DNA from: Pseudomonadota bacterium
GTDB lineage: Bacteria; Pseudomonadota; Gammaproteobacteria; Burkholderiales; JABEVD01
Direction: 5' to 3'
NCBI GenBank assembly: GCA_021848825.1
Contig: JAJZTQ010000002.1
Span: 69,129-133,128, forward strand
Length of the DNA stretch: 64,000 nucleotides
The notes under the pieces were generated by a model. The model worked only from the letters and a program-made list of their open reading frames with translations. It was not told where the DNA came from and searched no databases. Below are positions 1 to 64,000 of the stretch, piece after piece. Both the position numbers and the translations under genes were made by a program. The first letter of the stretch is position 1, and each line of letters opens with the position of its first letter.

Positions 1-1680
1 GATGCCGGGGCGGCGCTCTTTGCCGCCTGGCATTTCTTCAATCAAGGCGACATCAGGAGCGCATCCCGCTGGTTCAAGAAAGCGCTTCAATGGCATCCGG
101 GGGAGCAGGATGCATTGACGGGACTGGCTTATTGCGCGCTGAAAGAAAAGCGCTATGAAGATGCGCTCGAAATCGCAAAAAAATTGCCGCACCAGGGAAA
201 ACTCCGGCGAGACGCGCTGATCGGATTGGCTCAGGAGGCTAATGGAGAAGGCCGGTATGAAAGAGCAGTGAAGCTTTTCTCCGAAGCCGAGCATGCGGCG
301 GAACTGCCGAGATATGCGAAATCGATGTATGCCTGGAGCCAATACAGGCTTGGCGATGCGGGCGATGCTTCAAACCGGTTCCTCGCGCTTTACCAGTCCT
401 CTCCCGACGATGAGAGCGCTTCCGGCGTTTTTTACAGCTTGAACAAGGCAGATCGTACCGATGAGCTTGAAAAACTCGGAGAAGAGGCGGCGCCGAACAG
501 CAAGATGGGGCAGCTTTACGGCAGCCAGCTCTACAACGAGGGACAGTTTCTTGCGGCGCGATCAAAATGGCCTTCAAAATATGCCGATCTCGGCTCGGTT
601 GCGGATACGCAGGGGACGCTTCTGGCTGCATCCAGAGACAAGGTCGGGGATGGGTTTTATGGCCTCAGGATCACACATGTTCCCGTGATCGACGCGGGGT
701 GGGCGGTGGGGGGCGCGGGGCAGATGAATCTGCGTCTCGATCGGGTCGAATTGAACAGCGGAGCCCCTCTCTACGGTACTCCGCTTGGCACCGATTACAG
801 CGGCAAGCTGAGTCCCCCGGCAAGCCTTTCAACCCGGGTGAGTGGCGTCGAGCCGAGCCTGACCTGGCGGGATGAGCGCAGCCAGGTCTGGGTCGCTGAA
901 ATCGGGCTCACGCCGAGCGGCGGTGAAATTCATCAGCGTCCGGTGGGGCATCTGCTTCGCGAACTGGACGACCCGAATGGAAATTACGCTTTCGAAATTT
1001 ACCGGGAACCTGAAAGGGATTCCATCCTTTCCTACACCGGGCTGCGCGACCCATACACAGGGATCGTCTGGGGGGGGGTCACGAGAACCGGAGTCGATTT
1101 CAGCACCCTCAGGTCGCTGGACCAGGGCTTGAATGCGAATTTTTCGGTGACGGGAGAGGAGCTTGCAGGAAGCGGGGTCTCCGGAAATGCCCATGCCTCT
1201 TTCATTTCGGAAATAAGCAGGAATCTGAACTGGAAAGGCTTCAAGTATGCGGCGCTGGGCGTTTCAGCGAGCTTTGACCATTACAGCCACAATTCCTACC
1301 AGTTCACGCTCGGCCAGGGCGGCTACTTCAGCCCGCAGCTCTACTGGAGCGCCGGACCGTCTCTCGACTTCATGACGGAAGAGGGGGGGCAGTATCTCGT
1401 CAAGGCTCATTTCGATGTCGGCAGCGTATACGGCAGGCAGGACGCGTTCTATGCAGGTTCCGTCCCGGAAGTTGCCGGGGGAGGGGCAAAATACGACATG
1501 CAGCTGAACGGCGTATGGAGGCTGAACAGTCACGTGCAGGTAGGCGGGATGTTCGCCAAGCGCTATGCCCCCCAATACAGCGACAATGCCGCGATGCTAT
1601 TCATACGCTTTCTTGTCGACCCGCGCAGCTCGGTGCTGAGTTCGGATCTTGCGGCCGATGTTGCGCAGAGTCTTTATTGA
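1..1680 (+). CDS. bcsC: Cellulose synthase operon protein C, C-terminal part (partial)
   Basis: The frame is open from base 1, so this is the 3' part of a longer gene. The N-terminal visible part is TPR helices (for example GLAYCALKEKRYEDALEIA near base 118). From about base 640 the protein changes to a beta-rich outer-membrane domain of the BcsC C-terminal family, with the typical segment LSYTGLRDPYTGIVWGGV near bases 1025-1080 and a final aromatic residue (SLY). BcsC family proteins sit in the outer membrane and periplasm and export the cellulose chain made by BcsA/BcsB. The next genes are a partner-switching phosphatase module, which may act on exopolysaccharide. Certainty is high for a BcsC-type exporter. 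The exact polymer is inferred. Confidence 0.85.
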   Translation, partial: DAGAALFAAWHFFNQGDIRSASRWFKKALQWHPGEQDALTGLAYCALKEKRYEDALEIAKKLPHQGKLRRDALIGLAQEANGEGRYERAVKLFSEAEHAAELPRYAKSMYAWSQYRLGDAGDASNRFLALYQSSPDDESASGVFYSLNKADRTDELEKLGEEAAPNSKMGQLYGSQLYNEGQFLAARSKWPSKYADLGSVADTQGTLLAASRDKVGDGFYGLRITHVPVIDAGWAVGGAGQMNLRLDRVELNSGAPLYGTPLGTDYSGKLSPPASLSTRVSGVEPSLTWRDERSQVWVAEIGLTPSGGEIHQRPVGHLLRELDDPNGNYAFEIYREPERDSILSYTGLRDPYTGIVWGGVTRTGVDFSTLRSLDQGLNANFSVTGEELAGSGVSGNAHASFISEISRNLNWKGFKYAALGVSASFDHYSHNSYQFTLGQGGYFSPQLYWSAGPSLDFMTEEGGQYLVKAHFDVGSVYGRQDAFYAGSVPEVAGGGAKYDMQLNGVWRLNSHVQVGGMFAKRYAPQYSDNAAMLFIRFLVDPRSSVLSSDLAADVAQSLY

Positions 1681-1826
1681 TGGTTTGCAGTGAGAATGCC
1701 ATGGGGTAACCCGTAAGGAGTATTTCACACACCCCCATAAGGGTTATCGAACACGAAACCCGAATTCTCTATGATTGACCGTCATGTCATAGAAACATGC
1801 AAAATCCAACAGTTAGGAGAGTTGCC

Positions 1827-2159
1827 GTGGAAATATCAGTAGAGCAATCCAAGGGAAATGTGCAGCGCATCATGCTCGATGGCCGCCTCGATGTTCCGGG
1901 GACTCAGTCGGTCGAAGCGAAATTCAATGCCGCCGTCGCGGGATCTTCAAAAGTGGTCGTCGATCTCGGCAAGGTTCCCTTCATCGCTTCGGTCGGTCTC
2001 CGTCTTCTGGTTGCAGGGGCGCAGGCCGTATCCAAGGGCGGCGGGCACATGGTCCTTGTGAGCCCGGATGAAATGACCAGGAAGATACTCAAGACGACAG
2101 GAATAGACCAGCTCGTCAAGGTATATGACGATCTGGATTCTGCGCTGGCTTCATTCTGA
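1827..2159 (+). CDS. STAS-domain anti-sigma-factor antagonist-like protein
   Basis: A single STAS domain protein of 110 residues (SpoIIAA/RsbV/SypA type). The segment VPFIASVGLRLLVAGAQAV holds the conserved serine that is the usual phosphorylation site. I chose the GTG at 1827 because AGGAGA lies 7 bases before it; an in-frame ATG at 1797 has no such site. STAS proteins of this class are switched off by an RsbW-like kinase and switched on by a PP2C phosphatase. Both activities are encoded in the next gene, whose frame overlaps this stop codon. The target is unknown. The upstream bcsC makes exopolysaccharide control a reasonable guess. A paralogue lies at 5709-6074. Confidence 0.88.
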   Translation: MEISVEQSKGNVQRIMLDGRLDVPGTQSVEAKFNAAVAGSSKVVVDLGKVPFIASVGLRLLVAGAQAVSKGGGHMVLVSPDEMTRKILKTTGIDQLVKVYDDLDSALASF

Positions 2160-3901
2160 AAGCCGGACACCTCACCTTCCCGAATGAGCCGCCCGCCAAG
2201 CAGCGCCGCTTGGTGGGCAGGATGCGTCCTGAGTTCATCGAAGAGTCCGGAAAATGGCTCAGAGCGCTTGGCTCGGAATTCGGATTTTCCCATGAAGACC
2301 TTTATCGCATCGAGCTCTGTTTTGCCGAGCTTGTCACGAACGTGGTCAGCTATTCCGATCCGCAATATGCCGGCCAGCCGATGGGATTGCATGCCTCGCT
2401 GGAAGCCAAGCGCGCGGTTCTGACGCTCTTCGATCCTGCGGCGCCATTCGATCCATTTTCTGTGGCGCCTCCCCCAAAAGTGGATTCCATAGAGGATTTC
2501 CGGATCGGCGGCCAAGGCGTGCCGCTTATCAGGGAATTCAGCAATGCCCACCGATACGAGCGGCGCGACGGAAAAAACAAGGTGGAACTCGTTTTCGAAC
2601 TCGAAAAACCCATATCGCAGCCTCAGGCAGCCAAGGTGATCAGAAATGTCGACAGGCGTCACAGCGCCAAGTCGTTCGGCGAGGAAAAAAGAGCAGGAAA
2701 GGACAGGCGTGCGCTCGGCTTCCTTTCATGGTCGCAGATATTTCATGGCATTCCCTATTCAGCCCTGGAGACGCTTGTCGAGCGATTGACGATCCAGACC
2801 GTTGCCGATGAGCTGCTGCTCTTGAAGCCGGGTGACGAAAACGATGTCGTCCTTGTCGTTCTGCAGGGAAGCTTGAAGATCTACCTCGATCGGCCGGGAA
2901 GCGGGGAATGCATCAGCATCGACGCGGGCGGCTTCGTGGGGGAAATGTCGGTGATCGACCATCAGCCGGTATCGGCATACGTTGTCGCCGAAGCGGGCAC
3001 CCGCCTGCTGGTCATCGATTCCGACACCTTCGTCAACGAGATCATGCTCGTGCCGGGCGTTTCAAAGAACCTGCTTTCCGCCTTCTCGGAGAGAATGCGC
3101 TCCAGCAACAAGGTGGTGATTCAGCGCATGCGCAAGGAGCTGGAAATGGAATTTGTCCAGCGGGAACTGCAGTATGCGAAAAGCATACAGGAAGGATTGC
3201 TGCCGAAAGAACCTCTTTTCCCTCAAGAAGATCGTCTGGACTGCTGCGGGAGAATGGTGACGGCGCGCGAGGTGGGGGGCGACTTTTACGACATTTTCTT
3301 TCTCGATTCGCAGCATGTCTTTTTCGTCATAGGCGACGTATGTGGCAAGGGGCTGCCCGCCGCTCTTTTCATGGTCAGGGCGATGGCGGCCCTGCGCGCA
3401 CAGACAGGCCATGACGGGACCCCTGCGGACTATGCGGCCCAGCTCATCACGAGGCTCAATCGCCAGCTCTGCTCCTACAACGATGCGCTGCAATTCCTCA
3501 CAGCTTTCTGCGGCATCCTGGATCTCGGTTCGTCAACGCTCTATTATGTCAATGCCGGTCATAATCCGCCTGCCATCGCCTCCGGGAAGGGGGAATTCAG
3601 CTTGCTTTCAGAACCGGTCAACCCTTTCATAGGCATGATAGAAGGGCTTGGATACCGGGCCGGGCAAATCGAATTCGAACCGGGAAGCGTCCTGCTTCTT
3701 TATACAGATGGGGTCACCGAGGCAGAGAACAACAGCGGCGGGATGCTCGGCGAAGATCGGCTGCTTTCCTGTCTGAACGGGGTTCGGGCGAGGCGTTCAG
3801 GGATGCTCGTCGAAACCGTTTTCTCGGCAGTTCACGATTTCGCAGAAGGTGCTGCGCAGTCCGACGACATCACCGTGCTGGCGATAAGCCTCAAAGAATA
3901 G
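2156..3901 (+). CDS. RsbW-like kinase / cNMP-binding / PP2C SpoIIE phosphatase fusion
   Basis: A partner-switch regulator with three domains. Residues about 1-140 are a HATPase_c_2 (RsbW-like) kinase with an N box (AELVTNVVSYS), a G1-like DPAAPFDP and a G2-like GGQGVPLIREF. Residues about 190-305 are a cyclic-nucleotide-binding fold (GEMSVIDHQPVSAYVVA), but the phosphate-binding arginine of the usual PRAA motif is missing. Residues about 350-578 are a PP2C/SpoIIE phosphatase (AREVGGDFYD, GDVCGKGLPAALFM, YTDGVTEA). Later starts exist (TTG 2210, GTG 2213, ATG 2222), but they cut the first kinase strand (LTFPNEP) and lack a ribosome site. The frame opens at 2129, and CTG 2156 overlaps the STAS stop as CTGA, so a coupled non-ATG start is my preferred reading. 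Domain order recalls SypE with the receiver replaced. Confidence 0.85.
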   Translation: MKAGHLTFPNEPPAKQRRLVGRMRPEFIEESGKWLRALGSEFGFSHEDLYRIELCFAELVTNVVSYSDPQYAGQPMGLHASLEAKRAVLTLFDPAAPFDPFSVAPPPKVDSIEDFRIGGQGVPLIREFSNAHRYERRDGKNKVELVFELEKPISQPQAAKVIRNVDRRHSAKSFGEEKRAGKDRRALGFLSWSQIFHGIPYSALETLVERLTIQTVADELLLLKPGDENDVVLVVLQGSLKIYLDRPGSGECISIDAGGFVGEMSVIDHQPVSAYVVAEAGTRLLVIDSDTFVNEIMLVPGVSKNLLSAFSERMRSSNKVVIQRMRKELEMEFVQRELQYAKSIQEGLLPKEPLFPQEDRLDCCGRMVTAREVGGDFYDIFFLDSQHVFFVIGDVCGKGLPAALFMVRAMAALRAQTGHDGTPADYAAQLITRLNRQLCSYNDALQFLTAFCGILDLGSSTLYYVNAGHNPPAIASGKGEFSLLSEPVNPFIGMIEGLGYRAGQIEFEPGSVLLLYTDGVTEAENNSGGMLGEDRLLSCLNGVRARRSGMLVETVFSAVHDFAEGAAQSDDITVLAISLKE

Positions 3902-4202
3902 CAATCCATTTGGCGCATGCCATGGCAGTGCCTTTTCTGCCGGATGAGAGACTTGATCTTCTTGGATGGTGCGGCAGAACCGGCTGGCTATGCCGAGCAG
4001 CTCTTTTTTTCTCCAGGCGTTCGCCGTACAAGAGGATCGCCGATTGTCCGGGAGAGAACCGAGAGGGTCATTTCGCTTGATCCTGAGGTCGATTTCGATC
4101 ACGACGAGCCAGCAAGGCCGTCCCCCTTCCATCGAACAGCCTGCAAGCAATGCCCTGGATGCAGCGGCTTCGACGATATGGTCGAATTGCCCTTGCATCG
4201 GA
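3902..4202. other. Intergenic stretch without a convincing gene
   Basis: This 301-base gap lies between the convergent phosphatase and YihY-type genes. Short frames exist on both strands but none has a clear start signal or recognisable protein. A minus-strand frame (4198 down to 3797) begins 4 bases past the YihY stop. Its middle, VVIEIDLRIKRNDPLGSL, faintly resembles the first half of a GGDEF domain, but there is no GGDEF motif and the rest does not fit. I see no terminator hairpin with a T run here. Confidence 0.5.
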
Positions 4203-5558
4203 TTACAATACGTTTTCCTGCGGGCATGCGACAGGCAATGCGTTTCCGGATTCGTGATTTGCCGGTCTCGGATTGCTTCTGTAGATGCGCTGGCAGAGCA
4301 GGGAAATGATTTTTCTCGAAAGGCTTGGGCTGTCGTGCAGCAGGACCTCAAGCATTTCTGGGGAAATGGCAAAAAGGAAGCAGTCGGATTCGGCCATGAC
4401 GGTGGCAGTTCTTGATTCATTCAGAAAATAGGCCATTTCGCCGAAGAGCTCGCCGGATTTGAGCGTGCCGAGCTTGACTCGGCCTTTCTCCTGTTCGCGG
4501 TAAAACCCGAGCTCGCCGCTGTAAAGATAATAAACGGCTGTCGAAAGCTCACCCTGGCTGATGACTGTTTCATTCTTTTTGAAAGTCTTGCCATATTTTC
4601 CGAATATTCTGGATGAGCGCTTGAAGAAGAAATCCTCGAGCTTCTTCTCGAATCCCGTCAGCTCACGGCTCTCCATGAAGATCTTTTCAAGGCAGAATGC
4701 ATCGATTTTTCCTGCTGAATAGAGGAACTGGGCCCAGAGGAAGAAAATGACGAAAAGGGAATAGACGCAAATGAGCACGAACACGATGTTGCCGATTGCG
4801 CCATAGGTTTGGCCGTATTCTTCGATCTGTGGGTTGTCTATGAGGAAATGCTTCAGCGCGAGAAATGAAAGGGTGCAAAGTATGCTGCTGGCGAGGGTCA
4901 GGATCAGTCCCGGTTTCCTCAGCATGACTCTGTAATAGGCTGTGAAAATCGCATACCACACCAGAAATATGGGGACCATGAAGCTGGAAATGTGGAATGC
5001 ATGGGTGAGCATGCCCCTGAAGAAGGCATTTTCAGGCAGATAATGATCCAGATGGTCTGTCAGAAAGCTGCCGCACAGAGCGAGTGTGACGACAAGAAGG
5101 GCTAACGGGACGATCAGAAGCGATATCGCCACGGCGGAAAGCGTGCTTCTTTTCCCGAAATCGGGAAAAATGATCCCGAAAGCGCTTTGAACCGAATAGA
5201 GCAGGCCTTTTGAGCTCCATATCAGCGTGATCATGCTGATCCCTCCCGCCAGCTGTCCCATTTCCGGAGATTTGTCGACGGTTTTCGGCAGATGGATGTC
5301 GAGAAGGTCGTCCATGCTGCCGAAGAGCGTGACGAATTTCGCATGGAGTTCAGGGTAGTCGGACAGGGCCCAATTGAAGGTCAGAAACAGCACGAGAATG
5401 AGCGGCACGATGGAAAGCAGGAAGTAATAGGCCACTGCCGCCGCATGATTCTGCATTTCCGTTTTCAGAAAGAGGCTCAGCGTGGCGTACCAGACCTGAG
5501 TGAACCAGCTGATCCTGTCCCTCAGGAATGTCCACAGTCTATCGCTTTCCGGCGGCAT
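4203..5558 (-). CDS. YihY/UPF0761-type membrane protein with C-terminal cNMP-binding domain
   Basis: The protein has 451 residues. About residues 20-290 match the YihY/BrkB inner-membrane family: several hydrophobic helices with NHAAAVAYYFLLSIVPLILV near the N-terminus. Residues about 325-440 form a cyclic-nucleotide-binding domain (LFGEMAYFLNESRTATVMA) that keeps the arginine used for the cyclic phosphate. YihY proteins have no settled function. The fusion suggests a membrane activity gated by a nucleotide. I start at 5558 (MPPESDRLW) because a strong GAAAGGGG ribosome site precedes it; an upstream extension to 5639 has none. It follows the STAS gene at 5709-6074 on the same strand, 150 bases away, with a stem-loop between. 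Confidence 0.85.
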   Translation of the reverse strand: MPPESDRLWTFLRDRISWFTQVWYATLSLFLKTEMQNHAAAVAYYFLLSIVPLILVLFLTFNWALSDYPELHAKFVTLFGSMDDLLDIHLPKTVDKSPEMGQLAGGISMITLIWSSKGLLYSVQSAFGIIFPDFGKRSTLSAVAISLLIVPLALLVVTLALCGSFLTDHLDHYLPENAFFRGMLTHAFHISSFMVPIFLVWYAIFTAYYRVMLRKPGLILTLASSILCTLSFLALKHFLIDNPQIEEYGQTYGAIGNIVFVLICVYSLFVIFFLWAQFLYSAGKIDAFCLEKIFMESRELTGFEKKLEDFFFKRSSRIFGKYGKTFKKNETVISQGELSTAVYYLYSGELGFYREQEKGRVKLGTLKSGELFGEMAYFLNESRTATVMAESDCFLFAISPEMLEVLLHDSPSLSRKIISLLCQRIYRSNPRPANHESGNALPVACPQENVL

Positions 5559-5589
5559 GATGAATCCCCTTTCATCTCGTTTGCACGAC

Positions 5590-5607
5590 TTGCTCCTTTG
5601 GGAGCAA
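5590..5607. other. Perfect stem-loop in the leader of the YihY-type gene
   Basis: TTGCTCC at 5590-5596 and GGAGCAA at 5601-5607 form a 7-bp stem with a 4-base loop, about 30 bases upstream of the start at 5558. No T run follows on the minus strand, so it does not look like a simple terminator. It could be an RNA leader hairpin or a protein-binding dyad. Confidence 0.5.
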
Positions 5608-5708
5608 AGGCCGATGTCAGAAGATGTTCGCTCATGCAAATGCGCGTTATTGTGTTCTTTTTGACTATCAGGTCCTCGGGCACGATGGTAACCCAGTATT
5701 GACAGTGT

Positions 5709-6074
5709 TTACAACGATGAGGAAATGTCTCGGGAGAAGGCGGCTTTTTCAGCTTCTGCAATATCGCCATGGATCGGCATAACCTGATCTATGCCCGTGG
5801 CGTGAAGCGTCTTTGCTACGACATCGTTGTTTCCGGTGAACAACACCATCTTCCCGCCCCGCATCTTCACTGCCTTCGCATTGCTCACCAAGGCGCGTAT
5901 TCCTATCGATGCAAGAAAACTGACCTGCGTCAGATCGACCAGCACCTGCCGCTTTGCAGATGCCGCAAGGGAGGTGAATTGCATCTCGATGTCAGCCGTC
6001 CCTGCAATGTCAAGGCGTCCTGAAATGAAGATCCTGCGAGCGTGCGCATCGATGTCTTCGAAATTTATGGGCAT
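5709..6074 (-). CDS. STAS-domain protein, second copy
   Basis: A 121-residue single STAS domain. The segment VSFLASIGIRALVSNAKAV contains the conserved serine. It aligns along its full length with the STAS protein at 1827-2159 (shared GRLD, GT, VDL, LVxxAxAV, GGxMVL, TGIDQ), so the two are paralogues. ATG 6074 is preceded by a TGGAA-type ribosome site. It heads a probable two-gene unit with the YihY/cNMP gene. The likely partner is the kinase/phosphatase fusion at 2156-3901. Function beyond partner switching is inferred. Confidence 0.87.
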   Translation of the reverse strand: MPINFEDIDAHARRIFISGRLDIAGTADIEMQFTSLAASAKRQVLVDLTQVSFLASIGIRALVSNAKAVKMRGGKMVLFTGNNDVVAKTLHATGIDQVMPIHGDIAEAEKAAFSRDISSSL

Positions 6075-6233
6075 AAGGATTCCACCATCGTCGAATGTTG
6101 GGAAAGGATAGTCATGGAATGGTGAAAGTATTATGAAGCGGTTCGTGATTTTTTTCCAGACCGGATATTCAGGATGATCTGGAGAGACTCTTAATTTTCG
6201 CTTAAGGTATTCATTTCATTATTGCAAGCGCGT

Positions 6234-6251
6234 TCCTGCAATTCGGCAGGA
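6234..6251. other. Stem-loop upstream of the GAF/HD-GYP gene
   Basis: TCCTGC at 6234-6239 and GCAGGA at 6246-6251 make a perfect 6-bp stem with a 6-base loop, 24 bases before the GTG at 6275. It does not match a c-di-GMP riboswitch consensus that I can recognise. Role unknown. Confidence 0.35.
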
Positions 6252-6274
6252 GACGGAGCCCACGCAATCACAAG

Positions 6275-7936
6275 GTGGAAAAGGAAGAAATGCGTGAAAT
6301 GAAAAAAAATGGGCCGGAAGGGTCGGCCTTTGAGAAAAAAATTCCCGTTCTGGATGTGCTCAAATGGGTGGATGAGCTCAATCATATCGGCACCGCGCTC
6401 TCGGCCGAAGAGGATATAAGCCTTCTTCTTCATGCCATCCTGGTTGCGGCGAAGAATATCGTCAATTCGGATGGCGCCACGCTTTATCGCGTGAAAAACG
6501 GGGAGCTGATCCTGTTCGAGATGCTGGTGACCGATTCTCTTGGCATCAGCATGGGCGGGGCAACAGGAACCGAGATCACGCTGCCTTCGATCAGGCTCTA
6601 CGACGAAGAGGGAAAACCGAACAACGCTCATGTCGTCGCCTATTCGGTCTTGAACGACAGGACAGTCAATATCAGGGATGCCTATCAGGAAGCGGGATTC
6701 GATTTTTCCGGGACGCGCGAATTCGACAGGATGACGGGCTACCGGTCCGAATCCTTTCTCACGGTGCCGATGAAGAATCACGAGAAGGAGATCATCGGCG
6801 TGCTCCAGCTCATTAATGCCAAGGAAAGGAATACCGGGGAGACGGTCGGCTTTTCTTTTTCCGATCAGCGTTTTGCGGAGTCTCTCGCTTCCCAGGCTGC
6901 AATCGTCCTGACGAACAGGCAGCTCGTCACCCAGCTGGAAGAGCTATTCGAGTCCTTTGTCGGGGTGATCAATGCCGCCATAGACAGCAAATCCCCTCAT
7001 ACCGGCATGCACTGCCAGCGCGTTCCCGTCCTCACCATGATGCTGGCTGAAGCGGCGCACCAGACGAATGAAGGCGCGTTGAAGGAATTCAGGATGACGG
7101 AGCGGGATCGATTCGAGCTGAGGATAGCGGGGTTGCTGCACGATTGCGGCAAGATCATCACGCCTTCCCACATCATGGAAAAGTCGACCAAGCTCGAGAC
7201 CATCTTCGACAGGATAGAATTGCTGGCAATGCGGTTCGAATGCCTCAAGCGCGAAGCAGAGATCAGGCGCCTCGAGGCTATCATGCGGGCTCCTGAAAAT
7301 CGCGAATCGATCGAAGAGGAGCATGCGCAATCGATTTCACGGCTGGAGGATGACATGGCTTTCCTTCGCCATTGCAATATCGGAACGGAAAACATGAAGG
7401 AAGAGGATAGGGCAAGGGTGAGGGACATCGCAGTAGGGCACCGACTGAACGGCGAGAATATCCTGACCGACGAGGAAATCGGGAATCTGACGATCAGGAG
7501 GGGCACCCTTACCGAAGAAGAACGCGAGATCATCAATGACCATATCAACGTGACGATCAGCATGCTGGAATCCCTGCCTTGGCCAGACAGTCTCAAGCAT
7601 GTTCCTGAATATGCAGGAGGACATCATGAGCGCATGGACGGAAAGGGTTACCCCAGGGGGTTGAAGCGGGAAGAGATGTCGATCCAGGCCAGAATCATGG
7701 GCATTGCAGACATATTCGAGGCCCTCACCGCGAAGGACAGGCCTTACAAGAAGGGCAAGTCGCTGAGCGAAACGCTGGCGATTCTCGGCCGGTTCTGTCT
7801 CGATCAGCATGTCGATCCCGATCTTTTCGATGTCTTCATCAGAAATGGCGTTTACCTCGATTATGCCGAGGAGTTCATGGACCCTGACCAGATAGACGAG
7901 GTCGACCTTTCGAAAATACCCGGTTATGTCCCCTGA
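6275..7936 (+). CDS. GAF-domain HD-GYP protein, putative c-di-GMP phosphodiesterase
   Basis: The protein has 553 residues. A GAF sensor spans about residues 35-205. An HD-GYP domain follows with the metal/catalytic HD in GLLHDCGKI (near residue 290) and the signature GGHHERMDGKGYPRGLK (near residue 450). Between these two halves sits an insert of roughly 110-120 residues that is charged and helical, much longer than in ordinary HD-GYP domains. HD-GYP enzymes break down c-di-GMP, which would promote motility over matrix production. Starts are ambiguous: GTG 6275, ATG 6290 and ATG 6299 are in frame within a purine-rich stretch (AAGGAAG). It ends directly before the regulatory array of pilA. Confidence 0.87.
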   Translation: MEKEEMREMKKNGPEGSAFEKKIPVLDVLKWVDELNHIGTALSAEEDISLLLHAILVAAKNIVNSDGATLYRVKNGELILFEMLVTDSLGISMGGATGTEITLPSIRLYDEEGKPNNAHVVAYSVLNDRTVNIRDAYQEAGFDFSGTREFDRMTGYRSESFLTVPMKNHEKEIIGVLQLINAKERNTGETVGFSFSDQRFAESLASQAAIVLTNRQLVTQLEELFESFVGVINAAIDSKSPHTGMHCQRVPVLTMMLAEAAHQTNEGALKEFRMTERDRFELRIAGLLHDCGKIITPSHIMEKSTKLETIFDRIELLAMRFECLKREAEIRRLEAIMRAPENRESIEEEHAQSISRLEDDMAFLRHCNIGTENMKEEDRARVRDIAVGHRLNGENILTDEEIGNLTIRRGTLTEEEREIINDHINVTISMLESLPWPDSLKHVPEYAGGHHERMDGKGYPRGLKREEMSIQARIMGIADIFEALTAKDRPYKKGKSLSETLAILGRFCLDQHVDPDLFDVFIRNGVYLDYAEEFMDPDQIDEVDLSKIPGYVP

Positions 7937-7938
7937 TG

Positions 7939-7963
7939 TGACGAAAAACGTCACTTCATGACG
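7939..7963 (+). promoter_or_regulatory. Three phased TGACG/CGTCA half-sites upstream of pilA
   Basis: TGACG (7939-7943), CGTCA (7949-7953) and TGACG (7959-7963) alternate in orientation at exact 10-base spacing. The first two lie in the perfect dyad GTGACG-AAAAA-CGTCAC (7938-7954). The centre is about 100 bases upstream of the sigma-54 -24 element, the usual place for an enhancer-binding protein. The same arrangement occurs before the PEP-CTERM gene at 33778-33802. Confidence 0.65.
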
Positions 7964-8052
7964 CAATGCGGAATTGTGGAAAATGAGGCCGGTCAGGGTA
8001 AAATCCGGTGAATTTCGGAAATAACATGTAAATTCATACGGATGGAATTTCC

Positions 8053-8068
8053 TGGCACGGCGATTGCT
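8053..8068 (+). promoter_or_regulatory. Sigma-54 (-24/-12) promoter of pilA
   Basis: TGGCACGGCGATTGCT matches the RpoN consensus TGGCACG-N4-TTGCW at every defined position. GG is at 8054-8055 and GC at 8066-8067. Transcription should start near 8079, about 50 bases before the pilA ATG. RpoN-dependent pilin transcription, usually with PilS/PilR, is established in several proteobacteria. Confidence 0.9.
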
Positions 8069-8127
8069 ATTAGAGCCTCGGAGGGGTCACCCCCGTTTTC
8101 CAGTCAATTTTTACAGAGGGCTCAATC

Positions 8128-8595
8128 ATGAAGCAAATGCAGAAGGGTTTTACGCTGATCGAATTGATGATCGTGGTCGCGATCATCGGCATACTGGCCG
8201 CAGTCGCCATTCCGCAGTACCAGGATTACGTCACGCGCGCCAAGCTTTCTAGGGTGGCCACCTTCGCCGATCCGATCAAGACGGCGATTTCGGAATATGC
8301 TCAGGAAAATGGAGTGACTTCTACAAATATGACTCCCCTGACCAGCCTGGCTGCGGCTGACTGGACAACGATCGGGCTGAGCGCTGCGCCGACGACCCCA
8401 ACGGCTGATGTGTCTACTGCATCGATGGCTGGCGGAAGCGTTACTCTGACGCTGGCCTTCCCGCTGAGTGGCGTTAACGCGCCTACGGTGACTTATGCGC
8501 CGACGGTCGGATCGACAGGGATAACTTGGAATACCACCTGCAATCCGACGGGCGCGACCAATCCCAACATGGCCAAGATTTTCGGCTGCCCCTGA
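8128..8595 (+). CDS. pilA: Type IV major pilin
   Basis: A 155-residue prepilin with a short leader ending in glycine before the processing site ([18 protein letters not shown]), glutamate at mature position 5 and the hydrophobic alpha-1 helix that anchors the subunit in the membrane and packs the filament. Two cysteines near the C-terminus (TTCNPTG and FGCP) would form the disulfide-bounded D-region. It is cut and N-methylated by PilD and assembled by PilB/PilC/PilQ, which are encoded elsewhere. Control is by the sigma-54 promoter at 8053, and an intrinsic terminator follows the gene. Confidence 0.95.
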
Positions 8596-8615
8596 GCTTA
8601 GCGTGATATCAAAAA

Positions 8616-8647
8616 GCCCGTCATCTCTGCAGGTGGCGGGTTTTTTT
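8616..8647 (+). terminator. Intrinsic terminator after pilA
   Basis: CCCGTCA and TGGCGGG form a 7-bp stem (one G-T pair) around a 10-base loop, followed by seven T residues at 8641-8647. It separates pilA from the downstream membrane-protein gene, which starts only 12 bases later. Confidence 0.85.
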
Positions 8648-8658
8648 ATGGTGCTGCA

Positions 8659-10284
8659 ATGACCACCGGAAACTCATCATTTGATCTGGAATCTCCGCTG
8701 AAGAGAAAAGCGCTTGTTGCGCTGACCTTCTTTCTATTCGTTGCTATAGATGCATTATATGGCAGGTTTCTCTGGAATCCGCTCGTTTTTGACGATCATA
8801 ATTTCTTTAACGAAAAAAGCATCCAGCATTTCTCGAACTTCCACCTTGATCTGAGGTGGCTTTCCTATGCTTCACTTGCCTGGACGCACCGGATTTTCGG
8901 GGACATGATGATCTGGTTCAGGATGGGAAACCTGATCCTGCATTTTCTCGTCTCGCTTTCTCTTTTCCTTTTCCTCCGAAAGCTTTTCAATGTCGTATTG
9001 AAGGAAAACAAGGGCCTTTCGAATGAATGGCTCGCCTTCTTTTGTGCGCTGCTCTTTGCCTTGAATCCCGTTGCGGTTTACGCGGCGGGCTATCTCATCG
9101 AGCGGTCCATCGTCATGGCGACGGGATTCGGCTTTCTGATGCTTCTTGCCTACATGGAAGGGGTGACGGGAAACAGCAAGGCATGGTTCATTGTATCGGC
9201 GCTTTGCTACCTTCTCGCCCTGTTTTCGAAGGAGCATGCCATCATGTTTCCTGCAGTCGCCTTCTTTCTCACCTTCCTTTTGAAAAAGCCCTCGATGGGT
9301 TGGTTAAGGAGCCTCTGGCTCCCCTTTATACTGTATGCCGCGATCGGGCTTGTCATCATCATGAAGGCAAAAGGGGTGCTGGGATCGACCTACGAGATCT
9401 ACGGCGCATCCCAGATCAAGTCCGAAAAGATTGCGGTCGCCAACGCCTATCCGTTGAGCATACTGACCCAGTCATGGCTCTTCTTCAAGTATCTCGGCCT
9501 CTGGCTTTTTCCCGATCCTTCGATGATGTCGATCGACATGAGGGAGCCTTTCGCTTCAAGCTATTTTTCCGCGCCTCAGATTTTCGGAGTCATCGCCTTC
9601 CTGATCTATCCGATCTTCGCATTCAGGCTTCTGCTCAAGGGCGGAAGGATGGGGCTCGCCGGCTTCGGCCTGCTTTTTCCATGGCTGCTTTTCATGACCG
9701 AGCTCTCCACGGTCAGGATACAGGAGTCGTTCGTCCTCTACAGGAGCTATCTCTGGGCCGGCGGGCTCTTTGCCGCAATTCCCGTCTTTTTCCCGAAGAT
9801 TCCCGCCAGGATAGCCTTCCTGATTCTGCTGTCTTTTTCCCTGATTCTTTTCCCGCTTGCAAGGAACAGGCTTGTCTCATTCACGAGCGAGTATCGATTG
9901 TGGAATGATGCGGCAAGGCTCGTTGAAGACGGAAAGGGGCTGGCGGGGCTCGACAGGATCTATTACAACCTGGGAAGGGCGGAAATTGGCAACGGGCATT
10001 ATCCGGATGCCGTGACCCATTTCTCCAAGGTCATATCCGTCAGCCCGCAGGTCTATCAGGCCTGGTACAGCAGGGGGACTGCCTATTATTACGAAGGCCG
10101 GTTTCAGGATGCGATGTCTGATTTCGACAAAGCGCTCTCACTCGATCCTTCCTACGATATCGCCTATTTCATGCGGGGATTGACCTACAGGCGCTTGAAG
10201 CAGGAGGATGCCGCGCTTTTGGACTTCAGGAAAAGCTGCAGTCTCGGTTTTGCAAGGGCCTGCAAGAAGATAGGGAAGCTCTAG
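8659..10284 (+). CDS. Multi-pass membrane protein with C-terminal TPRs, putative pilin-modifying glycosyltransferase
   Basis: The protein has 541 residues. About residues 15-400 contain many hydrophobic helices with short polar loops (an early WNPLVFDDHNFF loop and IERSIVMATGF), like GT-C/TMTC-type membrane glycosyltransferases. Residues about 420-540 are TPR units (YYNLGRAEIGNGHYPDAVTHFSKV and two more). A dedicated glycosyltransferase gene directly after the pilin gene is a known arrangement (TfpO/PilO or TfpW types), and this supports a role in modifying the pilin. No catalytic residue can be assigned from the sequence alone. An O-antigen-ligase-like or general surface-sugar role is the alternative. 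Confidence 0.6.
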   Translation: MTTGNSSFDLESPLKRKALVALTFFLFVAIDALYGRFLWNPLVFDDHNFFNEKSIQHFSNFHLDLRWLSYASLAWTHRIFGDMMIWFRMGNLILHFLVSLSLFLFLRKLFNVVLKENKGLSNEWLAFFCALLFALNPVAVYAAGYLIERSIVMATGFGFLMLLAYMEGVTGNSKAWFIVSALCYLLALFSKEHAIMFPAVAFFLTFLLKKPSMGWLRSLWLPFILYAAIGLVIIMKAKGVLGSTYEIYGASQIKSEKIAVANAYPLSILTQSWLFFKYLGLWLFPDPSMMSIDMREPFASSYFSAPQIFGVIAFLIYPIFAFRLLLKGGRMGLAGFGLLFPWLLFMTELSTVRIQESFVLYRSYLWAGGLFAAIPVFFPKIPARIAFLILLSFSLILFPLARNRLVSFTSEYRLWNDAARLVEDGKGLAGLDRIYYNLGRAEIGNGHYPDAVTHFSKVISVSPQVYQAWYSRGTAYYYEGRFQDAMSDFDKALSLDPSYDIAYFMRGLTYRRLKQEDAALLDFRKSCSLGFARACKKIGKL

Positions 10285-10285
10285 C

Positions 10286-10807
10286 CTAGCGTCTGCTGTA
10301 TTTCCCGATGAGCTCTGCTTCCCCCAGAACATGCCCTTTCATGGCAGACTCGATGTCCCGCTTGGAAGCCTTGCCCAGATCTGGAAGCACGATGTCCAGG
10401 GCATAGAGCCTGTGGAAATAGCGATGATTTCCTATCGGCGGGCAGGGGCCGCTGTATTCTTCCCGCCTGAAATCCGTGAAGCCCATGCGGGTGCCTGCCG
10501 GCAGATCACGGACTCCCTCGACAAGCGAAAGCGTTTGAGGCGGAATGTTGTAAAGAAGCCAATGGGTCCAGTCCATCCTGGGATGGGCAGGATCGGGGGC
10601 ATCCGGATCGTCTATGAAGAGGACCAGGCTCCTTGTTCCTTGCGGAACGCTGCTCCAGGAAAGAGGGGGGGAGATATTCGCGCCGTCGCAGGTGTATTTT
10701 TCGGGAATCTGCTGCCCTTCCCTGAAAGCCGGTGAAGTCAGAATCATGTTTCCTCCCGCCAGTGCCGCAGGCAAACAGAGCATGAAAAGAACGATCAAAT
10801 TCTTCAT
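10286..10807 (-). CDS. YbhB/YbcL family PEBP-like protein, exported
   Basis: The protein has 173 residues and a signal peptide at residues 1-17 (MKNLIVLFMLCLPAALA). The rest is a phosphatidylethanolamine-binding/Raf-kinase-inhibitor-like fold. Family motifs are LVLFIDDPDAPDP, DWTHWLLYNIP and GPCPPIGNHRYFHRLYALD. These proteins bind small anionic or lipid ligands, and their bacterial role is unclear. The gene is convergent with, and one base from, the TPR membrane-protein gene, and divergent from dnaE. Confidence 0.88.
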   Translation of the reverse strand: MKNLIVLFMLCLPAALAGGNMILTSPAFREGQQIPEKYTCDGANISPPLSWSSVPQGTRSLVLFIDDPDAPDPAHPRMDWTHWLLYNIPPQTLSLVEGVRDLPAGTRMGFTDFRREEYSGPCPPIGNHRYFHRLYALDIVLPDLGKASKRDIESAMKGHVLGEAELIGKYSRR

Positions 10808-10854
10808 CTTCTCAGGATAGACGAAATAGAAGCGTGCAGTGGTAAAATGGCTGC

Positions 10855-13800
10855 ATGTCAGATCCCCGTTTCGTCCACCTCAGGCTCCACAGCGAATATT
10901 CCATTTCAGACAGCATCGTCAGGCTGGACGACGCGCTCGAGGCTGCGCGGGGGGATGCCATGCCTGCGCTCGCCATCACCGATCTTGCCAATGTTTTCGG
11001 CCTTGTCAAATTCTATCTTTCGGCAAGACAGAACGGATTGAAGCCTATTGCAGGATGCGATGTGTGGCTGGAGAAGGGGTATCGCATGCTGCTCCTTTGC
11101 CAGTCGAAAAAGGGTTATCTGAAGCTTTGCGAGATTCTTTCCCGCGCCTACCGAAAACACCGTGGAAGGCCGGAGATCAGGATGGAATGGCTCGAGGAAA
11201 GCGAAGGGCTCATCGCTCTTTCAGGCGCCCATCTCGGGGAAGTCGGAACGAATCTCCTGAATGGCAATGCCGATGAAGCCAACGCTGCCGCGACAAAATG
11301 GGCAGCACTTTTCCCAGGACGCTTTTACATCGAGCTGCAGCGAGTGGATGAACAGAGTGAACTCTGCGTCAGGCATTCCTTGAAGCTCGCTTCCGAATTG
11401 GGCCTTCCCGTGGTGGCGACGCACCCCATTCAATTCATGAAAAGGGAAGACTACAAGGCGCACGAAGCGAGGGTTTGCATCGCCGAAGGGTCCATCCTTG
11501 GCGATCCGAGAAGGCCCCGGCATTTCAATGAGGAACAGTATTTCAAGACTCAGCAGGAAATGGCCGAGCTCTTCTCGGACATTCCAGAGGCGCTGGAAAA
11601 TGCAGTCGAGATCGCAAAGCGCTGCAATCTGGTCCTGGAAATAGGCAACAACAAGCTTCCCGTTTTCCCTACCCCGGGTCAGAGCCTCGAGGAATATTTG
11701 AGGGAGAAGGCGGTAGCCGGCCTTGCGCGGCGCATGGCAGCGCTTTACCCGGATCAGGGCGAGCGGGAGAGGCATTATCCGCAATACAGCGAAAGGCTGG
11801 AATTCGAAGTCGCAATGATCATCAGGATGGGTTTCCCTGGCTATTTCCTGATCGTTGCCGACTTTATCAACTGGTCCAAGAACAACGGCGTCCCCGTCGG
11901 CCCTGGAAGGGGTTCAGGCGCGGGATCTCTGGTGGCCTACTGTCTGGGCATCACCGATCTCGACCCGCTTCGATACGACCTGCTCTTCGAACGCTTCCTG
12001 AACCCGGAGCGCGTCTCCATGCCGGACTTCGATATCGATTTCTGCCAGGACGGGCGGGAGCGCGTGATCGAGTACGTGAGGCAGAAATACGGGGAAGAGA
12101 GCGTCTCGCAGATTGCGACTTTCGGCACCATGGCGGCCAAGGCAGTGGTCAGGGATGTCGGGCGAGTGCTCGATCTGCCTTACGGATTCGTCGATTCGCT
12201 GGCCAAACTGATCCCTTTCGAAATCGGCATGACGCTCAAGAAGGCGAGGGAGCAGGAACCGGAAATCAACCAGAGGGCGGAACAGGAGGAGGAAGTGGGC
12301 GAGCTGCTCGAGCTTGCCTCTGTCCTCGAAGGGCTCAGCCGGAATGTCGGCATGCATGCCGGAGGCGTGCTGATCGCACCCGGAAAGCTGACTGACTTCT
12401 GCCCGATCTATTGCGCGGAAGGAAGCGACGCGGTGGTCAGCCAGTTCGACAAGGACGATGTCGAAAAGGTCGGGCTCGTCAAGTTCGACTTCCTGGGTTT
12501 GAGGACGCTGACCATCATCGACTGGGCAGTCAGATACCTCAAGATGCTCGACGAAGGCGCAAGCGATTTTTCGATCAGCGATATTCCGCTCAACGATCCG
12601 GCCAGCTACTCCCTGCTGAAGGGTTGCGATACCACTGCCGTGTTCCAGCTCGAATCGAGGGGCATGAAGGATCTGGTGAGGCGCCTTCAGCCGGACTGTT
12701 TCGAAGATATCATCGCGCTCGTCGCGCTTTTCAGACCCGGCCCCCTTCAGTCCGGAATGGTCGACGACTTCATCAACCGCAAGCATGGGCGGGCCAAGGT
12801 CGACTATTTCCACCCGGATCTCGAAGGCGTATTGAAGCCGACCTATGGCGTCATCGTTTACCAGGAACAGGTGATGCAGATTGCGCAGATCCTGGGCGGA
12901 TATTCGCTTGGTGCTGCAGATTTGTTGCGGCGGGCGATGGGGAAGAAGAAGCCCGAGGAAATGGCGAAGCACAGGGTCATCTTCGTCGGGGGAGCGAAGG
13001 AAAGGGGCGTTCCAGAATGGCAGGCCGAGCAGCTTTTCGATCTCATGGAGAAGTTCGCCGAATACGGATTCAACAAGTCCCATTCTGCCGCCTATGCGCT
13101 CGTCGCCTATCAGACTGCCTATCTCAAGGCGCATTATCCGGCTGCATTCATGGCTTCCACTCTGTCAGCGGACATGGACGACACCGACAAGGTGCATGTG
13201 TTCTATTCTGATTGCCTGGCAAATGGCCTGGAAATGCTCCCCCCTGACATCAACAAAAGCGAATACCGCTTCTTGCCCATCGATTCGAAGCGAATCCGCT
13301 ACGGCCTTGGGGCTGTAAAGGGAACAGGTGAGGCTGCCATTTGCGCCATCCTGGATGTCAGGAAGAATGGGGATTTTACCGACCTTTTCGATTTCTGCAG
13401 AAGGATCGACAAGCGAACGGTCAACAGAAGGGTCATCGAATCGCTTGTCCGGGCGGGCGCATTCGATTCCCTCAATTCCAACAGGAAGAGCCTGCTCGCG
13501 ACAGTCGGGCTCGCCATGGAGAGCGCTGAACAATCGAGCAGGATGGCCAATCAGCACAGCCTTTTCGACGATGCGCCCAGGGCGCTTTCTTATGCAGAGA
13601 CCCCGGATTTCGGCATCAAAGCCAGGCTGAAGGAGGAAAAGGCGAGCCTCGGCTTCTATTTCAGCGGCCATCCTTTCGATGCGGACAGGGAAGAGGTTTC
13701 CCGGTTCTGCAAGAGCAGGCTGAACCAGCTCAATGTCCAGAAGGGGCCTGCAAAGCCGGTATTGATAGCCGGGATCGTGCTCAATGTCAGGATACAGATG

Positions 13801-14232
13801 ACGAAAAGAGGAAGGATGGCGATCGTCACGCTAGACGACGGCACCGCTCAGGTCGACGTTTCGATTTTTTCAGAGGTTCATGATTCGAAAAGGGATCTTG
13901 TAAGGGAAGACCAGGTGCTCGTGGTTGAAGGAAAGGCGAGCTTTGATGACTATTCAGGCGGGGTGAGGGTGACTGCCGAAAATCTTTACGACATGGCGGG
14001 CGCGAGGTCGCGGTTTGCCAGGGCGCTTGAATTTCATTGCGATTCCGGTTCTTCCGTCACTCGCCTGATGGATCTCATTTCCCCTTTCAGGGGGGAGGGC
14101 TGCCAGGCGCGGCTACTCTACAGCAACGGACGGGCATGCTGCGAGGTCGAACTCGGGCAGGTGAGGGTGGACGACGAACTGCTCGATTCGCTCAAGAAGA
14201 ATTTCGACAAGGTGAGGCTGGTTTATCCATGA
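10855..14232 (+). CDS. dnaE: DNA polymerase III alpha subunit
   Basis: The replicative polymerase subunit, 1125 residues, slightly shorter than the 1160 of E. coli. An N-terminal PHP domain (FVHLRLHSEYSISD) is followed by the polymerase core with catalytic aspartates in PDFDIDF (about residues 391 and 393) and in VKFDFLGLRTL (about 545). A beta-clamp-binding motif QHSLF is at about 898-902. A tandem HhH and OB fold (VLIAGIVLNVRIQMTKRGRMAIVTLDD) lies near the C-terminus. The stop codon overlaps the start of the cupin gene (ATGA), so the two are probably translated together. Confidence 0.97.
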   Translation: MSDPRFVHLRLHSEYSISDSIVRLDDALEAARGDAMPALAITDLANVFGLVKFYLSARQNGLKPIAGCDVWLEKGYRMLLLCQSKKGYLKLCEILSRAYRKHRGRPEIRMEWLEESEGLIALSGAHLGEVGTNLLNGNADEANAAATKWAALFPGRFYIELQRVDEQSELCVRHSLKLASELGLPVVATHPIQFMKREDYKAHEARVCIAEGSILGDPRRPRHFNEEQYFKTQQEMAELFSDIPEALENAVEIAKRCNLVLEIGNNKLPVFPTPGQSLEEYLREKAVAGLARRMAALYPDQGERERHYPQYSERLEFEVAMIIRMGFPGYFLIVADFINWSKNNGVPVGPGRGSGAGSLVAYCLGITDLDPLRYDLLFERFLNPERVSMPDFDIDFCQDGRERVIEYVRQKYGEESVSQIATFGTMAAKAVVRDVGRVLDLPYGFVDSLAKLIPFEIGMTLKKAREQEPEINQRAEQEEEVGELLELASVLEGLSRNVGMHAGGVLIAPGKLTDFCPIYCAEGSDAVVSQFDKDDVEKVGLVKFDFLGLRTLTIIDWAVRYLKMLDEGASDFSISDIPLNDPASYSLLKGCDTTAVFQLESRGMKDLVRRLQPDCFEDIIALVALFRPGPLQSGMVDDFINRKHGRAKVDYFHPDLEGVLKPTYGVIVYQEQVMQIAQILGGYSLGAADLLRRAMGKKKPEEMAKHRVIFVGGAKERGVPEWQAEQLFDLMEKFAEYGFNKSHSAAYALVAYQTAYLKAHYPAAFMASTLSADMDDTDKVHVFYSDCLANGLEMLPPDINKSEYRFLPIDSKRIRYGLGAVKGTGEAAICAILDVRKNGDFTDLFDFCRRIDKRTVNRRVIESLVRAGAFDSLNSNRKSLLATVGLAMESAEQSSRMANQHSLFDDAPRALSYAETPDFGIKARLKEEKASLGFYFSGHPFDADREEVSRFCKSRLNQLNVQKGPAKPVLIAGIVLNVRIQMTKRGRMAIVTLDDGTAQVDVSIFSEVHDSKRDLVREDQVLVVEGKASFDDYSGGVRVTAENLYDMAGARSRFARALEFHCDSGSSVTRLMDLISPFRGEGCQARLLYSNGRACCEVELGQVRVDDELLDSLKKNFDKVRLVYP

Positions 14233-14690
14233 TCATAGACAAGGAAATGCTCGACGCTCTTTCACTTGATGCGGCTTCATCGTCAAGGAAAAGGAAGAAT
14301 CTCAATTTCCATGCGGAAGAAAGCGCAAAGAGCAACAGGCTCCTGAATGCAATCGAACCTGATTCCTATGTCCCACCCCATCGCCATAACGACCCGGACA
14401 AGGACGAAACGATCATCCTTTTGAGGGGCAGGATGGGCATTCTATTCTTCTCGGAAGACGGCGCTGTTCAAATGAAATCCGTTCTCGATTCCCTGAACGG
14501 CGTTTACGGGGTGGACATTCCCCATGGCACGACGCATACCCTGATTTCGTTCGAGAAAGGCACGGTCTTTTTCGAGTCGAAAGCGGGGCCTTATGTCCCG
14601 ATAGTCGAGAATGAAAGGGCTGCCTGGGCGCCGAGGGAAAATGAGTCAGGCGTTCAGGACTATCTCGAGATGCTTAGGAAGCTTTTCTGA
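14229..14690 (+). CDS. WbuC-type cupin protein
   Basis: A 153-residue cupin-fold protein of the WbuC family. Metal-binding histidines are visible in YVPPHRHNDPDKDETIILLRG, with a second motif IPHGTTHTLISFEKGTVFFESK. WbuC genes are often found with O-antigen or surface sugar loci. Here the gene overlaps the dnaE stop (ATG 14229 in ATGA), an unusual neighbour. The enzymatic activity is unknown. The start is fixed by the overlap and by the N-terminal helix typical of the family. Confidence 0.82.
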   Translation: MIIDKEMLDALSLDAASSSRKRKNLNFHAEESAKSNRLLNAIEPDSYVPPHRHNDPDKDETIILLRGRMGILFFSEDGAVQMKSVLDSLNGVYGVDIPHGTTHTLISFEKGTVFFESKAGPYVPIVENERAAWAPRENESGVQDYLEMLRKLF

Positions 14691-14787
14691 CCGTGCGCAA
14701 GCTTCCAAATCCGGACGCCTTGTTACTATAATTGATAACCGAGCGATCCTGTCGGATTACGAGGCAGAGCCTCAATGGGACGGAGCA

Positions 14788-17700
14788 ATGAAATTCAGGG
14801 CATTTCTGGAAGATGTGCCGGATGCTTTTTTCGCGCACGATTCCGCAGGCAGGATAACTGACGTCAATCGAATGGCCTGTGAAAGTCTGGGCTATTCCCG
14901 TGAAGAACTTCTCGACAGGCATATCAGCGACATAGGGCTGGAGTTCGATTCGAGCGAAATTCATGTCGAGCTCAGAAGAAAGGATGGCGCCTCATTCCCC
15001 GTTGAAATTCATCGGGACATCAATCACGAAGAGATCCTGATCCTCGCTCATGACCTCACCCGGCGGATGGCGGGGAAGAGCAGGCAGGACAGGCTTTCCA
15101 GGCTCTACAGGGCATTGAGCGAAGTCAATCAGGCCATCGTCCGGATGGAAGACGAGGAAAAGCTCATCCCCCTGCTGTGCAGGATGGCTGTGGATTTCGG
15201 CGGCATGAAGATGGCATGGGCAGGCAGGCTGAACGAGAAATCGGGCCGGATAGAGCCAGTCGTGAGCCACGGCAGCGGAACGGATTATCTGAAGGTGATC
15301 TCCATTTCGGGGAGCGCCGCTGTGCCCGAGGGAAGGGGCCCTTCAGCGCTGGCCTATCGGGAGAACAGGCATGTGATCGTCAACCGCATTCAGGAAGACG
15401 AATTGATGAAGCCCTGGCGGGAAAGCGCTGCGCTTTCCGGTTTCCAATCCTGCGGGTCCTTTCCGGTTTTCAGGGGAAACAAGCCTTTCTCAGTATTCAC
15501 CGTTTATAGCGATTCTGTCGATGCATTCGACGATGAAATCGTCGAATTGCTTGTCGAGATGGCCAAGGACATTTCGTTCGCGCTGGACAATTTCGACAGG
15601 GAGGCAGTGAGAAGGCAAGCCGAAGCATCGCTTGAAGCAAGCGAGCGCCATTTCAGAGCCTATTTCGAACGCGCGATGGTCGGCATGGCCGCGACAAGCG
15701 CGCAAATGAAATGGCTGGAAGTCAACGATGCAATGTGCAGCATCCTAGGCTATTCCAGGGAAGAGCTGATGAATCTGAGTTGGGCCGATCTCACTCATCC
15801 GGATGACATTGGTGCGAACCTGGAAAAATACGATCTGATGCTGAGCGGCAAGTCCGACGGGCATGTGATAGAGAACCGCTTCATCCGCAAGGATGGAAGC
15901 ATCGTTCATGCTCACAGGGTGGCAAGGGCGCTGCGCAATCCCGATGGGAGCATCGATTATGTGGTTGCCGTGGTCGAGGATATTACGGAGCGGAAGCTTG
16001 CAGACATGGCGCTGCGCGCCAGCGAGGAAAAGTTCTCGAAGACCTTTCACAACTCCCCCAACGCGATGTCCATCACGAGTCTTGAAGACGGCAAGATCAT
16101 CGAGGTCAACGAGGCATGGATAAGCGTTTCAGGCTATGCCCGTGACGAGGCAGCGGGAAGAACGGCGGGCGAGCTCGGTTTATGGAAGACTGCCGAAGAC
16201 AGGAAGCGGATCGTCGAGGAGCTCAAGAAAAACGGGCATGTGGCCGGCTTCGAGACCATATTCGTGAACAGGAATGGTGAAGAAGTCATCAGTCTCGTTT
16301 CGGCAGAAACAGTGGAAATCATGGACGAGCCATGCATCGTCATGGCCGTTCAGGACATCACCGAACTGAGAACAGCCGTCGAAACGATCAGGGAGCAGAA
16401 TGCCTTCCTCAATGCCATATTCGAAAACGAGCCCCATTGCGTCAAGGTGGTATCGATGGACGGAAAGCTGATCCAGATGAACCGGGCAGGCCTGGCCATG
16501 CTCGAAATAGAAAGCCAGGAAGCGGTACAGGGATATGGCTTTCTGGAATTCATTTCGCCTCAATACAAGAAGCTTTTTGCAGAATTTCACAGAAGCGTCT
16601 GTTCCGGGAGGAGCGGTTGGCTCGAATTTCCCGTCATCGGAGCGAAAGGGACGAAGCGCTGGCTGGAAACTCATGCCACCCCGATGAAGGATGCGAACGG
16701 CAGGACCGTTGCACTTCTGGGTGTGACGCGAGACATCACGGAGAAGAAACAGAAAGACGCGTTGATATGGAAACAGGCCAATTACGACCTCCTGACGGAC
16801 CTTCCCAACCGCTACATGTTTCACGACAGGCTGGAACAGGAGATCAAGCGCGCCCATCTCGATGGTGAGATCCTGGCCGTATTCTTCATCGATCTGGACC
16901 GCTTCAAGGAGGTGAACGACACGCTGGGCCATCAGTCCGGCGACATGCTGCTGATGGATGCGGCAAAAAGGATAAGGGATTGCGTAAGGGAGTCGGATAC
17001 GGTTGCGAGGCTGGGAGGGGACGAATTCACCGTGATACTTTCCCAGCACGACCATGTCGAGAAAATCGCACAGGACCTGCTGGACCGGCTTGCCGAACCT
17101 TTCTCGATAGAAGATGACAGGATTTACGTTTCAGCGAGCATAGGCATCACGCTTTATCCATCCGATGCGGAAGACGTCGATCAGCTCCTGAAAAATGCAG
17201 ATCAGGCCATGTATGCAGCCAAGAACGCCGGAAGAAACCGCTTCAGCTATTTCACGAGTTCGCTGCAGGAAGAGGCCCAGACGAGATTGAGGCTGCTCAA
17301 GGATTTGAGGAGCTGCCTGCAACAAAACCAGTTCAGGCTCTATTTCCAGCCCATAGTCGAGTTGTCCACTAGCAAGATCGTCAAGGCGGAAGCGCTGCTT
17401 CGCTGGAATCATCCGGACAGGGGAATGGTCAGTCCCATGGAATTCATCCCGCTTGCTGAAGAAACAGGGCTCATTCTTCCGATAGGGGACTGGGTCTTCA
17501 TGGAAGCGGCAAGATGGGCGAAGTTGTGGGCGAAAAGACGACCTGATTTGAAGATAGGCGTGAACATGTCGCCGCTGCAGTTCAAGAATATGGAAGGAAA
17601 CATCGATGTCTGGCTTGATCATCTTCGCGAGCTCGGGCTCTCAGGCAGCAACATCGTCATGGAGATCACCGAAGGCCTGCTTCTGGATGCAGACATGACG

Positions 17701-18039
17701 GTCACCGAAAAGCTGATTGCACTGCGCAACGCCGGCATACAGATCGCGATAGACGACTTCGGAACGGGTTATTCAGCCCTTTCCTATCTGAAGAAATTCC
17801 AGATCGACTACCTCAAGATAGACAAGAGCTTCATCAGGAATCTCGATGTTGACCGGAACGACATGGCGCTTTGCGATGCAATCATCGTGATGGCGCACAA
17901 GCTGGGGCTCGAGGTCATTGCAGAAGGCGTGGAAACCGAAGTTCAAAGGGATCTTCTGCGCCATTCCGGCTGCGATTACGCACAGGGTTACTATTATTCC
18001 CCACCCCTTCCGGCGGAGGAACTGGAATCTCTTTTTTAA
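14788..18039 (+). CDS. PAS/GAF/PAS/PAS/PAS diguanylate cyclase-phosphodiesterase
   Basis: The protein has 1083 residues from ATG 14788, which begins exactly at the first PAS fold (MKFRAFLEDVPDAFFAHDSAGR). The order is PAS (1-80), GAF (about 98-270), three more PAS domains (about 275-655), GGDEF (about 660-825) and EAL (about 830-1080). The cyclase site GGDEF (about residue 741) and the inhibitory RxxD site RESD nine residues before it are intact. EAL is present as KAEALLRW, with later DDFGTGYS and EGVET motifs. Both c-di-GMP synthesis and breakdown are therefore possible, and which dominates cannot be read. No transmembrane segment is seen, so it is probably cytoplasmic. It overlaps the convergent dacB stop by 4 bases. 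Confidence 0.93.
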   Translation: MKFRAFLEDVPDAFFAHDSAGRITDVNRMACESLGYSREELLDRHISDIGLEFDSSEIHVELRRKDGASFPVEIHRDINHEEILILAHDLTRRMAGKSRQDRLSRLYRALSEVNQAIVRMEDEEKLIPLLCRMAVDFGGMKMAWAGRLNEKSGRIEPVVSHGSGTDYLKVISISGSAAVPEGRGPSALAYRENRHVIVNRIQEDELMKPWRESAALSGFQSCGSFPVFRGNKPFSVFTVYSDSVDAFDDEIVELLVEMAKDISFALDNFDREAVRRQAEASLEASERHFRAYFERAMVGMAATSAQMKWLEVNDAMCSILGYSREELMNLSWADLTHPDDIGANLEKYDLMLSGKSDGHVIENRFIRKDGSIVHAHRVARALRNPDGSIDYVVAVVEDITERKLADMALRASEEKFSKTFHNSPNAMSITSLEDGKIIEVNEAWISVSGYARDEAAGRTAGELGLWKTAEDRKRIVEELKKNGHVAGFETIFVNRNGEEVISLVSAETVEIMDEPCIVMAVQDITELRTAVETIREQNAFLNAIFENEPHCVKVVSMDGKLIQMNRAGLAMLEIESQEAVQGYGFLEFISPQYKKLFAEFHRSVCSGRSGWLEFPVIGAKGTKRWLETHATPMKDANGRTVALLGVTRDITEKKQKDALIWKQANYDLLTDLPNRYMFHDRLEQEIKRAHLDGEILAVFFIDLDRFKEVNDTLGHQSGDMLLMDAAKRIRDCVRESDTVARLGGDEFTVILSQHDHVEKIAQDLLDRLAEPFSIEDDRIYVSASIGITLYPSDAEDVDQLLKNADQAMYAAKNAGRNRFSYFTSSLQEEAQTRLRLLKDLRSCLQQNQFRLYFQPIVELSTSKIVKAEALLRWNHPDRGMVSPMEFIPLAEETGLILPIGDWVFMEAARWAKLWAKRRPDLKIGVNMSPLQFKNMEGNIDVWLDHLRELGLSGSNIVMEITEGLLLDADMTVTEKLIALRNAGIQIAIDDFGTGYSALSYLKKFQIDYLKIDKSFIRNLDVDRNDMALCDAIIVMAHKLGLEVIAEGVETEVQRDLLRHSGCDYAQGYYYSPPLPAEELESLF

Positions 18040-19424
18040 CCCCGCTTCATCACCCATTCGAGCAGCCTGTCCTCGAAGGATCTTGCCGCTTTCGCATTGG
18101 GATCGTTGACGATGCAGACAACGACATATCTTTTCCCTGTTTTGCCCTGAATCAGGCCGGCAATTGCCCTGACGCCGTCGAGGGAACCGGTCTTGATCCA
18201 TGCCCTTCCGGGGCCGTCTTTCAGCCTTTTTTTCATCGTGCCGTCGATTCCGGCGAGGGGAAGGGAAGAGAAGAAGGCAGGCATCAAGGGGTCCTTGTAG
18301 GCATACAGAAGCAGCTTTGCCATGTGCGCTGCGCTTATCCTGGCCTTCCGAGACAATCCGGAGCCGTTTTCCAGAACGAGTTCGGGAAAATCGAGGCCTG
18401 TTCGTTTGAGCCAGGTCTTCACCTCCATTTCCGAATTTTCTTCCGTGGCGGGAACATTGTTCAACGTCCCGAGCGTCAAGAAGATCTGTCTTGCCATGAC
18501 ATTGTTGCTGTACTTGTTCATGTCGACGATGACGGAAGAGAGAGGTGGGGACTGCATCGAGGCGAAAAGCCTGGCATCGCCCGCCGTGCCGTTTTTCCAG
18601 CTTCCCGAAATTTCCCCGCCCGATTCCCGCCATAGCTTGGAAAAGAGCTGGTAGAGATATTCCGAATGGTCAAAAAGGGCGAAGCTGTCTTCCTTTTCAC
18701 CGCATGAGGCGGGATAGCCGCCATCGAACCCTATTCTGGCGCTTTTTCCGTCGCTCGATATGTTTCCGGAGATGCGTTCTTCCCAGTCATCGCAGGGCCC
18801 TTCCACCAACCTCAGCCTGTTGTCGATGGAAAGGGAGGGAAAATCGGGAAGGACGACAAGCCTGACTTTTTTCCCGTCCGGAATGAAGGAGATGCTGTTC
18901 GCCTCGAAATTGACAAGAAGCGCATCCGGCATCACGTTGTATGGGCGAAACCGCTTTCCATCGAAACTACCAGGGTCGCCCGGGACGCTGAAGAGACTTC
19001 TGTCGAAGACAATTCCTCCCCTGATTTCCCTGAGGCCCAATGCCCTCAATTTCGTGACGAAAAGCCAGAGCCGCTCTATGCCGAGCTCGGGATCGCCGTA
19101 TCCCTTCAGATAAAGCGGGCCTTCGAGCACGCCATCTCTGATGTCCTCGGTGACATAGACTTCCGTCTTCCAGGCATAGGATGGGCCGAGAAGCGATAAT
19201 GCCGCATAGGTCGTGACGAGCTTCATGGTCGATGCAGGGCTCATGGGCTGCTTCGAATGCCATGAAATCAGCGGCTTTTCCTTCGAGACGTCCTGGACGT
19301 AGATCCCGAAATGGTCTGCAGCCATGCCTGTCGCCTTCATTTCTTCGGCGATTTCCCGAGGCAATCCGGAAGCATTGGCCTGGAGCGAGAAAAAAAGGAA
19401 GACGAGCAGGATTCTCAAAGGCAT
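18036..19424 (-). CDS. dacB: D-alanyl-D-alanine carboxypeptidase/endopeptidase (PBP4 type)
   Basis: A 462-residue class C penicillin-binding protein with a signal peptide (residues 1-18, ending QANA). The three active-site motifs are present: SxxK in SPASTMKL, SxN in YSNNVMAR and KTG in WIKTGSLDG. It trims or cleaves peptidoglycan peptide cross-links in the periplasm. Its start overlaps the bioA stop by 10 bases, so the two genes form one transcript, although their functions are unrelated. Confidence 0.94.
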   Translation of the reverse strand: MPLRILLVFLFFSLQANASGLPREIAEEMKATGMAADHFGIYVQDVSKEKPLISWHSKQPMSPASTMKLVTTYAALSLLGPSYAWKTEVYVTEDIRDGVLEGPLYLKGYGDPELGIERLWLFVTKLRALGLREIRGGIVFDRSLFSVPGDPGSFDGKRFRPYNVMPDALLVNFEANSISFIPDGKKVRLVVLPDFPSLSIDNRLRLVEGPCDDWEERISGNISSDGKSARIGFDGGYPASCGEKEDSFALFDHSEYLYQLFSKLWRESGGEISGSWKNGTAGDARLFASMQSPPLSSVIVDMNKYSNNVMARQIFLTLGTLNNVPATEENSEMEVKTWLKRTGLDFPELVLENGSGLSRKARISAAHMAKLLLYAYKDPLMPAFFSSLPLAGIDGTMKKRLKDGPGRAWIKTGSLDGVRAIAGLIQGKTGKRYVVVCIVNDPNAKAARSFEDRLLEWVMKRG

Positions 19425-20710
19425 GCCGATGTTCCATTGACGAGGAGATCCATTTCTTCCTCTTCGATGACGTAAGGGGGCATGAAGTAGACGGTATTCC
19501 CTATCGGCCTCAGAAGAAGCCCATGATTTAACGCATCGAGGTGGAACCGCCTCGGGAAATCCGTTGAGGGGTCGATCACTTCGAACGCCCAGATCATTCC
19601 GCTGTTCCTGAAATGCCTCACTTTCGGATGGGTGGCGAGGATCTCAGCCTTTTTGCTCATGATCGCCGATTTTTCCCTGTTTCTTTCGATCACATCCTCG
19701 TCTTCGAAGATGTCGAGGACAGCGAGCGCAGCCCTGCATGCGAGCGCATTGCCGGTATAGGAATGGGAATGGAGAAATGCCCTGGCGATGCTGTCTTCGT
19801 AGAAGGCATCGTATATGGCCGATCTGGAAAGCACGGCCGAAAGAGGGAGATATCCTCCCGTGATGCCTTTGGAGAGGCACAGGAAATCGGGAACGATACT
19901 GGCCTGCTCGAAGGCAAAGAAAGTGCCGGTCCTGCCGAAACCCACTGCGATTTCGTCTGCGATCAGATGGACGCCATATCTGTCGCACAATTGTCTTGCT
20001 CTCGACAGGTAGACAGGATCATGCATGCCCATTCCGGCCGCGCCCTGGATGAGCGGTTCGATGATCAGGGCGGCGATGTTTTCATGATTTTCTTCAAGGA
20101 TCTTTTCCAATCCGAGTGAGGCGCGCAAGGCGAATTCATGGGGAGATTCGCCTTCCTCGGCATGCCGCCAGTCTGGCGTTTTGGCCTTGATGCCTTCCAT
20201 CACCAGAGGCGAATAGTTGTCCTTGAAGATGGCGACATCCGTGACCGAAAGCGCGCCGAGGGTTTCTCCATGGTATCCGTTTTCGATGCTGACGAATTTT
20301 TTCTTCTGAGGCATTCCCCTGTTCTTCCAGAAATGGAAGCTCATCTTGAGCGCAATTTCGACAGCCGATGCGCCGTCGCTGGCATAGAATGCATGATCGA
20401 GCCCTGAAAGCATCGAGAGCCTTTCCGAAAGCGCTACCACAGGCTCGTGCGTGCATCCTGCGAGGATGGCATGCTCGAGCTTTCCGAGCTGATCGGAAAT
20501 CGCGGAATTGATTTTCCGATTGCAGTGCCCGAACAGGTTGACCCACCATGAACTGATCGCGTCGAGATAGCGATTTTCCTCGAAATCGTAAAGCCAGATT
20601 CCCGATCCTCTGGAAAATGGAATCAACGGCAGGGTTTCATGATGCTTCATCTGGGTGCAGGGATGCCAGACCGAACGAAGACTCCTCGAAATCAGGTCGC
20701 TGTTTTTCAT
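19415..20710 (-). CDS. bioA: Adenosylmethionine-8-amino-7-oxononanoate aminotransferase
   Basis: A 431-residue PLP enzyme that converts KAPA to DAPA with S-adenosylmethionine as amino donor in biotin synthesis. The BioA hallmark WHPCTQMK is near the N-terminus. The cofactor region LIADEIAVGFGRTGTFFAFE and the lysine in LSKGITGGYLPL are intact. No other bio gene is adjacent. It is divergent from the J-like membrane-protein gene, with 55 bases between the starts. Confidence 0.95.
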   Translation of the reverse strand: MKNSDLISRSLRSVWHPCTQMKHHETLPLIPFSRGSGIWLYDFEENRYLDAISSWWVNLFGHCNRKINSAISDQLGKLEHAILAGCTHEPVVALSERLSMLSGLDHAFYASDGASAVEIALKMSFHFWKNRGMPQKKKFVSIENGYHGETLGALSVTDVAIFKDNYSPLVMEGIKAKTPDWRHAEEGESPHEFALRASLGLEKILEENHENIAALIIEPLIQGAAGMGMHDPVYLSRARQLCDRYGVHLIADEIAVGFGRTGTFFAFEQASIVPDFLCLSKGITGGYLPLSAVLSRSAIYDAFYEDSIARAFLHSHSYTGNALACRAALAVLDIFEDEDVIERNREKSAIMSKKAEILATHPKVRHFRNSGMIWAFEVIDPSTDFPRRFHLDALNHGLLLRPIGNTVYFMPPYVIEEEEMDLLVNGTSACL

Positions 20711-20765
20711 GCCTCGTGCTTCTCATATATACTTTCATTCTGATTTTAACCGTTTTGGGAAAAAC

Positions 20766-21902
20766 ATGACTGAAGAATCGTTGTATGCCGAACTCGGCGT
20801 TCCCGAGGGGGCTTCTTTCGACGAAATCAAGGCGGTTTATCAATCCCTTTCGCCTTCGTGGGAAGCTGCAGGGAAAGGGGATGAAGAGCAGAGAAGCGCC
20901 TTCAGGCGCCTTGGCTGCGCCTATGCCGTGCTTTCCGATGCGGACTTGAGAAGGCATTATGACGAGAACCCGAATGGAATCGATTTCGCGAAATTCGAGC
21001 TGGCGATCGATCTTGCCTTGAAGGGCTACGACGATGAAATGCTCGAAGAATATCTGAGCAGGCTTTCCATTCCGCAGCCGGTCGTGAAGACCATGGTCGA
21101 TTCAATTTCGAGGATAAGGGAGGCGCTCTCCGAAAAAAGAGAAGAGCCTGTCTACGGCGGGACAGAAGGCTTCAGGAAAGTCGCAGCAGGGCAGGGCTGG
21201 CAATGGGTCGTCGAAGGGTTTTCCATATTCAGGAAAAGCCCGCTGCTCTGGGTCGTGCTCTGCATGATCCTGACAGGGATAGGGCTCACGCTCTCGCTCA
21301 TTCCGATAGCGGGAGAAATCATCCTCTATCTCGCTTCGCCGATATTCGCAGCCGGATTGATGCAGGGATGCAGGGACATCGAGGAAGGCGAAGAGCTCGA
21401 GCTCGCCCATCTCTTCCTGGGCTTCAGGAAGGACACCAAGCAGCTCGCCAGCATCGGCATGGTCTATCTGTTGGGGCAGATCCTGATACTGGGGATCATG
21501 GTCGCTTTCGGAGGGGACACGATGAGCAAGCTCTTTTTCGGATCGAACGACGTCGATCCTTCAAACATACCTGCTGCCGAAATGAGCAGGGTGATGCTCG
21601 GGCTTTTCGCCGGCATGGCCGTCTCGGTCCCGCTCATGATGATGATCTGGTTTGCGCCCGTTCTCGTGATCTTCAGGGGAATGCAGGCAAGACAGGCGAT
21701 GCAGCTCAGCTTCTCGGCCTGTCTTGCCAACATGCGCCCTTTCCTTGTTTTCGGCAGCGTCCTTCTTGCCATGGCATTCCTCTCCGGGATCACTTTCGGG
21801 CTGGGGCTGCTTCTGATGGTTCCGCTCATTTTCACTTCAACCTATGCGAGCTATGCTGATATTTTCGAGGGAAGGCCGCATATAGACATCAAGGCGGGAT
21901 GA
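20766..21902 (+). CDS. J-like N-terminus fused to a BPSS1780-type membrane protein
   Basis: The protein has 378 residues. About residues 1-65 look like a DnaJ J-domain ([20 protein letters not shown] and [18 protein letters not shown]), but the HPD tripeptide that stimulates Hsp70 is replaced, so it is unlikely to be a working DnaK co-chaperone. The second half has four to five hydrophobic helices of a poorly described beta/gammaproteobacterial membrane family. The stop is one base from the hslV start, so it is cotranscribed with the HslVU protease. A link to membrane-protein quality control is inference. Confidence 0.72.
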
Positions 21903-21903
21903 A

Positions 21904-22440
21904 ATGGAGCAATTTCACGGCACCACGATACTTTCTGTGAGGCGGGGGTCCAGCGTGGCCCTTGGCGGAGACGGCCAGGTCACGCTTGGCAACATCATCG
22001 TCAAGGCGGGCGCGCGCAAGGTCAGGAAGCTTTTCCATGACAACATCCTTGCAGGATTCGCCGGGGGAACGGCGGATGCCTTCACCCTTTTCGAGCGCTT
22101 CGAAGCGAAGCTGGAAAAGCACCAGGGCAATCTTCTCAGGTCCGCAGTCGAGCTTGCGAAGGACTGGCGCACGGACAGGATGCTGAGAAGGCTGGAAGCG
22201 ATGCTCGCGGTGGCCGACGTCCATGCTTCGCTCATCATCACCGGAAACGGAGACGTGCTCGAGCCTGAATACGGCATCATCGCGATCGGAAGCGGCGGGC
22301 CCTATGCGCAATCCGCGGCCCGTGCGCTGCTCGAGAACACCGACTTTTCTCCTGAGGAAATCGTCAGGAAATCGCTTGAAATCGCCGGGGATCTCTGCAT
22401 CTATACCAACCAGCAGCACAGAATCGAAGTACTGGAGTGA
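21904..22440 (+). CDS. hslV: ATP-dependent protease HslVU, peptidase subunit
   Basis: A 178-residue proteasome-like peptidase. The short propeptide MEQFHG is followed by the catalytic threonine pair (TTILSVRR), which becomes the mature N-terminus. Conserved stretches GGDGQVTLG and [14 protein letters not shown] are present. HslV forms double hexameric rings capped by HslU. The hslU gene follows after a 3-base gap. Confidence 0.97.
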
Positions 22441-22443
22441 AGC

Positions 22444-23745
22444 ATGTCGCAGATGACGCCGCAGGAAATCGTACACGAGCTCGACAAGCATATCGTCGGA
22501 CAGAAGGAGGCCAAACGCGCTGTCGCGATTGCCCTCAGAAACCGCTGGAGAAGGCAGCAGGTTCCGGAGCTCCTCAGGCAGGAAATCACGCCCAAGAACA
22601 TCCTGATGATAGGCCCTACCGGCGTCGGCAAGACCGAGATAGCGCGGCGCCTTGCAAAGCTTGCCGATGCGCCTTTCATCAAGATAGAGGCGACGAAATT
22701 CACGGAAGTGGGTTATGTGGGGCGCGACGTCGACTCCATCATCAGGGATCTCGCCGAAACCGCGATCAAGGATGCGAGGGAAGCGGAAACCAGGAAGGTG
22801 AGATACAGGGCTGCTGATGTCGCGGAAGATCGCATCCTCGACGCCCTTCTTCCTGGACAGGAATCGGAGAGCGCGACGCGCCAGAAATTCAGGAAGATGC
22901 TGAGGGAAGGACAGCTCGACGAGAAGGAAATAGAGATAGAAATCTCGGCAATCCAGCCTTCCATGGAGATATACGGCCCGCCCGGCATGGAGGATCTGAC
23001 TTCCCAGATACAGGGCATGTTCCAGAATATCGGCGGAGGCAGGAGAAAGGTCAGAAAGCTCAAGATCAGGGAAGCGATGAAGCTCCTCACCGAAGAAGAG
23101 GCATCCAGGCTCGTCAACGACGAGGAGCTGAAGCTTTCCGCATTGCAGAATGTGGAACAGAACGGGATCGTATTTCTCGACGAGATAGACAAGATCGCAA
23201 GCCGATCCGAGACCATGGGTTCCGACGTTTCCCGACAGGGCGTGCAGCGCGATCTGCTTCCGCTCGTCGAGGGAACGACCGTTTCCACGAAATACGGCAT
23301 GGTCAAAACCGACCACATCCTTTTCATCGCAAGCGGCGCATTCCATCTTGCAAAACCTTCCGACCTCGTTCCGGAGCTGCAGGGCAGATTTCCGATACGG
23401 GTGGAACTGGATTCGCTTTCCGTTTCGGATTTCGAACAGATATTGACCAATACGCATGCCTGCCTCACCGTGCAGTACCAGGCCCTTCTCGAAACGGAAG
23501 GGGTCAGGCTGGATTTCAGGAAGGATGGCATCACGGAGCTTGCCGAGATTGCCTATTCGGTCAACGAGAAGACGGAAAACATAGGTGCAAGGCGCCTTTA
23601 CACCGTGATGGAGCGGCTTCTGGAGGAGATCTCTTTCGATGCCGCGAAGCGCTCGGGCGAGACGGTCACGATCGATGCCGATTTCGTCAGGGCGCGCCTT
23701 TCCGATCTCGCGCAAAGCGAGGATCTTTCGAGGTATGTGCTCTAG
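22444..23745 (+). CDS. hslU: ATP-dependent protease HslVU, ATPase/unfoldase subunit
   Basis: A 433-residue AAA+ unfoldase that feeds substrates into HslV. Walker A is [17 protein letters not shown] (about residue 58), Walker B is [12 protein letters not shown], and sensor and pore regions are intact ([11 protein letters not shown]). The C-terminus [12 protein letters not shown] is the tail that docks into HslV. Length is normal. Confidence 0.97.
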
Positions 23746-23800
23746 GGCGTGTTAACGCTGTGGCTTCGAACTTTCGCCTATTTCCTGCGGTCACAAGGGC

Positions 23801-24349
23801 ATGAAGAAGCTGTTTGCAACAAGCCTGGCTTTGATCCTGGCGGTTTCGTTCTTCGTCTGGCACAGGACTCTCCCGGAACCGGCCGGGAGGCCGTTGCCTG
23901 TCGCTTCCTCGGCGAAGCCTGAAGTTCCGGCAATTCATCGTGAAAAGCCGCAGCAGGCCCTGAAGAGCAAGGCGCCTGAAAAGCGCGTCCCTCCTGCAAG
24001 GAAGCAGGAGATCGCGGCGCAGGCGGCGCCTGTGATCATCAGGATAAATGCCGCATCACTTGACGAGATGAAACTCGGGACGATTCAAAAAAGGAAAGAA
24101 AGGCTTGCTCTCGTTTCGGCGGATCATGAAGGCGTCAGGCTCGATCTCGGAGGTGACCTGCCCTGGCCGATTCCGAAGAGCCCCCTTTTCCAGGACAACA
24201 GGGATATCGGATTTCATGTCGGCCTGAATTATCGCCTCGACGGGAGATGGGACGTGACTGGTCTTGCAGGTGCGAACCTGGATGCGGGAAACTATCCTTT
24301 GAAGCCGAACATGGAGCAGATAGGCGTAAGGGCGAATTACAGGTTCTGA
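23801..24349 (+). CDS. Hypothetical exported protein
   Basis: The protein has 182 residues and is not recognised. It has an N-terminal hydrophobic segment (residues 4-20), then a proline/lysine/alanine-rich linker (residues 25-75), then a short C-terminal part rich in alternating residues (FHVGLNYRLDGRWDVTGLAG) that ends in phenylalanine. This looks like the last strands of an outer-membrane barrel. It may be an anchored periplasmic protein with a truncated barrel-like end. The ribosome site is weak. Confidence 0.6.
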   Translation: MKKLFATSLALILAVSFFVWHRTLPEPAGRPLPVASSAKPEVPAIHREKPQQALKSKAPEKRVPPARKQEIAAQAAPVIIRINAASLDEMKLGTIQKRKERLALVSADHEGVRLDLGGDLPWPIPKSPLFQDNRDIGFHVGLNYRLDGRWDVTGLAGANLDAGNYPLKPNMEQIGVRANYRF

Positions 24350-24383
24350 ACTTGTCGGCCGACTGAGGAAAGAGGGGAAACGA

Positions 24384-24941
24384 ATGGGAAAGCGATACGA
24401 GAGACTGGAGCCGGAACATATCGCCTTCATCGAGCGGCAGAAGCTGTTTTTCGTGGCAACGGCGGCGAGCGAGGGCAGGGTCAATATCTCGCCCAAGGGC
24501 ATGGATTCTTTGAGGGTGCTGGGCACGAACAGGGTGATATGGCTCAACGTCACGGGAAGCGGGAACGAAACGTCAGCCCATGTGCAGCAGGATCCCAGAA
24601 TGACGATCATGTTCTGCGCATTCGAAGGAAATCCGCTGATACTGAGGCTATACGGGAAAGCGTCAGTGATTCACAAAAATGACAGGGAATGGCATGAATG
24701 CCTTTCCCTTTTCAGGCCCCTGCCTGGCGCGAGACAGCTGTTCGATCTCTCCGTTGAGCTGGTCCAGACATCGTGCGGCATGGGTGTGCCATTCTTTTCC
24801 TTTGAAGGGGAAAGGGGCGAGCTCAATGAATGGGCGAGAAAGAAGGGGGAAGAAGGGCTTGCTCGATACTGGGAAGAAAAGAACGGGTTCAGCATCGACG
24901 GTTTCCCCACGGCAATCGCGGAGAAGAACCTCAAGCCCTGA
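24384..24941 (+). CDS. Pyridoxamine 5'-phosphate oxidase family protein
   Basis: A 185-residue split-barrel flavin-binding protein. It starts with the family pattern FIERQKLFFVATAASEGRVN followed by ISPKGMDSLRVL. It is not PdxH. Proteins of this branch are FMN or F420-type oxidoreductases with unknown substrates. A GAGGGG ribosome site lies 7 bases before the ATG. The downstream neighbour is a tiny convergent membrane-peptide gene. Confidence 0.82.
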   Translation: MGKRYERLEPEHIAFIERQKLFFVATAASEGRVNISPKGMDSLRVLGTNRVIWLNVTGSGNETSAHVQQDPRMTIMFCAFEGNPLILRLYGKASVIHKNDREWHECLSLFRPLPGARQLFDLSVELVQTSCGMGVPFFSFEGERGELNEWARKKGEEGLARYWEEKNGFSIDGFPTAIAEKNLKP

Positions 24942-24948
24942 TCCTTTT

Positions 24949-25050
24949 TCATTCGTGCCTGTGCAGTGTCCAGTAGCTGCTGGCGAGGATGATGCCGTCG
25001 ATCACGATCATCGCGACAAGCCCGAATATGACATAAGCCATGTAGTCCAT
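24949..25050 (-). CDS. Small single-pass membrane protein, 33 residues
   Basis: A short frame not likely to be called by standard settings. The ATG (25050) is preceded by a perfect ribosome site AGGAGG at 7-base spacing. The peptide starts MDYMAYVIFGLVAMIV, has a continuous hydrophobic helix of about 20 residues and ends in a charged tail, LHRHE. The strong ribosome site and the membrane-like composition support a real gene. Small proteins of this kind often bind larger membrane complexes, but the partner is unknown. Confidence 0.68.
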   Translation of the reverse strand: MDYMAYVIFGLVAMIVIDGIILASSYWTLHRHE

Positions 25051-25096
25051 TTCAGCCTCCTATCGTTGGTTTTCAACACTTCCCCTTTATGGAAAG

Positions 25097-25136
25097 TCCC
25101 TCGAGGGATGGCGATTCGTTCTACACTTGTACGAAT
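25097..25136. promoter_or_regulatory. Two palindromes between the small membrane gene and the radical SAM gene
   Basis: TCCCTCGAGGGA at 25097-25108 is a perfect 12-base palindrome. ATTCGT (25114-25119) and ACGAAT (25131-25136) form a perfect 6-bp dyad with an 11-base spacer. Both lie in the 130-base divergent promoter region. They are candidate operators for an unknown regulator. Confidence 0.4.
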
Positions 25137-25180
25137 ATGACAGCATCCTTCAGGATTTGTTCCTTTAAGAAGGGTTGAAA

Positions 25181-26218
25181 TTGAAGCGTTCAGAATACAA
25201 GGGAAGAGGCGCCACGCTGCAGATAGAGGGAAGATTCGAGAGCAGCGCAAGGGAGGCTTTCCATGACGGATGGATAGAAGAGGCTTTGCCGCCGCTCAAG
25301 ACGACTGTTTCGGTCGAGAAGGCGAAGAGCGTCATCCAGCATCACGACTCTCACGATCTTCCTTTCAGCCAGTCGCTCAATGCCTACAGGGGATGCGAGC
25401 ATGGCTGCATATACTGTTACGCGAGACCTTCTCACGCCTATCTCGATCTTTCTCCCGGACTCGACTTCGAGACGAGGCTGTTCGCGAAGCCCGACGCGCC
25501 CGAGCTGCTGAGAAATGAACTGGGAAGGAAGAATTACCGGTGCGAAGTCCTCGCGATAGGCACGAATACCGATCCCTATCAGCCGATAGAGCGCGAGTGG
25601 AAGATAACGAGAAAAATACTCGATGTTCTGCTCGAATGCAGCCATCCCGTATCCATCGTCACGAAATCCGCCATGATAGAGCGCGACATCGATCTTCTTT
25701 CGGAACTTGCAGGAAAGAACCTCGTCCAGGTGTTCGTTTCCGTGACGACGCTGGATCCCGAACTGGCGAGAAAAATGGAGCCTCGCGCATCGTCCCCTGG
25801 GAGAAGGCTTGAGGCGATAAGAAGGCTCAACGAAGCGAAAATTCCATGCGGGGTGCTGGTGGCGCCGGTCATTCCGTATCTCACTGATTCGGAAATGGAA
25901 TCCATCCTCCATGCTGCGCATGAATCGGGTGCCAGAAATGCAGGCTACACCCTTCTTCGTCTTCCCCATGAACTGAAAGCGCTTTTTTCAGACTGGCTGG
26001 ATACGCATTATGCCTTGAAAAAGCAGCATGTCATGAACAGATTCATGGCGATGCGCGAAGGCGAGAAAAACGACAGGATGAGGGGAAATGGAATATTCGC
26101 GGATCTGCTGGAGAAGCGCTTCCATGTCGCCAAAGCAAGGCTGGGTTTGAATCTCCAGCCTGTTTCTCTCGACAACACGCGCTTCAAATCGCCGAACGGT
26201 CAATTGAGTCTTTTCTGA
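25181..26218 (+). CDS. PA0069/SplB-like radical SAM protein
   Basis: A 345-residue radical SAM protein. The cluster motif is in RGCEHGCIYCYARPSHAYLDL (CxxxCxYC), followed by family blocks EVLAIGTNTDPYQPIER and SIVTKSAMIERDIDLL. The N-terminal KGRGA segment is typical of the PA0069 (Rv2578c-like) branch, distantly related to spore photoproduct lyase. Substrate unknown. I chose the TTG at 25181 because AAGAAGGG lies 6 bases before it; another TTG at 25175 is too close to it. Confidence 0.88.
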   Translation: MKRSEYKGRGATLQIEGRFESSAREAFHDGWIEEALPPLKTTVSVEKAKSVIQHHDSHDLPFSQSLNAYRGCEHGCIYCYARPSHAYLDLSPGLDFETRLFAKPDAPELLRNELGRKNYRCEVLAIGTNTDPYQPIEREWKITRKILDVLLECSHPVSIVTKSAMIERDIDLLSELAGKNLVQVFVSVTTLDPELARKMEPRASSPGRRLEAIRRLNEAKIPCGVLVAPVIPYLTDSEMESILHAAHESGARNAGYTLLRLPHELKALFSDWLDTHYALKKQHVMNRFMAMREGEKNDRMRGNGIFADLLEKRFHVAKARLGLNLQPVSLDNTRFKSPNGQLSLF

Positions 26219-26219
26219 A

Positions 26220-26924
26220 CTAACTGGTCTGTTCGTAGATGTAGCTCCCGAGCAGCAGCCTTTCGTTCGTTCCCATTTGCCTGAATTCGAGGCCATGATG
26301 GACCGCCTTGGTTCCTTTCGCTGAAGGCGTTTCCGAAACCGAGCGAATGATCGATTCGACAGAAATGACGGAGGAGATTCCCAGAGCGGATAATTTGAAT
26401 GCGAGGCTGACCACCTCGCTCTTTTGCCCCAATGGGGACTCAGACGAAACCATGGCACCTGTCAGGCTGAGATTGTTGATCAGGCATGATATCGGTTCGC
26501 TCCCAGGGGACTTCCTGATTATTGATGCCGGAGTCATCGTCTGAACCCGGGGGGATCTTCTTATAGTGAGTCCTTCTATGCTTTCCGGAAAAGAAATGTG
26601 AAGGTATTCGAAAGGGGACTTGCAGATATGCGCTATGGTGCTGACGAAGCCGAATGCATGCTGGCCGGAGAAGGCCCTGACGACTATCCTTTCGCCCTTC
26701 AGGAGAGGAAGGGTAAGGCCGTGGGAAGCAGGCGCCGTGATCAAGACGCTCATGTGATCGAGATAGCCCAGCAATTTCACGGTGAATTTTTCATTTGATA
26801 CGCTTGGAGGGGGCTGGAGCTGAAGCTTGTCCCCCACTTTCAGCTTCATGTCGGAGAATGAATAGCTCTGCGGACAAGAAGCATCCTGCTGCTGCCAGTC
26901 AGAACCTTGTTTTTTTTGGTTCAT
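26220..26924 (-). CDS. YcgR-like PilZ-domain c-di-GMP receptor
   Basis: The protein has 234 residues. About residues 25-110 are the YcgR N-terminal domain (KLKVGDKLQLQPP). Residues about 120-225 are a PilZ domain with the c-di-GMP motifs RRSPR (RxxxR) and NLSLTG (N/DxSxxG). Such proteins slow flagellar motors or act on pili or polysaccharide machinery when c-di-GMP is bound. No flagellar gene is in the window. With pilA and bcsC nearby, a surface role is possible. Confidence 0.88.
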   Translation of the reverse strand: MNQKKQGSDWQQQDASCPQSYSFSDMKLKVGDKLQLQPPPSVSNEKFTVKLLGYLDHMSVLITAPASHGLTLPLLKGERIVVRAFSGQHAFGFVSTIAHICKSPFEYLHISFPESIEGLTIRRSPRVQTMTPASIIRKSPGSEPISCLINNLSLTGAMVSSESPLGQKSEVVSLAFKLSALGISSVISVESIIRSVSETPSAKGTKAVHHGLEFRQMGTNERLLLGSYIYEQTS

Positions 26925-26995
26925 TCGGGGTGCTGGAATTTATTGGTATCGGCCTATTCTAGCACCATTGCCGATAATCATGAACGGTCAATCAA

Positions 26996-27538
26996 TTATT
27001 TTCTTGCGGGTTTTTTCGAGAGCTTCCGCTGCAGCGTACGTCTGTGCATGTTGAGGCTTCTCGCGGTGGCGGAGATGTTGCCGTCGTGCTCGGTGAGCAC
27101 GCTCTGGATATGCTCCCATTCGAGCCTGTCTACCGACATGGGATTGGCATTGACGGACGCGGAAGGATCGCCTTCGATCTTTTGCAGCGCAGCTGCGATT
27201 TCATCGGCTTTTGCAGGTTTGGCAAGATAATGGATCGCGCCAAGCTTGATCGCTTCGACTGCGGTTGCGATGCTCGCATAGCCTGTCAGCACGACTATCC
27301 TGGTTGCATCGTCTATTTCCTTGAGTTTCTTGACGAGGAAGAGTCCCGACTCTCCCGGCATCTTGAGGTCGACGACTGCATATTCAGGGGAATTGTGCTC
27401 GGCGATATGCACTGCATCAGCGGCGCTGGATGCGCACTGGACGGAAAATCCCCTTTTCTGCATCGCTCTCGAAAGGACAGAGAGGAAGGTCTCATCGTCG
27501 TCGACGAGGAGCAGGGTGGGATTGTCAAGTTCGCTCAT
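26996..27538 (-). CDS. regA: Redox response regulator RegA/ActR/PrrA type
   Basis: A 180-residue regulator with a receiver domain whose phospho-acceptor is Asp57 (AVVDLKMPGESGL). The acidic pocket is VDDD and the switch lysine is in YLAKPAKADE. A C-terminal Fis-type helix-turn-helix GNISATARSLNMHRRTLQRKL follows. The family controls respiration, carbon or nitrogen fixation and cytochrome genes in response to redox state. Its start overlaps the stop of the sensor gene (ATGA). Confidence 0.93.
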   Translation of the reverse strand: MSELDNPTLLLVDDDETFLSVLSRAMQKRGFSVQCASSAADAVHIAEHNSPEYAVVDLKMPGESGLFLVKKLKEIDDATRIVVLTGYASIATAVEAIKLGAIHYLAKPAKADEIAAALQKIEGDPSASVNANPMSVDRLEWEHIQSVLTEHDGNISATARSLNMHRRTLQRKLSKKPARK

Positions 27539-28767
27539 GATTCGGGGAGGGTGACCCGCGTCACGGCTCCCCCTCCTTCGCTGTTGAAAAGATGCACTTT
27601 GCCGCCCATTCTCTCTATGCTCGCATTGGCGAGAAAGAGCCCTATGCCGAAACCTTCTTCCTTCGTCGAATAGAAAGGCTCGCCTGCATGCGCGGCTGCT
27701 TCGGGGCTCAGCCCTTTTCCCCTGTCCCTGATCTCGATGGAGATCTCTCGGCCTTTCCAGGAAAGCGCGATTTCGACGTTCTCGGGGGAAGCGTCGGCCG
27801 CATTGTTGAGCAGGTTCAGGATGGCCGCAGAAAGCGTCTGCTCGGCCAGGATGGACGGAGCAGCGCCTCCCTGCTTCATGAAGGAGAACGAGGCGCCTGG
27901 ACGCATCAGCTGCCATTCCCCGAGAATGTTCTCGATGAACTCGTCTGCAGGCCTGATCCTGCCGCCTTCCGCTCTCGCTTCCCCTGCTGTTGCGATCAGT
28001 CCTGTCAGGATGCGCTTGCAGTTTTCTATCTGAATGGAAAGGAGCGAAAGATCTTTCCCGAGCGCTTCGATTTCCCCGTATTCGGATTCCATTTCTCCGC
28101 AGAGAATGGCCATCGTGGCAAGCGGCGTGCCAAGCTCGTGCGCAGCCCCCGCTGCAAGTGTGCCGAGAGACACGATGCGCTCCGAACGCAATGCTTCTTC
28201 CCTTGCCTTGGCAAGCTGCCTGTCCCTTTCTCTCAGGGATTCGCCCATCCTGACAACGAATGTGGCGATGAGGAAGGTGGAGAAAACGAAGGTCATCCAC
28301 ATCGCATAGACATGCAGCATGAAGGTCTGATGATGGAGGGGGACGAAACGATTCATCAGCAGCGTGTAGCAGGCAACCGCGATCGCTGCCGTCGTCCAGG
28401 TATATCGCCAGGGCAGCGCAGCTGCAGAGATGATGATGGGAATGAGGTAGAGCGAAACGAACGGGTTGGTCGATCCGCCGCTGAAATAGAGAAGGCTCGT
28501 GAGGGCTGCGACATCGGCCAGAATCTGCAGGAAAAAGCCGATCTCGGTGACCGGGCTGTGTCTGGAAAGGCGATATCTCGTCCAGACATTGAACAAGCCA
28601 AGGAGGGCGATCGTCATCCCCATGGGAAAGAGGGGAAGGGGGATGGCGAGCACCTTGTGCACGAAAGCGATCACCGCGATCTGGCAGAGGATCACGATGT
28701 TTCGCATCATGAAAATCCGTTCCAGATTCTTGGCAAGCGGCCAGCCTGTTTCATTCATGTTCAGCAT
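27535..28767 (-). CDS. regB: Redox sensor histidine kinase RegB/ActS/PrrB type
   Basis: An inner-membrane sensor kinase of about 410 residues with six hydrophobic helices. The RegB quinone-binding heptad GGSTNPF is intact in a loop. The H box is AAHELGTPLATM. A cysteine at the position of the RegB redox cysteine is seen in ENCKRIL. The N and G boxes (LNLLNNAADA, DRGKGL, GFGIGLFLA) are intact. ATG 28767 is my choice; ATG 28758 is the alternative, and neither has a strong ribosome site. It is divergent from the PCuAC copper-chaperone gene. Confidence 0.92.
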   Translation of the reverse strand: MLNMNETGWPLAKNLERIFMMRNIVILCQIAVIAFVHKVLAIPLPLFPMGMTIALLGLFNVWTRYRLSRHSPVTEIGFFLQILADVAALTSLLYFSGGSTNPFVSLYLIPIIISAAALPWRYTWTTAAIAVACYTLLMNRFVPLHHQTFMLHVYAMWMTFVFSTFLIATFVVRMGESLRERDRQLAKAREEALRSERIVSLGTLAAGAAHELGTPLATMAILCGEMESEYGEIEALGKDLSLLSIQIENCKRILTGLIATAGEARAEGGRIRPADEFIENILGEWQLMRPGASFSFMKQGGAAPSILAEQTLSAAILNLLNNAADASPENVEIALSWKGREISIEIRDRGKGLSPEAAAHAGEPFYSTKEEGFGIGLFLANASIERMGGKVHLFNSEGGGAVTRVTLPES

Positions 28768-28860
28768 TCTAAACGACAATCTGCATTTTGCGGATGGCGC
28801 ATGTCATTCATGGGCTGCATGATGCTATGATTGGATTTCCATTCAAACGGGAGATACGAC

Positions 28861-29295
28861 TTGAAATCGGTTATCGGATTGGCGCTTTTCCTTTTTTCCG
28901 GATTTGCATTTTCTCAAGGCATAGAGGTGACCCATGCCTGGGTTGCCGCGACAGCGCCCGGGCAGCAGGTGGGAGGCGCCTACATGGACATATCCAGCAG
29001 CGAGGACGCGAGGCTCGTGAATGCGGAAAGCCCTGTCGCCGAGAAGGTGATGATCCACGCCATGGCGATGAAGAAGGGGGTGATGGAGATGCGTCGCAAG
29101 AAATATCTCGAAATCCCGGCAGGGAAGAAGGTCAGCCTCGCTCCTGGAAAAATGCACCTGATGCTGATGGACATCAAGAAGCCGCTCGTCGTAGGCGATG
29201 TCGTGCCGATCAGGCTCGACTTCGAAACGAAGGGCGGAAAATCGAGCGTGAATGTGGACGCCAGGGTGACGAGCATGACGAGCCAGATGCACTAG
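28861..29295 (+). CDS. Periplasmic copper chaperone PCuAC
   Basis: A 144-residue DUF461/PCuAC protein. A signal peptide is at residues 1-20 (ending FAFSQG). Copper ligands of the H(M)x10Mx21HxM pattern are visible in [14 protein letters not shown] and APGKMHLML. PCuAC delivers Cu(I) to cytochrome oxidase. The TTG start at 28861 has CGGGAG 7 bases upstream and gives a perfect signal peptide. Its position divergent to regBA parallels the senC-regA linkage known in Rhodobacter. It overlaps the convergent thiG stop by 4 bases. Confidence 0.9.
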
Positions 29296-30071
29296 CCTAT
29301 CATTCCCGAAGTAGGGGAGCTCGGGCTTGCGTTGTAAAGCTTTTTCGGCATTCTTCCAGCAAGATAGGCTTCCCTTCCCGCCATGACGGCTTTCTTCATG
29401 GCGGAGGCCATCAGAACGGGATTTCTTGCAGCGGCAATCGCCGTATTCATCAATATGCCGTCGCATCCAAGCTCCATCGCGATGGCGGCGTCGGACGCGG
29501 TTCCGACGCCAGCATCGACAAGGACAGGGACTTTTGCATGCTCGATGATGATGGAGAGATTCCATGGGTTCAGTATGCCCATGCCCGATCCTATCAGGGA
29601 GGCAAGCGGCATCACTGCAACGCAGCCGATTTCCTCGAGTTCCTTCGCGACGATCGGGTCATCGGATGTGTAGACCATCACCTTGAAACCTTCCTTCACC
29701 AGGAATCTCGCCGCTTCAAGCGTTTCGACGATGTTCGGGTAAAGCGTCTTCTGGTCCCCCAGCACTTCGAGCTTGACGAGGTCGTGGCCGTCGAGGAGCT
29801 CGCGCGCGAGCATCAGGGTCCTGATCGCTTCCTTTGCGCTGTAGCATCCGGCGGTATTGGGAAGAAACGTGAATTCGGAAGGAGGGAGAACGTCGAGAAG
29901 ACTGGGTTCATCCTTGTTCTGCCCGATGTTCGTCCTGCGAATCGCGACCGTGATGATCTGTGCGCCGCTTTCCAGAACGGCCTCCCTGGTCTGGGCAAAA
30001 TCGGCATATTTCCCGGTTCCGACGAGCAGGCGCGAGGAATAGCTTTTTCCAGCGATAAAGAGTTCGTCCAT
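29292..30071 (-). CDS. thiG: Thiazole synthase
   Basis: A 259-residue TIM-barrel enzyme that builds the thiazole phosphate of thiamine from DXP, dehydroglycine and ThiS-thiocarboxylate. The Schiff-base lysine is in [14 protein letters not shown]. Further conserved blocks are [27 protein letters not shown] and [17 protein letters not shown]. It directly follows thiS with no gap. No TPP riboswitch is present before the pair; only about 45 bases separate thiS from the tRNA gene. Confidence 0.96.
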
Positions 30072-30281
30072 TCAGCCACCTCCCACAGCCGTGACGATTT
30101 CGAGCTTGTCCCCGTTCGCCAGCAGGGTCTCATCGAACCTGCTCCTCGGTACGATCTCGCCGTTGAGCTCGACGGCAATTCTGCGGCCTGCCAGAGAAAG
30201 CTCGGACAGCAGACGGGAGAGGTTGAGCGGCGCTTCGAATCGCTTCGGCTCCCCGCCTATCCAGATTTCCAGGTTTTCCAA
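30072..30281 (-). CDS. thiS: Sulfur carrier protein ThiS
   Basis: A 69-residue beta-grasp protein ending in the diglycine tail (TAVGGG) that is adenylated and converted to the thiocarboxylate by ThiF/ThiI-type enzymes. The core matches the family (VELNGEIVPRSRFDETLLANGDKLEIV). It is the first gene of a thiS-thiG unit. Confidence 0.94.
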   Translation of the reverse strand: MENLEIWIGGEPKRFEAPLNLSRLLSELSLAGRRIAVELNGEIVPRSRFDETLLANGDKLEIVTAVGGG

Positions 30282-30283
30282 AT

Positions 30284-30313
30284 TTGCGGACAGGGGAATT
30301 AATCGGATAAAAT
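30284..30313 (+). promoter_or_regulatory. Possible sigma-70 promoter of tRNA-Gly and mutY
   Basis: TTGCGG at 30284-30289 and TAAAAT at 30308-30313 are separated by 18 bases, and the tRNA begins 15 bases after the -10 box. The -10 is good and the -35 is weak. Confidence 0.45.
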
Positions 30314-30327
30314 GGCAAGTCTACCAC

Positions 30328-30401
30328 GCGGGTGTAGCTCAATGGTAGAGCAGAAGCTTCCCAAGCTTAAGACGAGGGTTCGATTCCCTTCACCCGCTCC
30401 A
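30328..30401 (+). tRNA. tRNA-Gly (CCC)
   Basis: A 74-base cloverleaf including an encoded CCA end. The acceptor stem GCGGGTG/CACCCGC is perfect. D arm GCTC...GAGC is followed by an anticodon loop TTCCCAA giving CCC, then a T arm GAGGG-TTCGATT-CCCTT. The outermost anticodon-stem pair (27-43) is G-A and not Watson-Crick; the other four pairs are normal. mutY starts 8 bases downstream. Confidence 0.95.
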
Positions 30402-30409
30402 CTCAGACC

Positions 30410-31399
30410 ATGAAAAAAGCATTCTCCGAAATCCTTGTCGAATGGCAGAAATCTTCGGGGAGGCACGATCTCCCCTGGCAGGGAAAAAGGGATCCCTATG
30501 CCGTATGGGTCTCCGAAATCATGCTCCAGCAGACCCAGGTTTCGACCGTGATCCCGTATTACCAGCGATTCATTGCAAGGTTTCCCGATGTCGACTCGCT
30601 CGCTCGCGCTTCGCTTGACGAGGTTCTGTCGCTTTGGAGCGGGCTCGGTTATTACGCAAGGGCAAGGAATTTGCACAAGGCTGCGACCATCGTGTCTAGC
30701 CTCGGAAAATTCCCGGATGATCTGGATGGGCTTTCTTCCCTTCCGGGAATCGGGCGTTCGACTGCTGCGGCGATTTCGGTATTTTCATTCTCTAAGCGCG
30801 AGGCGATACTGGACGGAAACGTGAAGCGCGTGCTTTCCCGCGTATTCGCCATGGAAGGCTATCCCGGGGAGAAGCGCATCGAGGCGCTTTTCTGGGAAAA
30901 GGCAGAAGCCCTTCTGCCGCTCATTGAAATAGAAAGCTACACGCAGGGGTTGATGGATCTCGGCGCAAGCCTCTGTTCGAGAACGAATCCGCAATGCCCC
31001 GAATGCCCGATGAAGGATTGCTGCGAGGCTCATCTTTCAGGAAGAATTCACGAACTGCCGCAGGCGAAGCCGAAGAAACCATTGCCCTTGAGGGAGACGG
31101 ATTTCCTGGTATTGAAAAAGGGAGGGAAATTCTATTTCGAGCGCCGGCCCGAAAAGGGGGTATGGGCTGAAATGCTCTGTTTTCCCGAAAGGAAAGAGGA
31201 GGAAATTTCGGAGGATTTCGTCGAGCTTCCCGGGTTCATCCATGTCTTCACGCATTTCAGGCTGAAGATAGGCGCATGCCTGATCGAGACTGAAAAGGAC
31301 AGGGCGGGGCTGTGGCTTTCCATGGAAGAAGCCCTTTCCTCTTCCATTCCGAATCCGGTCAGGAGGATTCTGGAAGGAATCCGCAGGCTTTCCCCTTGA
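30410..31399 (+). CDS. mutY: A/G-specific adenine glycosylase
   Basis: A 329-residue base-excision-repair enzyme that removes adenine opposite 8-oxoguanine. It has an HhH-GPD domain with [12 protein letters not shown] and the catalytic aspartate in [10 protein letters not shown]. The 4Fe-4S ligands are in [17 protein letters not shown] shortened Nudix-like recognition domain follows. The ATG lies 8 bases after the tRNA CCA, with no ribosome site outside the tRNA 3' end. The 3' end overlaps convergent parC by 41 bases. Confidence 0.95.
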
Positions 31400-33650
31400 T
31401 CGGAAGCTGTTTTCCCTTTCTCGCCCTTCTCGAGATGTAGGAAAGGAGTTCCTTCTCCGATATCGAAAGCACGGACTCCTTTCCCCCCCTTCCGGAAATT
31501 CTGACCGGTATCCCGTCGTGCCTGGCGATGGCCGCTTCGATCAGGCTTTCGCCCTTCTCGAGCGACATCAGGAGGACGCCCCTTCCGCCATTCTTCAATC
31601 TCTTCATTTCCTCAAGCGGAAAAAGGAGAAGCCTGGAACTGCTCGAGACGGCTGCGACAAGGCGGTCTTCTTCCGAATCGAAAATGGCCGGCTGACAGAG
31701 CGACTCGCCTTCCTCCAGCATCACGAACTGCTTTCCTGATCTCGTTCTTGCCGTGAGGTCTTCCAGGCTGCAAAGGAATCCGTAGCCTCCGCTGTTGTAG
31801 ATCAGGGCGGACCGCTCCTGGCTGATCTTCAGCATCGCGATGATCTTGCCGGAAAGGTCGATCAGCGTGGCGATGGGGGTGCCATATCCCCTGCCGCCGG
31901 GGATCTGCGAAGCCTGGAGCGTGAATACTTTCCCATTTGCCGAGATGAGCGCGATCTGGTCCACGCTCCTGCACTCGAGCGAAGAGAGATGTTCGTCTCC
32001 TTCCTTGAAGGTCGGCATCTCGAGATGGTGACCCGACCTCGACCTGATCCAGCCCTTGTCCGAAAGGGTGATCGTGACGGGTTCGTCGACGACCTGGCTG
32101 GAAAGAGATGACTGGCTTGCCGCCTCGATCAGTGTCCTTCTTTCATCCCCGTAACTTTTCGCATCGCTCTCGATTTCCCTGATGATCTTCTTTTTCATGA
32201 AAGAAGGGTCCGAAAGCAGTTTTTCCAGCTCTTCCCTTTCCGTTCGGAGCTTTTCGAGCTCCTGTTCTATCTTGATGCCTTCGAGCTTCGCGAGCTGCCT
32301 CAGCCTGATTTCCAGGATGTCTTCTGCCTGACGCTCCGAAAGCGAGAAATTCAGCATGAGGTCATGCCTGGGTTCGTCCGAGCCCCTGATGATCCTGATC
32401 ACTTCGTCTATGTTGAGGAAAGCGACATGCCGGCCTTCCAGGATATGTATCCTGTCGTTGACCTCATCGAGCCTGTGCCCGGTCCTTCTCTTCACTGTCC
32501 CGAAACGGTATTCGGTCCATTCCTTCAGGATCTCGACTATTCCCTTCTGCCTCGGCCTGCCGTCCAGCCCTATCATCACCATGTTGACGGGATGGGAGGA
32601 CTCCATGCCGGTTTTCGAGAAGAGGAGCGATGCGAATTCATCCGGATCCTGGCGGGAAGACTTGGGTTCGAAAACCAGTCTGACCGGGGCATCCTTTCCG
32701 GATTCGTCCCTGACGGAATCGAGCTGGGAAAGGAAGAGCTGCTTCAGCTGCACCTGTTCCTGAGAAAGCGCTTTCTTCCCGGCCCTGATCTTCGGATTGG
32801 TGATTTCCTCTATCTCTTCGAGCACTTTCTGGCTGGAAGTCATGGGGGGAAGCTCGAAAATCACGAGCTGCCATTGGCCTCTTGCAAGCTCCTCGACCTT
32901 CCATCTGGCTCTGACCTTGAAAGAGCCCCTTCCCATCCTGTAGGCATCAACAAAATCGGTCGAGATGATCTGGCCTCCGCCGGGAAAATCCGGACCCTTG
33001 ATGTACCCCAGGATCTCGTCTGCCGAAATTTTCGGGTTCCTGATATAGGCTATCGCCGCTTCGCTCACTTCCCTCAGGTTGTGGGGCGGGATTTCGGTCG
33101 CCATGCCGACAGCGATTCCCGATGCGCCATTCAGAAGGACCATGGGGAGCCTTGCAGGGAGGAGCCTGGGCTCCTCGAATGCGCCGTCGTAATTCGGGGA
33201 AAAATCGACTGTCCCCATGTCGATTTCGGAAAGCAGCAGGCTGGCGATAGGCGTGAGCCTTGCTTCCGTATAGCGCATCGCTGCCGCCCCGTCGCCGTCC
33301 CTGCTGCCGAAATTGCCGTGCCCTTCCACGAGCGGATAGCGCATCGAGAAATCCTGTGCTAGCCTGACCATTGCGTCGTACGCGGACTGGTCACCATGAG
33401 GGTGGAATTTTCCGAGAACGTCTCCCACCACCCTTGCGGATTTCACGGGCTTTGCCGAAGGATTCAGCCCCATCTCGTTCATGGCATAGAGGATTCTTCG
33501 CTGGACAGGCTTCTGCCCGTCGCAGAGATCGGGAAGGGCGCGCCCCTTGACCACCGAAATGGCGTAATCCAGGTAGGCTTTTTCCGCGAACCTGCCGAGG
33601 TTCAGGGCATCTTCAGTTGAATCTGCTTGAAACAAGTCGATCTGGTCCAT
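31359..33650 (-). CDS. parC: DNA topoisomerase IV subunit A
   Basis: A 763-residue type IIA topoisomerase subunit that decatenates daughter chromosomes. The catalytic tyrosine is in [14 protein letters not shown]. The helix bearing the quinolone-resistance positions reads [13 protein letters not shown]. The C-terminal beta-pinwheel is intact. The partner gene parE lies 9 kb away at 42692-44620, not adjacent as in many bacteria. Confidence 0.95.
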
Positions 33651-33777
33651 CTTTCAGGTCTTGGGGGAGCGGGATTGATTCATGCCCGAATACTACTCAA
33701 AGAAGGAATGCGATGCAACGCTGCTTTTTCCATCCGGACATGCAGGAATGGGAAGAAGATGCCGGCGATTCGAATAT

Positions 33778-33802
33778 CGTCACACACTGACGCTTTTCGT
33801 CA
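33778..33802 (+). promoter_or_regulatory. Three phased CGTCA/TGACG half-sites upstream of the PEP-CTERM gene
   Basis: CGTCA (33778-33782), TGACG (33788-33792) and CGTCA (33798-33802) alternate at exact 10-base spacing. The last two are in the perfect dyad CTGACG-CTTTT-CGTCAG (33787-33803). The centre is about 67 bases before the sigma-54 -24 element. It is the same design as the array at 7939-7963 in front of pilA. Confidence 0.65.
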
Positions 33803-33855
33803 GAATGAGCGGCAGTGGATTGCTCAACATTTTGATAATGAATAAATATGTTTTT

Positions 33856-33871
33856 TGGCCTGGTTCTTGCT
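33856..33871 (+). promoter_or_regulatory. Sigma-54 (-24/-12) promoter of the PEP-CTERM gene
   Basis: TGGCCTGGTTCTTGCT has GG at 33857-33858 and GC at 33869-33870, the canonical 12-base offset. It deviates from TGGCACG at two positions. Expected start is near 33882, about 30 bases before ATG 33912. RpoN control of PEP-CTERM genes through PrsK/PrsR is known in related bacteria. Confidence 0.75.
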
Positions 33872-33911
33872 ATCCTGTTTGCGGGATTGGTCCGGTTTTG
33901 GGATAACGAGG

Positions 33912-35663
33912 ATGAGAAAATCAGAACGATATGGGCAAATGGTTACGCTGAAGCAGCGATCAATGCTTGCGCTTGCACTCGCCTTTCCGACGTTGACTTA
34001 TGCCGCCAGCGTGACCGTCGGTTCGGGAACCACCTACGACAATAGTGCTTCGATATACATCGATTCGAGCAGCACTTTGACCAATTCTGGCACGGTCAAC
34101 AACAGCGGTTCCATCAGCAACGACGGCGCGGTCAACAACAATGCCGGAGGGGCCCTCAACAACAGCGGCGCGATCAGCAACAATGCTACAGGCACCCTGA
34201 CGAATTCAGGAACGGTCAACAACAACTCAGGCGGCCAGATCAACAGCGACGGCGCGGTCAACAACAATTCGAATGGTTCGGTCAACAACAACGGCGCGCT
34301 CAACATCAATTCCACCGGCACATTGACGAATTCGGGAACGGTCAGCAACAACTCAGGCGGCCAGATCAACAACAACGGCGCGCTCAACAACAATGCCAAT
34401 GGTTCGGTCAACAACAACGGTTCGGTCAACATCAATTCCACCGGCACATTGACGAATTCGGGAACGGTCAGCAACAACTCAGGCGGCCAGATCAACAACA
34501 ACGGCGCGCTCAACAACAATGCCAATGGTTCGGTCAACAACAACGGTTCGGTCAACATCAATTCCACCGGCACATTGACGAATTCGGGAGCGGTCAACAA
34601 CAATGCCACGGGATCCATCAACAACAACGGCGCGCTCAACAACAACGCGGGCAGCTCGGTCAACAACAACGGTTCGGTCAACATCAATTCCACCGGCACA
34701 TTGACGAATTCGGGAGCGGTCAACAACAATGCCACGGGATCCATCAACAACAACGGCGCGCTCAACAACAACAGCGGCAGTTCGGTCAACAACAACGGTG
34801 CGGTCAACATCAATGCCACGGGCATCCTGACGAATTCAGGGGTGATAAACAACAATTCAAGCGGCCAGATCAACGCCAATGGTTCCCTGAACAACAATGC
34901 CGGCAGTTCGGTCAACAACAGCGGCGCATTGAACGTCAATTCGACCGGTACGCTGGTCAACCTGGGGACGATCAACAATAATCAAACCGGGAATCTTTAC
35001 GTCAGCGGCACTTTGACTGACAACGGCAGCTTGAACAATGCGGGAGGCTTCACCCTTGCAGGAAAAGTCGACGGAACGGGCGCTTACGCACAGACAAACG
35101 GTTTCAGCCAGGTCGACGGGAAGATGACCCAGAGCAAGGTCGATATCAACGGCGGAACCCTTTACGGCAATGGAACGATCACAAGCAGTGTGAAAGTTTC
35201 AGGGGCCATCCAGGGCGGCTCATATGGCACGCCCGGCAAACTCACCGTCGACGGCAGCCTCGACCTGGGGGGCACGCTCCAGGAACTGATCGACAGTTCG
35301 CTCCACTACAGTTCCATCGATGTCAACGGCAATCTGGTTCTCGGCGGTGTTTTGAACATCATGACAGGGAGCGGCTTCGCCTTTTCTCTTGGGCAGAGCT
35401 TCGACATTCTCAATTTCACCCCAGGCTACCTTTCGGGCCAGTTTGCCAGCATGAACGAAGGCAGCCTCACGGGATCCGGCAATTTCCTCGACATAGGCGG
35501 AGGGTTGGCATTGAGCCTGCTTTACAATCCGGGAAGCGTCCTGCTGAATGTTGTCGCTGCTGCCGATCCCGTGCCCGAACCGCCTGCAACCGCACTGATG
35601 CTGGCCGGTCTCGCGGCCATGGCGTGGCTGGGCAGAAGGAAGCAGTCTCCGAGCATGTTGTGA
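33912..35663 (+). CDS. PEP-CTERM surface protein with long tandem 14-residue repeats
   Basis: About 583 residues from ATG 33912 (ATG 33939 also fits and gives a cleaner signal peptide). A signal peptide ends near TLTYAA. About 300 residues follow of 14-residue units with pattern G-x-[VIL]-x-N-x-G-x-[VIL]-x-N, extremely rich in Asn, Ser and Gly, probably a parallel beta-helix. Next is a non-repeat beta-rich region. The C-terminus has the exosortase signal VPEPPATALMLAGLAAMAW followed by GRRK. Such proteins are cut and anchored by EpsH-type exosortase and take part in matrix or floc formation. No exosortase is in the window. The stop overlaps the next gene. Confidence 0.88.
   Translation: MRKSERYGQMVTLKQRSMLALALAFPTLTYAASVTVGSGTTYDNSASIYIDSSSTLTNSGTVNNSGSISNDGAVNNNAGGALNNSGAISNNATGTLTNSGTVNNNSGGQINSDGAVNNNSNGSVNNNGALNINSTGTLTNSGTVSNNSGGQINNNGALNNNANGSVNNNGSVNINSTGTLTNSGTVSNNSGGQINNNGALNNNANGSVNNNGSVNINSTGTLTNSGAVNNNATGSINNNGALNNNAGSSVNNNGSVNINSTGTLTNSGAVNNNATGSINNNGALNNNSGSSVNNNGAVNINATGILTNSGVINNNSSGQINANGSLNNNAGSSVNNSGALNVNSTGTLVNLGTINNNQTGNLYVSGTLTDNGSLNNAGGFTLAGKVDGTGAYAQTNGFSQVDGKMTQSKVDINGGTLYGNGTITSSVKVSGAIQGGSYGTPGKLTVDGSLDLGGTLQELIDSSLHYSSIDVNGNLVLGGVLNIMTGSGFAFSLGQSFDILNFTPGYLSGQFASMNEGSLTGSGNFLDIGGGLALSLLYNPGSVLLNVVAAADPVPEPPATALMLAGLAAMAWLGRRKQSPSML
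34195..34960 (+). repeat. Tandem 126-bp repeats inside the PEP-CTERM gene
   Basis: A near-identical block beginning CATTGACGAATTCGGGA recurs at 34321, 34447, 34573 and 34699, exactly 126 bases apart. Each 126-bp unit encodes three 14-residue repeats. Flanking units are more diverged. The edges given are approximate. The high identity points to recent expansion and to possible length variation by slippage. Confidence 0.88.
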
Positions 35664-36082
35664 CCGGAATTTTCATCGCCAATACGGACGCCGAAATCGA
35701 GTCCTGCTTTCCGGTTTTCAGCGTCCTTCGCCCCCATCTCAAGGAGGAAGACTTTGTGCCCCAGGTCCGCCGCCAGCAGGCTCAGGGCTACCGGATCCTC
35801 GCGCTAGAGGATGAAGGCGTCGTGAAAAGCGTTGCAGGCTTCAGGCTGGCTGAGTTCCTGGCATGGGGAAAAGTGCTCTATGTCGATGATCTTTCGACCC
35901 TCCCCGGGGAGACATCGAAAGGTTTTGCAGGTTCGCTCCTCGACTGGCTGATCGATCACGCCAAATCCTCGGGCTGCAATGGGATTCATCTGGACACGGG
36001 TTATGCGCGCCACGCCGCGCATCGCCTTTACCTTCGCAAGGGATTGCAATTCAATTGCCATCATCTGGCGCTGGAATTCTGA
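35660..36082 (+). CDS. GNAT-family N-acetyltransferase
   Basis: A 140-residue acetyltransferase-like protein. The acetyl-CoA-binding half is seen in LYVDDLSTLPGETSKGFAGSLLDWLI (a conserved DL..LP..RG.G-like loop) and ARHAAHRLYLRKGLQF. I start at GTG 35660, which overlaps the PEP-CTERM stop as GTGA, so translation is probably coupled. The substrate is unknown. The overlap hints at modification of the surface protein or of an associated sugar, but this is inference. Confidence 0.78.
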   Translation: MTGIFIANTDAEIESCFPVFSVLRPHLKEEDFVPQVRRQQAQGYRILALEDEGVVKSVAGFRLAEFLAWGKVLYVDDLSTLPGETSKGFAGSLLDWLIDHAKSSGCNGIHLDTGYARHAAHRLYLRKGLQFNCHHLALEF

Positions 36083-36109
36083 TCAGATCTCTGGTTCTGA
36101 CGGCAAAGA

Positions 36110-36811
36110 CTACCGGCTTTTGATGTTTTCCGCGGTCTGGCCGAAGAGGATCTTCTTCGAATTCTCGTCGACAGTGGGCGAAGGGTTGATCGAAGACGCG
36201 ATTTCGTAGGCCTTTTTGACAGCGGGGCGAGCCTTGACGGATTCGAACCACCGTTTGAGACTTGGAAAGTCTTCGAGATTCTGCCCCTGGCGATCGAAGG
36301 GGACGATCCAGGGATAGATGGCCATGTCGGCGATGGAATACTCCCCCGCGATGAATTCCCGGTCGGCCAGTCGCTTGTCGAGCACGCCGTAGAGGCGATT
36401 CGTTTCCTTCACGTAGCGGGCTATGGCGTAGGGAATCTTTTCGGGCGCATACTGGCTGAAATGATGGTTCTGGCCTGCCATGGGCCCCAGGCCGCCGACC
36501 TGCCAGAAAAGCCACTGCAGCGCATCGTATTTCGCCCTCGTCTCCGAAGGGAGGAACTTGCCTGTCTTTTCGGCGAGATAGAGGAGTATCGCGCCTGATT
36601 CGAATACCGGAATGGGTTCCTTGCCGTCGAGAGGGTCGTTGTCGACTATCGCAGGGATTTTGTTGTTGGGGGAAATCGCGAGGAAATGCCCGGAGAACTG
36701 TTCCCCCTTTCCTATGTTGACGGGGACTATCCTGTAAGGGATCCCCGCTTCTTCGAGAAAGACGGTGATCTTGTGGCCGTTCGGAGTCGTCCAGTAATAG
36801 AGGTCGATCAT
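36110..36811 (-). CDS. yfcG: Glutathione S-transferase family protein, YfcG type
   Basis: The protein has 233 residues. An N-terminal thioredoxin-like GST domain (MIDLYYWTTPNGHKITVFLEE, IVPVNIGKGEQF) is followed by an all-helical C-terminal domain. The motif TTPNGHK and the length match YfcG/YghU, which act as glutathione-dependent disulfide-bond oxidoreductases. ATG 36811 is chosen because AGGAAAGG lies upstream; a longer frame to 36838 is unsupported. Confidence 0.85.
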   Translation of the reverse strand: MIDLYYWTTPNGHKITVFLEEAGIPYRIVPVNIGKGEQFSGHFLAISPNNKIPAIVDNDPLDGKEPIPVFESGAILLYLAEKTGKFLPSETRAKYDALQWLFWQVGGLGPMAGQNHHFSQYAPEKIPYAIARYVKETNRLYGVLDKRLADREFIAGEYSIADMAIYPWIVPFDRQGQNLEDFPSLKRWFESVKARPAVKKAYEIASSINPSPTVDENSKKILFGQTAENIKSR

Positions 36812-36841
36812 TTTCGAATCCTTTCCTGATAGCAGCAAAGC

Positions 36842-38224
36842 CTATTCGGGGCTCCCGCCAAGCGCCTTCACCAGAAGAACGCTCGCGTTCATTCTTCTTC
36901 CATCGAGAAGCGCAAGCTGTTCTCTCGCCTGGAGGAGCTGCATGTTGGACAGGACCATGTCCTGATAGTTTGCCATCCCGCCCCTGTACCTGAATTCGGC
37001 CTGCTTCGCCGCTTTCGACGCCGATTCGACTGCAGCCTTTTGGGATGCGTTCTCGGATTCAAGCTGATCGAGGGAACTCAGGCTGTCTTCGACTTCCCTG
37101 TAGGCGTTGAGGACAATCTGCCTGTAATTGGCGACCGTTTCCTCGTAACGCGCTCTGGCTTCTTCGGTCAGGGCTTTCCTCAGTCCCGCATCGAATACGT
37201 TGACTGCCGCTCCCGCCCCTAGCGCCCACAATTCGCTCGGTGTGGCAAAGATGTTGCCCAACTGTCCGCTCTCGAATCCGCCCACTGCATTCAGCGTGAA
37301 ATTCGGGAAATAGGCCGCTCTCGCCACCCCTATTTCCGCGTTGGCTGCTTCCACCTGCCTCTCGGCGCTCGAGATGTCCGGCCTTCTTTCCAGTAGCCTG
37401 GAAGGCAGAGAGGCGATCGCCATGGGCGTCGATTCGGCATCTCCAGTCTCGACATGGAAACCGGATGCGGGTCTCCCGAGAAGCAGGGCGATGGCGTGTT
37501 CAAGCGTCTCTTCGTTCAGCGCGATTTCCCGCTCGGCGCTTTTCTCGTTCTGGAGCGAGATTTCCGCCTGATCTACATCCGCTTCAGGGGCACCCCCTCC
37601 TTCGAGCAGCGCTTTTTCCAGTTCCAGATATTCCCCTCCGCTTTTCACCAGCTCTTGCTGCAGTTGTTGCTGTTTTCTCAACGCCTTCAGGGAAAAATAA
37701 TCGGCTGCGAGTTCAGCCTGAAGCGTAAGCCTCAGCGCCATGAGATCCGCTTTCGCCGCTTCAAACTGGTTTCTGCTGTATGCGACCTGGTTCGAAATTC
37801 GACCGAACACGTCCGGCTCCCAGGAAACGTCGGCTGTCAGGAGGTTGTCGCTGTATCGGTAAGGGATTCCCCTGAAGTAATTCGCACGGCTTCTGGAAGT
37901 GTTGAATTTCTGGGAAGTGCCGCTCAAATCCATGGAAGGAAAAAGCATCGCTCGCTGCGCTTGCAGCGCGCTCTGGGCTTGCCGCAGCCTCTCAAGCGCT
38001 GCCTTCAGGTCCTGGTTTTCAGGGAGCGAATCTTCCAGGGCATCGAGCGTCCGATCGGAATAGATTTTCCACCATTCGCCTTTGGGAAGACCGTCGGCAG
38101 GAATGGCATGCGTGAAGGATGTTTTTCCGAATTGTTCGGGGACGGCGACAGCAGGCTTGTGGTACTCGGGGGCGAGCGAGCAGGCCGAGCAGAAAATCGC
38201 CAAAATGGGAAAAAGCCTTTTCAT
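36842..38224 (-). CDS. RND efflux outer-membrane lipoprotein, NodT family
   Basis: A 460-residue TolC-like channel protein with a lipoprotein signal (ILAIFCSAC, acylated cysteine at about residue 18). It has the two repeated coiled-coil/barrel halves of the NodT/OprM family (for example NAEIGVARAAYFPNFTLNAVGG). It is the last gene of a three-gene pump operon and overlaps the adaptor gene by 4 bases (ATGA). Confidence 0.93.
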   Translation of the reverse strand: MKRLFPILAIFCSACSLAPEYHKPAVAVPEQFGKTSFTHAIPADGLPKGEWWKIYSDRTLDALEDSLPENQDLKAALERLRQAQSALQAQRAMLFPSMDLSGTSQKFNTSRSRANYFRGIPYRYSDNLLTADVSWEPDVFGRISNQVAYSRNQFEAAKADLMALRLTLQAELAADYFSLKALRKQQQLQQELVKSGGEYLELEKALLEGGGAPEADVDQAEISLQNEKSAEREIALNEETLEHAIALLLGRPASGFHVETGDAESTPMAIASLPSRLLERRPDISSAERQVEAANAEIGVARAAYFPNFTLNAVGGFESGQLGNIFATPSELWALGAGAAVNVFDAGLRKALTEEARARYEETVANYRQIVLNAYREVEDSLSSLDQLESENASQKAAVESASKAAKQAEFRYRGGMANYQDMVLSNMQLLQAREQLALLDGRRMNASVLLVKALGGSPE

Positions 38225-39354
38225 TGGGCTGCCTTGAACTTCCTGACGGAAGCGATGGCGACTTCCTGATTTTCCATGATCGAATCAGGCGGATTGTCTA
38301 TCACGCTCGAATTGCCGTCGAGCCCGGAGAGGATTTCCATGGTCTTGCCGAAATCGCGTCCAGGCACGACCTTGAGAAGATGAACATGACCATTCAGCAC
38401 GGTCGCGACCTGCAGCCCTTCCCCCCTGAATATCAGGGACGTGATCGGTATCACGGTTCTGCCCGAAGACTTCGTCTTGAACGAGACATCGGCGTAATCC
38501 CCGGCTTTCAGGGAATGGTCGCGATTGTCGAAAAGGAGTTCGACGAGAACGGTCCTCGATTCAGGTGCGAGCGCCCCCGCATTCCTGATCACTTCCGCTT
38601 CGAATTTACGCCCCGGGTATTCTGGAACGCTGACTTCCGCCTTCATGCCGACCCTGACTTCATTGCTTTGCGCCTGGGGAACCTGGACATAAATCCTGAG
38701 CCTGCCGCTTTCAACCATGTGGAAGAGCTCGCGCCCTGAAGGCGCAGGCTGGATGAGGTCGCCTACATCGACATTCCTTGCGGATACCGTTCCCGAAAAG
38801 GGGGCTCTCACTTCCTCGAAGGAATTGAGCGCGAGAAGCTGCCTGAGGTGCGCTTCAGCGGAATCGAGAGCGGCTTTCCTGGCCTTTTCGGCCCCTTCCT
38901 TGTTTTCAAGATCCTGCTCCGAAACAGTCCTTGTCCTGACAAGAATCTTCCAGCGCGCCAGGGTGGATTTCGCAAGATCGTAGTTGGCTTTTGCCGTTGC
39001 AAGATCTGCTCTCGCCTGCTTCACTGCCGCATCGACTTCGGGCGTTTCTATTCTCGCGATCAGATCTCCCTTCTTCACCTCCGTCCCGATGTCCACCTCC
39101 CATTCCTTCAAGTAGCCGGGGCTCCTCGCATAGATCGCGGTATCCCTGTATCCCTGGATATCGCCGGGAAGGGCCAGGGAATGGGGCTTCGATTCGACCT
39201 GAGGGGAAAAGACGATGACCTGCTGAACGGAATCTTCCCTTGCCTGACGCTTCAAGTCATCGAGATGATGCTTCCTTTTCAGGATGCCTGCCGCTGCAAG
39301 CAGCATCATGACGAGCAATACAAGAAAGAATGTTTTTCCAGTCGACAGTTTCAT
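38221..39354 (-). CDS. RND efflux periplasmic adaptor (membrane fusion protein)
   Basis: A 377-residue HlyD/AcrA-like protein with an N-terminal anchor (residues 8-25), a lipoyl segment (SPGYLKEWEVDIGTEVKKGDLIARIETPE), an alpha hairpin and a second lipoyl half (APFSGTVSARNVDVGDLI). It joins the inner-membrane pump to the outer-membrane channel. Overlaps of 4 bases on both sides show tight coupling. Confidence 0.93.
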   Translation of the reverse strand: MKLSTGKTFFLVLLVMMLLAAAGILKRKHHLDDLKRQAREDSVQQVIVFSPQVESKPHSLALPGDIQGYRDTAIYARSPGYLKEWEVDIGTEVKKGDLIARIETPEVDAAVKQARADLATAKANYDLAKSTLARWKILVRTRTVSEQDLENKEGAEKARKAALDSAEAHLRQLLALNSFEEVRAPFSGTVSARNVDVGDLIQPAPSGRELFHMVESGRLRIYVQVPQAQSNEVRVGMKAEVSVPEYPGRKFEAEVIRNAGALAPESRTVLVELLFDNRDHSLKAGDYADVSFKTKSSGRTVIPITSLIFRGEGLQVATVLNGHVHLLKVVPGRDFGKTMEILSGLDGNSSVIDNPPDSIMENQEVAIASVRKFKAAQ

Positions 39355-42300
39355 AATGATTTCTCACTCGATGCTTGCTGCAGATTGCTTTGGCGGATCA
39401 TGGAAAATACCGCGGGAACGAAGAAGAGGGTGGCGATCGTGGCGAATATCAGACCGCCTATCACCGCCCTGCCCAGCGGCGCATTCTGTTCTCCGCCTTC
39501 GCCAAGCCCCAGGGCCATGGGAAGCATGCCTATGATCATGGCGAGCGCGGTCATCAGCACAGGCCTCAGGCGGGTGAAGCCGGCCGCAAGCGCAGCTTCG
39601 ACAGGATTGTCGCCCGCGACCATCCTTTCACGAGCGAAGCTCACGACCAGAATGCTGTTCGCCGTCGCAACGCCCATGCACATGATCGCCCCGGTGAGGG
39701 CAGGGACGCTGATCGTGGTGCCGGTCAGGAAGAGCATCCAGACTATCCCGGCGATGGCTGCAGGAAGCGCCGTGATGATGATGAAAGGATAGAGCCAGGA
39801 CTGGAAGTTGACCACGATCAGCAGATAGATCAGAACGACCGCTGCAAGAAGACCCCAGGCGAGACCTTTGAAGGCGTCCTTCATGGTTTCGACCTGCCCC
39901 CTCAGGGTGAGCGTGCTGCCCTTGGGAAGGGGGGGCAGCTTTGCGACGATCTGCTGCACGTCCTTGGCGATGCCGCCGATGTCCCTTCCGGAGGCGCTCG
40001 CGTAGATGTCGAAGACGGGCTTCACGTTGTAATGGGTGACCACAGCCGGTCCTGCGTCGCGATGGAAGCTCGCCAGATTGGAAAGGAGCTGGGGCGGCAT
40101 GCCGTTTCCGCTCGTGACAGGCATCGATCCAAGATCGTTGAGACCCTGCATGCGGTACTGGGGCGCCTGGGTGGCGATGCTGTACTGCACGCCTGTCCTG
40201 GGATCGACCCAGAATGTCGGATTGGTCTGGAAGCTGCCCGAAAGGGTGATCAGCAGATTCCTTGCGACATCGTTTTCGGTGAGTCCGAGGAGGCCCGCCC
40301 TCGTCCTGTCGACGTCGACGTCAATTTCCGGATAGTCATATTGCTGCTGGATACGCTGGTCCACGAGTCCTGGAACCTTGCCCAGGGATTGAAGCAGCCT
40401 GTCCGCATAGAGATGATTCGCCTTGGCGTTGAACCCGGCTATCTGGATGTCGACTGGGGAAGGCAGGCCGAAATTGAGGATCTGGCTGACGATGTCGGCA
40501 GGAAGGAAGGAGAACTGCGCATCCGGAAATTGTCTTCTCAGCTTCTGCCGCAATTCCCCGATGTAATTTCCGGTGGGTTGATGGCCGGGCTTCAATGAAA
40601 TCAGGATGTCTGCATCCCCCGGACCGATAGGCGCGGAAGTGCTGTAGGAGAGATTGATGCCGCTGTAGGGAAGCCCGATGTTGTCCACCATGCTTTCCAG
40701 TTCGCGCTCCGGGATGACCTGCCTGACCGCTTGTTCGACATGGTCGCAGAGGACGGCGGTCTGCTCTATCCGCATCCCTGTCCTCGCCCTGAGGTGGAGC
40801 TTGATCTGCCCCGCATCGACCGAAGGGAAGAAATCCGAGCCGATGAAGGGATAGAGGCAGAAACTCAGGATGACGAGAAGGAGGAATCCTGCAACGAACT
40901 TTCCGGGCGCCTGCAATACCGTGACGAGCGCCTTCTGGTAGCGGTTTCTGAGATTTTCGAAGCCTGCTTCGAAAAAATGACTGATTCTGCCGAAAAGGGA
41001 GGAGGGGGAAGCCATTTCCTCTTCGTGGCGCTTGAGCCAGTACATCGCGAGCGTAGGCACGAGCGTTCTCGAAAGGAGATAGGAGGCGAGCATGGCGAAG
41101 ACGACTGCTTCAGCCATGGGGACGAAAAGATAGCGGGCAACCCCGCCCAGAAGAAACATCGGCGCGAAAACGATGCAGATGCAGAGGGTCGAGACGAGGG
41201 CGGGAATGGCGATCTGTTGAGCGCCGTCGATTATCGCGTCATGCACGCTCTTGCCGTGCTCGAGATGCCAGTTGATGTTTTCTATGGTCACCGTGGCGTC
41301 GTCGACCAGTATCCCGACAGCCAGGGCGAGTCCGCCTAACGTCATGATGTTGATGGTCTCCCCCAGCAATGAAAGGCAGATTATCGAGGCGAGAACCGAG
41401 AGCGGAATGGAAATGGCGATGATGAAGGTGCTTCGCCAGCTCCCCAGGAAGAGCAGGATCATGACCGCGGTCAATGCTGCGGCGATCGCGCCTTCCCTGA
41501 CCACGCCTGAAACGGCCGCCCTGACGAATATCGACTGGTCGGCGAGCAGGGAAATGCGGAGGTCGTCAGGCAATCCCGCCTTGACGTCAGGCATCATCTT
41601 CTTGATGCTGTCGACGATGTTGAGGGTGGATGCGCTTCCCGTCTTCAGGACGCTCATCAGCACAGCCCTGTGCCCTTCCATCCTGACCATGTTTGTCTGG
41701 GGAGGATAGCCGTCACGCACATGCGCAACATCCCTCACGTAGATCACTGTTCCGTTGACGCGCTTTACCGGGATGTTGTCGAGATCCGCGATCTTCTTCG
41801 GGCTCGCATTGAGCTTGATGTAGTATTCGAGGTCGCTGATCTTCTGCGTGCCTGCCGGGATGATCAGGTTCTGGTTCGAGATAGCCTGCATCACGTCGAG
41901 AGCCGATATGCCCTTCGCCCGCAAAGCAGCAGGATCGATGTCCACCTGGACCTGCCTCTGCTTTCCGCCATAAGGCCATGGCAGCGACACCCCCGCAATG
42001 GTCGAGAGCTGGGTCCTGATGAAGTTGTTGCCGAGATCGAATAGCTGCGCTTCCGAAAGCTTCTGGCTCGATAGCGCGATCTGCAATACGGGAACGCTAG
42101 AAGCATTGTAGGCGAGTATGAATGGGGGCGTCGTTCCTCCGGGCATCTGCCTCAGCATGGTCTGGGAAATGGAGGTGATCTGTGCGACTGCAAGGTCCTC
42201 GTTGACATGGGGCTGGAAGAAATACTTGACGACGGCGATGCCGTTCAATGAATTCGATTCGGTATGCTCGATGTCGTTGACAGTCGTCGTTGCGACGCGC

Positions 42301-42503
42301 TCGGTGAAGGAGACGATCCTGTTCGCCATGTCTTCGGGCTGGAGCCCGACATAGTTCCAGACCACTGCGACGACAGGAATCCTGATGGCAGGGAAGATGT
42401 CTGTCGCCGTGGTGAAAAGCGAATAGAGGCCCATCAGCACGATGAAGAGTGCCATCACGATGAAGGTATAGGGCCGCCTCAGGGCGATCTTAACAATCCA
42501 CAC
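39351..42503 (-). CDS. RND-family efflux pump, inner-membrane transporter
   Basis: A 1050-residue AcrB/MexF-class transporter with 12 predicted helices and two large periplasmic loops. The proton-relay aspartates are in GILVDDATVTIENI. Family blocks GGTTPPFILAYNASSVPVLQ and MTALAMIIGMLPMALGLGEG are present, typical of HAE/HME-like pumps of the acriflavin group. Substrate cannot be told. No repressor gene is adjacent. The start is GTG 42503 with a GGAG ribosome site 6 bases before. Confidence 0.93.
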   Translation of the reverse strand: MWIVKIALRRPYTFIVMALFIVLMGLYSLFTTATDIFPAIRIPVVAVVWNYVGLQPEDMANRIVSFTERVATTTVNDIEHTESNSLNGIAVVKYFFQPHVNEDLAVAQITSISQTMLRQMPGGTTPPFILAYNASSVPVLQIALSSQKLSEAQLFDLGNNFIRTQLSTIAGVSLPWPYGGKQRQVQVDIDPAALRAKGISALDVMQAISNQNLIIPAGTQKISDLEYYIKLNASPKKIADLDNIPVKRVNGTVIYVRDVAHVRDGYPPQTNMVRMEGHRAVLMSVLKTGSASTLNIVDSIKKMMPDVKAGLPDDLRISLLADQSIFVRAAVSGVVREGAIAAALTAVMILLFLGSWRSTFIIAISIPLSVLASIICLSLLGETINIMTLGGLALAVGILVDDATVTIENINWHLEHGKSVHDAIIDGAQQIAIPALVSTLCICIVFAPMFLLGGVARYLFVPMAEAVVFAMLASYLLSRTLVPTLAMYWLKRHEEEMASPSSLFGRISHFFEAGFENLRNRYQKALVTVLQAPGKFVAGFLLLVILSFCLYPFIGSDFFPSVDAGQIKLHLRARTGMRIEQTAVLCDHVEQAVRQVIPERELESMVDNIGLPYSGINLSYSTSAPIGPGDADILISLKPGHQPTGNYIGELRQKLRRQFPDAQFSFLPADIVSQILNFGLPSPVDIQIAGFNAKANHLYADRLLQSLGKVPGLVDQRIQQQYDYPEIDVDVDRTRAGLLGLTENDVARNLLITLSGSFQTNPTFWVDPRTGVQYSIATQAPQYRMQGLNDLGSMPVTSGNGMPPQLLSNLASFHRDAGPAVVTHYNVKPVFDIYASASGRDIGGIAKDVQQIVAKLPPLPKGSTLTLRGQVETMKDAFKGLAWGLLAAVVLIYLLIVVNFQSWLYPFIIITALPAAIAGIVWMLFLTGTTISVPALTGAIMCMGVATANSILVVSFARERMVAGDNPVEAALAAGFTRLRPVLMTALAMIIGMLPMALGLGEGGEQNAPLGRAVIGGLIFATIATLFFVPAVFSMIRQSNLQQASSEKSL

Positions 42504-42524
42504 GCTTGCTCCAGGAATGGGGGG

Positions 42525-42573
42525 TTGCCGGGATTCTAGGGTGCTTCACCATGCCGGGCAACAGAGATTTTTT
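42525..42573. other. Hairpin in the leader of the efflux operon
   Basis: GTTGCC and GGCAAC form a 6-bp stem, with two more pairs after one mismatch, around about 21 bases. On the plus strand a run of seven T residues (42567-42573) follows. No plus-strand gene ends here, so it may act as a leader structure or block antisense transcription into the pump operon. Confidence 0.35.
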
Positions 42574-42691
42574 TCACCGTCATTCAAGAAAAACTAACGA
42601 TGCGAGACCTGAGACCGGCGAAAAAGCATCATGCTAGCAGGACGAGGATCGTCGAGCAAGGCGTTACCTTTTTATTACAATAGGTTACAAA

Positions 42692-44620
42692 TCAGATATC
42701 GGCTTCGGCCTCGTTGCCGTGCTCTTCTATCCAGGAACGCCTTGCTGCCGATTCATGCTTCGACATCAGCATGTTCATCGTCGAATTCGTGTCTTCGTCG
42801 CCCAGCGAAATTTTCAGAAGGCGCCGGGTGTCGGGATTCATTGTGGTATCCCAGAGCTGCTCCGGGCTCATCTCTCCCAGCCCCTTGAATCTCGATATGC
42901 TCCAGTTCCTGATCCCTTCCTTGGAAAGCCTGTCTTCTATCGCCGAAAGTTCCGCTTCGTCGAGCGCGTAAAATTTTCTCGGCGGCTTCGATTTTCCCTG
43001 TCCCTGGGTGTCTATCCTGAAAAGGGGAGGCTGCGCAACATAGACATGACCCTTTTCGATGAGCTTGGGGAAATGCCTGTAGAAAAGGGTGAGAAGGAGA
43101 ACCTGGATATGCGCGCCGTCGACATCTGCATCGGCCATGATGCAGATCTTGTCGTATCTCAGGGCCGAGAGGTCCTCTTCCTGCGGATCGACCCCGATCG
43201 CGACAGCGATGTCGTGGATCTCGTTGTTGGCGAAAAGGCGGGACGCTTCCTGCTCCCAGGTGTTCAATACCTTTCCCCTGAGCGGCAATATCGCCTGGAA
43301 TTCCTTGCTTCTTCCCATCTTCGCGGACCCTCCTGCGGAATCGCCTTCGACCAGGAAAAGTTCCGTACGGGAAGCATCCTTCGATTCGCAGTCGGTGAGC
43401 TTTCCAGGCAATACGGCAACGCCAGAACCCTTCTTCTTCTCGACTTTCTTCGCCGATTTCAGCCTGTTCTGGGCCTGGCGGATTGCGAGTTCGGCGAGCT
43501 TCCTGCCGTATTCGACATGCTCGTTGAGCCACAGCTCGAGGGGATCGGAAATCATCGAAGAGACGAGCTTCACGGCTTCACGGGACGAAAGCCTTTCCTT
43601 GGTCTGTCCCTGGAACTGAGGATCGAGCAGCTTGGCGGAAAGAACGAAGCTTGCGCGGCTGAAAAGGTCTTCCGATATCAGCTTCACTCCCTTGGGCAGG
43701 AGACTGTGGTGATCGACGAAATTCCTGACAGCCTGGAACACGCCTTCCCTGAGTCCCGATTCGTGCGTTCCTCCAGCAGGGGTCGGGATCAGGTTGACAT
43801 AGGATTCACGGGAGATCTGGCCTTCCTCGCTCCAGGCGATCACCCAGGAAGCGCCTTCGCCTTCGGAGAAATCGGACGATTTTCCCGAAACCTTTTCTCC
43901 TTCGAAGAATGGGATGAGGGTTTCGACATCTTCCAGCATCTCGGCGAGATAGCCCCTCAATCCTTCAGGATATTTCCAGCTTTTTTTCTCCCCGGTCTTT
44001 TCTATCGTGAGGGACACGCTGACATTCGGAAGGAGCACCGCCTTGGATCTCAGCAGCCGCTCCAGGTCGTTCAAAGGGATGACGGGGGAATCGAAATAGA
44101 CAGGATTCGGCACGACATGGAGCGTCGTCCCCGTTTTCCTGCCTGCGCTTCCCTTTTTTTCGAGGGGTTCGGAGACCTCCCCGTTCTCGAAGGCGATATG
44201 ATGGATTCCGCCTTCCCTCATCACGGTGACATCTAGCCGTGATGACAGCGCATTCGTGACGGAGACGCCGACGCCATGGAGCCCTCCGGAGAAGCTGTAG
44301 GCGCCCCCCGACTTCTTCTCGAATTTCCCCCCTGCATGGAGTCTCGTGAAGACGATCTCCACGGTGGGCACCCCTTCCTCGGGATGGATCCCCACCGGGA
44401 TTCCGCGGCCATTGTCGGAAATGGTGACGGAATTGTCCGGATGCAGTACCACTTCTATCCTGTCTGCAAATCCGGCCAGCGCCTCGTCGGACGCGTTGTC
44501 TATCGCCTCCTGCACGATATGGCATGGATTTTCCGTCCTGGTATACATGCCTGGACGCTGCCTGACCGGCTCCAGCCCTTTCAGGACCTTGATGGAGGCT
44601 TCGCTGTATTTTTCGGCCAT
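42692..44620 (-). CDS. parE: DNA topoisomerase IV subunit B
   Basis: A 642-residue GHKL ATPase subunit. ATP-binding motifs EAIDNASDEALAG, SDNGRGIPV and GGLHGVGVSVTNALS are followed by a Toprim domain (LFLVEGDSAGGSAKMGR, MADADVDGAHI). It is ParE rather than GyrB because it has no long insertion and starts at residue-level match MAEKYSEASIKVLKGLEPVRQRPGMY. It follows prfC by 11 bases on the same strand, with ribosome site AAGGAA. Confidence 0.95.
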   Translation of the reverse strand: MAEKYSEASIKVLKGLEPVRQRPGMYTRTENPCHIVQEAIDNASDEALAGFADRIEVVLHPDNSVTISDNGRGIPVGIHPEEGVPTVEIVFTRLHAGGKFEKKSGGAYSFSGGLHGVGVSVTNALSSRLDVTVMREGGIHHIAFENGEVSEPLEKKGSAGRKTGTTLHVVPNPVYFDSPVIPLNDLERLLRSKAVLLPNVSVSLTIEKTGEKKSWKYPEGLRGYLAEMLEDVETLIPFFEGEKVSGKSSDFSEGEGASWVIAWSEEGQISRESYVNLIPTPAGGTHESGLREGVFQAVRNFVDHHSLLPKGVKLISEDLFSRASFVLSAKLLDPQFQGQTKERLSSREAVKLVSSMISDPLELWLNEHVEYGRKLAELAIRQAQNRLKSAKKVEKKKGSGVAVLPGKLTDCESKDASRTELFLVEGDSAGGSAKMGRSKEFQAILPLRGKVLNTWEQEASRLFANNEIHDIAVAIGVDPQEEDLSALRYDKICIMADADVDGAHIQVLLLTLFYRHFPKLIEKGHVYVAQPPLFRIDTQGQGKSKPPRKFYALDEAELSAIEDRLSKEGIRNWSISRFKGLGEMSPEQLWDTTMNPDTRRLLKISLGDEDTNSTMNMLMSKHESAARRSWIEEHGNEAEADI

Positions 44621-44631
44621 GGATTTCCTTT

Positions 44632-46242
44632 TCAGCCCAGTTTCGATGCGTGCTCCCTCGTCGCATGGAACTCGATGTCGGGCCAGCGCTCCTGGATGAG
44701 CTCGAGATTCACCCGGGAGCTCGCGAAATAGGCAAGGCTTCCTCCCGCGTCTATCGCGACGAGATTGGCGAGCGCCTTCTCGAATTCCTCCAGCTTCTTC
44801 GGGCTTCTGGACGTCACCCATCTTGCGCAGTGGATGGAGACGGGTTCGAACACCGCATCCACCCCGTATTCGGATTCGAGCCTGTGCGCCACGACCTCGA
44901 ATTGAAGCACGCCGACCGCCCCAAGCACAAGATCCCCGCCTGCCACGGGCTTGAACACCTGGACTGCGCCTTCTTCGCCAAGCTGCTGCAAGCCCTTGTG
45001 AAGCTGCTTGATCTTGAGCGGATTCCTGATTCTGGCCACCCTGAATAGCTCGGGTGCGAAATAGGGAATGCCGGTGAACTGGAGCATTTCCCCTTCGCTG
45101 AAGCTGTCGCCGATCTGCACGTTTCCATGGTTGTGAAGCCCTATGATGTCCCCTGCATAGGCTTCCTCGACCTGTTCCCGCTGATGCGCCATGAAGGTGA
45201 TGACATTCGTCACCTTGAGGTCGCGGTTCAATCTCAGATGCTTGATCTTCATGCCCCGCTCGAACCTGCCCGAGCATACCCTCAAGAAGGCGATCCTGTC
45301 CCTGTGCATCGGATCCATGTTGGCCTGGATCTTGAAGACGAACCCGGAAAAGGGTTTGTCGAATGGGGAAACCATTCTTGCGCCGCCGTCCCTGGGCAGG
45401 GGAGAAGGCGCCCAGTCGACCAGCGCATTCAGTATTTCCCTCACGCCGAAGTTGTTGATCGCAGAACCGAAGAACACGGGGGTCTGCTTTCCCTCCAGGA
45501 ATTCGCCCATGTCGAAGGGCTGGGATGCGCCCCTGACCAGATCGACTTCCATCCTGAGCTGGGAAATTTCCAGCGGGAAAAGGGCATCGAGCTTGGGATT
45601 GTCTATGCCCTTTATCGTTTCGAAAGACTGCTTCGCATCTTCCCTGCCCGCCTCGAAGAGCAGGATCTCGTCCTTCATCAGGTGATAGACGCCTCTGAAT
45701 GTCTTTCCCATGCCTATCGGCCAAGTGACGGGGGCGCACTGGATCTTGAGAACGGATTCGACTTCGTCGAGGAGCGACAACGGATCCCTTGCCTCCCTGT
45801 CCATCTTGTTCATGAAAGTGAGAATCGGCGTGTTCCTCATCCTGCAGACGTTGAGGAGCTTGATGGTCTGCTCTTCCACGCCTTTCGCCGCATCGATCAC
45901 CATCAGGGCCGAATCGACTGCGGTGAGGACCCGGTAGGTGTCTTCGGAAAAGTCTTCGTGGCCCGGCGTGTCCAGCAGGTTGAAGACATGGTCTCTGTAA
46001 TCGAACTGCATGACGGAACTCGCAACCGATATGCCGCGCTGCTTTTCGATGTCCATCCAGTCGGAAGTGGCATGCCTTCCGCTCTTTCTCCCCTTGACCG
46101 TCCCGGCGAGCTGGATCGCGCCTGAAAAAAGCAGGAGTTTTTCGGTGAGCGTCGTCTTTCCAGCGTCAGGGTGGGAAATGATGGCGAAGGTTCGCCTTTT
46201 TCCGACCTCGCTTTCGATTGACTGTTGAAGTTCTGTCGCCAT
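44632..46242 (-). CDS. prfC: Peptide chain release factor 3
   Basis: A 536-residue translational GTPase that recycles RF1/RF2. G1 is [19 protein letters not shown]3 is [16 protein letters not shown], and G4 is MNKMD. The RF3-specific segment [22 protein letters not shown] is present. Length matches the family. The pairing prfC-parE appears to be a single transcript. Confidence 0.96.
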
Positions 46243-46331
46243 TTGAGGTATTCCGGGAAACGCGATAGTCTAATCAAAATCGAAAAGGAAGTCTCTACCA
46301 ATCGAATCCGTTGCAATGCTATGATTCGCTG

Positions 46332-48295
<1,964 letters not shown>

Positions 48296-48322
48296 GGCGG
48301 CGCGAAAATAGCGTCAACACCC

Positions 48323-49165
48323 CTAGGTCAGCAAGTCGGCGAGCAGCATGATCTGCTCCCGCTGCATTTCCAGCGTTTCCCTCGCCTGCCCGAGCTGTTC
48401 AGCCGTGATGCCGGTCGCTTCGATCTCATCGCCTGATACCTGCAGGGGAGCATTCATCCTGATCGCTCCTTCTCCCGTGATCGATTCAGCGATCCTTGCG
48501 AGCATCAGCGTCATGTTTTTCAAATCGACTCCATGATGGCCTTCGATCACGCCGATCACTTCTTCGGGAAGATTCCATGACCTCGCGAGTATCCCGCCTA
48601 TTTCGGCATGATTGACGCCGAATTCTGCATCTTCCGCTTCAGGCACGGATTCGACAGGGTTCGATTCCATCCTGGAGAGGAAGGCATCGAATTTTTCGGG
48701 GGCGAGATGGGCGAGAACGAGATAGCCGAGATCGTGAAGCAGGCCTGAAAGGAACAGCATTTCCTCCGAAGGTCTCAATTCAGGGGGAAGCATGGCGGCG
48801 AGGGTGCGCATGCCTGTGGCCATCGAAAAGCTGTGCAGCCAGAGCTCCCTCGGACTGAAGATGCGGCTTTCCCTGACCCTTATCGGACCCAGCAATGCGA
48901 TCGCTATGGCGATCGATTTCACCCTGGAAAGGCCGAGGACGAGCGATGCGTCGGCTACCGTGCAGACCTTTCTGTTCGGGGAGAAAAAAGGGGAATTGGC
49001 CATGCCGATGACCCTTGCCGCGATGAAAGGGTCTGACTCGATGAGGCCGAGAAGGTCGCGCTCCCCCTTTTCGGTATCGAGAGGAAGGGATAGCAGCTGT
49101 TCGGCAATGCTGGAAATGGTGGGAAGGGCATCCGTTTCGAGGACCTTGGCGCGCAAGTCAGTCAT
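48323..49165 (-). CDS. HDOD-domain signalling protein
   Basis: The protein has 280 residues. The HDOD fold covers about residues 15-225 (LETDALPTISSIAEQLLSLPLD, FLSGLLHDLGYLVLAHLAP). HDOD proteins resemble HD hydrolases but usually lack activity and act as regulatory scaffolds. ATG 49165 has a GGGAGAG ribosome site; an extension to 49243 runs through a large palindrome and is unlikely. It is downstream of the MXKDX-repeat gene. Confidence 0.87.
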   Translation of the reverse strand: MTDLRAKVLETDALPTISSIAEQLLSLPLDTEKGERDLLGLIESDPFIAARVIGMANSPFFSPNRKVCTVADASLVLGLSRVKSIAIAIALLGPIRVRESRIFSPRELWLHSFSMATGMRTLAAMLPPELRPSEEMLFLSGLLHDLGYLVLAHLAPEKFDAFLSRMESNPVESVPEAEDAEFGVNHAEIGGILARSWNLPEEVIGVIEGHHGVDLKNMTLMLARIAESITGEGAIRMNAPLQVSGDEIEATGITAEQLGQARETLEMQREQIMLLADLLT

Positions 49166-49210
49166 CTTCTCTCCCGTGTTTTCGATCAAGGGAGATTCTA
49201 CCGCGGATTG

Positions 49211-49234
49211 ATGCGGGAAGCATGCTTCCCGCAT
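49211..49234. repeat. Perfect 24-base palindrome after the MXKDX gene
   Basis: ATGCGGGAAGCA at 49211-49222 is followed at once by its exact reverse complement. It starts 5 bases past the stop of the MXKDX gene. As RNA it gives a 10-bp stem with a CATG loop. No T run follows, so it is more an mRNA-end or protein-binding element than a classical terminator. Confidence 0.65.
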
Positions 49235-49239
49235 GCCCA

Positions 49240-49494
49240 TCACATGCCCTTCATCCCGTCATTCCCCTTCATCATGCCGTCATCCTTCTTCATGGCATCA
49301 TCCTTTTTCATCGCATCCTTCTTCATGGCGTGCTTTTTCTTGTGCGACATCTTCATGCTGTTCGAGGAACTCGTCATTTTCCCGCTGTCTTCCTTCATCT
49401 TTGCCCCTTCATCCATCTTCATCGAATCAGCCGCGAAAGACTGGGTGCCTGCGAGAAGCAGGAACAGGGAAGTTGCAGTCAAAATTTTCTTCAT
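49240..49494 (-). CDS. Pentapeptide MXKDX-repeat small exported protein
   Basis: An 84-residue protein. A signal peptide ends near QSFAADS. The mature part is almost only Met, Lys, Asp, Gly and Ser, with repeats MKKDA, MKKDD and MKKDD, as in the MXKDX family. The function is unknown in the literature I can recall. The methionine-rich, periplasmic character suggests metal (copper) binding or an oxidant sink, and it sits beside a periplasmic methionine sulfoxide reductase. Ribosome site AAGGAG. Confidence 0.85.
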   Translation of the reverse strand: MKKILTATSLFLLLAGTQSFAADSMKMDEGAKMKEDSGKMTSSSNSMKMSHKKKHAMKKDAMKKDDAMKKDDGMMKGNDGMKGM

Positions 49495-49510
49495 CGTTTT
49501 CTCCTTGGTT

Positions 49511-49549
49511 GAAAATCGGCCTCGGCCGCTCTTCGGGGGAATCCCCGAA
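49511..49549 (-). terminator. Candidate terminator after msrA
   Basis: On the minus strand two hairpins follow the msrA stop. The first is TTCGGGG/CCCCGAA with a 4-base loop (49532-49549). The second is CGGCC-GA-GGCCG (49517-49528), followed by ATTTTC. Together they probably end the dipZ-msrA transcript before the MXKDX gene. Confidence 0.55.
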
Positions 49550-49559
49550 TCTTTTGCCT

Positions 49560-50201
49560 TCAGTAAGGCGAAGGGGTGCTCGTATACAGCCCCGGATAGT
49601 CTCTTTTCAGATGCGAAATCTTCGGAAGATCGTTGATCACGATATAGGGGTAATAGGGATGCAGCGTCTCGAAATTCTGGTGATAATCTTCAGCGGGATA
49701 GAAGGCCGGAAGGAGGCTCACTTTCGTCGCGATTTTTCCATGGAAGACCTTCGCGCGCTCGAGCTGGGCGATATAGGACTCGGCAGTCTTTTTCTGCATT
49801 TCATCGGTCGCGAAGATCTCCGAACGATACTGAGGTCCCTCGTCCGGTCCCTGCCTGTCGATTTCCGTGGGGTCATGGGCAATGGAGAAGAAGATCTCGA
49901 GCAGTTTCCCGTAGGAAATGTGTGAGGCGTCGTAGACGATTTTCACGGATTCGGCATGCCCGGTATTGCCCGCGCTGACGGCGCGATAATTCGCGTTTGC
50001 TGCGGCGCCTCCGGCATAGCCCGCTGTTGCCGAGACGACGCCTTTGACGTGCTGGAAAGTGCCCTGCATCGCCCAGAAGCAGCCCCCGGCGAGAACGGCC
50101 ACATGATTTCCGGATTCCGGCGGATCGAAGGCAGGGGAGGGAATCCGGGCGAAAGCACGGCCTGAAAGAGCGAGCAGGGCTGCGAACAGAAATTTTTTCA
50201 T
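49560..50201 (-). CDS. msrA: Peptide-methionine (S)-S-oxide reductase, exported form
   Basis: A 213-residue protein with a signal peptide (residues 1-18), so it acts in the periplasm, unlike most MsrA. The catalytic cysteine is in the family motif GGCFWAMQGTFQHVKGV. Other conserved blocks are AVSAGNTGHAESVKIVYD and ESYIAQLERAKVF. It repairs oxidised methionines and needs reducing power, which the adjacent DipZ could bring across the membrane. It overlaps the HD-GYP gene by 4 bases (ATGA) and has a strong AGGAGAAG ribosome site. Confidence 0.95.
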   Translation of the reverse strand: MKKFLFAALLALSGRAFARIPSPAFDPPESGNHVAVLAGGCFWAMQGTFQHVKGVVSATAGYAGGAAANANYRAVSAGNTGHAESVKIVYDASHISYGKLLEIFFSIAHDPTEIDRQGPDEGPQYRSEIFATDEMQKKTAESYIAQLERAKVFHGKIATKVSLLPAFYPAEDYHQNFETLHPYYPYIVINDLPKISHLKRDYPGLYTSTPSPY

Positions 50202-51085
50202 GCGCTTCTCCTGAAAGGGAAGATTCGTGAAATCCCGCTTTTTTTCCTCACGACGAGCGCTGCCGTTTCCCTGACCAGCGACTCGATCAGGTCGATATCC
50301 GCCTCGGGCTGGAGCGCTGCAGCATCGCCCTGTTTTCCGGTCATGCTGATGTCGAATTTTCCGTTCTCGAACGTCACTGCCGCTTCCGCGCCGCAGCGCC
50401 TGCAATAGACCCGGTCGCCTGATCTGTTCTTCCTTCTCACGACGATGGTGGGCCCGCACATCGGGCATTCCTGGACAGGGATGCCGGGCTCGCTGTATCC
50501 GGCTATTGGCGAAAGATGCCCCCGCCTGCCGATGGCGATGAATTTTCTCCCGAAATCGGCGTCGAACTGCTTCCCCAGGTTCTGTTCCAGGATGGAAAGC
50601 GCATTTTCGACAGGCATGCCGCGCCTGTAGGGGCGGTTGCTCGTCATGGCGTCGAATGCGTCGCACAGGCCCACTATCCTGGCGTCTATCGGGATATCGT
50701 CGCCGCGAAGCCCGAGCGGATAGCCGCGTCCGTCCGGGGTTTCGTGATGGGCATGGACTGCGGCGCTCGCGAGTTCCGCCAGAGGATGCTCGGACAGCAG
50801 TCTTTTGCCGACTTCGGGATGGGTCTTGATCACCGCATATTCCGCTTCAGTGAGCCTTTCAGGCTTGTTCAGGATCGCGTCGGGTATGCTTATCTTGCCG
50901 AGATCGTGAAGGAATCCACCCAGCGCGATCCTTGCGACGTCTTTTTCGGGGAGGCCGCATTCCGCCGCGAGGATCTTGCAGTATTGAGATACCCGCCAGA
51001 GATGCCCCCCGGTGTAGGGGTCCCTTGCTTCGACGAGCAAAGCCATGACATAAAGGCTTTTCAACAGTTCTTCTACAGGGTTCAT
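50198..51085 (-). CDS. HD-GYP protein with a C-terminal zinc ribbon
   Basis: The protein has 295 residues. A full HD-GYP domain is present (LVEARDPYTGGHLWRVSQY, GGFLHDLGKISIPDAIL, HHETPDGRGYPLGL, ARIVGLCDAFDAMTSNRPYR) without an N-terminal sensor. Residues about 205-240 carry two CxxC pairs (CPMCGP and YCRRCGA), a probable zinc ribbon. It is a likely c-di-GMP phosphodiesterase. It lies between dipZ and msrA in one operon, so its output may depend on redox stress through the zinc-binding cysteines (inference). Confidence 0.88.
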   Translation of the reverse strand: MNPVEELLKSLYVMALLVEARDPYTGGHLWRVSQYCKILAAECGLPEKDVARIALGGFLHDLGKISIPDAILNKPERLTEAEYAVIKTHPEVGKRLLSEHPLAELASAAVHAHHETPDGRGYPLGLRGDDIPIDARIVGLCDAFDAMTSNRPYRRGMPVENALSILEQNLGKQFDADFGRKFIAIGRRGHLSPIAGYSEPGIPVQECPMCGPTIVVRRKNRSGDRVYCRRCGAEAAVTFENGKFDISMTGKQGDAAALQPEADIDLIESLVRETAALVVRKKSGISRIFPFRRSA

Positions 51086-51100
51086 GTTTTTTCCTTGTGG

Positions 51101-52753
51101 TCAGCCGAAAGTGAAGGCGTAAGCCTCGAGCCCGGGGGTCTCGGACCTGATTTCTATCATCCCTTCCCCGGGTTTTTTCTGGTCTATGAGTTCATAGAGC
51201 GTATTCCTTGAAATGTCGACATGTCCTGAAGGGGCGTCTTTTCCTGCATCGCTTCCTGCGGGTTTGCCGTTCAGTCTGATTTGTGCATGGATCGGCTTGC
51301 CGCTCTCGGTGCCCAGCACGAGGAAAACGCGGCTCGCCTTGAAATGGAGCAGGATGGATGCGCCCTTCGCGCGGGAAACGATCTTTTCGGATTCGATTTT
51401 CCATTTACCTGAAAGCGCCCAGGAATCGACAGGAAGGGATTCCGGGTAGCGATAGTCCGAGACGGCATCCCTGACGGCCCTTCCGGAGAAACCCGCAGCC
51501 CTCTGGTAGCCCAGATAGGTTTCAGGAGTTTCGTCAGGCGCAGGGTGGGCTTCTGCATAGGAAATGTTCGCCCGTCCGAGCCCGAGGAGATAGCGGATGT
51601 TGTTCTCCGTCACGTCGTAGTCGCCTTCCCCGAAGTGGGTGTAGACGACGCGCCCGTCCCTGTCTATCAGGTAATGCGCAGGCCAGTATTCGTTGTCGAA
51701 ATTTCCCCAGGTGGCGAGATCGTTGTCGAGCGCAACGGGATAATGGATGCCGTATTTCACCAATGCCGCCCTGACGTTGTCGATCCTCTTCTCGAATTCG
51801 AATTCGGGGGAATGGACGCCTATGATCACCAGTCCGTCCTTCCTGTATTTCTGGTCCCACGAGGTGATGTAGGGAAGGGTCCTGACGCAGTTGATGCACG
51901 AATAGGTCCAGAAATCGACGAGAACGACCTTTCCTCTCAATTCCTTCATGGAAAGGGGGGGGGAATTGAGCCATGCGCTTATCCCTGAAAAATCCGGCGC
52001 CGGATAGGGATGGGCAAGCGCATCTTCGAGCGAATTCGCACTCGTCTTCAACGGGCTGGAAGGATTCAATGTCTTTGCAGCCGGCGTTGAAGGGCCGAAA
52101 ATCGACTGGATATCGAACCCCGAACCGATGAACGCGACCGAGGCGACGATGATCAAGGCGAAAGCCTTCCTCACCGAATCGAGATGATTGACGAGCCAGC
52201 CGGTCTTCTTGAGGATGCTTCTTCCCGCGAGCGAGATGATGAGCATCGGGATGCCGGCGCCGATTGCGAAGGAAAAGATGATGAGATAGCCTTGCAGATC
52301 CGTCTTCTGCCTGATCACTTCGACGAGGACGGCTGCGAGTATGGGACCTGCGCAGGGGGTCCAGACCAGCCCTATGAGGGAACCTATTACGATTCCGCTG
52401 ACGAACCCTCCTGCCGAATGCTGCGCGATCCTGTTTCCGAGATCGGCAGCGCTGCTCGTCAGTCTGCCGAATTTCTCGGAAAGCGTCGTCGAGAAGAGCA
52501 CGATTGCGAAAGAAAGAAGCAGAAAGAGCGATGCATTCCTGACGATGTCCAGATCGAGCCCGAGCAAGGCGACGAGCTTCCTGGACAACAGGGCGAAAAG
52601 GCTGAAAGAAACCACGAAGCCCAGGATGATGCCGAAAGGCCTTTTTCTTCCGCCATCGATCGATGTCGAAAGCACGATGGGAAGAACGGGGAGGATGCAG
52701 GGAGAGGCGATCAGCGCCAGTCCTTCCAGAAATGCCAAGCCTGTTTCTATCAT
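51101..52753 (-). CDS. DipZ-type thiol:disulfide transporter (CcdA-thioredoxin fusion)
   Basis: A 550-residue protein. Residues about 1-220 are a CcdA-like six-helix membrane domain with two cysteines in ASPCILPVLPIVLS and VWTPCAGPILAAV. Residues about 255-400 are a periplasmic TlpA-like redoxin with CxxC in TYSCINCVRTLPY. The last about 130 residues are a beta-rich domain typical of DipZ. It moves electrons from cytoplasmic thioredoxin to periplasmic targets, and here MsrA is an obvious candidate client. The ATG 52753 is about 47 bases downstream of an ECF-type promoter. Confidence 0.9.
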   Translation of the reverse strand: MIETGLAFLEGLALIASPCILPVLPIVLSTSIDGGRKRPFGIILGFVVSFSLFALLSRKLVALLGLDLDIVRNASLFLLLSFAIVLFSTTLSEKFGRLTSSAADLGNRIAQHSAGGFVSGIVIGSLIGLVWTPCAGPILAAVLVEVIRQKTDLQGYLIIFSFAIGAGIPMLIISLAGRSILKKTGWLVNHLDSVRKAFALIIVASVAFIGSGFDIQSIFGPSTPAAKTLNPSSPLKTSANSLEDALAHPYPAPDFSGISAWLNSPPLSMKELRGKVVLVDFWTYSCINCVRTLPYITSWDQKYRKDGLVIIGVHSPEFEFEKRIDNVRAALVKYGIHYPVALDNDLATWGNFDNEYWPAHYLIDRDGRVVYTHFGEGDYDVTENNIRYLLGLGRANISYAEAHPAPDETPETYLGYQRAAGFSGRAVRDAVSDYRYPESLPVDSWALSGKWKIESEKIVSRAKGASILLHFKASRVFLVLGTESGKPIHAQIRLNGKPAGSDAGKDAPSGHVDISRNTLYELIDQKKPGEGMIEIRSETPGLEAYAFTFG

Positions 52754-52806
52754 GTTATGCCTTTCGAAATATACTGTTCTGGTAAGATGAAGCCTTCATG
52801 CCCTGA

Positions 52807-52833
52807 TTCGGGCAAAACTCGAAAATGGTTACA
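52807..52833 (-). promoter_or_regulatory. ECF sigma-F-type promoter facing the dipZ operon
   Basis: On the minus strand TGTAACC (52833-52827) is followed by 16 bases and CGAA (52810-52807). This equals the -35/-10 pattern that I recall for Caulobacter sigma-F, whose anti-sigma is NrsF. A sigma/NrsF-type pair is encoded divergently beside it. The expected start is near 52800. Confidence 0.72.
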
Positions 52834-52841
52834 TCATCTCG

Positions 52842-53375
52842 ATGAAGGAAGCAGATCTCGAATCACTGATGGGGAAAGCGCTGGAAGGGGACAGGCAGTC
52901 CTATGCGGAACTCCTCAGGGAAACGACGCGTTTTCTGAAGCCCTATCTTTCGCTGCGCCTGAGGGAAGAGCACGAGGTCGACGACGTGCTTCAGGAAATC
53001 CTGCTATCCATCCACAAGGCAAGACATACCTACGACGGAAACCGCCCCTACAAGCCCTGGGCCTATGCGATTGCGAAATTCCGGCTTCAGGATCATTTCA
53101 GGTTCCATTACGGCGATTACCTCCGTCAGGCGGTGGAACTCTCTGAAATTGAAGAAAGTCTTGCAGAACCCGTAACCGAAAATGCCTTCAGTTACGAATC
53201 TATAAGGGGAGAGATAGAAAGACTCCCGGAAAAGCAGGCTGTGATATTGACGCTGATTCACAGGGAAGGCTGCACGGCCAGGGAAGTCGCGGAAAGAATG
53301 GGCATGAAGGAGTCTGCAGTGAAGGTGGCGGCGCATCGCGCTTACAAACTATTGAGGAAGAAACTGGAAGAATGA
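52842..53375 (+). CDS. ECF-family RNA polymerase sigma factor (sigma-F/EcfF type)
   Basis: A 177-residue sigma factor. Region 2 (EEHEVDDVLQEILLSIHKARHTYDG) and region 4 (LPEKQAVILTLIHREGCTAREVAERMGMKESAVKVAAHRAY) are complete. The stop overlaps the next gene, which encodes an NrsF-like anti-sigma factor, so this is a sigma/anti-sigma pair. In Caulobacter, related sigma-F answers to metal and oxidative stress. The likely regulon here is the divergent dipZ-msrA operon. Confidence 0.93.
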   Translation: MKEADLESLMGKALEGDRQSYAELLRETTRFLKPYLSLRLREEHEVDDVLQEILLSIHKARHTYDGNRPYKPWAYAIAKFRLQDHFRFHYGDYLRQAVELSEIEESLAEPVTENAFSYESIRGEIERLPEKQAVILTLIHREGCTAREVAERMGMKESAVKVAAHRAYKLLRKKLEE

Positions 53376-54010
53376 TGGAAAGCATCGAGGATCTCATCGA
53401 GTCTCTCGCCGGGGACGCAGAACCAGTCAGGCCCGCCCGGAATCCATTCCTGACATGGCTGAAATGGACCGGCATGGCGGCAGCCTATGTCTTCTTCGCG
53501 CTGCTGATTTCTGGGCATCGAAACGATCTTGCAGAAAGGCTTCATTCGCCGATCTTCATTGCGGAAATGGCTTCCCTCGTCTTCATGGTCTGCAGCGCCG
53601 CCCTGAGCGCATCGCTTCTTTCCTTCCCGGATCTCTACCAGAGGGGCAGAATCGTCTATCTGCCGCTCCTTTCGGCCGCATGTTTCGCGGTCGTCATGAT
53701 GGTTGCGTGGCGCTTGGACAATCCGCCTTCCCCCCTTCCCGTTCACAGCTATCAGTGCACGCTCTCCATTGCGCTTCTTTCCCTTCTGCCTATGTTCTCG
53801 ATATTCCGTTCGCTGAGAAAGAATGCGAGCACCCATGCCGGATGGGCCGGCGTGAATGCCGTGCTCTATGCATTCGGAACGGGCGCGATATGGCTGAGGC
53901 TTGAGGAAGCGACGAATTCGATCGCTCATGTGCTCGAATGGCATTATCTTCCGATGCTTCTCGTCGGCATCATCGGCCTCTGGCTCGGCAAGAAGCTGCT
54001 GAAGTGGTGA
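53372..54010 (+). CDS. NrsF/DUF1109-type anti-sigma factor
   Basis: A 212-residue inner-membrane protein with a short cytoplasmic N-terminus (residues 1-28, MMESIEDLIESLAGDAEPV) and six hydrophobic helices, the NrsF (DUF1109) pattern. Conserved cysteines believed to sense metals or oxidants are represented by single cysteines within the helices (MVCSAALSAS, SAACFAVVM). It should hold the upstream ECF sigma factor at the membrane until stress. The start overlaps the sigma gene stop by 4 bases. Confidence 0.88.
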   Translation: MMESIEDLIESLAGDAEPVRPARNPFLTWLKWTGMAAAYVFFALLISGHRNDLAERLHSPIFIAEMASLVFMVCSAALSASLLSFPDLYQRGRIVYLPLLSAACFAVVMMVAWRLDNPPSPLPVHSYQCTLSIALLSLLPMFSIFRSLRKNASTHAGWAGVNAVLYAFGTGAIWLRLEEATNSIAHVLEWHYLPMLLVGIIGLWLGKKLLKW

Positions 54011-54613
54011 TCAGTGGTTCCTCAGCATCGGTTGGAGATGCTTCCAGATGTTGGAGAGGACCTTGGCTTGCGCTTTTTCGGTCGGATGGAGACCATCAGA
54101 CTGGAAATCGTCCAGGTCCTGGGCGAAGCCTGCGAGCATGAAGGGAACGAATGCGAGCTTTTCTCTTCTTGCGATTTCAGGGTAGATTGCCTGGAAAGCT
54201 TCGGCATATTTCCGGCCGTAATTCGGGGGAAGGCGCATGCCCACCAGCAACACCCTTGCATTTTGTTTTTTGCAGGCTGATATGATCGATTCGAGATTCT
54301 TCCTGGCGATGGCGACAGGCTGCCCTCTCAGGCCGTCGTTTGCGCCGAGTTCGAGGATGACGATCTCGGGGTCGAACTCCTTCAGGGCGGGAACGATCCT
54401 CGAAAGCCCGCCGGAAGTGGTTTCCCCGCTGATGCTGGCGTTGACGACATGGTAACGCGTTCCATGCAGCTTCACGCCGAGCAGGTCGACCCAGTTTTTT
54501 CCGGCAGGAACGCCGTATCCGGCGGAGAGGCTGTCGCCGAAAACCAGGATGGTCGATGACAGGACAGTATGAGGAAGCAGCAGGGCGAAAACGAGGAATA
54601 TGGATCGAATCAT
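54011..54613 (-). CDS. tesA: Acyl-CoA thioesterase I / lysophospholipase L1 (SGNH hydrolase)
   Basis: A 200-residue periplasmic esterase with a signal peptide (residues 1-18). SGNH blocks: VFGDSLSAGYG (Ser nucleophile), ISGETTSGG, LELGANDGLRG and DGLHPTEKAQ (Asp/His). It is divergent from ybbA and their start codons overlap, as in E. coli where tesA and ybbAP are also divergent. Confidence 0.94.
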   Translation of the reverse strand: MIRSIFLVFALLLPHTVLSSTILVFGDSLSAGYGVPAGKNWVDLLGVKLHGTRYHVVNASISGETTSGGLSRIVPALKEFDPEIVILELGANDGLRGQPVAIARKNLESIISACKKQNARVLLVGMRLPPNYGRKYAEAFQAIYPEIARREKLAFVPFMLAGFAQDLDDFQSDGLHPTEKAQAKVLSNIWKHLQPMLRNH

Positions 54614-55274
54614 GGTTGAACCCGTTTTGAGAGCAGTGGACTTGTGCAAGAGAATTGGCGAAAGCCTCGTCATTTTGAGCAATGTCAGCCTGGAGATCAA
54701 TCGCGGCGACACGGTCGCCATACTCGGCGCATCGGGCTCAGGGAAATCCACCCTGCTTGGCATCATGGCGGGACTCGATGAACCGACGGCAGGGAAAGTC
54801 TACATCGAAGGCATGGACATTTTTTCGCTCGATGAAGACGGGCGGGCGAAATTGAGGGGAGAGAGGGTGGGCTTCGTGTTCCAGTCATTCCATCTCCTGC
54901 CCGCGCTGACCGCGCTCGAGAACGTCATGCTCCCGCTCGAGCTTGCGGGAAAAAGGGATGCAAGGGAAAAGGCGGGTGAAATACTCGATCGCGTCGGACT
55001 GAAGGAGAGACGCGGGCATTATCCCAGGGAACTCTCAGGCGGGGAGCAGCAGCGCGTTGCCATAGCGAGGGCTTTCGCCGGAGACCCGAAAATTCTTTTC
55101 GCCGACGAGCCTACGGGGAACCTCGATTCCGGAACGGGGGAAAACATCATTGAGCTGATGTTCGGGCTCAACAGGGAGCATGGCACGACGCTCATTCTGG
55201 TGACGCACGATGCCGAAATCGCAAGGAGATGCGAAAGGAAGATCAGGCTGAAATCGGGGGAAAGGATTGAATGA
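54600..55274 (+). CDS. ybbA: ABC transporter ATP-binding protein YbbA
   Basis: A 224-residue ATPase of the LolD/MacB group. Walker A is GASGSGKSTLLG, the signature is LSGGEQQRVAIARA and Walker B is ILFADEPTGNLDSG. The start is ATG 54600, with ATG 54612 as the alternative. It pairs with the large permease downstream, whose frame overlaps the end by 8 bases. The substrate is unknown; the tesA neighbour suggests lipids or small hydrophobic molecules. Confidence 0.93.
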   Translation: MDRIMVEPVLRAVDLCKRIGESLVILSNVSLEINRGDTVAILGASGSGKSTLLGIMAGLDEPTAGKVYIEGMDIFSLDEDGRAKLRGERVGFVFQSFHLLPALTALENVMLPLELAGKRDAREKAGEILDRVGLKERRGHYPRELSGGEQQRVAIARAFAGDPKILFADEPTGNLDSGTGENIIELMFGLNREHGTTLILVTHDAEIARRCERKIRLKSGERIE

Positions 55275-57693
55275 GCTGAGGCTCTCTTTTCGCCTTCTGC
55301 TCAGGGACCTGAGATCGGGAGAACTCGCCCTGCTGCTCGTGGCGACATTCATTGCCGTTTCGGCCATGACGACAGTCGGCTTCTTTTCGGAGAGGGTGGA
55401 GCATGCATTGGAAGGGCAGGCCGGAAGGCTGCTTGGCGCCGATCTCGTCCTCGATTCCGATCATCCGCCCGATCCCGCATTTCGAGCCGAAGCCGCAAAA
55501 AAAGGGCTTTCCGTCACCGATTCGGTGAAATTCCCCAGCATGGTGAGCGCTGCGCAAGGGAGCGTTCTGGCCGAGATCAAGGCGGTGGACCAGGGATATC
55601 CGCTCAGGGGGAAATTCGTCCTTTCCGACGCATCGAAGGGCATTCCCCCGAGAGGCACGGTCTGGGTTGACAGGAAGCTGCAGGTGAGACTGGGTATCGA
55701 GCCTGGCAGCCAGATCGAAATAGGGGATGCCGAATTCAGGGTTGCGGGGATCATCCTGGAAGAGCCTGAAGCGGCCTTTACCTTCATGAGCCTCGGGCCC
55801 GGGCTCGTCATGAACATCTCGGACCTTCCCTCGACCGGGCTCGTCAGGGAAGGAAGCAGGGTTCATTACCTGCTTTATTTCGCAGGAAATCCATCGAAAA
55901 TAGAAGCTTACAGGAGATGGGCCAGATTCGGCGTCGGACGGGGGCAGAGGATAGCGGATGCCCGGGAAGGAAGCCCGCAATTGAAGGACATGCTCGACAA
56001 TTCGAAAGTGTTCCTGCGGATGACCGCGCTTTTCAGCGTCGTGCTTTCGGCAGTCGCTGTTTCGCTTGTCGTCAGGCGCTTCTTCGATCGCCATCTGGAC
56101 GGCTGCGCTGTCATGAGGGTGATGGGCGCCACGAGCCTTCGCCTTTTCAGGATCTTCCTCTATGAATTCTCGATGCTGGGCATGGCAGCCGGCATCCTGG
56201 GCGCACTGGCGGGTTTTCTTGCCCAGAAATGGCTCGCATCCCTCCTCTCTGGCGTCATCCCCTACGATCTTCCGGCCCCTTCCATTTTCCCCGCCTTGGC
56301 AGGAGTGGCTTCAGGGCTCCTTCTTCTTCTGGGCTTTGCGCTTCCCATCGTGAGGGCCCTTTCGAAGGTGCCAGCCCTTCGCGTCATCAGGCGGGAAATG
56401 ATCCTGCCAAAGGGGGGCTATGCGTTCGGACTCATTGCGCTGCTTTTCCTTTTCCTGTGGCAGGCGGACAGCGTGAAGCTGGGGCTTGTCGTATTCGGCG
56501 GATTCTGCTTCATGCTCCTTTTTTCCGCATCTGCCGTTCGCTTCCTCTTGGGCAGGCTGAAGGGGGGCGGAGTGGCGCTTTCGGGTCTGAGGAGAAGAAG
56601 CGCTTCGAGCGCAGTGCAGATCGTCGCATTCGGGATGGGCCTGATGGCGCTTCTTTCCCTCACGCTCGTCAAGGCCGATCTTTTCCGCAAATGGCAGGAA
56701 ACGATTCCGCCTCATGCGCCGAACCGGTTTATCCTCAACATCCAGCAGGATGAAATAGCTTCCCTCTCCGAATATCTGCGGAAAAACGAAATGAAGGTTC
56801 CCGACTTTTATCCCATGGTGAGGGGAAGGCTGGTCGCGATAAACGGAAAGTCGGTTTCATCCGGGAATTACGACAGTTCGCGCGCCAGGCGCCTGGTCGA
56901 TAGGGAATTCAACCTTTCATGGGCGGAAAATCAGGAAAACGAAGTCGTCTCGGGGAAATGGTGGGGTGAAGAGGCAAAAGGAAAGCCCTTTTTCTCAGTC
57001 GAGGAAGGGCTGGCGAAGACGCTTTCGATAGGAATGGGGGATGTCCTGACCTTCGAGATTGCCGGGAACCGTTTGACAGGCAAGGTGACGAACATGAGGA
57101 AAGTGGACTGGAATTCATTCAGGGTCAATTTCTTCGTGCTCACGCCGCCTGGCGTGCTGCAAGCCTATCCGACGAGCTACATCACGAGCTTCTACATTCC
57201 GGCTAGGGATTTCGGGAAGATGAGCGCGCTTTCCAAGGCCTTTCCGACCCTTCTCGTCATCGACGTTTCTGCGCTGATCGGGAAGATGAGGAACATGATG
57301 GACAATGCCCTGAAAGCGGTCGAATTCCTTTTCTATTTCAGCGTGATTGCGGGAATCGCCGTGCTTTCCGCGGCATTTTCTTCCACCCAGGACGAAAGGA
57401 TGAAGGAAGGGGCGATCTTGCGCACGCTGGGGGCGAGCAGGCGTCAGATCGTCTCGGCGCATCTTCTGGAATTCCTGATGCTGGGCGGGCTCTCGGGGCT
57501 TTTCGGTGCGATCGGGGCGACGGGGCTGGGCTATGCCGTAGCGAAAAAGCTGCTCGATCAGTCCTTTTCGTTCGATCCCTGGGTTGCGGCTGCAGGCATC
57601 CTTGCGGGCGCGATCGTCATCCCGCTGACGGGGTTCTTCTGGACGAGGAAGGTGCTCAACACGCCGCCTTCAAGGGTATTGCGCGAGAGTTGA
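55267..57693 (+). CDS. ybbP: ABC transporter permease YbbP (FtsX-like)
   Basis: An 808-residue membrane protein with two FtsX/MacB-type permease halves (about residues 240-370 and 690-800), a long periplasmic domain and extra helices between, the YbbP layout. The only suitable start is TTG 55267 with GGGGGAAAGGA immediately upstream; the nearby ATG is out of frame. It is coupled to ybbA. Confidence 0.92.
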   Translation: MNELRLSFRLLLRDLRSGELALLLVATFIAVSAMTTVGFFSERVEHALEGQAGRLLGADLVLDSDHPPDPAFRAEAAKKGLSVTDSVKFPSMVSAAQGSVLAEIKAVDQGYPLRGKFVLSDASKGIPPRGTVWVDRKLQVRLGIEPGSQIEIGDAEFRVAGIILEEPEAAFTFMSLGPGLVMNISDLPSTGLVREGSRVHYLLYFAGNPSKIEAYRRWARFGVGRGQRIADAREGSPQLKDMLDNSKVFLRMTALFSVVLSAVAVSLVVRRFFDRHLDGCAVMRVMGATSLRLFRIFLYEFSMLGMAAGILGALAGFLAQKWLASLLSGVIPYDLPAPSIFPALAGVASGLLLLLGFALPIVRALSKVPALRVIRREMILPKGGYAFGLIALLFLFLWQADSVKLGLVVFGGFCFMLLFSASAVRFLLGRLKGGGVALSGLRRRSASSAVQIVAFGMGLMALLSLTLVKADLFRKWQETIPPHAPNRFILNIQQDEIASLSEYLRKNEMKVPDFYPMVRGRLVAINGKSVSSGNYDSSRARRLVDREFNLSWAENQENEVVSGKWWGEEAKGKPFFSVEEGLAKTLSIGMGDVLTFEIAGNRLTGKVTNMRKVDWNSFRVNFFVLTPPGVLQAYPTSYITSFYIPARDFGKMSALSKAFPTLLVIDVSALIGKMRNMMDNALKAVEFLFYFSVIAGIAVLSAAFSSTQDERMKEGAILRTLGASRRQIVSAHLLEFLMLGGLSGLFGAIGATGLGYAVAKKLLDQSFSFDPWVAAAGILAGAIVIPLTGFFWTRKVLNTPPSRVLRES

Positions 57694-57696
57694 TGA

Positions 57697-58179
57697 TCAG
57701 CCTCTTTTCAGCAGGACGAGCAAAGCCCCGCCTCCTCCTTCATTCGATTTCGCCTCGCAGAATGCGAGCACTTCAGGGATCTGGACGAGCCAGTTTCTGA
57801 CGGCTGTCCTGAGTATGCCTTTTCCCTTGCCGTGAATGATGCGAAGAACCCGCATCCCCCTCGATGATTCGAGAAAGGAAAGCAGCATCTTCTTCGCCTC
57901 GCTCGCCGTCATGCCGTGAAGATCGATTTCTCCCTCGATCGGAAAGTCTCCCCGCTTGAGCTTCTTCAGGTGTTTCGACAGTCCTGATCTTGCAAAGGCG
58001 GTTTCTTCTTCAGGAAAAGAGATATGGTCTGAAAGGGCGTCAGCAAAGGATTCCTCATTCCGGACAGCGCTTCTCTCGGGACGGGGTTTCTTCCCGGTTT
58101 CGGCGCGCGCTTTCGCCTTGAGGGGCTGCGCCCCTTCGACCGCATCCAGGAAGAGCTTCCTGTCCGAATCCCCGCTCAT
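57697..58179 (-). CDS. Smr-domain protein (SmrA/YdaL type)
   Basis: The protein has 160 residues. The C-terminal 85 residues are a Smr domain with DLHGMTASEAKKML and the catalytic-loop HGKGKGILRTAVRNWL, the small MutS2-related nuclease family acting on RNA or stalled ribosome mRNA. The N-terminal part is charged and variable. The start (MSGDSDRK, 58179) is 4 bases beyond the trxB stop, so translation is probably coupled. Confidence 0.9.
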   Translation of the reverse strand: MSGDSDRKLFLDAVEGAQPLKAKARAETGKKPRPERSAVRNEESFADALSDHISFPEEETAFARSGLSKHLKKLKRGDFPIEGEIDLHGMTASEAKKMLLSFLESSRGMRVLRIIHGKGKGILRTAVRNWLVQIPEVLAFCEAKSNEGGGGALLVLLKRG

Positions 58180-58183
58180 CTCA

Positions 58184-61517
<3,334 letters not shown>

Positions 61518-61521
<4 letters not shown>

Positions 61522-62126
61522 TCAGATTCTTTTTGGCGATGGGTCTTCTTTTTTCAATGGAAGCGCATGCTTCCGCTGTCGAAAAACTCAAGGACTTCGT
61601 GAGCAGTGCGCATTCTCTCAAGGCGCACTTCGTCCAGTCAGTCTACAACAGCAAGATGGACCAGACCCAGGAGTCGAGTGGAGAGATGATGTTCTCCCGC
61701 CCGGGAAAATTCAGGTGGACATACGAAAAACCCTATGCCCAGCTGATCGTCGGGGACGGCAGGAAGCTCTGGACCTATGACGAGGATCTCAATCAGGTGA
61801 CGGTCAGACGGCTCGACAATGCCCTGGGAAGCAGCCCTGCCGCATTGCTTGCAGGGGACAATGAGATACAGAAAGGCTTCGATCTCTCTGAGGGTGGAAC
61901 GAAGGAAGGCCTCGAATGGCTGGATGCGATGCCCAAGGGAAAGGAGAGCAATTTCCAGAAAATCAGGATGGGATTTTCAGGGAATCTCCTTGCCGTCATG
62001 GTGCTCAAGGATTATTTCGGCCAGGTCACCGTCATCCATTTCACGAAAATGGAAGTGAACCCGAAGATCCCTGCAAAATCATTCGAATTCTCTCCGCCCA
62101 AGGGAGCGGACGTGATCGGTGAGTGA
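61518..62126 (+). CDS. lolA: Outer-membrane lipoprotein carrier protein LolA
   Basis: A 202-residue periplasmic chaperone with a signal peptide (residues 1-19, ending AHASA). The hydrophobic-cavity beta sheet is recognisable ([45 protein letters not shown]). It moves lipoproteins from LolCDE to LolB. It overlaps ftsK and rarA by 4 and 8 bases. Confidence 0.95.
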
Positions 62127-63423
62127 CCTTTTTTCAATCGAGCCTTCCGCGCCGCTTGCAGAGGCCCTGAGGCCGAAAACGGTCGGGGAGATGGTGGGCC
62201 AATCCCATCTCCTCGGAGAAGGCAAGCCCTTGAGGCTCGCATTCGAGGCGAAAAAGCTCCATTCGATGATATTGTGGGGGCCGCCGGGGGTCGGAAAGAC
62301 GACCATCGCTCGCCTGACCGCGAATGCGTTCGGATGCGAATTCATCGCGCTTTCGGCGGTATTCTCTGGCGTCAAGGACATCAGGGCAGCCGTGTCCATG
62401 GCCGAGCAGAATCTTGCTCTGGGCAGGAAGACCATCCTTTTCGTCGACGAGATACACCGGTTCAACAAGGCGCAGCAGGATGCGCTCCTGCCCTTCCTCG
62501 AATCGGGTCTCGTGACCTTCATAGGCGCGACGACGGAGAATCCTTCGTTCGAGGTGAATTCCGCTCTCCTTTCCAGGGCGCAGGTCTACGTATTGAAATC
62601 GCTTTCGGAAGAAGACCTGAGGCTTCTTTTCGAGCGTGCAAAGAAGCAGGCTCTTTCGCATCTTGATTTCGACGAAAAGGCCGTGGATCTGCTGGTAGGC
62701 TATGCAGACGGGGATGCAAGGCGCCTGCTGAATCTTCTCGAGCAGCTCGATACCGCATCGCGCGCCTCGGGGACCGAAAAAATCACGCCCGAATTCGTGG
62801 AGAATGCGCTGATGCTCAACGCCAGGCGGTTCGACAAGGGCGGGGATTATTTCTATGACCAGATCTCCGCGCTTCACAAGTCCGTTCGCGGATCGAACCC
62901 GGATGCGTCCCTCTACTGGCTGTGCAGGATGCTCGACGGGGGGGCTGATCCGAAATATCTCGCCAGAAGAATCATCAGGATGGCATGGGAAGACATCGGG
63001 TTGGCGGATCCCAGGGCCCTGCAGATCGTCAACGACGCGGCCGAGACTTACGAGCGTCTGGGTTCTCCGGAAGGGGAGCTCGCGCTTGCCCAGGCTGTGA
63101 TCTATCTCGCCGTCTCGCCGAAAAGCAATGCGGGCTATCTTGCCTACAACCAGGCCATGGCTTTCGTGAAACAGGACAGGAGCCGCGAAGTGCCTGTTCA
63201 TCTGAGGAATGCGCCGACAAGGCTGATGAAGGAACTAGGATACGGGCATGAATACCGGTATGCGCACGACGAGCCGGAAGCCTATGCGGCAGGGGAGACC
63301 TATTTCCCCGAAGGCCTCTCCCCTTCATGGTACAAGCCGACCGATCGAGGGATGGAAGGAAAGATAGCGGATAAGCTCGAACATTTGAAGGAACTAGACA
63401 GGCTTGCGAAGAAGAAGGATTGA
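62119..63423 (+). CDS. rarA: Replication-associated recombination protein A
   Basis: A 434-residue AAA+ protein (MgsA/RarA). Walker A is GPPGVGKTTIARL, Walker B is LFVDEIHRFNKAQQDALLP, and sensor 1 is IGATTENPSFEVNSAL. It works at blocked replication forks. The start is GTG 62119, inside lolA. In many proteobacteria serS follows, but here it does not. Confidence 0.96.
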   Translation: MSDLFSIEPSAPLAEALRPKTVGEMVGQSHLLGEGKPLRLAFEAKKLHSMILWGPPGVGKTTIARLTANAFGCEFIALSAVFSGVKDIRAAVSMAEQNLALGRKTILFVDEIHRFNKAQQDALLPFLESGLVTFIGATTENPSFEVNSALLSRAQVYVLKSLSEEDLRLLFERAKKQALSHLDFDEKAVDLLVGYADGDARRLLNLLEQLDTASRASGTEKITPEFVENALMLNARRFDKGGDYFYDQISALHKSVRGSNPDASLYWLCRMLDGGADPKYLARRIIRMAWEDIGLADPRALQIVNDAAETYERLGSPEGELALAQAVIYLAVSPKSNAGYLAYNQAMAFVKQDRSREVPVHLRNAPTRLMKELGYGHEYRYAHDEPEAYAAGETYFPEGLSPSWYKPTDRGMEGKIADKLEHLKELDRLAKKKD

Positions 63424-63542
63424 CCCACTTGAATCTTGGAGCGGCCGGATCCAAAATCGATTCGTGTCTCTTTCATCCTGCTTCCAGAACCGCCAGCCCC
63501 GCTTTTCTGCAGAGCGTTGTAGTTGAAAATCTTAAGGCCCTA

Positions 63543-64000
63543 ATGCGCTCCGCACTAGAAATTACTTGGGTATTCAGTCCGAAGGATTTGTTCGAGGAGC
63601 AGTTTTCCGCTGTATGGGAAAATTGCGTGGTTACGATCGGCGAAGGAAAAATAGTAGCTGCTATACCCTTTGACTCTGTCGGGATCGATCCAGCGTTGCG
63701 AGCAAAGGTTGAGAGAAAAGTCACCAGTCTCTTCCTCGGCGTTCAAGTCGTGTCACATGTCCTTTACGAACTATCGCGCCCCGAGGTTGTTATACTTCAT
63801 GAAGATGGATCCAGGGAACTAATCATCGAATGTGTACCCCAACCTGTGCGAGTCAAGGGTTGTCCGGCCGATATCCGCTGTACTGAAGCCGATGGTGCCG
63901 TCGTCGATACCCGGCGGGAACGCATAGATCGCAAGATAAGGCTGAGTCGACTCTCCGCAGACTGGGCCTCCAATGATGATACGCTAATTCGAATGCTCCG
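63543..64000 (+). CDS. Unrecognised protein, 5' part (runs off the window)
   Basis: The frame is open from before 63429 to the window end. ATG 63543 is my choice (MRSALEITWVFSPKDLFEEQF). At least 152 residues are visible. They look like a real protein: mixed alpha/beta composition and no stop in 190 codons. The C-terminal visible part reads DTRRERIDRKIRLSRLSADWAS. I do not recognise the family. Codons ATA, CTA and GTA are more frequent than in the neighbours, which suggests acquired DNA. No ribosome site is obvious before the ATG. Confidence 0.65.
   Translation, partial: MRSALEITWVFSPKDLFEEQFSAVWENCVVTIGEGKIVAAIPFDSVGIDPALRAKVERKVTSLFLGVQVVSHVLYELSRPEVVILHEDGSRELIIECVPQPVRVKGCPADIRCTEADGAVVDTRRERIDRKIRLSRLSADWASNDDTLIRML

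Follow-up and report, generated by a model that had tools for sequence, protein, structure and literature searches.

In the clade of ECF16-type regulators that contains the sigF/nrsF pair described here, the only recognisable sigma-F-type promoter of the regulator locus appears to lie within the sigF coding sequence. It would drive nrsF alone and dictate part of the sigma linker (V-T...Y-E-S), and what is usually a mixed autoregulation would have become purely negative feedback, a change that went with loss of the peroxide-sensing cysteine from NrsF; we consider this reading probable. Held with greater assurance is the view that the locus represents an ECF16 sigma-F/NrsF switch with thiol-based methionine-repair targets, in which an intragenic nrsF promoter would give negative-only feedback. 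The common picture of ECF sigma genes is one of co-transcription with their own anti-sigma gene. The operon is of a known kind and what is new is the relocated putative promoter; no report of an intragenic nrsF promoter in ECF16 was found in the open-access PMC literature, which was the scope of the search.

The sigF/nrsF locus and the dipZ operon

The features in Table 1 lie within a window of 64,000 nucleotides, the whole stretch of DNA that was analysed, from a Pseudomonadota bacterium. Profile matches bore out the positions given in the initial annotation for the ECF sigma, NrsF, dipZ, HD-GYP/zinc-ribbon and MsrA genes. The ECF sigma gene, encoding regions 2 and 4, directly precedes the DUF1109/NrsF gene, and the promoters at the targets read tGTAACc-N16-CGAA, the consensus quoted in PMC3420878, as in ECF16 pairs. 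With the stricter NCBIfam NrsF model the anti-sigma of the window scores 40 of 300 bits, below the cut-off, and of the two conserved cysteines C129 and C179 of OsrA it keeps only the first, the sensor position 179 being Glu. Glu also occupies this position in 18/18 aligned clade NrsFs (18 of the first 19 loci, L062 being omitted for an over-extended ORF start), whilst sister-group NrsFs have C179 in 11/11 readable proteins (25 loci gave 15 frames, from which the wrong frames of L009, L011, L014 and L025 were removed). By sequence, the window protein belongs to a divergent clade of the NrsF family and is not the classical form. In OsrA, release by peroxide depends on C179 (PMC3420878); with Glu at that position here, the earlier proposal that NrsF senses stress does not stand as written, NrsF being a possible sensor.

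Table 1. Positions of the genes and predicted promoters in the window
Feature	Position	Strand	Match or remark
ECF sigma, sigF/ECF16-like, 177 aa	52842-53375	+	Pfam Sigma70_r2 + r4_2
NrsF-family (DUF1109) anti-sigma, 212 aa	53372-54010	+	PF06532, E 2.6e-38, 132 bits
DipZ-type membrane thiol-electron carrier, 550 aa	51101-52753	-	DsbD_TM + Redoxin + Thioredoxin_10
HD-GYP protein with C-terminal CxxC...CxxC zinc ribbon, 295 aa	50198-51085	-	HD_5, E 3.2e-38
Exported MsrA, 213 aa	49560-50201	-	PMSR, E 2.9e-54; TIGR00401 above cut-off
Exported Met/Lys-rich peptide, MrpX/MXKDX-like, 84 aa	49240-49494	-	TIGR02953, E 3e-5, 23.9 bits, below cut-off of 41
Predicted sigma-F-type promoter of the dipZ operon, TGTAACC-N16-CGAA + T-run	52807-52833	-	expected start ~52800
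Proposed intragenic sigma-F-type promoter in sigF, towards nrsF, (C)GTAACC-N17-CGAA	53171-53198	+	

As in carriers of the DipZ/DsbD type, DipZ joins a CcdA/DsbD membrane core to a periplasmic thioredoxin-like CxxC domain (CINC) and a C-terminal domain; its cysteines are residues 19, 134, 286 and 289, and there is similarity between its thioredoxin part and the N-terminal region of MsrA/MsrB fusions (NF010625, E 1.3e-6, below cut-off). The HD-GYP gene adjoins DipZ also at loci L066 and L088. The genome encodes two MsrA and two MsrB domains. The exported MsrA has a signal peptide, recognised by eye, and a single cysteine (C41); with one cysteine each, MsrA and MsrB have no resolving cysteine. 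No Oxidored_molyb match, indicative of an MsrP-type reductase, was found in the 99.7% complete genome, the same search recovering this domain in 9 of 14 known genomes, including E. coli and Caulobacter.

The initial annotation had rightly recognised a periplasmic methionine-repair operon with a matching promoter, but drew it one gene short by missing a Met-rich ORF located after msrA. This ORF has a signal peptide and 13 Met among the last 62 residues of its product, which is a likely oxidant sponge, and it is probably the last gene of the dipZ operon. The window holds no separate promoter motif for it, and in both congeners examined (L072 and L076) a Met-rich ORF comes right after dipZ. Its co-transcription with msrA is uncertain because a hairpin (49532-49549), with a T-tail on the plus strand only, sits in the gap between the two genes. 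For sigF, no sigma-70 promoter was found in 49100-54100 against 2.1 expected by chance, a result that is little informative.

Predicted target promoters and the genes they precede

The sequence TGTAACCATTTTCGAGTTTTGCCCGAA, placed by the initial annotation on the minus strand between the sigma gene and dipZ, is indeed present there, separating the ECF sigma/NrsF pair from the dipZ/HD-GYP/exported-MsrA operon. It is the sole motif match in the window, where 0.04 are expected, and at least one match arose in 4 of 100 shuffles. The bare motif (N15-17) gave 4 matches in the whole genome and 4 in the backwards control and, being not above chance, was rejected as proof of a regulon, whereas the T-run form TGTAACCNTTT-N12-CGAA, allowing at most one mismatch, gave 3 matches (two exact, one with a single mismatch) and none in the control. 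It is the T-run form, not the bare form, that discriminates. The fourth bare match (C8, N17, no T-run) lies in a 257-aa ORF that by eye resembles a sugar-phosphate phosphatase (L001) and was taken as chance. Of the three T-run sites, one precedes the dipZ operon, one the gene of an exported MsrB unlinked to it, and one that of a spondin-domain protein, likewise exported; since msrB and the spondin-domain gene carry the same promoter elsewhere in the genome, the circuit is not the self-contained one that had been supposed.

The link from the sigma/NrsF pair and its promoter to methionine repair extends to relatives, in which promoters of the same type precede MsrB, Met-rich, MsrA and DipZ genes. 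The 82 clade loci hold 99 T-run sites at no more than one mismatch, and the first recognised gene after them is MsrB in 24 cases, Met-rich in 23, MsrA in 14, spondin in five and DipZ in three, none being recognised in 30. Clusters of Met-rich, MsrB, DipZ and MsrA genes divergent from sigF recur among these relatives. In relatives, genes for Cys-rich exported proteins, apparently of the DUF2282/bufferin kind, follow some of the T-run sites. Such neighbours would suit an operon for metal (copper/chromate) defence, with a copper-binding Met-rich peptide, rather than for oxidised methionine, as would the response of Caulobacter sigma-F to chromate and cadmium, not peroxide, described in PMC3511200, and a similarity, though very weak, between the peptide and a CopK model (E 0.08). 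A promoter common to two exported Msr enzymes and DipZ, in the genome or the clade, argues the other way, and we regard metal defence as rather unlikely to be the purpose of the operon.

A sigma-F-type site within sigF

Within the sigF coding sequence, TGTAACC-N17-CGAA pointing into nrsF is perfect in 72 of the 82 clade sigmas against 0.56 expected, and in 34 of 41 after thinning to below 80% identity, against 0.30. Allowing one mismatch, it is found in 18 of the first 19 clade loci and in 61 of 63 new unique loci, which were picked by NrsF and not by sigma; the copy in the window has C for the first T as its one mismatch, L071 has two mismatches and L132 lacks the site. The 63 remained from 80 named loci after removal of L115 and L160 (no sigma), 13 copies of the first 19, and L105 and L106 (copies of L103); L162 was taken as a copy of L094, with the same internal and divergent sites. 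Upstream of sigF, a sense site at up to one mismatch occurs in 0/19 and 0/63 clade loci (0/82), so that the autoregulatory sigma-F-type promoter usual in front of ECF16 sigma genes is missing from the clade. The sister group in the same order has the reverse arrangement, with the upstream site in 21/24 and the internal site in 0/24. These order samples derive from 46 loci, of which 42 gave a sigma (L054, L059, L080 and L081 gave none), taken as the best match in each locus, with adjacency to NrsF not verified singly. In a wider sample (32 loci, 28 with a sigma, 25 of these outside the clade) the contrast is weaker: an upstream site at up to one mismatch is present in 10 of these 25, drawn from the class and the phylum, and non-clade L174 has an internal site at one mismatch. 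L172 and L173, from outside the class and not among the 82, show the clade pattern.

In an unrooted tree of 41 clade representatives and 24 other sigmas, computed with codons 105-123 of the trait itself excluded, a branch with SH-aLRT 100 has the window sigma and the 40 other representatives together on one side. With L071 scored as having the internal site, the tree requires one change of state if site-less rows are omitted and four if the site-less L132, L039, L041 and L044 form a third state. Clade genomes are labelled Gallionella, Sideroxydans, Sulfuricella, Nitrotoga, Nitrosomonas and other betaproteobacterial, with a few alphaproteobacterial.

The internal site always has a spacing of N17 and lacks the T-run of target promoters; in the sister group, the upstream sites (at most one mismatch) have N16 or N15. 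Furthermore, a conserved strong Shine-Dalgarno for nrsF was not borne out, being seen in only 17/81 loci, so that an internal transcript may translate poorly. These features would fit a site that binds sigma-F holoenzyme as a roadblock or decoy, braking sigF elongation rather than serving as the nrsF promoter. We consider this improbable: the site points towards nrsF at a near-constant distance from that gene (~175 nt; 174-178 nt in 65/79), and the same clade lacks an autoregulatory site upstream.

Constraint on the internal site is visible at the DNA level. The wobble base of Val111 is A in 81 of 82 clade sigmas against 11.1 expected (p 3e-72), ranking first of 177 columns, and all 80 clade sigmas (of 82) with Val at this site encode it by GTA. 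An improbable alternative is a constraint on the protein: the linker V-T-x-Y-E-S-I would matter to the sigma or to NrsF binding, and codon choice together with relatedness would account for the DNA match. In its favour, the residues T, Y, E, S and I hardly vary, codon 113, the first of the spacer, is also biased at its wobble (78/82 against 44.3 expected), as are columns 170, 177, 123, 172 and 78 (170-177 being the nrsF start), and some codons are simply inherited, as TCN at Ser120 (80/80) is matched by another Ser column (82/82) and was for this reason rejected as extra -10 evidence. Against it, among the first 19 loci GTA accounts for ~12% of Val codons but for 18/18 at the site, the wobble of codon 110 before it is T in 79/82 although the residue may be D, N, P, A, H or Y, p is still 1.8e-34 after thinning to 41, L121 and L127 keep TTCGAA despite a Y to F change, and the spacer wobbles of codons 114-116 are little constrained in the first 19 (p 0.03-0.5).

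Proposed circuit and related systems

We infer that oxidant or metal stress would cause membrane-bound NrsF to release sigma-F, which would then transcribe from TGTAACC(A/T)TTT-N12-CGAAT promoters. The exported Met-rich peptide would act as a sacrificial oxidant scavenger, and exported MsrA and MsrB would repair Met sulfoxide in the peptide and in envelope proteins. DipZ may carry electrons across the inner membrane; the earlier statement that it sends them to MsrA went too far as written, the enzymes lacking a resolving cysteine. Such a cycle would resemble that of MrpX and MsrP, thiol Msr enzymes taking the role of the molybdenum MsrPQ pair. As no MsrP-type reductase was found in the genome, the system has the look of the known SigF/NrsF-MrpX-MsrP hypochlorite response carried out with thiol enzymes. 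Through the internal promoter, active sigma-F would raise its anti-sigma but not itself. If true, a clade inducing the inhibitor only would offer a clean natural comparison for weighing the merits of each feedback design, and an example of a promoter constraining protein sequence. Beside the better-studied MsrPQ, the thiol-based cycle of Met-peptide, MsrA, MsrB and DipZ is apparently common as an output among betaproteobacteria that oxidise iron, sulfur or nitrite.

The sigF/nrsF-mrpX-yedYZ hypochlorite response of Azospira suillum (Melnyk 2015), as described in PMC4623255 and PMC8315932, likewise combines a SigF/NrsF pair, a periplasmic Met-rich peptide and a Met-sulfoxide reductase. It employs molybdenum YedY/MsrP with YedZ, in contrast to MsrA/MsrB with DipZ here, although exported msrA/msrB are described in some perchlorate islands (PMC4623255). 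Of the components of an MrpX-type system, an exported Met-rich peptide is present here (TIGR02953 below cut-off), its control by SigF being no more than probable, and no match to MsrP/YedY was found in the genome; the intragenic nrsF site may be a further difference. Brucella BcrS/AbcS-bcrXQP shares the ECF16 sigma, the DUF1109 anti-sigma, TGTAACC...CGAA sites and a divergent operon for an MXKDX Met-rich peptide, but in the account of PMC8315932 its enzyme is MsrPQ, its anti-sigma has both C129 and C179, and a promoter site lies upstream of bcrS (Table 1 of that paper), as in the sister group and unlike the clade. Bradyrhizobium EcfF/OsrA is also an ECF16 system placed over a periplasmic Met-sulfoxide reductase and DsbD-like/thioredoxin proteins, and its authors already speculated on electron delivery; according to PMC3420878, however, its targets occupy several transcription units, an autoregulated promoter lies upstream of ecfF, and OsrA has the release-required C179 where the window NrsF has Glu.

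The rpoE/rseA pair of E. coli differs in that its sigma/anti-sigma family is unrelated. Its promoter rseA P3 lies inside rpoE. As described in PMC8595263, P3 is sigma-E-dependent and starts 228 nt before rseA, giving the anti-sigma gene a second, sigma-dependent promoter comparable to that proposed here; in E. coli the upstream rpoE promoter is also sigma-E-dependent, whereas in the present clade the upstream site is missing.

The putative dipZ promoter and its genome-wide counterparts

The window's genome (2.74 Mb, 99.7% complete) encodes a single NrsF-family anti-sigma factor, whose gene (nrsF) is paired with that of an ECF16-like sigma factor (sigF). The four divergent genes are separated by gaps of 15, -4 and 65 bases. 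Scanning positions 49100-54100 revealed no terminator-like site on the minus strand; a hairpin with a plus-strand T-tail lies between msrA and the Met-rich peptide gene. This genome encodes two domains each of MsrA and MsrB, and a search for MsrP-family proteins found none.

Features of the locus and of its candidate distant targets
Feature	Location	Strand	Remarks
ECF sigma gene and NrsF-family anti-sigma gene	52842-54010		pair overlapping by four bases
Internal site in sigF	53171-53198		first T replaced by C
dipZ	51101-52753	minus	divergent from sigma/NrsF pair
HD-GYP/zinc-ribbon gene	50198-51085	minus	
msrA	49560-50201	minus	exported product
Exported Met/Lys-rich peptide gene	49240-49494	minus	
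MsrB with signal peptide	L002 1568-2053		other contig; TIGR00357 200 bits, cut-off 113
Exported spondin-domain protein	G000:C20:24789-25460 (L003)		NF038123 134 bits, cut-off 40

The TGTAACC-N16-CGAA motif that the initial annotation placed before dipZ is present on the minus strand (52807-52833) and is the only match in the window (0.04 expected; at least one in 4 of 100 shuffles). Scanning the genome for the bare motif, as that annotation proposed, yielded four matches including the dipZ site, but the reversed motif also gave four and the count by itself is therefore no proof. A T-rich stretch follows the -35 element in three of the four, the fourth lying within an ORF. With this T-run included and up to one mismatch allowed, the whole genome contains three matches and the reversed control none; these sites stand before the dipZ operon, the signal-peptide MsrB gene and the exported spondin-domain gene.

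Position of the promoter motif relative to sigF

An order-wide search of 300 genomes identified NrsF in 49 (44 over the cut-off); 46 neighbourhoods were taken, and a sigma factor was obtained in 42. Together with the window's own, these sigmas form two groups: 19 near the window's (itself counted) and a sister group of 24. Scanning named genomes with an alignment of the clade's NrsF proteins gave at least 80 loci, among which, as listed, 63 had a new, distinct sigma. These were selected by NrsF rather than by sigma, yet all are close to the window's, giving a clade of 82 loci. Two same-genus genomes carry the locus (L072, equivalent to L083, and L076, equivalent to L157). NrsF is patchy in this genus: among nine listed genomes, the window's counted, three exceed the cut-off, five have no match and one has a weak, fragmentary match interrupted by a TGA, possibly a remnant (L081, G037:C23:13746-14057).

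Allowing one mismatch, the motif lies upstream of sigF in sense orientation in 21 of 24 sister-group loci and inside the gene in none, whereas in the first 19 clade loci it is upstream in none and inside in 18, invariably with an N17 spacer (TGTAACC-N17-CGAA) and starting at about nucleotide 330. The 63 new loci repeat this pattern, with 57 perfect internal sites (61 when one mismatch is allowed) and no upstream site at that threshold, or eight at two mismatches. nrsF starts 174-178 nt past the end of CGAA in 65/79 loci. In a sigma tree the clade occupies one side of a branch (SH-aLRT 100), and promoter place changes once when rows lacking a site are omitted. Extending the search to the class (369 genomes) and the phylum (398 genomes) brought in two further clade members that lie outside the class; each carries the internal site and lacks an upstream one. 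As 25 sigmas outside the clade include 10 with an upstream site (up to one mismatch) and one with an internal site, the clean contrast is limited to the order's sister group and does not extend to every NrsF partner. The one with the internal site, L174, has a near-match with one mismatch and N16, and no upstream site.

Judged from codon usage, the DNA of the internal site, which is translated as x-V-T-E...Y-E-S, is constrained beyond the protein. Each of the 80 loci that have Val at position 111 encodes it by GTA, and A occupies the third base of codon 111 in 81/82 (11.1 expected; p 3e-72, assuming independent sequences, which those of the clade are not), the strongest bias among 177 columns. 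Although the residue at codon 110 varies, its wobble base is T in 79/82. A perfect internal site is present in 72 of 82 loci, where the individual protein sequences and local codon usage would predict 0.56; after thinning to 41 sequences below 80% identity there are 34, with 0.30 predicted. The column ranking and the thinned set are better guides than the p-values. Wobbles at sigF codons 170, 172, 177, 123 and 78 (window 52842-53375) are also strongly biased across the clade; of these, the ones at codons 170-177 coincide with the nrsF start.

Gene content, trigger and proposed circuit

Within about 6-7 kb, contig permitting, the 82 clade neighbourhoods contain MsrB (47), MsrA (43), DipZ (38), a Met-rich ORF (34), matches to the HD-GYP query (seven, some being longer HD-GYP proteins) and spondin (five). 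The order promoter, Met-rich peptide, MsrB, DipZ, MsrA occurs in L150 and L161, L088 reads MsrB-DipZ-HD-GYP-MsrA, and in both congeners a Met-rich ORF lies directly 3' of dipZ. In the window, the operon resembles a rearranged version of this gene set, with msrB elsewhere. A spondin-like gene comes first after a T-run site in L069, L133, L134, L140 and L146. Small exported Cys-rich proteins follow T-run sites in L063, L064, L071, L094, L095, L120, L123, L153 and L154; we take these to resemble DUF2282/bufferin-type peptides.

The HD-GYP/zinc-ribbon protein neighbours DipZ in L041 (4929-8069), L044 (3197-6304), L066 (2447-5025), L088 (1852-4452) and the window (50198-52753), a recurring adjacency that suggests a link; a c-di-GMP connection is only suggested by the domain. 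Two of these loci belong to the sister group, with distant sigmas.

OsrA of Bradyrhizobium requires C179 to let go of its sigma factor on peroxide exposure and probably C129 for binding (PMC3420878); in Caulobacter NrsF the conserved cysteine pair is C131/C181 (PMC3511200). Clade NrsF proteins keep C129 and have invariant histidines at 125, 155, 186 and 191, but position 179 is Glu in 18 of 18 aligned, against Cys in all 11 readable sister-group proteins. Because Glu replaces C179, the clade may respond to another trigger than the family members studied so far.

From the observed gene content and sites we infer promoter activity, feedback and electron flow as follows. Stress would loosen the hold of NrsF on sigma-F, which would switch on a Met-rich sponge, MsrA, MsrB and the DipZ electron line; acting at the internal site, sigma-F would also yield extra NrsF and so shut the response down. 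As MsrA and MsrB have one Cys apiece, DipZ would need to reduce both without a resolving Cys.

A search of the open literature found no report of an ECF16 site that has moved, across a clade, from a position before sigF to one within the coding sequence. Published accounts describe ECF16 control of Met-sulfoxide repair in the periplasm, together with a Met-rich peptide, for Brucella (PMC8315932) and Azospira (described in PMC4623255), and a link between Msr and a DsbD-like protein has been proposed for Bradyrhizobium (PMC3420878). In E. coli the anti-sigma gene rseA has a sigma-dependent promoter of its own, P3 (PMC8595263); there, unlike in the window's clade, the upstream promoter is sigma-dependent as well.
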